Source: Zetaproteobacteria bacterium (lineage in GTDB: Bacteria > Pseudomonadota > Zetaproteobacteria > Mariprofundales > Mariprofundaceae). Taken from it: a DNA stretch of 33,802 nt. The first letter of the stretch is position 1, and each line of letters opens with the position of its first letter. The notes under the pieces are model-generated. The model did no database searches. It was not told where the DNA came from and saw only the letters and a list, made by a program, of their open reading frames with translations. The stretch lies in contig QIFG01000046.1 in NCBI GenBank assembly GCA_003228735.1, forward strand, positions 1 through 33,802, given 5' to 3'. The position numbers and the translations under genes are program-made. Below, one piece after another: positions 1 to 33,802 of the stretch.

Positions 1-83
1 GAAAATCACTGGGCTACAGAACACCCCATGAAGTGTTCTTCAATACCACGTCGCGACTCACCGATGTTGCACTTGGCAGTTGA
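1..83 (+). CDS. IS30-family transposase, C-terminal fragment (cut by window edge)
   Basis: Codons read in frame from base 3 to the TGA at 81-83 give a tail containing KSLGYRTPHEVFF and ending DVALGS. This closely resembles the C-terminal end of IS30-family DDE transposases, where a 'P-x-K-x-L-x-x-x-T-P-x-E-V-F' segment closes the catalytic domain. Only about 26 residues are inside the window, so the start and the DDE triad cannot be seen. The stop is followed directly by a sequence that looks like the right end of such an element. The call rests on remembered family similarity and is short, but the motif is distinctive. Whether the full copy is intact is unknown. Confidence 0.8.
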   Translation, partial: KSLGYRTPHEVFFNTTSRLTDVALGS

Positions 84-91
84 ATCCGCCT
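66..91. repeat. Probable right terminal inverted repeat of the IS30-like element
   Basis: The segment GTTGCACTTGGCAGTTGAAT and the few bases after it overlap the transposase stop codon. In many IS30-family elements the right inverted repeat overlaps or touches the transposase end and has this GTTGC...TTGAAT layout. The matching left repeat lies outside the window, so the exact boundary is inferred. Confidence 0.45.
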
Positions 92-202
92 CTTTTCATA
101 AACTAATATTGTTGATACATGGAAAAATTTCCACGTATTTCTCTCCTGTTACGGATAAGTTTTATCCATCCCTTTTCTCCTGCCCGACTCTCAAGCAAGC
201 AT

Positions 203-1477
203 CTACTTTGTGGTAAAGCGTGAGCCAAGCAGGTTGCTGGGGGCATACAATTCGCCACCGGCATATTGATAAACTTCAGTCGTTGTTTTTCCTCCCGCTT
301 CATCAATGACCACGTAGGTGGCAGGTGGCGGCTTGTCTCCGGCCACGCCGCTGTCGCCGTCAATCCAGGTGCCGGAATTCACATAAATGAAATCAGACCC
401 GGCATCCGGGCCGGGATCGGCCAAATCCTCGATGATCTTCAGCGCGGCCTTGTAGTCACCTTTCTCAATATCTCTGCGAATTAGTGCAAAGTCCTCAAGC
501 AACTCTTCGATGGACTTCAGCGACAGGGAGAAACCCCTGACTTCCCATTCGTGGGTATGGCCGAAAACCACAACATTCTGAGGTTTCCTTTTCACAAGGT
601 ATTGCAGGAGGGCCGCCGGGAAAAGCATGGCGCCTTCGCCGATGGCGGCAATCGTGGCCGGAACATTATCCGGCATGTTCTTATCCCATTCCTTGAAAAG
701 ATTCTTGAATGTTTCCGACACATCCGAGGTAGCAATGCTGCCGGGATAACGGTTGATGCCGTCCATTTCCATCGAATTGCGGGGCGCCTTGATTGCATCG
801 ACCACGGACTCGAAGACAGCCTGGGCAATCTTTTCATGGTGGGCCATCTTGGAAAGCATATCGAACAGGATGCCGATGTATTGCTTTTTGGTGACCGGGT
901 GGCCGGTCGTGGTTCCCTCGGCCTGGCTGCGCGCGACAAAGAATCCCAGCGGCAGGCTGTGTCCCGGATTGTCATACGCATCCGGAGCATTGAACATGCA
1001 ATACAGCGATCCGTGTTCCGCTGCCACCTTACCCGAGGTGTAGATGCCCTGGCCGGGGCCGGTAATGACAGTTTTAACCTTATCGCTGATGATCCGCGTG
1101 ACCGCTTCGCGCTCAATCAGCATGTCATGATTGCCGGGAACATAGGTGAGACTGATCGAATCATTGTTCGCTAAGTTTTTCAGAGCCTGAATGACTTGCT
1201 GGTTCTGAGGAGCAGCAGCAATTTTGGCGAACTGATCTGCATAGGGCGAGCCGATGGGAGGAACCGGGTGGCCCGGATAGGGAACAACCCACTCATCGAA
1301 TAAATCGCCAACAATCACCAGTTCAGCCAGCGTTTCATCCCCGGCAAGCTTGCCCAGAAAATCGGTTAGCAGGGCGGCACGATTGGCAAGCAGCCAGCCG
1401 TACGGGCTCTTGCCTTCAATGCTTTCTGCCGTCCCCATATGGATATCACTGATAAATATTTTCTTGGTTCGCGCCAT
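203..1477 (-). CDS. Metallophosphoesterase (calcineurin-like), 424 aa
   Basis: The protein carries the metal-binding signatures of calcineurin-type phosphoesterases in order: SDIHMG near residues 10-15, GDLFDEW at 57-63, GNHDM at 115-119, a lone EHG near 154-156 and GHTHEWE near 306-312. These bind a two-metal centre that hydrolyses phosphoester bonds. There is no signal peptide or membrane segment, so it is probably cytoplasmic. The substrate cannot be read from the sequence. At 424 residues it is longer than UshA-unrelated small phosphoesterases such as YfcE or LpxH. I chose the ATG at 1477 rather than the in-frame ATG at 1498 because a strong GGAGGAG sits 4-6 bases upstream. It is divergent from the LOG-family gene across a palindromic operator-like site. 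Confidence 0.85.
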   Translation of the reverse strand: MARTKKIFISDIHMGTAESIEGKSPYGWLLANRAALLTDFLGKLAGDETLAELVIVGDLFDEWVVPYPGHPVPPIGSPYADQFAKIAAAPQNQQVIQALKNLANNDSISLTYVPGNHDMLIEREAVTRIISDKVKTVITGPGQGIYTSGKVAAEHGSLYCMFNAPDAYDNPGHSLPLGFFVARSQAEGTTTGHPVTKKQYIGILFDMLSKMAHHEKIAQAVFESVVDAIKAPRNSMEMDGINRYPGSIATSDVSETFKNLFKEWDKNMPDNVPATIAAIGEGAMLFPAALLQYLVKRKPQNVVVFGHTHEWEVRGFSLSLKSIEELLEDFALIRRDIEKGDYKAALKIIEDLADPGPDAGSDFIYVNSGTWIDGDSGVAGDKPPPATYVVIDEAGGKTTTEVYQYAGGELYAPSNLLGSRFTTK

Positions 1478-1549
1478 GGTTCTCCTCCCTTCAGGCATCG
1501 GTAGTGCCGTTTGCCTCAGACAGAAGCCAAGCAGGTTTCTCCGGGGAAA

Positions 1550-1573
1550 GATATACGTATTAATACGTATATC
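1550..1573. promoter_or_regulatory. Perfect 24-base palindrome, candidate operator
   Basis: The left arm GATATACGTATT is followed immediately by its exact reverse complement, with no spacer. The site lies between the start of the metallophosphoesterase (1477, minus) and that of the LOG-family gene (1658, plus). An AT-rich perfect dyad of this length in a divergent promoter region is typical of a binding site for a dimeric repressor. No regulator gene lies next to it in the window, so the cognate protein is unknown. Confidence 0.6.
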
Positions 1574-1657
1574 AGATAAAGAGCCTTCACTATATGGTGC
1601 AATGCGCGGGCATCTACCATAATGTTATGGGGCAAGGAGATTTCGGGGAGGGCAGGG

Positions 1658-2338
1658 ATGATTGAAGACCTGAAGGGCGCAGAAGCCTGGCGTATTTTCC
1701 GCATTATCAGCGAGTTCACCGAAGGCATCGACAAGCTTTCCACATTGGATTTCGCCATCACGATCTTTGGTTCGGCACGGCTGAAGCCTGGCGATGCGCA
1801 CTACGACACGGCGTTGAGCATCTCCAGGAAGCTTGCTGATGAAAAGTTTTCCATTATCACCGGTGGTGGGCCGGGCGTGATGGAAGCTGCAAACCGGGGG
1901 GCAATTGAAGGCCACAGTCGCTCTGTTGGCCTGAACATCGCCCTGCCTGAGGAGCAACAGGCCAACCCCTATCAGAATGTCTCCCTGCGGTTCCGCTATT
2001 TCTTTGTGCGCAAGGTCATGTTCATCAAAGAGTCGATGGGCTATGTCTGCATGCCCGGCGGGTTTGGCACGCTGGACGAGTTTTTTGAGGCGCTGACCCT
2101 GATGCAAACGCACAAAATTTACCCGCTACCGCTGGTTCTGTTTGGAACCGAGTTCTGGCAGGGATTGCTGGACTGGGTCAACACGACGCTGCTGAAAGAA
2201 GGCCTGATTTCACCCGAGGACCTTGATCTGATTACCCTGACCGATGATGTTGATGAGGTGATCGATATCATGCTCAAACACCGTGACTGGAAACGGCAGC
2301 AGATAAAGCTGACGCCGCATGAATCAGCAGGCGCTTGA
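1658..2338 (+). CDS. LOG-family (YvdD-like) protein, putative nucleotide/cytokinin riboside phosphoribohydrolase
   Basis: A Rossmann-like protein of 226 residues with the LOG-family signatures GGGPGVMEAANRGA near residue 67-80 and PGGFGTLDE near 130. In characterised relatives the second motif binds the ribose-phosphate and supplies the catalytic residues for cleaving the N-glycosidic bond of nucleoside 5'-monophosphates; older annotations call it 'lysine decarboxylase', which is not supported. I prefer the ATG at 1658 because GGGAGGG lies 6-8 bases upstream; the in-frame ATG at 1622 has no ribosome binding site. It is divergent from the metallophosphoesterase gene and followed 33 bases later by a TauE-like gene, which may be cotranscribed. 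Confidence 0.88.
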   Translation: MIEDLKGAEAWRIFRIISEFTEGIDKLSTLDFAITIFGSARLKPGDAHYDTALSISRKLADEKFSIITGGGPGVMEAANRGAIEGHSRSVGLNIALPEEQQANPYQNVSLRFRYFFVRKVMFIKESMGYVCMPGGFGTLDEFFEALTLMQTHKIYPLPLVLFGTEFWQGLLDWVNTTLLKEGLISPEDLDLITLTDDVDEVIDIMLKHRDWKRQQIKLTPHESAGA

Positions 2339-2371
2339 TTCGGCTTCAGTGGGCAACCCAAAAAAGACCCT

Positions 2372-3178
2372 GTGGCTGAATTTGATTTAGCCCTGCTTGC
2401 CTACGGCCTGATTGTCGGCCTTGTGGCCGGTAGTGCTGGCGGGTTGCTGGCCGGGCTTGCGGGGCTGGGTGGCGGACTGATCTATGTGCCGATCTTCTAT
2501 GCTCTGATGCCGGGCGAGCATGAAACCCTTTCGCTTCAGATCATGTCGAGCATGGTGGCCGTATTCATTACCAGCCTGTTCTCTGCGCGGGCTCACTGGC
2601 GGCTTGGCCATGTGCAGATGCCGGCGTTCAGGCAACTGATTCCCGGCCTGATGCTTGGCGCTGGCATCGGTCTGTGGAGCACGCTGCGCATCCCCGAGGC
2701 CATGCTCCTGCTGGCCTTGGGGTTGCTGGATGGCTGGGTGGCTTGGGACTATGGCAGGAAATACGTGCAGAAAGCAGAATCGGTGTCGCTTTTCACCTGG
2801 TCCGGGCCGATTGGCTATGTCTCGGGCACGCTGGGTATTGGTGGTGGCGCGATGCTGGCGCCACTGCTGCGCCGCATGTTGCCGCTCAGGGAAGCTGTGG
2901 GCACCACGGCTCTGTGCGGCGCCGTTATGGCGCTGACAGCGGTGTTGCTGAACATTGCGATTGAGCGGCAATGGGCCGGGCTTTTGGCAGAGCAGGAGAC
3001 ATTTCTTGTTGCCGCCTGGCTGGGCATCGTGATTGTGCTGCCGTTTTCCACTCGTCTGGCGGCCAGGCTGCATGCGAAGCATCCGGAAGCGGTTTTGCGC
3101 CCGGCCTTGCGCCTGTTGTTTGCCGGACTATCTGCACTGTTGTTGCTGGCCGCAGTCGTCGCGGGTCTGTCGAACTGA
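2372..3178 (+). CDS. Sulfite exporter TauE/SafE family membrane protein
   Basis: A 268-residue hydrophobic protein with about eight predicted membrane segments. It has two glycine-rich repeats, near residues 18-38 (GSAGGLLAGLAGLGGG) and near 150-165 (GYVSGTLGIGGGAMLAPLL). This duplicated G-x-G-G-G layout is the hallmark of the TauE/SafE (DUF81) family of anion exporters, implicated in moving sulfite, sulfoacetate or other organosulfur anions across the inner membrane. The start is a GTG at 2372 with no strong ribosome binding site, 33 bases after the LOG gene. It converges on rodA across 30 bases. The substrate is not predictable from these data. Confidence 0.85.
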   Translation: MAEFDLALLAYGLIVGLVAGSAGGLLAGLAGLGGGLIYVPIFYALMPGEHETLSLQIMSSMVAVFITSLFSARAHWRLGHVQMPAFRQLIPGLMLGAGIGLWSTLRIPEAMLLLALGLLDGWVAWDYGRKYVQKAESVSLFTWSGPIGYVSGTLGIGGGAMLAPLLRRMLPLREAVGTTALCGAVMALTAVLLNIAIERQWAGLLAEQETFLVAAWLGIVIVLPFSTRLAARLHAKHPEAVLRPALRLLFAGLSALLLLAAVVAGLSN

Positions 3179-3208
3179 AAGGCTAGGGAAGACGTATTCG
3201 GAGCTTCC

Positions 3209-4318
3209 TTAGGCGAAGGGGCTACCGGGGCGCTGCCAGGGAATGCGATCATGGGATTCGATGCCTACGCGCATGGCGATGCCCAGCGCGGCCAGCAGCG
3301 TGATCAGCGCCGAGCCGCCATAGCTGATGAATGGCAGAGGTACGCCGACAACCGGCAACAGGCCGGACACCATGCCGATATTGATGCACATATACAGCGC
3401 AAAAATGGTTGTGATGCCCAGACAGAGCAGCGAACTAAAGCGCGTGCTCGCCCTCTCAGCGATGCTCAACAGTTGGAAGAGCAGGACGCCGTATAGAACA
3501 AACAGAATCAGCGATACGATCAGACCGCCCTCTTCAGCCAACACGGCAAAGATAAAGTCCGTGTGCTGTTCAGGCAGGAAGTGCAGACGGTTTTGCGTGC
3601 CCTGCAGGTAGCCCTTTCCGAACAGGCCACCGGAGCCTATGGCGATGGCGGACTGGATGACGTGATAGCCCGAGCCCAGGGGGTCGGACTGCGGATCGAG
3701 AAAACTCAAGATGCGCTGCTTCTGATAGGCATGCATATTGAGCCAGAGAAGAGGCATGCTGACCAGCGCCACCATCACCCCGAGGCCGAACCAGCGCCAG
3801 CGCAGACCTGCCGCCATCAACATCACCCCGCCGGCCAGGAGCAGCACCAGAGCGGTGCCCAAGTCAGGCTGTTTGATAATAAGCAGGGTCGGCAGGATCA
3901 TCATAAGTGCCGGCGGCAGCAAATTCTTAAGCGAATTGGCCTCCCGCGAGGCGAACCATTGCGCCAGGATCAGGACAAGCGCCCACTTCATCAATTCAGA
4001 AGGCTGAATGTTGAAAAGCCCAAGGTTCAGCCAGCGCTGGGCGCCCATTTGTGTATCGCCGATCAGCGGCACAAGAACCAGGCAAAGTAGGGCAAACAGG
4101 AACATGGGCCAGCAGGCCAGCGCCAGTATTCGCAGCGGCACGAAACACAGGCCGAACATGATGATTATCCCAAGCAGCCAGTACAGGTTCTGGCGTTGCC
4201 ACAGGCCAATATCGCCTTGATGCAAAGCGGCGTAGAGCGTGGCGATGCCGATACCGGCCAGGCACAGCAGGCAGAGCAGCAGCACCTTATCCATGCGGCG
4301 GATGGTCTCAAGTATCAA
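3209..4318 (-). CDS. rodA: RodA, SEDS-family peptidoglycan glycosyltransferase
   Basis: A 369-residue polytopic protein (about ten membrane segments) matching RodA of the SEDS family. It polymerises glycan strands from lipid II during cell elongation, in complex with PBP2 and MreBCD. Visible signatures are QPSELMKWALVLILAQW and KQPDLGTALV in the middle, LPEQHTDFIFAVLAEEGG, and the C-terminal GLLPVVGVPLPFISYGGS. Length fits the family (about 370). The ATG at 4318 overlaps the mrdA stop as ATGA, so the two are translationally coupled. It is the last gene of the mre/mrd operon. Confidence 0.96.
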   Translation of the reverse strand: MILETIRRMDKVLLLCLLCLAGIGIATLYAALHQGDIGLWQRQNLYWLLGIIIMFGLCFVPLRILALACWPMFLFALLCLVLVPLIGDTQMGAQRWLNLGLFNIQPSELMKWALVLILAQWFASREANSLKNLLPPALMMILPTLLIIKQPDLGTALVLLLAGGVMLMAAGLRWRWFGLGVMVALVSMPLLWLNMHAYQKQRILSFLDPQSDPLGSGYHVIQSAIAIGSGGLFGKGYLQGTQNRLHFLPEQHTDFIFAVLAEEGGLIVSLILFVLYGVLLFQLLSIAERASTRFSSLLCLGITTIFALYMCINIGMVSGLLPVVGVPLPFISYGGSALITLLAALGIAMRVGIESHDRIPWQRPGSPFA

Positions 4319-6096
4319 GACGCCTCCCTTTTCGCCATGGCCCGCACAATGGCGGCGGCAACGGGCGCGGCAGCGGAGCCGCCATGGCCGCCATGTTCAA
4401 CAAAAACGGCAAAAGCGATGCGGGGGTTCTCAAAGGGCGCATAGCCCATGAACCAGGCGTGATCCTGAAGGTGTTTGGGTTTTTTCTTTGCTTCTTTTTT
4501 GTCGTTATCCTGCGCCATGGCAACGACCTGGGCCGTGCCGGTTTTTCCGGCGACCTTCCAGGGAAGCCGGGACAGACGGGCGTGGGCCGTGCCGCGGCCG
4601 GAAGCCACAACATCGCGCATGGCCTTGCGAATGATGTCCAGGTGTTTCGGGCTCACATCTATTTCTCGCATGATTTGTGCAGGCTGGCCTGCTTCAAGTT
4701 GTGGCCTGAGCAGCTTGCCGCCGTTGGCGATGGCGGCGGCAAAACGCGCCATCTGCATGGGCGTGACGCTGACCGCACCCTGACCAATGGCCGTGATCAT
4801 GGTCTCGCCCCGAAACCATTTGCGCGTGTGGCCGGATGGTGAACGCGCCTGGGTTGGCATCGTGCCCCTGACTTCGGGGGAAAGCTCAATGCCGGTTGGC
4901 TGGCCAAAGCCCCAGCGTTTGGCCTCGGCCTGCAAGCGTGACATGCCCAGTTGGTCGCCAAGTTTATAGAAATAGACATCGCAGGACTCCACAATGGCCC
5001 GGTGCATATTCACCCGGCCATGGCCCTTGCGTCTCCAGCAGCGCAGATTTCGATCTGCCAATTCCAAAAAACCTTTGCAGTCGGTTTTTTTTCGGGTAAG
5101 CGGCATGCCATACCTCAAGGCGGCCAGGCTGGTTAACAATTTGAACGTCGAGGCGGGCGGGAAAGCGGCCTGAATGGCCCGATTTAGCAATGGGCGTTTC
5201 GGGTCATGCAACCAGTATTGCCACTGCTCCATTTCCAGGCCGCTGATAAAGTGGTTGGTATCAATGCCCGGCTGGCTTAGAAGCACGAGCACTTCCCCGG
5301 TATGGACATCCATGACAACGACTGCTCCGGTGCGGCCTGCCAGCGCCCTGGATGCCGCCTTCTGCAGGTCGATATCCAGGCTTATTTGGATTTGCTCGCC
5401 CATGACGGGCGGCGTGCGCTTGAGCACACCCACCCTGCGGCCCAGCGCATCCACCTCTTCCTGTTGCATGCCCAATTGCCCGTGCAGCCTGCTTTCGAAA
5501 GTCTTTTCCAGGCCGCTGCGCCCGGCTTTTTCAATTGGCAGCATGCCTTTGTTTACATCCTCGGCATTGGCCATGGATAGGTAGCCTATAAGGTGGGAGG
5601 CCGTCTGCGCATAAGGGTAGAAACGGCGGGTTCCGGCCTTTACATCCACCCCGGCCAGATGATGCAGCCTGGCGGCCAGTGGAGCCACACGTAGCCAGGG
5701 CAACTTGTCCTCGACCAAAACCGGGCGGTCACGCCGCGCCCGTTTCAGGCGGTGTTTGACCTGAGCGAACTGGCGCTCGTCCCAGCCAAGCAAGTCGGCC
5801 AACCTGGCCAGGGTCTTTTCCATCTCAGGAATGCGTTCAGGGATGATATAAACGTGATAGGACACGTGATTGACAGCCAGACCGACGCCATGCCGGTCGA
5901 CGAGCTCACCGCGCGTTGCCAGCATCGGCACCACATTAACCCGATTTTGTTCTGCCTGTAGCAGCAGGCCTTCATGTTGCAGCCATTGCAGGTCAAGCAG
6001 GCGCAGGAACAGCAGGAACAGCAGCGCGAAGCTGAAAATCTGAAAACACAGAATGCGCTGATTAAAGCGCTTGCGGCTATGATGATAATCTTGCAT
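4315..6096 (-). CDS. mrdA: Penicillin-binding protein 2 (MrdA), elongation transpeptidase
   Basis: A class B PBP of 593 residues that cross-links lateral-wall peptidoglycan in the elongasome. The N terminus has a short cytoplasmic stretch and one membrane segment (about residues 18-40), then the pedestal domain with TRGELVDRHG. The transpeptidase motifs are STFK (serine near 316), SCD (near 371) and KTGTAQ (near 518). I chose the ATG at 6096, giving MQDYHHSRKRF; in-frame ATGs at 6114 and 6129 would add up to 11 residues without a ribosome binding site. From 6096 it overlaps the mreD end by 20 bases, and its own end overlaps rodA by four. Confidence 0.95.
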   Translation of the reverse strand: MQDYHHSRKRFNQRILCFQIFSFALLFLLFLRLLDLQWLQHEGLLLQAEQNRVNVVPMLATRGELVDRHGVGLAVNHVSYHVYIIPERIPEMEKTLARLADLLGWDERQFAQVKHRLKRARRDRPVLVEDKLPWLRVAPLAARLHHLAGVDVKAGTRRFYPYAQTASHLIGYLSMANAEDVNKGMLPIEKAGRSGLEKTFESRLHGQLGMQQEEVDALGRRVGVLKRTPPVMGEQIQISLDIDLQKAASRALAGRTGAVVVMDVHTGEVLVLLSQPGIDTNHFISGLEMEQWQYWLHDPKRPLLNRAIQAAFPPASTFKLLTSLAALRYGMPLTRKKTDCKGFLELADRNLRCWRRKGHGRVNMHRAIVESCDVYFYKLGDQLGMSRLQAEAKRWGFGQPTGIELSPEVRGTMPTQARSPSGHTRKWFRGETMITAIGQGAVSVTPMQMARFAAAIANGGKLLRPQLEAGQPAQIMREIDVSPKHLDIIRKAMRDVVASGRGTAHARLSRLPWKVAGKTGTAQVVAMAQDNDKKEAKKKPKHLQDHAWFMGYAPFENPRIAFAVFVEHGGHGGSAAAPVAAAIVRAMAKREAS

Positions 6097-6526
6097 GTAG
6101 CTTCGTAAGCGCATGCCACAAAGGCACACACAGCATCAAGGTCATCAGCCACTGCATAAAGCCTGAACCAAGCCACAGAATGGGAAGGCAGACAACGCCC
6201 ATCAGGATGGCGCGCCACATCAGGGCTGTGCCAAGTTCCCTGTCAATCTGCAGTAACAGATAGGGGATGGCGGCGGCCAGCGGCAGCGCTCCCCACACGG
6301 TCCAGTAAAGACTGACATCATGGGCCACGACGCCCGGAATCAGCCATGGCCAGCCGCTGCGATAGGAGAGCAGGGCTGCGGTCAGCAAGGCCAGTGACCA
6401 GTCCGGTTGCACAATATGGCCGGCCAGCCCCAGGCTGAAGCACAGCCCGGCGAAGGAAAACAGCAGCAACAGGGCTGGCTGGCGATGCCGGATCAAGGCC
6501 GGGCCTTGATGGCAACGGCCAGCCAT
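6077..6526 (-). CDS. mreD: MreD, rod shape-determining membrane protein
   Basis: A small hydrophobic protein of up to 149 residues with about five membrane segments, lying between mreC and mrdA as MreD normally does. Sequence similarity in this family is low, so position and topology carry the call. The coordinates use the ATG at 6526, which overlaps mreC by 34 bases but has no ribosome binding site. A TTG at 6496 overlaps the mreC stop as TTGA, with AAGG about seven bases upstream, and would give 139 residues starting MIRHRQPALLLL. That start looks more natural for coupled translation. Confidence 0.88.
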   Translation of the reverse strand: MAGRCHQGPALIRHRQPALLLLFSFAGLCFSLGLAGHIVQPDWSLALLTAALLSYRSGWPWLIPGVVAHDVSLYWTVWGALPLAAAIPYLLLQIDRELGTALMWRAILMGVVCLPILWLGSGFMQWLMTLMLCVPLWHALTKLHARLSS

Positions 6527-7275
6527 GCATCACGGCGCCAGTGGGCCAGGGGTTCTGCCTCGACGTGGGCAAAGGCGCTGCCCGCAAGCCGTTTGATGCG
6601 AGTTATTCGGGCCACCGGAATGCCGGGCGGATAAATGCCGCCTGCACCGCTGGTTTGCAGGATGCTGCCGGCAGGCGGGGCGGACGCCCATGGCACAAAC
6701 TCCACCAGCAGACTGTTTCCCTGTCCGCGGACAAGAACGGCCAGGGCTTGATCCCTGATCGTGGCTGGAACGGCAAGTGAAGCATCAAGAATGGTGCGCA
6801 CAACGGCATGTTTTCCATCAGCGGTATCCACCAGGCCAACCAGGCCCTCGCTGGAGGCGACAACGTTGTCGGCCACGGCACCTTCTGCCTCGATAGTCAG
6901 ATGACGGCTCATCCTGTCCGGGCTGCGCGCCACGACGCGAGCGGCCTGCCAGCGGGAGGTGGGTTGAGCCTTCAGACCCAGCAGGCTGCGAAGCTGCTTG
7001 TTTTCTTCCCTCAGGCTGTTGGTCTCCTGAACAAGCGAGGCCTGCTGTTCCAGTCTGATCTGCTGTTCAATGAGCTGTGTTTGCAGGGAGGCGCTGTCCT
7101 GAAGCCACAGGCGCGAGGCCTCAAACCAGCGGACAGGCGTATACAGGGCATCCACAACCGGGGAGATGATCAGGTTGGCATACTGGCCTGTCGGTAGAGA
7201 TTGAATGGAATATAGAACTAAAAGGCCAAGAACGGCCCACAGCAAAGGGCGAAGCCGTTGCCACAGATGCACCAC
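6493..7275 (-). CDS. mreC: MreC, rod shape-determining protein
   Basis: A bitopic protein of 260 residues. A membrane segment at about residues 9-27 is followed by a coiled coil (about 55-95, rich in Q/E/L: LIEQQIRLEQQ, TNSLREENKQLRSLL) and then the beta-rich periplasmic domain with VVARSPDRMSRHLTIEAEG. MreC links cytoplasmic MreB filaments to the periplasmic wall-synthesis enzymes. The start is GTG at 7275; GAGGAA, which includes the end of mreB and its TAA stop, serves as ribosome binding site. Only three bases separate it from mreB. Confidence 0.95.
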   Translation of the reverse strand: MVHLWQRLRPLLWAVLGLLVLYSIQSLPTGQYANLIISPVVDALYTPVRWFEASRLWLQDSASLQTQLIEQQIRLEQQASLVQETNSLREENKQLRSLLGLKAQPTSRWQAARVVARSPDRMSRHLTIEAEGAVADNVVASSEGLVGLVDTADGKHAVVRTILDASLAVPATIRDQALAVLVRGQGNSLLVEFVPWASAPPAGSILQTSGAGGIYPPGIPVARITRIKRLAGSAFAHVEAEPLAHWRRDAWLAVAIKARP

Positions 7276-7278
7276 AAA

Positions 7279-8316
<1,038 letters not shown>

Positions 8317-8453
8317 TTAAATTCCCTTCCTGAACCTGTAATGGTTTGCGAGCCTAGTTGGTGATGTGACGCAGGTAAAGGTCGGTGCGGCCGGACGGGG
8401 GAGGGGTGTCATGGACGGACAGGAACGCCGGCAGCAGAAAACCGTTTAGCAAG

Positions 8454-8459
8454 ATTATA
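8454..8459 (-). promoter_or_regulatory. Candidate -10 box of the mre operon
   Basis: On the minus strand the hexamer reads TATAAT exactly, about 138 bases upstream of the mreB start. No convincing -35 hexamer lies 17 or 18 bases further upstream (the best reads GCCACA). It implies an mreB leader of roughly 130 bases. Confidence 0.4.
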
Positions 8460-8480
8460 TTGTGCCAGGGCTTTTGATGT

Positions 8481-8512
8481 GGCTTCAGACTCTCCAAATC
8501 GAGAGAGAAGCC
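8481..8512. other. Two-part hairpin between the 43-codon gene and mreB
   Basis: Arms GGCTTC and GAAGCC (8481-8486 and 8507-8512) flank a second pair CTCTC and GAGAG (8490-8494 and 8501-8505) around a six-base loop. There are 3 and 1 unpaired bases between the two stems. It lies just downstream of the small membrane-protein gene on minus. It has no T-run on either strand, so it is not a classical terminator. Confidence 0.45.
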
Positions 8513-8521
8513 AGCAGGGAT

Positions 8522-8653
8522 TTATAGTGCGCCGCTTTGAATCAGGGCCGCCATGCCCAGGCAGAGGATTGTCAGCAGCACAAAACTGCGAGTTGAAGCA
8601 TTGCCACGCTGGTGTCTCCGTTTTCCCGAATAAATCCTCTGATTTCCGTACAT
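8522..8653 (-). CDS. Predicted 43-residue single-span membrane peptide
   Basis: The ATG at 8653 is preceded four bases away by a near-perfect AGGAGGA ribosome binding site, which is the main reason to call a gene here. The product has a basic, polar N-terminal half (MYGNQRIYSGKRRHQ) and a C-terminal hydrophobic helix (SFVLLTILCLGMAALIQ). That is the layout of a small inner-membrane peptide with N-in topology. It lies 60 bases after the YjbQ-family gene and before the mreB promoter on the same strand. I do not recognise the family. A longer reading from 8710 has no ribosome binding site. The AGGAGG can pair with an upstream CCTCCT, so translation may be conditional. Confidence 0.6.
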   Translation of the reverse strand: MYGNQRIYSGKRRHQRGNASTRSFVLLTILCLGMAALIQSGAL

Positions 8654-8657
8654 ATTT

Positions 8658-8678
8658 CCTCCTGAATTGGGGAGGAGG
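8658..8678 (-). promoter_or_regulatory. Hairpin masking the ribosome binding site of the 43-codon gene
   Basis: On the minus strand CCTCCT (8678-8673) is the exact complement of AGGAGG (8663-8658), with a nine-base loop between. The second arm is the ribosome binding site itself. Pairing would sequester it, as in RNA thermometers or other leader switches. The stem is short (six pairs), so function is inference. Confidence 0.4.
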
Positions 8679-8713
8679 TTAATAAGGGCTGCCGCATGCA
8701 ACTGTGACACGGG

Positions 8714-9133
8714 TCACTCACCGATCAGATGCAGGCTTACGCGCCGGCGCATGTGATGTGTGCGGTGCTCATAAAGATAAACGCCCTGCCAGACGCCCAG
8801 GCCCATACGGCCCTGGCTTACCGGAACGTTCAGCGATACATGGGTTAGCGCCGAACGCACATGTGCAGACATGTCATCGGGACCTTCGGAGGAGTGCCGG
8901 AACATGGGATCACCATCGGGAACCAACTTCGACAGGAAGCGCTCCATATCGTGCTGTACCGCCGGATCAGCATTTTCCTGCACCAGCAGGGAGCAACTCG
9001 TGTGCTGGACAAAAAGTGTCAGCACGCCGGTATGAATGCCGGCTTTGTTCACCCAGTCATCCACCTCGCGTGAAATATCGTACAAGCCGCGGCCCTGGCA
9101 ACTGATTTCAAGCATATGATGTGCCTGGCGCAT
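8714..9133 (-). CDS. YjbQ family protein (UPF0047), putative thiamine-phosphate-synthase-like
   Basis: A 139-residue protein matching the YjbQ/UPF0047 family. It has the conserved FVQHTSCSLLVQENADP segment near residue 40-58, FRHSSEGPDDM near 78-88, and LGVWQGVYLYEHR near the end. Members are small trimeric barrels; weak thiamin-phosphate synthase activity has been reported for some, but the physiological role is unsettled. The ATG at 9133 overlaps the xth stop by one base (TGATG) and gives the usual family length; an ATG at 9151 would add six residues. Probably cotranscribed with xth. Confidence 0.88.
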   Translation of the reverse strand: MRQAHHMLEISCQGRGLYDISREVDDWVNKAGIHTGVLTLFVQHTSCSLLVQENADPAVQHDMERFLSKLVPDGDPMFRHSSEGPDDMSAHVRSALTHVSLNVPVSQGRMGLGVWQGVYLYEHRTHHMRRRVSLHLIGE

Positions 9134-9900
9134 CAGGTGGTGACGGCCCATACGGGCGCATGATCCGATGGGCGTTCCTTGTCCCGCATGCCGGTATCTA
9201 CTCCGGCCTTAGCAAAGAAGAGGTTGGGGGTGGCGAGGAGATGGTCGATGCGAATGCCCCAGCCGCGCTGAAAGGCCGCCAGCCGATAGTCCCACCATGA
9301 GTGCATCGGGTCGTCCGGATACAGATTCCGCACCACATCAACAAGCTCCAGTGCCAGCAAATCCCTGAAGGCGGCGCGCTCAATATCTGAGCACATGATT
9401 TTGCCGTGCCAGCGCTTGGGATCGTAGACGTCAATATCCTGGGGCGCGATGTTGTAATCCCCCAGCAGCACAAGCTTTTGGTGTGACTCCAACTCGTTTT
9501 GTAAAAAGGGCTTCAGGGACGCCAGCCAGCGGAGCTTGTAGGCGAATTTTTCCGAACCAACTTCCTGGCCGTTTGGGATATAGACATTAACGATGCGGAT
9601 GCCGTCGATGGTTGCCGCCAGCAGGCGCCGTTGGGGATCATCCAGGCCGGGGAGCTCACCCAGGCAGTCCGTTGCCGGAGCCCGGCTGATGATGGCAACG
9701 CCATTGTAGGTCTTCTGGCCTGAGAAGCAGACGTGATAACCGGCCTGTTCGATTTCGGTGGCCGGGAATCTTTCATCAGGCAGCTTGGTTTCCTGCAGCG
9801 CGAGGATATCCGGGTTGTTCTCTTCCAGATATTCGAGTACATGCGGCAGGCGCACGTTCAGAGAATTTACATTCCAGGTAGCGATATGCATGCTGTTCAT
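9133..9900 (-). CDS. xth: Exodeoxyribonuclease III (AP endonuclease family 1)
   Basis: About 255 residues with the full set of exonuclease III signatures: IATWNVNSLNVRLP at the N terminus, LQETK (metal-binding Glu near 37), GDYNIAPQDIDVYDP near 150, WWDYR, RIDHLL and the terminal SDHAPVWA with the catalytic His. The enzyme cleaves 5' of abasic sites and removes 3' blocking groups in base-excision repair. I take ATG 9900 (or ATG 9891, three codons later); the frame is open to 9978 but the extra residues look non-coding. The only purine-rich site, GAGGAAGG, is rather far upstream (about 17 bases). Confidence 0.94.
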   Translation of the reverse strand: MNSMHIATWNVNSLNVRLPHVLEYLEENNPDILALQETKLPDERFPATEIEQAGYHVCFSGQKTYNGVAIISRAPATDCLGELPGLDDPQRRLLAATIDGIRIVNVYIPNGQEVGSEKFAYKLRWLASLKPFLQNELESHQKLVLLGDYNIAPQDIDVYDPKRWHGKIMCSDIERAAFRDLLALELVDVVRNLYPDDPMHSWWDYRLAAFQRGWGIRIDHLLATPNLFFAKAGVDTGMRDKERPSDHAPVWAVTT

Positions 9901-9978
9901 GCTGGCGTGGCAGCCCACCTTCCTCAAGTCTCCCGGACTGGCTGCATGAAAAGCGATGGCCTGGCCCGGATTTCCCAT

Positions 9979-10173
9979 GAGAGCAGGCGTGATGAGGCCG
10001 CGTTATCTTTATCCAATACTGGGTTACGTATGATGTTGCGTTTTTTCAGAGGGACGCTTGTCTTTCGCGGGACATTGCCCGCAAGCCTGACCCGACCGTG
10101 CCTGTTCCGCACAATATGTCCGTGATCTCGTGAAAAATCCGGGCTAGGCTCGGGCTGTACAGGCAGAGGGCGA
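9979..10173. other. Divergent intergenic region, no gene seen
   Basis: This stretch separates xth (minus) from the channel gene (plus) and must hold both promoters. I see no convincing gene. The only structure is a G/C-rich hairpin with GCGGG (about 10068-10072) and CCCGC (10079-10083). No clear sigma70 promoter stands out. Confidence 0.4.
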
Positions 10174-11289
10174 ATGAAGAAACAACGCTACCAGTTTGAT
10201 CTGATTGCCCAGCGTTTCATGGTGAACCGCTGGGAAACGGAGACCGGCAAACAGGTATATGCGGAAATCCAGCGCGGTATAAAGGCGTCGGAAGACATCC
10301 GCCCCTTGCTGGAACATTATGTGTTGGATCACCCGCTAAACATCGATCCCTATGAATATCCGGTATATCCCAGGGATGCCATGCAGCCGGGCGCCTTCTG
10401 GGTTTTGGCTCCGGAAGATATGCGAGGCATCAGCTTTTATCAGGAAGATTTCTATGCCACGCGCTCGCTTTCCAAGGTGCAATTGAGCCTCGCCAGCTTT
10501 TATAAGTGTAATTTGCGCAGCGCACATTTAAGCATGACCCGGCTTTCCTTTGCGAAGTTTGAAGGCTGTGATTTACGCAATGCTGTCTTTGCCCATAGCG
10601 AGGGCATAGGGACAGAATTTGTCGGCAGTGAGTTGTGCAAGACATGTTTCCTTGGCACCGACTTCAAGGATATGGATTGTTCCGGGGCCGATTTTCGAGA
10701 CGCCTATTTTGAGGATGCAAGATTTGGACACCTGCGGGTGGATTATCTGACCCGCTTTGACTTAACGCTGGCCAAGAAGTGGAAGAACCGGAGTTTGCCA
10801 CCCAGACAGTTGCCGGATCTGTACCGCGCCCTGCGACGGGCCTACCAGCGTGCCGACCTTTGGCATGTTGGAGACCGTTATCTGTTCAAGGAGCGCACGG
10901 CCAATCGAAAGTACATTAAAAGGCCGCTGATTATACGGCAGCGCTCGATAAGGAATGCCCTCGTATGGTTGATGGATCTGGCCTGGGGGCTGATCTCCGG
11001 CTATGGCACACGGCCCAAGCGGCTAATTGCTTCAGGGATGTCGATCAGCGTGATCTACGCTGTCATTTATCACCTGCTCGGTGGCCCGGTTGGGCGCGAA
11101 GGCGTGGCGCCGACATTTGCCAGCGCGCTATATTTTTCATTTACCACCTTTGCCACGCTGGGTTACGGCGATATCTCCTACGGTCCGGATCATCCCTGGC
11201 TGCGCCTGCTCAGCACCTCCGAGGCCTGGGTCGGGGCCATCATGATTGCGCTGTTCGTGGCCGTCATGGCCCGGAAGATCCTGCGCTAG
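10174..11289 (+). CDS. Pentapeptide-repeat protein fused to a two-TM potassium-channel pore
   Basis: 371 residues in three parts. Residues about 85-190 are a pentapeptide-repeat (A(D/N)LxX) right-handed helix, with units such as CNLRSAHLS, CDLRNAVF and ADFRDAYF. Residues about 215-245 are a helical linker (YRALRRAYQRADLWHVGDRY). Residues about 283-370 form an ion channel: TM1 near 286-304, a pore helix, the filter TLGYGD at 328-333 and TM2 near 350-367. TxGYGD is the K+ selectivity filter. The soluble part precedes the pore and is probably a cytoplasmic gating or partner-binding module. The start has GAGGG just upstream. Its stop codon overlaps the convergent lgt stop. Confidence 0.88.
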   Translation: MKKQRYQFDLIAQRFMVNRWETETGKQVYAEIQRGIKASEDIRPLLEHYVLDHPLNIDPYEYPVYPRDAMQPGAFWVLAPEDMRGISFYQEDFYATRSLSKVQLSLASFYKCNLRSAHLSMTRLSFAKFEGCDLRNAVFAHSEGIGTEFVGSELCKTCFLGTDFKDMDCSGADFRDAYFEDARFGHLRVDYLTRFDLTLAKKWKNRSLPPRQLPDLYRALRRAYQRADLWHVGDRYLFKERTANRKYIKRPLIIRQRSIRNALVWLMDLAWGLISGYGTRPKRLIASGMSISVIYAVIYHLLGGPVGREGVAPTFASALYFSFTTFATLGYGDISYGPDHPWLRLLSTSEAWVGAIMIALFVAVMARKILR

Positions 11290-12083
11290 GACGAATCCTG
11301 GCGTGGTCGGGACAAGATAAAAAGCCACAATACACCAGCAGCAAGCATGAGCGCGGAAAGCAGCATGCCCATGGTGACGGGGCCGAAGAGAAAGCCGATA
11401 TGCGCATCCGGTTGGCGGAAGAATTCGCAGACGATGCGGGCGGCGGCATAACCGCTCAGGAACAGGGCAACGCGCATGCCCGCAGGCCAGTCCTTCTTAC
11501 GCGTGAACCAGAGCAAGCAGAAAAGCACAATGCCTTCGAGGGTCAGCTCATACAGTTGGCTGGGGTGTCTGGGCTCAGGCCCGGCAGCGGGGAACACCAT
11601 GCCCCAGGGTGCGTCCGTCACCCGCCCCCAGAGTTCGGCATTGATGAAGTTGCCGAGCCGCCCGAAGGCCAGGGCTAGAGGCGCCGCCGTAAACAGCCGG
11701 TCGGCCAGCAGCAGGAAGGGGAGCTGATGTTTTCTGCAGTAATACCAGCCGGCAACGAGCGGGCCAATCAGGCCGCCGTGAAAGGACATGCCGCCCTGCC
11801 AGACGTATAGGATTTCGTGCGGGTGATGCATGTAATACGAAAAATTGTAGAACAGCACATAACCCAGCCGCCCGCCAATGACAACGCCCAGAATCAGCCA
11901 TGTGAACAGCGTTTCGTAGTTCTCTGCGGGGATGCGGGTCTGCCATTCGCCGCGTTCGATGAGCTGGCGCCTTCCCAGCCAGTAGACAAGGAAAAAGCCG
12001 ATGACATACATCAGGCCGTACCAGTGAACAGATACCGGGCCGAGATGAAGGGCCACGGGATCAAAGCCTGGGTGGATCAGCAT
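11286..12083 (-). CDS. lgt: Prolipoprotein diacylglyceryl transferase (Lgt)
   Basis: A 265-residue membrane enzyme that transfers diacylglycerol from phosphatidylglycerol to the lipobox cysteine of prelipoproteins, the first step of lipoprotein maturation. Signatures are VHWYGLMY near residue 18-25, GGMSFHGGLIG near 95, the Lgt signature GRLGNFINAELWGR near 140, and HPSQLYE near 175. The ATG at 12083 begins one base after the uppP stop, so the two are coupled. The frame is open further upstream inside uppP (to 12161), but that part is uppP out of frame. Length fits the family. Confidence 0.97.
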   Translation of the reverse strand: MLIHPGFDPVALHLGPVSVHWYGLMYVIGFFLVYWLGRRQLIERGEWQTRIPAENYETLFTWLILGVVIGGRLGYVLFYNFSYYMHHPHEILYVWQGGMSFHGGLIGPLVAGWYYCRKHQLPFLLLADRLFTAAPLALAFGRLGNFINAELWGRVTDAPWGMVFPAAGPEPRHPSQLYELTLEGIVLFCLLWFTRKKDWPAGMRVALFLSGYAAARIVCEFFRQPDAHIGFLFGPVTMGMLLSALMLAAGVLWLFILSRPRQDSS

Positions 12084-12084
12084 C

Positions 12085-12903
12085 TCAATAAACCATCCAC
12101 AGCAGAATGAGGCCGAGCACGACACGGTAAATAACAAACGGCCCCATGCCGATGCGCTCAATAAACTTCAGGAAATAATGGATACAGACATAGGCCATGG
12201 CGGCGGAAACTACAAAACCTATGATTAGTTCAGTAAGTCCCGCCGCCTGCTCCGGCTGTTCGATCCAGTCTTTGATTTTCAGAGCGCCGGCCAGGGAGAC
12301 GACAGGGATCGCAAGCAGAAAGGAAAAGCGCGAAGCGGCTTTCCGGTCGTAGCCCAGCAGCAGGCCCATCATGATCGTGATGCCTGAACGCGAAGTGCCC
12401 GGAATCAGGGCCAGCGCCTGCGCCATGCCGACAATCAGGGCGGCTTGCAGCGTCCAGGCATTTTCGTGTTTCCTGCGGCGATCCGTGAAATCCGCCCACC
12501 ACAACATCAGGCCGAAACCGATAGAAGCGACAGCGATGACTTGCACCGAGCGCAGTTCAAGTTCGATAAAGTCCTTGAGCATCAGGCCGACCATGCCGAC
12601 CGGAATAGTGGCAATCAGGATCAGCCAGGCAAGCCGACCGTTTTCATCCGCATGCCAGGAGCGGGCCACAATGGTGCGCCCGAATCCCGATGCCATGCGG
12701 AGCAATTCGACACGGAAATACGCCACAACGGCAGCCAGTGTTCCAAGATGCACGACACAGTCGAAAGCCAGTCCCTGGTCGGGCCAGTCCGAAAGCAGCG
12801 GAATCAGGGCCAGATGTCCCGAGGATGAAATCGGCAGAAACTCCGTCAATCCCTGAATAAAGGCGAGAACCGTAGCCTGAAGGGCATCGATATGCTGCGT
12901 CAT
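12085..12903 (-). CDS. uppP: Undecaprenyl-diphosphatase UppP (BacA)
   Basis: 272 residues and about eight membrane segments. The BacA/UppP motifs are present: QGLTEFLPISSSGH near residues 18-31 and PGTSRSGITIMMGL near 170. It dephosphorylates undecaprenyl pyrophosphate to regenerate the lipid carrier for peptidoglycan and O-antigen synthesis, and overexpression gives bacitracin tolerance. Length is typical. It is directly followed by lgt and preceded 67 bases upstream by the FKBP gene on the same strand. Confidence 0.97.
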   Translation of the reverse strand: MTQHIDALQATVLAFIQGLTEFLPISSSGHLALIPLLSDWPDQGLAFDCVVHLGTLAAVVAYFRVELLRMASGFGRTIVARSWHADENGRLAWLILIATIPVGMVGLMLKDFIELELRSVQVIAVASIGFGLMLWWADFTDRRRKHENAWTLQAALIVGMAQALALIPGTSRSGITIMMGLLLGYDRKAASRFSFLLAIPVVSLAGALKIKDWIEQPEQAAGLTELIIGFVVSAAMAYVCIHYFLKFIERIGMGPFVIYRVVLGLILLWMVY

Positions 12904-12970
12904 GCCGGCACTCTAGTTCATGCCACCGCCTTGCCAAGCTGAACCATCCGCGGCATAGAGCGGGGCCTTT

Positions 12971-13696
12971 CTATTCCTTGGCCTGTTTCTCGATGCCCAG
13001 CAGTTCGATGTCAAAAATCAGCGTGGCCTTCGGGCCGATATGCGGCCCGGCTCCCCGATCGCCATAGGCAAGGCTGGGAGGGATGAAGACGCGGTATTTG
13101 CCACCGACTTTCATCAGCTGCAGGGCCTCCTGCCAACCAGGGATAATGCCGCTGACGGGAAAGGAAGATGGCTTACCGCGCTTGTAGGAGCTGTCGAACT
13201 CGGTGCCGTCGAGAAGCGTGCCGCGATAGTTGATGGAAGCGACATCGGAAGCTTTGGGTGTTTTCCCGGTTCCTTCTTTCTCCACAATGTATTGCAGGCC
13301 GCTGGCCGTGGTAATCATGCCTTTCTTTTTCTTATTTTTGGCCAGGAAGGCGCCGCCTTCCTTTTTGTTCTTTTCGGCCAGCTTTTTCAGTTCCGCTTCC
13401 GCTGCTTCTTGCTGTCTTTGTGCGAAGTCCTGTTTGATTTTCAGCGCAGCCTTCGTCGTAAGAAGGGGATCCCTGTCGTAAAACTGATCCTGAATGCCCT
13501 GCAGTACGGCATCAAGATCAATTTCTTTCTTCAGGTTCGTCAAGGATCTGCCGATGTCCATGCCGATGGTATAGCCGAGTTCTTCGGATGAATTCAGCAA
13601 CTCAGTTTTAGCTGTCTGCCCGGACTCCTTTGAGCAGGCCAGCATCAGCAAAGGCAGCGTGACGACTGCAAGAGCTTTCCATGTCTGATTTCTCAT
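12971..13696 (-). CDS. FKBP-type peptidyl-prolyl isomerase, probably exported
   Basis: 241 residues: an N-terminal export signal (MRNQTWKALAVVTLPLLMLAC), a helical FKBP_N dimerisation region (about 30-130, rich in K, E, Q, A) and a C-terminal FKBP domain. Active-site segments are VASINYRGTLLDGTEFDSSY, VSGIIPGWQEALQLM and PPSLAYGDRG. This is the Mip/FkpA layout; such proteins assist folding in the periplasm. The signal ends in MLAC followed by Ser, a poor but possible lipobox, so it may be a lipoprotein. The ATG at 13696 has GGGAGAA four bases upstream; an earlier in-frame ATG at 13735 would bury the signal peptide. Confidence 0.93.
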   Translation of the reverse strand: MRNQTWKALAVVTLPLLMLACSKESGQTAKTELLNSSEELGYTIGMDIGRSLTNLKKEIDLDAVLQGIQDQFYDRDPLLTTKAALKIKQDFAQRQQEAAEAELKKLAEKNKKEGGAFLAKNKKKKGMITTASGLQYIVEKEGTGKTPKASDVASINYRGTLLDGTEFDSSYKRGKPSSFPVSGIIPGWQEALQLMKVGGKYRVFIPPSLAYGDRGAGPHIGPKATLIFDIELLGIEKQAKE

Positions 13697-13776
13697 GATT
13701 TCTCCCTGAGGCGCGGGTGGACTGGTTTGATCCACAGATTGGCCGCGCCGAGTGTAGTCATGGTATACAAAACTTC

Positions 13777-14982
13777 CTAGCGATCCGCTGTCTGACCTGT
13801 CAGGCGGCCGAATTCATGTCGTGAACGCGATACGCAATCCTCAAGCGAGACACCGCCGAAATAATTGCCGGTTAACATCAACGGCATGCCGGCAATCTCC
13901 TGGTCCAGTTGGCCAACAAGCAAGCCATGGCCGTTTCTCGCTGTAGGCAGCCGGTTCATTTTTGTGGCTACAAAGTCGATATCTCCACGATTCATTCCCA
14001 AAACACGGCATATCTGATCCAGTCTTCCATTTTCATCCAGTATATCCGGCCGGAAATGGAAGGCGAAGCCGCGGAAATCCGGGTGGCTGACAATGTCCCG
14101 CGAAACAGCCGAATAGAAGGGGCCATCCTGAGCGATAATGCCAGCCACAGGCGGAAGACCGGTTCTTTCTTTGCGCACGGCAACGCCGATGGTTTCGATG
14201 GTCACGCCCCGAATCTGTGACAGCAGCCCGGCGATTTTCGGAAAGGCAGACAGTAGCATGGCCGCATGATTTGCCGGCGTTGCGATGGCCAGCGCACCGG
14301 CTTCGAAACGCTCCTGATTTGCCGTGGTCAGGCTGAAGGCATGGCCATCATAGGCGATACCCGAAACCTCCAGGCCAGTTCTGTGCTCGATACCGGAGTG
14401 CTGCACAATCGTATCGATAATGGTCTGCAGACCGCCGGCAAGCGTAAAGCTGCGCAGCACATCCTTACGCCGGGGCCGTTTTCTGAACAGCATCTCGGCT
14501 GGCACATCATCCGCCGGCTGGCAGAGCACGGCATTGAATGCCTGCGAAAAAACTTCCTGATAATTCCGAGGCCCGACAATGTTTCCGTAATATTCAGCCA
14601 CACTTTTGCCCGCTTTATTACTGGTGAATAAACGCGGCAGGCGCAGTAGCAGTTCGGGAAAATGCAGTTGCGAGGGAATGCTTTTCAGTTCACCGTCTAC
14701 AAGCATTTTGTAAGGCAGTTTTTCACGGGGCTGTAACTGATTCAGCAGGCCGCAGTCGCCCATGATTTCGAGCAGGTTGCCGTAGGAGTTAAAGCAGGTG
14801 TGGGCGCCGAGTTCGGCCCAGAAGCCATTTTCCGAGTCCGTGAAGTGGTGTGAATGGATGCAGCCGCCAAGCCGGCCATCCTTTTCGAGCACCAGCGTGC
14901 GCATGCCCTGTCTGGCACAGTAGTGCGCCATGCTCATACCGCTGATACCGGCGCCGACAACGATCATGTCATACTGCTGCAT
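13777..14982 (-). CDS. FAD-dependent amine oxidase/protoporphyrinogen oxidase-like protein
   Basis: 401 residues with an N-terminal dinucleotide-binding motif (VVGAGISGMSMAHYC, residues about 8-22, then VLEKDGRLGG), characteristic of the flavin amine oxidase superfamily that includes HemY-type porphyrinogen oxidases. A central substrate-binding region (GGLQTIIDTIV) and ALAIATPANHAA also fit that superfamily. The usual C-terminal FAD signature (G-D-x-x-x-G-x-G-V) appears as GNYFGGVSLEDCV. It may oxidise a porphyrinogen, but other substrates (carotenoids, polyamines, thiolated lipids) cannot be excluded. The start has AAGGAAG about nine bases upstream. It runs in the same direction as the glyoxalase remnant just upstream. 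Confidence 0.78.
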   Translation of the reverse strand: MQQYDMIVVGAGISGMSMAHYCARQGMRTLVLEKDGRLGGCIHSHHFTDSENGFWAELGAHTCFNSYGNLLEIMGDCGLLNQLQPREKLPYKMLVDGELKSIPSQLHFPELLLRLPRLFTSNKAGKSVAEYYGNIVGPRNYQEVFSQAFNAVLCQPADDVPAEMLFRKRPRRKDVLRSFTLAGGLQTIIDTIVQHSGIEHRTGLEVSGIAYDGHAFSLTTANQERFEAGALAIATPANHAAMLLSAFPKIAGLLSQIRGVTIETIGVAVRKERTGLPPVAGIIAQDGPFYSAVSRDIVSHPDFRGFAFHFRPDILDENGRLDQICRVLGMNRGDIDFVATKMNRLPTARNGHGLLVGQLDQEIAGMPLMLTGNYFGGVSLEDCVSRSRHEFGRLTGQTADR

Positions 14983-15007
14983 ACGTCTGATTCTTCCTTC
15001 TTTTGTC

Positions 15008-15070
15008 TATTTCGTGGCGCCGATAAGCTCGACCTTATAGCCATCGGGGTCTTCGGCAACGTGCATCTTA
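15008..15070 (-). pseudogene. C-terminal remnant of a glyoxalase I-like (VOC) gene
   Basis: Read on minus from about 15070, codons give SKMHVAEDPDGYKVELIGAT followed by K and a TAG stop. 'EDPDGYKxEL' is the strongly conserved end of lactoylglutathione lyase (GloA), where the Glu is a metal ligand. Upstream, the same frame continues for about 20 codons without family resemblance and then hits a stop (TGA). The rest of the roughly 130-residue enzyme is missing. It is therefore the stump of a gene whose 5' part was lost, apparently where the lpdA upstream region now begins. Confidence 0.7.
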
Positions 15071-15175
15071 GAGAAACACGCATGCTTTCTCCATGTGCCA
15101 CTTGCGCCGCTTCTAACGCTTGTTCAGGTTTCGGCCTTACTGCAAGCGGCCGTCAGGCCTTTCGGAGAGGTTTCC

Positions 15176-16996
15176 ATGCCCATTGATGTGTTCATGACGC
15201 AATTGTCGCCGACGATGACGGAGGGGAAGATTGTTCGCTGGCTGAAGAAAGAGGGCGACCAGCTTGAATCCGGCGAGATTATGGCCGAGATCGAGACCGA
15301 CAAGGCGACGATGGAGATGGAAGTAGTCGATGAGGGCGTGCTTCACAGGATTCTGTCGCCTAAGGGTTCAACGGTTCAGGTGGGCGCCGTGATTGCCGTG
15401 ATTGCCGAGGAGGGCGAAGGCGTGCCGGAAGATTACATGTCCGAACCTGCCATCATGGCTGAGCCGCCGGCGAAAGCCTCTGCGTCAGAGCCGGCCCCGC
15501 AGGAGATCGCACAGCCTGCTCCCGAGCCGGCCCAGACCGAGGCGGCCGATGAAGGTGAGCATGCGCTGAACCTGAAGCCTGCGGGCGTGTTCACGGCTGG
15601 CGATGCCGAATTCGATGTCGTTATCATTGGTGCCGGGCCGGGCGGTTATGTTGCGGCAATCCGCGCCGCCCAATTGGGGTTAAAAACGGCCTGTATCGAA
15701 TCCACGCACCTGGGCGGCATCTGCCTGAACTGGGGATGTATCCCGACCAAGGCGCTTTTGAGAACCGCCGAGGTCATCAATGTCATCAAGGGCCACGGCA
15801 AGGAACTGGGCATCGGCCTGTCCAGCCCGAAGCCCGATCTGGATGTGGCCATTGGACGATCGAGAAAAATTGTCGAGAAGCTCAGCAAGGGCATCGGTTT
15901 CCTGTTCAAGAAGAACAGGATCGAGCATATCGATGGCTATGCCCGTTTTGTGGCCGGCCCGAAGCTCGAAGTCGAGGCTGCGGATGGCTCAAAGCGTGAG
16001 ATCACGGCCCGGCATGTGATTGTTGCGACTGGCGCCCGCGCCCGCGCCTTCCCAGGCATGGAGGTCGATGGCGAGGTTGTTATCACCTACAAGAAGGCGC
16101 TGTCGATGGACTCACTGCCGAAGCGGCTGGTCGTCATCGGTTCCGGCGCAATCGGCATGGAGTTTGCCTACTTCTATAAAGCGATGGGCTCCGAGGTCAC
16201 CGTTCTGGAAGCCGCCGATCAGGCGCTTCCGGTTGAGGACCACGAGATTGCCAAGGTGGTCGAGCGCAGCTTCAAGAAGAACGGCATCAAGATTGTTACC
16301 GGGGCCATGGTTTCCTCCGCTAAAAACGTGAAGGGCAAGGCTGTGGTTGAGTATGAAGTCAAAGGGAAAAAGGAAACCATAGAGGGCGATGTGGCGCTCG
16401 TGGCTGTCGGCGTCGTCGGCAATACCGAGGATATCGGCCTGGAGCACACGCAGGCAAAGGTGGAGGCCAATGCCATCGAGGTGGACGATTATTACCGCAC
16501 CGATCAGACCGGCGTTTATGCAATCGGAGATGTTATCGGCGCGCCGGCTCTGGCGCATGTGGCCAGCCATGAAGGCATCGTCTGTGTCGAGGCCATTGCG
16601 GGGCAACAGCCGCACACGGTGGATTACGGCAACGTGCCGGGCTGCACCTACTGTCAGCCGCAGGTCGGCTCAACCGGCATGACCGAGAAGGCAGCCATTG
16701 AGGCAGGCCGCGAGATCAAGATCGGGCGCATGCCATATGCGCCGAACGGCAAGGCCATCGGCCTGGCTGAAACCGAGGGCATGGTGAAGACAATCTTTGA
16801 TGCCGAAACCGGCGAATTGCTCGGTGCGCACATCGTCGGCGCCGAGGCCACCGAGCTTATCGTGTCGCTTGGTCTGGCGAGCACATTTGAAACGACAGAA
16901 GCGGAATTGGCGCATCATATGTTCCCGCACCCAACCCTGTCCGAAATGATCCATGAGTCTGTGCTGGACTCTGAGGGGCGAGCAATTCATATCTAA
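15176..16996 (+). CDS. lpdA: Dihydrolipoyl dehydrogenase with N-terminal lipoyl domain (E3)
   Basis: 606 residues in three parts. Residues 1-79 are a lipoyl domain with the lipoylation site ETDKATME (Lys43). Residues about 80-143 form an Ala/Pro/Glu-rich flexible linker. The rest is a complete E3: FAD motif GAGPGG near 152, redox disulfide CLNWGC (Cys183 and Cys188), NAD motif GSGAIGMEFAYF near 325, and the C-terminal HMFPHPTLSE with the catalytic His-Glu pair. E3 reoxidises dihydrolipoamide of 2-oxo-acid dehydrogenase complexes using NAD+. The ATG at 15176 has GGAGAGG just upstream; an in-frame ATG at 15095 lacks one. No E1 or E2 gene is adjacent. Confidence 0.95.
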   Translation: MPIDVFMTQLSPTMTEGKIVRWLKKEGDQLESGEIMAEIETDKATMEMEVVDEGVLHRILSPKGSTVQVGAVIAVIAEEGEGVPEDYMSEPAIMAEPPAKASASEPAPQEIAQPAPEPAQTEAADEGEHALNLKPAGVFTAGDAEFDVVIIGAGPGGYVAAIRAAQLGLKTACIESTHLGGICLNWGCIPTKALLRTAEVINVIKGHGKELGIGLSSPKPDLDVAIGRSRKIVEKLSKGIGFLFKKNRIEHIDGYARFVAGPKLEVEAADGSKREITARHVIVATGARARAFPGMEVDGEVVITYKKALSMDSLPKRLVVIGSGAIGMEFAYFYKAMGSEVTVLEAADQALPVEDHEIAKVVERSFKKNGIKIVTGAMVSSAKNVKGKAVVEYEVKGKKETIEGDVALVAVGVVGNTEDIGLEHTQAKVEANAIEVDDYYRTDQTGVYAIGDVIGAPALAHVASHEGIVCVEAIAGQQPHTVDYGNVPGCTYCQPQVGSTGMTEKAAIEAGREIKIGRMPYAPNGKAIGLAETEGMVKTIFDAETGELLGAHIVGAEATELIVSLGLASTFETTEAELAHHMFPHPTLSEMIHESVLDSEGRAIHI

Positions 16997-17055
16997 AGGC
17001 CGGATTTGTGAACAGATTAAGAAGCTTGTACATAACATGGGATATTCCTTAGCCG

Positions 17056-17086
17056 CCTTCAATAGAATTGAATTTATGAAGGTTTT
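17056..17086 (+). terminator. Weak candidate terminator after lpdA
   Basis: CCTTCA (17056-17061) pairs with TGAAGG (17077-17082), followed by TTTT. The stem is only six pairs with a 15-base AT-rich loop, so termination here is uncertain. The remainder of 16997-17247 is AT-rich and I see no gene in it; a TATACT box at 17213-17218 could serve the next gene. Confidence 0.3.
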
Positions 17087-17247
17087 AACCAGTTTTTGTA
17101 TATCCAAAGTTCACTGATCTTGTGTTGCGATTGCTTTGAAGCCTGCTCCTGTCTAAATTGGGGATAGAAAATGAAGCGGGCGAATGAATACCCCGGCAAA
17201 TAGATAAGTGCGTATACTTAATAAGTTAGGGCGCGCAGGGATAATTT

Positions 17248-17736
17248 ATGACGGACGCTATTATCGGGGGGTTAGTTGGGGGTATCGTTTCTCCGCTTAT
17301 CTTGGCGGTATTGAAACACTTTGTCGTATGGCGCTCCGAAAAGCGATTGGAACTTAAAGGTAGAGTTTTTGATGAGGCAGTCTCGGCCTTAGCTAAGCGG
17401 GCTGTGGACGCTTTGGACCCTCACCTTCAAGCCAACAAACAAAGCGCCGGGGGTTTAGTTCGCGAAACAGAATACCGTTCTGAGACGTTAGAGCTTATAG
17501 AGCGATCGAGATCACAAGTGCGGGCGTTCTTTCAGTCCGAGGCTGCTGACCAATTTGATAAAGCAGCAAATTGCAAGCTTAGTTTAGATAACATTCCAAA
17601 TATTGAATTTGAAGCTGCAAGAACAGAAGCAATCTCGGCGCTGGCTTCTGAGTTGGGTGTGCAGCTTCCTGGTTGGGTTAGCGCCCTAACAATGCGCTTG
17701 AGAGGCGACGCCAAAAAGCGGCGCGCCTCAGCTTAA
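17248..17736 (+). CDS. Membrane-anchored protein of unknown function, 162 aa
   Basis: I do not recognise a family. The N terminus (MTDAIIGGLVGGIVSPLILA) is a glycine-rich hydrophobic stretch that could form one membrane helix. It is followed by a basic junction (KHFVVWRSEKRLELKGR) and a largely helical, charged soluble part of about 130 residues ending in RGDAKKRRAS. The layout suggests a cytoplasmic domain tethered to the membrane. The ribosome binding site is AGGGA six bases before the ATG. Base composition is AT-richer than the flanking housekeeping genes, which points to transfer. It precedes the nuclease gene by 58 bases on the same strand, so a shared transcript is possible. Confidence 0.7.
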   Translation: MTDAIIGGLVGGIVSPLILAVLKHFVVWRSEKRLELKGRVFDEAVSALAKRAVDALDPHLQANKQSAGGLVRETEYRSETLELIERSRSQVRAFFQSEAADQFDKAANCKLSLDNIPNIEFEAARTEAISALASELGVQLPGWVSALTMRLRGDAKKRRASA

Positions 17737-17797
17737 CTGTTCGGCAGTCACAGAAATGGAAAGATCATTAACTGTAAAAATCTCTAAGGAGTGAATG

Positions 17798-18676
17798 ATG
17801 GCAAACTATACAGTTGATCAGCTTTGTGATGATGGTCCACCATTTGCAATGGCAATGCTTTTGGAGTGTTTAAGGGCTAGAGAGTCTTTTGTAACGTACG
17901 GGGCCATCCGCGACGAATTAGAGTATCAACTTGGCATAGACACCATCTTCCCAACTCAAATTGGATTTGTGGCTGGTACATTGATGAACCAAATATTGGA
18001 GGTAGACCCAAAGGCACCTCTGATTAATGCTCTGATTACGCGCCCGGATGGCCTTCCGGGTAAAGGGGTAGGAGGCTACTTCGCTAAAAAATATAGGAAC
18101 AAACGCTATCGAGAATGGGATGATGTCTCGATAAATAAGAAAAGAGAATTAGTAGATAAGGAGCGTATAAAGATACTACGCTATGGAAATTGGGAAAGAC
18201 TCAATAAGAAACTATTTGGAACAACTGCACAGGCTAAATTACGCAAACCCAAGGGAAGCGAAGTAGACGGATTTTCTCCGAATGGAAAAAATTATGGCGG
18301 TCCAGCCGAAAGTGACGAACATAAAAAACTGAAGGGATGGGTGGCGGCGCACCCATATGAAGTCGGCCTTCGAAGATCATTCGGCAAAGGAGAGATAGAA
18401 GCATTATTGTTATCAGGAGATTCGGTGGATGTCCTTTTTTCAGATGGGAACGATTTTGTCACTGTTGAGGTTAAATCCTGTCGGTCAAATGACGAAGATT
18501 TTCGTCGAGGAATATATCAATGTGTGAAATATCGAAAAGTGAAGGAAGCAGAACATCTTCCCAATACTGTTAATGTCCGAGCAGTACTGGTAACTGAACG
18601 GGGGCTTAACTCTGATCTTAAGGCACGTGCCCGTCTGCTAAATGTTCGATTCAAATGTGTTTTTGTGAATAAGTAG
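17798..18676 (+). CDS. PD-(D/E)XK nuclease-domain protein, 292 aa, accessory
   Basis: The C-terminal half (numbering from the ATG at 17795) has a PD-(D/E)XK nuclease core. E175 sits in the helix DEHKKLKGWV, D212 in GDSVDVLF, E225-x-K227 in VTVEVKS, and Q242-x-x-x-Y246 in YQCVKY. The D-x12-E-x-K spacing plus QxxxY is the arrangement seen in NucS/EndoMS-like and related restriction-type nucleases. Residues about 1-95 include a possible winged-helix-like module (VTYGAIRDEL, then APLINALITRPDGLPGKG), and 100-160 are strongly basic. Both halves suggest DNA binding and cutting. Two adjacent ATGs exist; 17798 is better spaced from AAGGAG. No methylase gene is nearby. AT-rich codon use indicates transfer. 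The target is unknown. Confidence 0.8.
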   Translation: MANYTVDQLCDDGPPFAMAMLLECLRARESFVTYGAIRDELEYQLGIDTIFPTQIGFVAGTLMNQILEVDPKAPLINALITRPDGLPGKGVGGYFAKKYRNKRYREWDDVSINKKRELVDKERIKILRYGNWERLNKKLFGTTAQAKLRKPKGSEVDGFSPNGKNYGGPAESDEHKKLKGWVAAHPYEVGLRRSFGKGEIEALLLSGDSVDVLFSDGNDFVTVEVKSCRSNDEDFRRGIYQCVKYRKVKEAEHLPNTVNVRAVLVTERGLNSDLKARARLLNVRFKCVFVNK

Positions 18677-18716
18677 GGATGTAATTCGAGGACAGTTTAC
18701 TAATTTTTCTCAAGTG

Positions 18717-18971
18717 TCAGCGATAGGCATCCTTTCGGTGGGCAACGCGGACAATCAGGATGACCACCTGCTGTTCGTAAATTTCATAGATAACGCGGTA
18801 GTCGCCTGCGCGGATACGTCTGAGCCCTGACAACTCGCCTTTCAGGGATTTGCCGATATAGGGATTAGCTGGAAGCTGGTCGATGGCGGCCACAACTCTC
18901 CGGCGCTCCGGTTTGTTGATTAGCTTGAGTTCCTTGGCGGCGCTGGATTTAATCTGCAGCGAGAATGTCAT
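18717..18971 (-). CDS. RelE/ParE-family toxin
   Basis: 84 residues with the RelE/ParE-superfamily pattern: IKSSAAKELKLINKPERRRV at the N terminus, KSLKGELSGLRRIRAGDYR in the middle and a terminal RVAHRKDAYR. The RxGDYRVIYEI strand and the final H-R-x-x-x-Y are the RelE-like features associated with ribosome-dependent mRNA cleavage, so a RelE type is more likely than a gyrase-poisoning ParE. It starts inside the antitoxin gene (23-base overlap), which fits antitoxin-first translation coupling. Confidence 0.92.
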   Translation of the reverse strand: MTFSLQIKSSAAKELKLINKPERRRVVAAIDQLPANPYIGKSLKGELSGLRRIRAGDYRVIYEIYEQQVVILIVRVAHRKDAYR

Positions 18972-19170
18972 GCTTTGCCTTCTCCCAGTCCAGCACCTCG
19001 TCGGAAGGGTCGCGCAGCCGGTCGATGGCGATACTCAGATCATCGAAATCCTCAAGGTAGCGTTCGATGGACTTGCGGATGATATCCGCCCGTGAGCGGT
19101 GCAGAGCTTGAGCGGCATTATCGATGGCGGTAACCATCTCATCGGGAAGCCGGGCTGTGATCTGGGACAT
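18949..19170 (-). CDS. CopG/RHH-family antitoxin
   Basis: 73 residues. The N terminus (MSQITARLPDEMVTAIDNAA) is a ribbon-helix-helix DNA-binding domain: a short beta strand, then two helices including RSRADIIRKSIERYLE. The C-terminal acidic tail (DRLRDPSDEVLDWEKAKHD) would wrap the toxin. Such antitoxins neutralise the toxin and repress their own operon as dimers. GAGGTG lies about seven bases before the ATG, and the upstream palindromes are the likely operator. It is the first gene of the pair. Confidence 0.92.
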   Translation of the reverse strand: MSQITARLPDEMVTAIDNAAQALHRSRADIIRKSIERYLEDFDDLSIAIDRLRDPSDEVLDWEKAKHDILAAD

Positions 19171-19184
19171 AGGGTGTCACCTCA

Positions 19185-19215
19185 TTACATTGAATGTCAA
19201 TGACATTACAGTAAT
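19185..19215. promoter_or_regulatory. Three overlapping palindromes, toxin-antitoxin operator
   Basis: Three odd-length dyads are packed into 31 bases just upstream of the antitoxin ATG. They are ACATT-G-AATGT (19185-19195), AATGTCA-A-TGACATT (19191-19205) and ACATTAC-A-GTAATGT (19201-19215). All are built from the same ACATT/AATGT half-site. Arrays of short half-sites are how ribbon-helix-helix repressors bind cooperatively, so this is the probable autoregulatory operator. Confidence 0.75.
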
Positions 19216-19258
19216 GTGCGCGTACTGGAAAAGCAAGAAGATGAGACCAACGTAGGTC

Positions 19259-19543
19259 ATGGACTATTTTTACAAGGCTTCTGGCCTCCCATGGAATAAA
19301 CTCAGGGACGTGACTATCTCCAGAAGACTTAAGTGGCGCTTGCTGCCTGCCCTGCTTCTCTTTGTTGTCCAGGGGGCAAATGCCGAAGAGGCAGGCTTGC
19401 CTCTATGGGAACTGGGTGTCGGCGTTGTGGACAACAGCCCGCTGGTGAAGAGCCGGACATATACTACGGTGGTCGGCGGTCTGGTCTGGACGCTGATGCG
19501 CTCGGAAAAATCCACGCGGGCCGAAAACGAAGAAGAGAACTAA
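19259..19543 (+). pseudogene. MipA/OmpV-family outer-membrane protein with internal deletion
   Basis: The 94-codon frame starts with a signal peptide (RRLKWRLLPALLLFVVQGANA, as two parts: RRLKWR then LLPALLLFVVQGANA) and the first strand of a MipA-type barrel (LPLWELGVGV). It jumps directly to what looks like the final segment of that family (DNSPLVKSRTYTTVVGGLVW). In full-length proteins these parts are separated by roughly 150-190 residues. The junction is near residue 56 (nt 19421-19430) and is in frame. The product could be exported but cannot form the barrel, so I treat it as a decayed gene. It converges on the Sel1-repeat gene 20 bases away. Confidence 0.65.
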
Positions 19544-19563
19544 CGATTCCTCGCCAAACGTTA

Positions 19564-20916
19564 TTATTTCGATTTCTTCCCGCTGGCCATACGCCTGGCC
19601 TCAGCGACCTGCTGTGGCGACAGCCTGGTCGCAACCCGATCCCGGTTTCTGGCTGCTGCAGCGTGTCCTTGCGAAGCCGCAAGATCAAGCCACATATAGG
19701 ACTGTACGAAATCCTGCGCCACACCCTGTCCTTTTGCATACATGGTGCCCAGATTGAACTGGGCAAGCGCATAACCCTGTTCGGCGGCTTTGCGGTACCA
19801 GTCCACTGCCGATTTGTAGTCAAAGCCTATGCCAAGGCCCTTGGTGTACATGTATCCCAGGTTGGTCTGGGCGCGGACATTTCCCTGTTCAGCGGCTCTG
19901 CGGTACCAGTCCACGGCTGACTTGTAGTTCTGGACTACGCTGTGCCCCTTTTCATACATGAATCCCAGATGGAACTGTGCATCTGCAATTTGGGCCGGGG
20001 CCATCTTGGCAGCAACCAGACCACGGCTTGCCGGAGCCGAGGTTTCACCGTTGGCTGTTGCCAGGGCGAGCCACAGGTATGCCTGCACGTAGTCCTGGAT
20101 TTCGTCCTGTCCCATGGCGTACATATTCCCCAGGTTAAACTGGGCAAGCGCGTATCCCTGCTCGGCAGCCATGCGGTACCATATCACGGCTTTCTCATTG
20201 CTTTGGGCAACACCCAACCCTTCGGCATGCATGATGCCCAGGTTATTCTGGGCGGCGGCGATCCCCTGTCCGGCGGCTTTGCTGAACCAGGCTACTGCCT
20301 TCTGATGATTCTGGGTTACGCCCTGGCCATTGTCATACATGCTGCCTAAATTGAACTGCGCATCTGCATCGCCCGCCTCGGCAGCCTTGAGATACCAACT
20401 TGCCGCCTCCTGGTCATTCTTTTCTACGCCCTGCCCTTTGGAATACATAAGGCCCAGATTGTATTGGGCGGTTGTATTTCCCAGCTCGGCAGCCTCGCGG
20501 AAGGCATTGGCCGCCGCCGTATAGTCCTGGCGGGCATAAGCCGCCTTGCCGCCTTCAAAGGGGCCGGCGAGCACCATTGGAGAAAGAACCATGCAGATGG
20601 CGAAAAAAGGCAAAATGAGAAGCTTGGGAAGCTTTGAACAAGTCTCACATGGCCGCGACAACGGCTTTGCGGGATGGGATGCAAGGCGGGAGGCGAAATG
20701 TATGGTGGTTCCATACATGAGCCGAGCAACGTCGCAGACCGCCCGCAAAGCCTTGTCCTGAAAGGTTGCGCCCCAATCGGGCCCTCGCTTCGTCAGACTC
20801 CTTGGTATCGTAGCTATGGCTTTGAGCTGCGTCGCCTTCCTTGCGATCATCCCGATTGGAGCAGCAACGCGGCTACGTGAGACTTGTTCAGAGCTTCCCT
20901 TGATATTCTGGTACAC
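19564..20916 (-). CDS. Sel1-repeat (TPR-like) protein, probably exported; start uncertain
   Basis: Residues about 120-435 contain seven Sel1-like repeats (cores such as AQYNLGLMY, AQFNLGSMY, AQNNLGIMH). Sel1 solenoids mediate protein-protein contacts. Ahead of them is a hydrophobic export signal (KLPKLLILPFFAICMVLSPM, then VLAG) at about 95-118. The listed start is the GTG at 20916, with GGAG 12 bases upstream; the first 90 residues look like non-coding DNA and overlap an inverted repeat. Other starts are ATG 20718 and TTG 20661; none has a good ribosome binding site. A 'cap' normally found at the end of Sel1 arrays (LATANG...MAPAQIADAQ, 280-313) occurs in mid-protein as well as at the end, suggesting two arrays fused. 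Confidence 0.85.
   Translation of the reverse strand: MYQNIKGSSEQVSRSRVAAPIGMIARKATQLKAIATIPRSLTKRGPDWGATFQDKALRAVCDVARLMYGTTIHFASRLASHPAKPLSRPCETCSKLPKLLILPFFAICMVLSPMVLAGPFEGGKAAYARQDYTAAANAFREAAELGNTTAQYNLGLMYSKGQGVEKNDQEAASWYLKAAEAGDADAQFNLGSMYDNGQGVTQNHQKAVAWFSKAAGQGIAAAQNNLGIMHAEGLGVAQSNEKAVIWYRMAAEQGYALAQFNLGNMYAMGQDEIQDYVQAYLWLALATANGETSAPASRGLVAAKMAPAQIADAQFHLGFMYEKGHSVVQNYKSAVDWYRRAAEQGNVRAQTNLGYMYTKGLGIGFDYKSAVDWYRKAAEQGYALAQFNLGTMYAKGQGVAQDFVQSYMWLDLAASQGHAAAARNRDRVATRLSPQQVAEARRMASGKKSK
20627..20898. repeat. Inverted repeat bracketing the 5' end of the Sel1 gene
   Basis: Bases 20627-20648 and 20877-20898 are inverted copies (21 of 22 match). The similarity continues weakly inwards (GCCGCG on both sides). 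About 228 bases lie between. A separate perfect hairpin, ATGTATGG (20698-20705) with CCATACAT (20711-20718), sits inside. No transposase is present, so this may be a MITE-like insertion or an invertible segment. Confidence 0.45.
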
Positions 20917-20982
20917 GGCTTATGATTTCTCCTTCGATGTTTCGGTGATCGAAACTGTAGCCCAACAATCCCGGGTTTGCAT

Positions 20983-22197
20983 TCACCTGCTGCGGTCAAG
21001 GATGCTGAAACGCTCAAGCCACAGGTCGGCATGGCCCCATAACCATTCCCTCAGACGTTCATGCCAGGGACGCCGGAGCCATTCAGACAGGGTGACTTCG
21101 TGGCTGTAGCCGAAATCGGTTTCAAAGAGAGATGCAACGCTTGCTGCAAACCCGGTATCGTGAACCTCCTGATTGGCTTCAAGGTTCCAGTGCAGGTTCC
21201 AGCGATCCATATTGCATGAGCCGACCGAGGCCCAGTCGTCGCAAAGATATACCTTGGCGTGCATGAAGCGCGGCTGGAACTCAAAGATGCGCACGCCGTG
21301 CCGAAGCAGGTAGTGGTAATAACGGCATCCGGCGAAGCGTACGGCGGGATGATCGTTGATCGAGCCGGGCAACAGCAGCCGCACATCGACGCTACGGCTA
21401 ACGGCGCGGCGCAACATGCGCAGGATCTTGCGCGATGGCACGAAATAGGCCGTGGCAATCCAGACGCGTTTATGGCTATTCCGCACATGGCGGATGAACA
21501 TACGCTTCAGACCCTTAGGCCGCCGTGGCCGGCTGGTGGTGACCATGCCGGTCTGTATACCGGCAACGGACGGCGTAACGATATCCGGCAACTCCGGGGG
21601 CTGTCCGGTCAGCTCCTGCCAGTTTTCCGAAAACAGCTCCTGCCAGTCGGCGATGACAGGCCCCTCGATACGCACCACCACATCGTGCCAGGCCGGGGCT
21701 TCCGAAGCGGCAGTCGGATCGTATTCGTTGCTGATGCAGTAGCCGCCAGTGAAGCACACCTGCCCATCGACAATGATCAGCTTTCGATGGTTGCGGGGCA
21801 GGCCACGCCGAATATGTGGAAAATAGGCCGGATTGAAGAAGGCGAGCCGAATACCGCATTGTTGCATGCGCTCGCGGTCGGATTCCGCCAGATGGCGAAT
21901 ACCAAAATGGTCAAGCTGGACGTAGACCTCTACACCGCGCTCAACTGCTGCCGCCAGTGCTTCGATGAAGCGGTCGGCAACATGGCCTGAGGACATAATG
22001 TATTGTTCAAACAGGATGTAATGCCGGGCATTATTGATGGCCGCAAGCATCGCCGGGTAAAATTGGATCGCATCGACCAGTAACTCGAAGCGGTTGCCCC
22101 CCTTCTCCTGAAAGCGTGGCCCCAGCAGCACATCAGGAATGTGCTGAGCAGCATGCCTGATCCGGGGCATGTCCGGTGAATGAATGTGCAGCTTCAT
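20983..22197 (-). CDS. Phospholipase D-family cardiolipin synthase-like protein
   Basis: 404 residues with two HKD motifs, the catalytic signature of the PLD superfamily: NHRKLIIVDG near residue 137-147 followed by FTGGYCISNEY, and MHAKVYLCDDWASVGSCNMD near 315. The pair forms one active site that makes cardiolipin from phosphatidylglycerol (or another phospholipid). There are no membrane segments at the N terminus, which resembles ClsB-type rather than ClsA-type enzymes. Length fits ClsB (about 410). It is divergent from lipA across 47 bases. Confidence 0.9.
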   Translation of the reverse strand: MKLHIHSPDMPRIRHAAQHIPDVLLGPRFQEKGGNRFELLVDAIQFYPAMLAAINNARHYILFEQYIMSSGHVADRFIEALAAAVERGVEVYVQLDHFGIRHLAESDRERMQQCGIRLAFFNPAYFPHIRRGLPRNHRKLIIVDGQVCFTGGYCISNEYDPTAASEAPAWHDVVVRIEGPVIADWQELFSENWQELTGQPPELPDIVTPSVAGIQTGMVTTSRPRRPKGLKRMFIRHVRNSHKRVWIATAYFVPSRKILRMLRRAVSRSVDVRLLLPGSINDHPAVRFAGCRYYHYLLRHGVRIFEFQPRFMHAKVYLCDDWASVGSCNMDRWNLHWNLEANQEVHDTGFAASVASLFETDFGYSHEVTLSEWLRRPWHERLREWLWGHADLWLERFSILDRSR

Positions 22198-22244
22198 ACC
22201 CTAAGCATAGTGCAGCTTGGCCAGTGACGGATTAGGATGCACCG

Positions 22245-23153
22245 GTGACTGAGAAAATCATCCCCATTCAAGCCGCCGAAGCTCAAGCCATGCCCAAACC
22301 ACGCTGGCTGAAGGTGCGCGCCCCTTTGTCGAAAGAATACCGGCATCTGCAAAAGCTCATGCGCGGCCTGAAGCTCAACACGGTGTGCGAAGAGGCTTCC
22401 TGCCCCAATATCGGCGAGTGCTGGAAGCATGGCTCGGCCACCTTCATGATCCTGGGGCGCGTATGCACGCGCACCTGCGCCTTCTGCGATGTGGAAACCG
22501 GGCGTCCCGATGCCTTGGATGCGGAAGAGCCTGAACACATCGTCGAGGCCGTTGAAACTCTGGGGCTCAAACACGTGGTCATCACGTCCGTCGATCGGGA
22601 TGACCTACCGGATGGCGGGGCGGGCCATTATGCCGCAACGATTCGCATCATTCGCGAAAAGGCGCCGCATGTGACCATTGAGGTGCTGACGCCGGACTTT
22701 CAGCGCAAGCCCGATGCCTGCCTGGATACGGTGGTCGCGGCCGGCCCCGATATCTTCAATCACAATCTGGAAACCGTGCCGCGGCTGTATCGCAGCATCC
22801 GCCCGGCCGCCCGCTATTTCACCAGCCTGCGGCTTTTGCAGCGCGCCAAGGAAATAGATAGAAAAATGGTGACGAAATCCGGTATCATGCTGGGCCTCGG
22901 AGAAGAGCGCGACGAAGTGCTTCAGGTTTTGGATGATCTGCGCGAAGCGGATGTCGATATTCTGACCATCGGACAGTATTTGCGGCCCAGCGCCCGGCAC
23001 CATCCGGTTCATCGCTACTGGACACCGGATGAATTTGACAACATCAAATATCTGGCCGAAGCCAGGGGATTTAAGATGGTGGCTTCCGGTCCGCTGGTAC
23101 GCTCCTCGTTTCATGCGGAGGGTGTATTCAAAGAGATGCTGAGCAAGCAATAG
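22245..23153 (+). CDS. lipA: Lipoyl synthase (LipA)
   Basis: 302 residues. The auxiliary iron-sulfur cluster motif is [12 protein letters not shown] (near 49-60) and the radical-SAM motif is CTRTCAFC (near 75-82). Also visible are [15 protein letters not shown] and the C-terminal VRSSFHAE with the conserved serine that ligates the auxiliary cluster. It inserts two sulfurs into octanoyl groups to make the lipoyl cofactor used by 2-oxo-acid dehydrogenases, including the lipoyl domain encoded at 15176. The start is GTG at 22245 with AGGA about nine bases upstream. lipB is not adjacent. pckA follows after 23 bases. Confidence 0.97.
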
Positions 23154-23176
23154 CTTGATATAAAAGGGGATTAGCA

Positions 23177-24775
23177 GTGAGTAGTAGGGAAATAGAAGCA
23201 AGCCTGGGGAAACTGGGAATCGTCAATCTGGAGAGGATTTACTGGAATACGCCTAGTCCGGCCTTGTACGAGGAAGCGGTGCGCCGCCGTGAGGGCCATA
23301 TTTCGCATATGGGACCGCTGGTTGTGCAGACAGGTTATTACACCGGCCGCGCCGCCAAGGACAAGCTGATTGTTGAGGATCCCAGCAGCCGTGACAAGAT
23401 TTGCTGGAGTCCGGTCAACCAGCCGATCTCGGAAGAGCATTTCGACTCTCTGTTAGCGCATGTCTGCCATTACCTGGAAGGGCGCGAAGTGTTTGTTCAG
23501 GACTGTCTGGCAGGGGCGGATCAGGATTATGAGGTTCCGGTCAGGGTGATTACCCAGGATGCATGGCATGCATTGTTCGCCCGTACGATGTTTATCCGGC
23601 CGGTCGATTTCGGCCGCACGATTGGTGTCGACGAGCCGCAGTTTACGGTTGTGCATGCGCCGCACTACCATGCCCGGCCTTCGAAGGACGGCACCAACTC
23701 CGAGGCCTTCATCATTATTCACTTTGGCCGGCGTCTGGTGTTGATCGGTGGAACTTCCTACGCTGGCGAGATCAAGAAGTCCGTTTTTATGCTGATGAAT
23801 TACCTGTTGCCGCCGCAGGGCGTGCTTTCAATGCATGCTTCAGCCAATGTCGGCAAGCAGGACGATGCAGCGCTCTTCTTCGGCCTTTCGGGTACGGGCA
23901 AGACAACGCTGTCGACAGACCCCGACCGCCGCTTCATCGGGGACGATGAACACGGCTGGACGGACAAGGGTATCTTCAATATCGAGGGTGGCTGTTACGC
24001 CAAGGTCATCAACCTTTCCGAAGAAAAGGAGCCTGGCATCTACAACATGACCCAGCATTTCGGAACGGTCATGGAAAACGTCCGCCTGCATATGAGCGAT
24101 CGCCGGCTCGATCTTGATGACGAATCACTGACCGAAAATACGCGTGCAGCCTATCCGATTACGCATATTGAAGGCGCCATTTATCCCGGGCTGGCGGGGC
24201 ATCCGAAAAACGTCGTATTTCTCACCGCCGATGCCTTTGGCGTGTTGCCGCCGATTTCCAGATTAACGCCTGAGCAGGCAATGTATCATTTTCTGTCCGG
24301 CTATACGGCGAAGGTGGCGGGCACCGAGGCCGGCCTGACTGAGCCGGAGGCGACCTTCAGCGCCTGTTTCGGTTCTCCGTTCCTGCCTTTGCACCCTGGT
24401 GTTTATGCACAACTGCTGGGAGAAAAAATACGGCAGCATCAGGCCAACTGCTGGTTGGTGAATACCGGCTGGACGGGTGGGCCGCATGGCGTCGGCAGCC
24501 GCATGGATATCACGCATACGCGGGCGATGTTGAACAATGCCCTGGACGGGAAGCTCGATGATGTGCCGTATGTGGAGCATCCAATCTTTTGCCTGCAGGT
24601 GCCGCAGCAGTGTCCGGGTGTTCCCGAGGAAGTCCTGAATCCAGCGAATACCTGGTCGGATAGCGCTGCGTATGAGGCTAAGGCCAGGGAGCTTGCTGCC
24701 AAATTCCATGCGAACTTCGAGCAATTTGCTGATGGCGTCAGTGAAGATGTGCGCCAGGCCGGCCCTGCTCGTTAG
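23177..24775 (+). CDS. pckA: Phosphoenolpyruvate carboxykinase (ATP)
   Basis: 532 residues, the usual length of the ATP-dependent enzyme. Key segments are the substrate site (GYYTGRAAKDK, near 55), the kinase P-loop GLSGTGKTTLS near 234-244, the metal/phosphate site IGDDEHGW near 255, and NTRAAYPI near 320. It converts oxaloacetate and ATP to PEP, CO2 and ADP, feeding gluconeogenesis. The start is GTG with AAGGGG seven bases upstream. Its closeness to lipA suggests shared transcription. Confidence 0.98.
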   Translation: MSSREIEASLGKLGIVNLERIYWNTPSPALYEEAVRRREGHISHMGPLVVQTGYYTGRAAKDKLIVEDPSSRDKICWSPVNQPISEEHFDSLLAHVCHYLEGREVFVQDCLAGADQDYEVPVRVITQDAWHALFARTMFIRPVDFGRTIGVDEPQFTVVHAPHYHARPSKDGTNSEAFIIIHFGRRLVLIGGTSYAGEIKKSVFMLMNYLLPPQGVLSMHASANVGKQDDAALFFGLSGTGKTTLSTDPDRRFIGDDEHGWTDKGIFNIEGGCYAKVINLSEEKEPGIYNMTQHFGTVMENVRLHMSDRRLDLDDESLTENTRAAYPITHIEGAIYPGLAGHPKNVVFLTADAFGVLPPISRLTPEQAMYHFLSGYTAKVAGTEAGLTEPEATFSACFGSPFLPLHPGVYAQLLGEKIRQHQANCWLVNTGWTGGPHGVGSRMDITHTRAMLNNALDGKLDDVPYVEHPIFCLQVPQQCPGVPEEVLNPANTWSDSAAYEAKARELAAKFHANFEQFADGVSEDVRQAGPAR

Positions 24776-24815
24776 TCTCTTACCAACGAAATCTAATGCG
24801 AAAAGCACAAGTTGT

Positions 24816-24885
24816 TACCACGAAGGCACTAAGGCACGAAGAACAACAGAGAATTTAACCTTTGTGTCTTGGTGCCTTTGTGGTT
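24816..24885. repeat. Dispersed hairpin repeat, full copy
   Basis: The left arm (24817-24841) starts ACCACGAAGGCAC and contains two further AAGGCAC-like units. The right arm (24860-24885) is its near reverse complement (about 21 of 25 match). A short AT-rich loop separates them. It lies between pckA and the YpsA-related gene, which converge here, and might also terminate transcription. A partial copy is at 30383-30416. Sequences beginning 'CACCACGAAGGCACGAAGG' are, from memory, common in intergenic regions of diverse bacteria. Confidence 0.7.
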
Positions 24886-24932
24886 CAATCTTTCCTAGTT
24901 GGTTCCGGTTACGCTGGGTTGGGCAAGAGGCG

Positions 24933-25394
24933 TCAGCTTGTCCCAGCCCTTAGAACCATAAGCAGCAAGGTTTTCGCCTGTTCATGGATGCCGGGCGACT
25001 GGCTTTCCCGTGGCCCTGCCACATTCAGTACGCTTGCCTGTGATTGGCTGAGCCAGTCACGGGCGGCCTGTATGTCAGGCGGTTTGTCGAGGTCGAGGAT
25101 CAGGCATGGCTTGTTTAGCGCTTCGGCAAAGGCGATGGTCTGGGCGGTGCCGCCCTGCGGCCTGCCGCAGCACAGGATCAGCGTGGCATCACTGTCGCGC
25201 ACATTCCATTTTGTCCGCTGGGCGTAATCGCGCTTTGGCGTTTCCTCAAGCGGATATTTGCGGGCAATGATGCCGTCCTCGGCGCGCCGGCCTTTGGGGC
25301 ACCAGCCGCCGCATTCGATTTGCAATTCCAGTGCCGCATCGAGGGCGGCGCGGTCCACGCCCGTCTGTCCGCCGGAGATGACGCGCTGAATCAA
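24933..25394 (-). CDS. YpsA-related SLOG protein ('putative molybdenum carrier' family)
   Basis: 153 residues with RVISGGQTGVDRAALDAA at the N terminus, GGWCPKGRRAEDG near 29-41, DATLILC near 70 and GGTAQTIAFA near 80. This is the cpYpsA-related branch of the SLOG (SMF/DprA-LOG) superfamily, which is predicted to bind nucleotides or related ligands. The 'molybdenum carrier' name comes from one member and should not be over-read. The start is TTG at 25394 with AAGGA five bases upstream, 20 bases after rhlB, so it is probably the second gene of that transcript. Confidence 0.8.
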   Translation of the reverse strand: MIQRVISGGQTGVDRAALDAALELQIECGGWCPKGRRAEDGIIARKYPLEETPKRDYAQRTKWNVRDSDATLILCCGRPQGGTAQTIAFAEALNKPCLILDLDKPPDIQAARDWLSQSQASVLNVAGPRESQSPGIHEQAKTLLLMVLRAGTS

Positions 25395-25414
25395 AGGCGT
25401 CCTTAAGTCTGTTT

Positions 25415-26683
25415 TTATCTTGGTCTTCGGCCGTGAGGGCGTCTTGGCCGGCCCTTTGATTCTTTGGGCCGGGTTGGCTGGCGGTCTCCCTTACCCAGGC
25501 CTTCGGCCATGGCGCTGCGGTGTGTTGGCGGGCCGATCTCAAGCCGTTCGTGATCCCATGCCGGAGCCGGGATACTGCGGCTGATATATTTTTCGATATC
25601 CGGCAGGCCGAAGCAGAAGCGTTCGCAGGCAAACGAAATGGCCACGCCCTTTTTGCCGGCGCGCGCCGTCCGGCCGATGCGGTGCACATAATCCTGCTGG
25701 TCCTGCGGCATATCGTAGTTAAACACATGCGTCACGCCGTCGATATGCAGTCCACGGCTGGCCACATCCGTGGCCACCAGCAAGTGAAGTTTGCCAGCGG
25801 TGAAATCCTTAAGAATGCGCAGCCGCTTGTTCTGGCGCACGTCGCCGGAAAGGATGCCGACGGCAAAGCCGTAACGCGCAAGCTGGGCGGCCAGCCGTTC
25901 GCCGGTGCGTTTCTCATTAATGAAAATCATGCCACGTTCGACATTGTCTTCCCTGAGAAGGCTGACCAGCAGCGGGAACTTTTCATCCATGGCGACATGG
26001 TAAAGCGATTCCGTGATGCCTTCGGCCGTGATCTCGCCTTCTTCGGCGCGCAGCTTGACCGGATCGTTCATATGTTCGTAAGCCAGCTCCAGCACACGTT
26101 GCGACAGTGTGGCCGAAAACAGCATCGACTGGCGTTTGTCAGGCGGCGGCAGGCGGCGCATCAGATAGCGCAGATCCTTGATAAAGCCGAGATCAAACAT
26201 GCGGTCGGCTTCGTCAACGATCAGAATGTCGCATTGCTTCAGGTTATAGCACCCCTGCTTGAAATAATCGATCAGGCGGCCGGGCGTGCCGATCAGAATA
26301 TCGACGCCATCCTCAAAGGCGCGCCGCTGCTTTTCATAGTCAACGCCGCCGAATACCAGATGCCGTTTCAGGCCTGTGTGTTTCCCGAGTGTCTCGGCGT
26401 CGGCGGCAATCTGCACGACGAGTTCGCGTGTTGGTGCAATGATCAGGGTGCGCGGCTGGTTTGGTTTGCGGTCTTGCCTGGGGGGCGATGACAGCAGGTG
26501 GGTAAAGGTTGTAATCAGGAAGGCGGCGGTTTTGCCGGTGCCGGTGCGCCCCTGGGCGGCGACATCCTTGCCGGAAAGAGTCACTGGCAGGCACGCTTCC
26601 TGAACGGCGGTCAACTCGGAAAAACCTAGATCGTCTATGGCCTGCTGGACCGAAGCGGGAATATCGAGTTCAGTGAAGCGCAT
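25415..26683 (-). CDS. rhlB: DEAD-box RNA helicase, RhlB-type
   Basis: 422 residues with the complete DEAD-box set: Q motif (TAVQEACLP near 25-33), Walker A GRTGTGKT near 45, PTREL near 89, DEAD near 161, SAT near 195 and HRIGRTARAG near 335. After helicase motif VI comes CERFCFGLPDIEKYISRSIP, matching RhlB, which works with RNase E in the degradosome. The C-terminal tail is basic and low-complexity (RPKESKGRPRRPHGRRPR), typical for RNA binding. RhlE or SrmB types are less likely given that tail and the post-motif segment. Confidence 0.9.
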   Translation of the reverse strand: MRFTELDIPASVQQAIDDLGFSELTAVQEACLPVTLSGKDVAAQGRTGTGKTAAFLITTFTHLLSSPPRQDRKPNQPRTLIIAPTRELVVQIAADAETLGKHTGLKRHLVFGGVDYEKQRRAFEDGVDILIGTPGRLIDYFKQGCYNLKQCDILIVDEADRMFDLGFIKDLRYLMRRLPPPDKRQSMLFSATLSQRVLELAYEHMNDPVKLRAEEGEITAEGITESLYHVAMDEKFPLLVSLLREDNVERGMIFINEKRTGERLAAQLARYGFAVGILSGDVRQNKRLRILKDFTAGKLHLLVATDVASRGLHIDGVTHVFNYDMPQDQQDYVHRIGRTARAGKKGVAISFACERFCFGLPDIEKYISRSIPAPAWDHERLEIGPPTHRSAMAEGLGKGDRQPTRPKESKGRPRRPHGRRPR

Positions 26684-26766
26684 GTATCTGCCTTTTGTTC
26701 ATAAAGTGGCGGCAGCATACAGCGATTGCTTGCAAAAAGCCCAGAGATTAGCTTGCGCGCACTTCC

Positions 26767-26843
26767 GGGCCCATGGCGCAATTGGTTAGCGCTACCGGCT
26801 CATAACCGGTTGGTTCCAGGTTCGAGTCCTGGTGGGCCCACCA
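26767..26843 (+). tRNA. tRNA with CAU anticodon, probably tRNA-Ile2 (lysidine type)
   Basis: A complete cloverleaf with encoded CCA: acceptor GGGCCCA/TGGGCCC, D-stem GCGC/GCGC, anticodon stem ACCGG/CCGGT with loop CTCATAA, variable TGGTT, T-stem CCAGG/CCTGG with loop TTCGAGT. The anticodon is CAT, read as Met by simple rules. C4-G69 and C5-G68 in the acceptor stem are the known identity elements for TilS, which modifies C34 to lysidine and makes the tRNA decode AUA. This favours Ile2 over elongator Met; the D-stem and lack of initiator 3-GC run exclude fMet. Confidence 0.95.
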
Positions 26844-26885
26844 TTTTTCTTTTCCCGGACGTACTTTGAACCTTCATAGAAGTCA

Positions 26886-26927
26886 GGGGACAGGAGTCGA
26901 ATCATTTGAACGAGATGAACTGTCCCC
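26886..26927. repeat. GGGGACAG/CTGTCCCC inverted repeat between tRNA and bioA
   Basis: GGGGACAG (26886-26893) and CTGTCCCC (26920-26927) are exact inverted copies 26 bases apart. They end one base before the bioA ATG. From memory, this pair is common in REP-like intergenic repeats of proteobacteria. Pairing in the mRNA would place a hairpin directly against the bioA start. Confidence 0.5.
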
Positions 26928-26928
26928 G

Positions 26929-28245
26929 ATGATACCGCCGCAGTTTCCCGGTCCGGCATGGCAGGACTTCGAGCGTGACTGGCAGGCGTTTGAGCAGAAG
27001 CATGTCTGGCATCCGTATGCCCCGATGTTTGGCGCCGACGCACCCTATCCCGTGGCTTCGGCACAAGGTGTGTGGCTGAAGCTGGAAGACGGGCGTGAGT
27101 TGATCGACGGCATGGCCTCATGGTGGGCCGCCATCCACGGCTACAACCATCCCCGTCTGAATCAGGCATTGAGCGATCAGATGCAGCAGATGAGCCATGT
27201 CATGTTCGGCGGCCTGACGCACAGGCCGGCGGCGGGCCTTGCCGCCCGGCTTATCGATCTGACGCCCGGCACGCTTCAGCATGTGTTCTTCTGTGACTCC
27301 GGCTCCGTGGCCGTTGAGGTTGCGCTCAAGATGGCCTTGCAGTTCTGGCAGGCGCAGGGGAGGCCGGAGAAGCATCGGCTGCTGACGATCCGGCACGGTT
27401 ACCATGGCGACACCTTTGGCGCCATGGCGGTTTGCGATCCGGTCGGCGGCATGCACCATATGTTTTCCGCTGTTCTGCCAAAACATCTGTTTGCCGAAGC
27501 GCCGACAGCCAAAACGGATGCGGACTGGAGTGAATCTCAGATCGCGGATTTCAGGCGATTGATCGAGACGCATGCGAATGAAGTTGCTGCCGTAATACTG
27601 GAGCCGATTGTGCAGGGCGCGGGCGGCATGCGTATTTACTGCCCGGAGTTTTTGCGTCAGGTGAGAAGCCTGTGCGACGCCCATGATGTGCTGCTGATCT
27701 GTGATGAGATCGCCACCGGCTTTGGCCGCACTGGCAAGTTGTTCGCCTGCGAACATGCTGGAATTTCCCCGGACATCATGTGTCTGGGCAAGGCCCTGAC
27801 CGGCGGTGTTATGAGCATGGCGGCGACACTGGCGACAACGAAGGTGTGCGAGGGCATTTACGCCGATGGCAAAGGCGTACTCATGCATGGGCCGACCTTC
27901 ATGGCCAATCCGTTGGCCTGTGCGGCTGCCAGCGCCAGCATCGACCTGTTGATTGAATCCGATTGGCAACAACGTGTTCTCGCCATCGAAAGTCAGTTGA
28001 AGGAAGAACTGGCGCCATGTGCGGTATTGTCGCAGGTGGCCGATGTGCGCGTGATCGGCGCGATTGGTGTGCTGGAAACGGTTGATCCCATTGATGTTGC
28101 CAAAGCACAGGCTGCATTTATCGAGAGGGGCGTATGGCTCAGGCCTTTCGGCAAGCTGGCGTACATCATGCCGCCCTATGTGATCGAGCCGGACGAGTTG
28201 AGCCAGTTAACCACGGCCATGCATGATGTGACTGGAAGGCTGTAA
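26929..28245 (+). CDS. bioA: Adenosylmethionine-8-amino-7-oxononanoate aminotransferase (BioA)
   Basis: 438 residues, a class III PLP aminotransferase. It carries HVWHPYAPM near residue 24, MASWWAAIHGYNHP near 60, HGYHGDTFGAMAV near 155, the PLP aspartate in LLICDEIATGFGRTG near 250, and the PLP lysine in CLGKALTGG near 285. These match BioA, which makes 7,8-diaminopelargonate from KAPA using SAM as amino donor in biotin synthesis. The ATG at 26929 fits the family N terminus; an in-frame ATG at 26866 would add residues encoded by the inverted repeat. No Shine-Dalgarno is visible. No other bio genes are adjacent. Confidence 0.94.
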   Translation: MIPPQFPGPAWQDFERDWQAFEQKHVWHPYAPMFGADAPYPVASAQGVWLKLEDGRELIDGMASWWAAIHGYNHPRLNQALSDQMQQMSHVMFGGLTHRPAAGLAARLIDLTPGTLQHVFFCDSGSVAVEVALKMALQFWQAQGRPEKHRLLTIRHGYHGDTFGAMAVCDPVGGMHHMFSAVLPKHLFAEAPTAKTDADWSESQIADFRRLIETHANEVAAVILEPIVQGAGGMRIYCPEFLRQVRSLCDAHDVLLICDEIATGFGRTGKLFACEHAGISPDIMCLGKALTGGVMSMAATLATTKVCEGIYADGKGVLMHGPTFMANPLACAAASASIDLLIESDWQQRVLAIESQLKEELAPCAVLSQVADVRVIGAIGVLETVDPIDVAKAQAAFIERGVWLRPFGKLAYIMPPYVIEPDELSQLTTAMHDVTGRL

Positions 28246-28295
28246 AGACCCTGTCCATTTTTTTAAGAAGCGCGCATCCGGGTAGGAGAAAGGCC

Positions 28296-28667
28296 CTGAT
28301 CTCTCTGTGCGCGCTCATTGCCGCCGGCCTTTACAGCAAGATGTACGAAGGGCCATTCGCAAGTTGGGTCAACGACTCTCTCGCCGGAACGATTTACGTG
28401 ACTTTCTGGTGTCTGGCTGCCCGCCTGATTTTTCGTTCTGTTAAGCCTGCGCGCATTGCCATCTATGTGCTGGCGCTAACCAGTTCGCTCGAGATCATGC
28501 AGCTTTGGCATCCGCCATTTCTGGAATATATTCGCACCTTTGCACCGGGGTGGACGCTGATCGGCACGACCTTCAGCTGGCTGGATTTCCCACACTATGT
28601 TGCCGGTGCGTTTATCGGCGGTTTCTGGGCTGGCAGATTGCCGGGTGGCAAAGGGGGTGCAGATTAG
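28296..28667 (+). CDS. DUF2809-like small membrane protein, apparent CTG start
   Basis: The conserved part reads GLYSKMYEGPFASWVND, TIYVTFWCLAARLIF and SLEIMQLWHPPFLEYIR, then GTTFSWLDFPHYVAGAFIG, which matches the DUF2809 pattern of three to four membrane spans with an acidic residue in 'E-x-x-Q-L'. The first membrane helix (ALISLCALIAAGLY) lies upstream of the first ATG (28341). In that frame there is no ATG, GTG or TTG before an upstream stop. A CTG at 28296 has a perfect AGGAG seven bases before it. That is the best start, giving 123 residues. Starting at 28341 (108 residues) would delete the first helix. It follows bioA closely. Function is unknown. Confidence 0.72.
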   Translation: MISLCALIAAGLYSKMYEGPFASWVNDSLAGTIYVTFWCLAARLIFRSVKPARIAIYVLALTSSLEIMQLWHPPFLEYIRTFAPGWTLIGTTFSWLDFPHYVAGAFIGGFWAGRLPGGKGGAD

Positions 28668-29753
<1,086 letters not shown>

Positions 29754-29772
29754 TTGTTTTCGAATGGGTAAG

Positions 29773-29800
29773 AAAAGGGGCGCGTCAGCGCCCCTTTTTT
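29773..29800. terminator. Bidirectional rho-independent terminator between ilvC and smpB
   Basis: GGGGCGC (29777-29783) pairs with GCGCCCC (29788-29794) around a four-base GTCA loop. It is followed by six T on plus and preceded by four A, which are T on minus. It can end ilvC on plus and smpB on minus. Confidence 0.92.
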
Positions 29801-29916
29801 GACACCTGCTTTCTGAGGGTGGTTCTCTATATAAAGGTTGATTCTCCGCCCGGTCAGGCTTGTCTCGATAGCTTTGTAAGGGGGGATCAAGCAGATAAAG
29901 CCTCTTTCATCCTGGC

Positions 29917-30360
29917 CTACCGGGTTTTGTACTGGCGTTGCAAGTCGCGTTTGATCTCACGGTCTTTGATCGACTGGCGCTTGTCGTGAAGCTTTTTGCC
30001 GCGGCCCAATCCGATCTGAAGCTTGGCGAAGCCGCGTTCGTTAAAGTAGAGCTTGAGTGGCGCCAGCGTCAGTCCCTTTTCCTTGAGCTTACCCAGCAGG
30101 CGCTGGATTTCCTTTTTGTGTAGCAGCAGTTCACGTGAGCGAGCCGGTTCCTTCGGATTCTGCATGGCTGCAGGCTTGTATGGGCTGATGTGGCAGCCGA
30201 CGAGCAGAGCCTTGCCGGCGCGGATGGTGCAATGCGCTTCGGCCAGATTGGCCAGACCGGCGCGTACGGATTTCACCTCAGGGCCGGTTAATATTATGCC
30301 GGCTTCGAAGGTTTCGAGGATGTGGTACTCGTATCGCGCCCTGCGATTCAGGATTGTCAT
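29917..30360 (-). CDS. smpB: SsrA-binding protein SmpB
   Basis: 147 residues with the SmpB pattern: NRRARYEYHILETFEAGI, LTGPEVKSVRAG, the RNA-binding core LHKKEIQRLLGK, KLYFNERGFAKLQIGLGRGKK and the basic tail KLHDKRQSIKDREIKRDLQR. The tail mimics mRNA in the ribosome during trans-translation. Length is slightly under the usual 155-160, which is within family range. No ssrA gene is visible in the window. Confidence 0.97.
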   Translation of the reverse strand: MTILNRRARYEYHILETFEAGIILTGPEVKSVRAGLANLAEAHCTIRAGKALLVGCHISPYKPAAMQNPKEPARSRELLLHKKEIQRLLGKLKEKGLTLAPLKLYFNERGFAKLQIGLGRGKKLHDKRQSIKDREIKRDLQRQYKTR

Positions 30361-30382
30361 ATGCGGATGCTAAGGGGATTTC

Positions 30383-30416
30383 ACCACGAAGGCACGAAGG
30401 CACGAAGAAGAACAGA
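30383..30416. repeat. Dispersed hairpin repeat, left-half copy
   Basis: This stretch repeats the left arm of 24816-24885 and its following bases (ACCACGAAGGCACGAAGG, then CACGAAGAAGAACAGA). The right arm is missing. It lies in the 185-base gap between smpB and the cytochrome terminator. No other gene or RNA is visible in that gap. Confidence 0.65.
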
Positions 30417-30490
30417 TTGGGTTTTGAGGTCAGACTCGATTTATAAGCTGGAGCATCGATATTGTTGTCCCCAAAATACAGCAGGGAAAC

Positions 30491-30518
30491 AAAAAAGAGG
30501 CGGCCAATGGCCGCCTCT
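30491..30518 (-). terminator. Rho-independent terminator of the cytochrome c gene
   Basis: On minus, AGAGGCGGCC and GGCCGCCTCT form a perfect ten-pair stem with a three-base loop (30496-30505 and 30509-30518), followed by six T. It lies 28 bases past the cytochrome stop. Confidence 0.93.
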
Positions 30519-30545
30519 GATTCGTTGTGGTGAGTAAAGGACTTT

Positions 30546-30920
30546 CTACAGGCCCTTCAGGAATGCAATAACCTTGTCGGCCTTGCCGCCTTTGACATTT
30601 TGCCTACCCATCTTGGTTTTACCGCCGGCAGCCTTGGCGACGCCCTTGGAATCAGCAATCCAGGCGAGCATGGAAGCTTCGTCCCAAACGGCGCCAGCAG
30701 CGTTCTGGGCCTTCAGGTAAGAGCCATATTTGAAACCTGCAACACTACCCTGTGTGCTCCCGAAGATGCCCTTCAGGCCTGGGCCTATTTTCTTCTTCGT
30801 GGAATCAAAGTGGTGGCAGCCTTTGCACTTGCCTTCTGGGCCAGCAACGGCTTCAGTAGCGGTAAAACCAGCCATCACAAAAGCAGCGGCTGCAGCAATC
30901 ATCAACGTCTTCTTCATCAT
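30546..30920 (-). CDS. Periplasmic class I cytochrome c
   Basis: 124 residues: a cleavable signal peptide (MMKKTLMIAAAAAFVMAGFT, ending near ATEAVAG), then one haem-binding CKGCH near residues 32-36. Met in KTKMG near 103 is the likely sixth ligand. IGPGLKGIFGS after the haem site fits the cytochrome c/c550-c5-like class, a small soluble electron carrier of the periplasm. The partner oxidase or reductase is not in the window. A strong GGAGGAGGA lies six bases before the ATG. It stands alone, with its own promoter and terminator. Confidence 0.92.
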   Translation of the reverse strand: MMKKTLMIAAAAAFVMAGFTATEAVAGPEGKCKGCHHFDSTKKKIGPGLKGIFGSTQGSVAGFKYGSYLKAQNAAGAVWDEASMLAWIADSKGVAKAAGGKTKMGRQNVKGGKADKVIAFLKGL

Positions 30921-30955
30921 TTAACATCCTCCTCCGGAGTTTTTTGGGAGGCGAC

Positions 30956-30985
30956 TTACTACAGCAAGCGCTCCTTCCATGTCAA
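30956..30985 (-). promoter_or_regulatory. Candidate sigma70 promoter of the cytochrome c gene
   Basis: On minus, TTGACA (30985-30980) is an exact -35 hexamer. TAGTAA (30961-30956), 18 bases further, is a moderate -10. Transcription would start about 30 bases upstream of the ATG. Confidence 0.5.
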
Positions 30986-31056
30986 CATTATGGAGTTCAT
31001 GGGTAAAAGAAAAAGGGGAGGATCTCCGCATAAAGGCGCAATCATCCCGCCTGAAG

Positions 31057-33651
31057 CTACCGCAGCTCTATTTGTAGCCGATTCTCTTTGACATCGACAT
31101 GAATGACGCCGCCTTCACCTGCGCCCTTCTCGATCATGCTTCTGGCGATGCTGGTTTCCAGCTCACGCTGCATATAACGCTGCAGGGGCCGGGCGCCATA
31201 GACCGGATCGTATCCTGCACGGGCAATAAAGCTGCGGGCGGCATCGGTCAGTTGCAGATCGAACTGCTGTTCAGCGAGGCGTGCCGCAAGCCTTGCTGCC
31301 ATGAGCCCCACGATTTTTTCGATTTCCTCAAGGCTGAGCGGCTTGAACAGTACCGTGTCGTCAACGCGGTTCAGGAACTCCGGCCGGAAGCTGGCGCGCA
31401 GTTCGGCCATGATGGCGTCCCGTGCCTCAGGCTTGATATGCCCCTCCTCATCAATGCCTTCGAGCAGGTGCGGGCTGCCGATATTGCTTGTCATGATGAC
31501 GACGGTGTTCTTGAAGCTGACCGTGCGCCCATGCGAATCCGTCAGGCGGCCGTCATCAAGCAGTTGCAGCAGGATGTTGAAGACATCCGGGTGCGCCTTC
31601 TCGATTTCGTCGAACAGCAGCACAGAGTACGGCTTGCGACGCACGGCCTCGGTGAGCTGGCCGCCCTCCTCAAAGCCGACATAGCCCGGAGGTGCGCCAA
31701 CCAAGCGGCTGACGGTGTGTCTTTCCATGTATTCACTCATGTCCAGGCGCACCATGGCGTCCTCGCTGTCGAACAGTGTGGCGGCCAGGGCCTTGGCCAG
31801 TTCCGTTTTGCCCACACCCGTGGGGCCAAGGAACAGGAAGGAGCCGACGGGTCGTCTCGGATCCTTGATGCCGGCCCGCGCCCGGATGACGGCATCGGCT
31901 ACGGCCTGTACCGCCTCGTCCTGGCCGACGACTTTCTCATGCAACACGCTGTCGAGCTTCAACAGCTTCCCGCGTTCGCCTTCGAGCAGGCGGCTGACCG
32001 GGATGCCCGTCCAGCGTCCGATAACCTGGGCGATTTCCTCGTCTGTGACCTCTTCCTGCAACAGGGCCTGATCTCCGGATGAGGCCTGTGCTTCTTCGAG
32101 CTTCTTTTCGAGTTCCGGTAGCTTGCCGTAGCGCAATTCCGCCACCTTGTTCAGATCGTAGGCGCGTTCGGCCGCCTCGATATCCAGACGTGCCTGCTCA
32201 AGGGCCTCACGCAGGCCCTGCACATTTTCGATAGACTGCTTTTCGGCATCCCACTGTGAATGCATGGTATCGCGCCGGGTTTTCAGGTCGGCCAGCTCCT
32301 TGCGCAGCGCCTGCAGGCGCTCACGGCTGGCGGCATCCTTTTCCTTTTTCAGGGCGGTTTCCTCGATTTCAAGCCGCATGGCGTGGCGGGTGATTTCATC
32401 GAGCTCGGCCGGCATTGAGCCGATCGCCGTGCGGATTGAGGCACAGGCCTCATCCACCAGGTCAATGGCCTTGTCCGGCAGGAAGCGGTCTGAAATATAG
32501 CGGTCGGACAATGTGGCCGCCGCCACCAGCGCGGCATCCTGAATCCGGACGCCGTGATGGATTTCATAGCGCTCCTTCAGGCCGCGCAGGATCGAGATTG
32601 TATCCTCGACATTCGGGGCATCGACCTGCACCGGCTGGAATCGGCGCTCCAGCGCCTTGTCCTTTTCGATGTGCTGGCGGTATTCATCCAGTGTCGTGGC
32701 GCCGATGCAGTGCAACTCGCCTCTGGCCAGCATCGGCTTGAGCATATTACCCGCGTCTGTCGATCCTTCGGTTTTGCCGGCGCCGACAATCGTGTGCAAC
32801 TCATCAATAAACAGGATAATGCGCCCTTCGGCTTCCTTGATTTCCTTGAGCACAGCCTTCAGCCGTTCCTCGAATTCGCCACGATATTTGGCGCCGGCCA
32901 TGAGAGCTGTCATATCCAGCGCGAAGATCGTGCGGCCCTTGAGGTTTTCCGGTACGTCGCCATTCAGGATGCGCTGGGCCAGCCCCTCGGCAATGGCGGT
33001 TTTGCCGACACCCGGTTCGCCGATCAGCACCGGATTGTTTTTTGTCTTGCGAGACAGGATGCGGATGACGCTGCGTATCTCCATATCGCGGCCGATGACC
33101 GGGTCAAGCTTGCCTGCCCTGGCCATCTCGACCATATCCATGCCGTATTTTTTCAGGGCGTCATAGGAGGATTCCGGCTGGTCCGAGGTGACCCGCTGGT
33201 GGCCGCGCACCCCGGTCAGCGTTTGCAGGAACCGGTCGCGATTGATGCCTGCCTTTTTCAGTATGCGGCCTGCTTCGGTGTTGCCGCCTTCGGCGATGAA
33301 GGCCAGCAGCAGATGCTCGACCGAAACGTATTCGTCATTCAGGTGGCCGGCTTCGTCTCCGGCTGTCACCAGCAACTGGTTCAGACGTTGGGTGATATAG
33401 ACCTTGCCGGCCTCGGTTGCCGAGCCACTGACCTTCGGCCGCCTGGCCAGTTCCTTTTCGACAGCGCTTTTGATATCGCCCTGAGATATATCCATGCGTT
33501 GTAAAAGCAGCGGCGCCAGACCGTCTGACTGGGACAGGAGGGCAGCCAGCAGGTGTTCTCCATCCACTTCCTGATGGCTCAAGCGTACGGCAAGGTCTTG
33601 CGCCTCGCTTATGGCTTCCCGGGTTTTCTGGGTCAGCTGGTTGAAATCCAC
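31057..33651 (-). CDS. clpB: ATP-dependent disaggregase chaperone ClpB
   Basis: 864 residues in the canonical ClpB layout: an N-domain with two Clp_N repeats (about 1-145), NBD1 with Walker A GEPGVGKT near 200 and [10 protein letters not shown] near 278, the coiled-coil middle domain (about 400-525), and NBD2 with GPTGVGKT near 605, [12 protein letters not shown] near 676 and [14 protein letters not shown] near the end. The middle domain distinguishes it from ClpA/ClpX, and works with DnaK to dissolve aggregates. I take the GTG at 33651 ([14 protein letters not shown]). Another GTG at 33672 would add seven residues from the repeat-like DNA upstream. No clear ribosome binding site or heat-shock promoter is visible. 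Confidence 0.95.
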
Positions 33652-33655
33652 GCTT

Positions 33656-33802
33656 CTAGGGCCTGTTAACACTAACGATGGTCGTAGCGACGTGGCTATT
33701 TTTGTAGTTCAGCAAGGCATTTCGAGCGCAGTGTGCTTGATGCACATCAGCGAGAAATAACGCCGCAGAGCACAAAAATGGCCCGTCCCGCAGGGCTGCG
33801 CC
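33656..33802. repeat. Structured repeat-like DNA upstream of clpB (cut by window edge)
   Basis: GGCTATTTTTGT (33694-33705) and ACAAAAATGGCC (33772-33783) form an 11-of-12 inverted repeat. Inside it TGTGC and GCACA pair around a short loop. On minus an open frame enters from the window edge and ends at 33656-33658, only 5 bases before the clpB GTG; it reads like ...[17 protein letters not shown]. It does not match the end of YfiH, the gene often found upstream of clpB. I think it is a dispersed element rather than a gene. Confidence 0.4.

Follow-up and report, generated by a model that had tools for sequence, protein, structure and literature searches.

A stand-alone PD-(D/E)XK nuclease of an unnamed, defence-associated family, predicted to act in restriction, in an AT-rich stretch downstream of lpdA

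The window analyzed here, i.e. the whole stretch of 33,802 nucleotides, forms contig 11 in an assembly of 1.88 Mb, whose class is represented in the genome collection by only 78 genomes from three families. Downstream of lpdA it carries two genes, hereafter A and B, which are followed by a toxin-antitoxin pair and a short open reading frame (ORF):

Ending at 16996: lpdA, the upstream flank of A and B
17248-17736, forward strand: gene A, 162 aa, AT-rich, with foreign codon use, an orphan
17786-17791, forward strand: AAGGAG, the ribosome-binding site of B, 6 nt ahead of the ATG at 17798
17798-18676, forward strand: gene B, predicted stand-alone PD-(D/E)XK nuclease of 292 aa, from an unnamed family (hereafter family X)
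17798-18094, forward strand: N-terminal module of B, about 100 aa (TYG...PLINALI...LPGKG)
18287-18673, forward strand: predicted C-terminal PD-(D/E)XK core of B
Within the core: residues E172 (18308), H176, S207, D209 (18419), D212 (18428), E225-V-K227 (18467-18475), R238-G239 and Q242-C-x-K-Y246 (18518-18532)
18717-19170, reverse strand: ParE toxin and ribbon-helix-helix (RHH) antitoxin pair, the other flank of A and B
19259-19543: ORF of 94 aa, similar to a portion of a 272-aa ORF that lies shortly after lpdA in a relative (L064)

The reading frames of the two genes span 17248-17736 (162 aa) and 17795-18676 (293 aa); for the latter, the second ATG (17798) is the better start, as it lies 6 nt behind the AAGGAG site and matches the start of the nearest relative. 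The GC content across the A/B stretch is 0.44-0.45, compared to 0.55-0.60 in the surroundings, and the GC3 of both genes (A 0.46, B 0.355) falls below that of the neighboring genes (0.64-0.72). Codon adaptation to the neighbors is 0.452 for A and 0.454 for B, against 0.60-0.72 for 21 neighboring genes, hence both genes look like recent arrivals. Thus, ORFs, GC content and codon adaptation all agree with the initial annotation, which had placed two AT-rich genes between lpdA and a toxin-antitoxin pair. That pair was identified as ParE/RHH, but its value as a sign of a defence context was not borne out: its codon adaptation is host-like (ParE 0.66, RHH 0.69), which places it outside the AT-rich stretch of A and B, and the genome contains eight ParE-like loci including this one (one of the eight under the family cut-off), so that its nearness means little and its membership in the island was rejected.

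The junction downstream of lpdA is a variable spot, which differs among the eleven relatives examined and therefore offers no clean empty site for comparison. Searches for direct repeats, tRNA genes and Rfam RNAs revealed no useful marks of element ends at the island. The above-mentioned 272-aa ORF occupies the second position behind lpdA in L064, and a 33-aa stretch of it resembles the 94-aa ORF of the window at 45% identity. This likeness suggests that the 94-aa ORF is probably a truncated remnant of a gene once located nearer to lpdA, which would mark the edge of the variable junction.

In the protein encoded by gene A, residues 4-22 are hydrophobic (mean Kyte-Doolittle value 2.39) and form its one predicted membrane helix, near the N-terminus, and a single-sequence structure model, with low confidence (pLDDT 48), is all-helical; both the N-terminal hydrophobic stretch and, at the level of this model, the helical soluble part had been anticipated from the sequence. 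No ORF of this length appeared in 500 dinucleotide shuffles of the region 17001-17794. Searches of Pfam, NCBIfam, PHROGs, PADLOC, plasmids, phages and IMG/VR identified no relative of A, and in 399 sampled genomes nothing exceeded the chance level (best E-value about 0.0015 per genome). A weak match to DUF2852 (E-value 0.019) was dismissed. The absence of relatives is bounded by the collections searched, and relatives could exist in other metagenomes.

The sequence of B exhibits the PD-(D/E)XK signature, D...(D/E)xK, with E172 upstream and Q242..Y246 following it, and the complete set of core residues listed above is invariant in all 17 aligned sequences, which identifies the protein as a predicted PD-(D/E)XK nuclease. 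The initial annotation had tied its proposal to the conservation of a similar set among homologs; D212, E225-x-K227 and Q242xxxY246 stood, while E175 turned out to vary freely, the conserved acid being E172 instead. Comparison with the nearest relative (L001, 76% identity) yielded dN of 0.144 and dS of 1.305, i.e. dN/dS of about 0.11, with the differences distributed over the three codon positions as 46/33/132, which together indicate that the protein is under selection. An AlphaFold2 model of B built from two sequences has a fitting order of helices and strands; at a pLDDT of 34.5 it is unreliable and of no value as evidence, hence the fold assignment rests on the conservation of the motif and on a profile match to Shedu nucleases with a probability of 23%, described below. 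No significant family was identified for B in Pfam, NCBIfam, PHROGs or PADLOC. Weak matches to HEC-02B (E-value 0.013) and to Tox-REase-9 (best E-value 0.00072 in three relatives, absent from B) were dismissed.

The nearest relative of B resides on a contig of a metagenome-assembled genome labeled Omnitrophota; more distant ones were found on five plasmids (26-42% overall identity) and in around a dozen further genomes from the host's phylum. The DNA similarity between B and its nearest relative covers 17798-18676, exactly from the start codon to the stop codon, while the flanks are unrelated (in the relative, a PIN-domain gene lies upstream, and the other neighbor, encoding 339 aa, is unrelated too), which suggests that B moves as a single gene. 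The contig in question (JAGLQN010000319.1) is a 4.9-kb sequence binned as Candidatus Omnitrophota; being short, it may be misbinned, so its host is uncertain. One of the plasmids (L005, NZ_CP110863.1) is labeled Lactiplantibacillus plantarum, yet its genes are GC-rich and proteobacterial-looking (a ParB-like gene, a recombinase, the truncated X nuclease), and its label or assembly may be wrong. Neither the phage collection nor four IMG/VR scans, in which different family members served as queries, revealed any relative of B, and viral spread was therefore rejected as its route.

The front part of B behaves as a separate module, in agreement with the initial annotation, which had placed a distinct N-terminal region ahead of the nuclease core. 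It recurs fused to an HNH_2 nuclease (L028:2880-3671), whose HNH part scores 68.9 bits against NF045808 (phosphorothioated-DNA restriction), below the cut-off of 180, and on its own in proteins of about 120-150 aa (L090:3774-4133, L092:4116-4523, L093:3764-4219). Conversely, three family X members (L026, L088, L089) retain the nuclease core behind a different front part. Such swapping is what would be expected of a recognition or control module. The stand-alone module proteins share the motif SDGLPGQGWW and come from one family of the host's phylum. The profile of the N-terminal region showed no significant match in Pfam or PDB; its winged-helix-like character is suggested by visual inspection, and an MGMT/ATL-like identity, also proposed by eye, received no support from these profile searches.

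Eighteen other loci with family X genes were compared. In eight of them (L004, L023, L024, L026, L086, L087, L088, L089) the X gene is the middle one of an operon Res-X-methyltransferase (hereafter Res-X-Mod), in which the reading frames overlap or nearly touch. Res is a helicase (NCBIfam NF046055; Pfam ResIII and RE_endonuc) about 930-1020 aa long, which in L024 is interrupted by a frameshift or stop, and Mod is a methyltransferase (Pfam N6_N4_Mtase) about 940-1070 aa long. A UvrD/PcrA-like helicase comes next in the majority of these operons. Of these names, NF046055 and those from Pfam were checked on the L004 copies, where Res scores 1178 bits against the BPTD_3080 family, and UvrD/PcrA on the copy from L087; the remaining ones were assigned by sequence likeness. 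In five loci (L023:2247-4322, L026:2433-4502, L086:12146-14203, L088:12053-14173, L089:11357-13429) the UvrD/PcrA-like helicase appears, by eye, to open with some 90 aa similar to RelE/ParE toxins; scanned against protein families, the L087 copy matched helicase families only.

Outside these operons, X adjoins a type ISP enzyme together with a gene whose AIPR match falls slightly short of the Pfam cut-off (L022), two Abi genes (L006) and a TIR-like protein recognized by eye (L005), and lies near a Vsr-like gene and a C5-methylase-like gene, read by eye (L125); in L004 a Shedu gene lies near X. No recognized restriction partner adjoins X in L001, L003, L007 and L025, and neither Res nor Mod lies next to B, whose neighbors are lpdA, A and the ParE/RHH pair. 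As genes of family X lie within restriction operons or next to genes for restriction and abortive infection, and many of them are solitary, B belongs to a defence-associated family in which the solitary state is common, and the proposal of a lone nuclease without a methylase in a defence-type context is supported by the loci of its homologs. This evidence shows an association with defence genes, not an activity.

Altogether, the analyses establish B as an intact member of family X that is maintained under selection and retains all catalytic residues; its N-terminal module is exchangeable, and its relatives are embedded among restriction and abortive-infection genes or adjoin them. Its most likely role, in our opinion, is that of a stand-alone, Shedu-like restriction nuclease. 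We regard it as somewhat better than an even bet that B was acquired horizontally and is a one-gene restriction nuclease, Shedu-like in action, and that A is a separate cargo. In such a mechanism the N-terminal module would recognize invading DNA by some feature, be it a particular sequence, a base modification or a DNA end, after which the C-terminal domain would nick or cut that DNA with Mg2+ or Mn2+; neither a cognate methylase nor gene A would be required. Elsewhere, within the Res-X-Mod operon, X is probably an extra nuclease or specificity subunit; since Res has its own endonuclease domain, a specificity or regulatory role might be considered there.

Could B be a modification-dependent (type IV) enzyme, whose N-terminal module reads a modified base while the nuclease cuts nearby, as the winged-helix fusions do for N6-methyladenine? 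The solitary state of B without a methylase and the occurrence of the same module on an HNH nuclease (L028) are consistent with such a function, and winged-helix + HNH enzymes of 224-283 aa have been tested as 6mA-dependent (PMC11037411). On the other hand, the winged-helix call was made by eye on a region whose profile matches nothing significantly in Pfam or PDB, and at 8 of the 18 loci an N6/N4-type methylase is encoded in the same operon as X, a setting in which a nuclease that required this methylation would turn against its own cell. We therefore consider the type IV function unlikely.

More improbable still is that B is an orphaned leftover subunit of a Res-X-Mod system with no function of its own. 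Eight homologs are indeed the middle gene of such an operon and neither of the partner genes adjoins B, but B and its 76% relative are both solitary, have the full catalytic set in common and show the low dN/dS described above; in the tree they group together (support 99/97) outside the main Res-X-Mod group, and many other relatives are solitary as well.

The initial annotation had united A and B into a two-gene defence module, and in this version the membrane-anchored helical A would sense infection or tether B at the envelope; the genes do lie on one strand, 58-61 nt apart with no terminator-like site between them, their codon adaptation is similar, and nuclease defences located at the membrane have precedents in Zorya and SNIPE (PMC12904381), but we give this explanation the least credence of all, as B has its own strong ribosome-binding site, the whole-gene GC contents are unequal (A 0.497, B 0.429), and no relative of A was found in plasmids, phages, IMG/VR viral contigs or about 400 sampled genomes, nor beside X at any of the 18 loci, including that of the 76% relative (the sequence L123 ends close to its X gene). 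Recurrence of the pair in other genomes, on which that proposal depended, was thus found at none of these loci and the pairing is not supported; A is most likely a separate cargo unrelated to B, perhaps acquired in the same region, and the membrane partner a probable false lead that can be removed.

If B indeed acts alone, an unnamed nuclease family joins the single-gene restriction systems and provides a natural case of one nuclease core used both solo and within a methylase-bearing restriction operon. The swaps of the N-terminal part would then allow a comparison of family members to test how such nucleases choose foreign DNA. As a broader and distinctly tentative proposal, which we find plausible and yet on balance doubtful, family X may be an uncharacterized, widespread family of restriction nucleases with a Shedu-like layout, separate from Shedu, that serves both as a one-gene anti-phage system, as here, and as an interchangeable third subunit of the BPTD_3080 Res/Mod operons, with the N-terminal module setting the DNA target.

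Among the known systems, Mrr-type type IV enzymes (Mrr_cat, PF04471) resemble B in the succession of an N-terminal part and a C-terminal PD-(D/E)XK domain. However, B has no match to Mrr_cat, and neither has any other protein of the window's genome; the profile score of the X core against Mrr (23.5) is at the level of the best shuffled profile. The winged-helix fusion type IV endonucleases (HhiV4I, wH-HNH; PMC11037411) are likewise small, one-protein enzymes with a DNA-reading front and an exchangeable nuclease, a combination that in L028 takes the form of the B-type front plus HNH, but the nuclease of B is predicted to be PD-(D/E)XK rather than HNH, and its front has no detectable winged-helix homology. 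In the BPTD_3080-type Res/N6_N4_Mtase operons (NF046055) X is the middle gene at 8 of 18 loci, while B in the window lacks both Res and Mod.

The layout of family X recalls Shedu (SduA; PF14082, SduA_C/DUF4263). Alignment of the X-core profile with five SduA proteins (hhalign) gave a score of 30.6 (P-value 0.0009) with a probability of only 23%; none of 300 column-shuffled profiles reached this score (maximum 23.5), and the controls scored 23.5 (Mrr), 14.9 (Res endonuclease) and 10.4 (reversed profile). The aligned columns span the W/NP helix, the D and the ExK motif. The SduA_C model matches no member of family X and nothing in the window's genome; together with the probability of 23% this argues for the wording that B works like Shedu, not that it is Shedu. 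The N-terminal modules of X also differ from those of Shedu, and X occurs within Res-X-Mod operons too, while we have seen none such reported for Shedu. In a relative from the host's family, both neighbors of a Shedu gene (L097:790-1980) encode proteins that, judged by eye, contain a hydrophobic stretch. Shedu combines one nuclease core with diverse N-terminal regulators (PMC12137116, PMC12904381), and B shares with it the single-gene organization, the predicted C-terminal PD-(D/E)XK core and the solitary state without a methylase, while family X as a whole shares with it the location in defence islands and the placement of the core behind variable N-terminal modules, as in the three members with other fronts.
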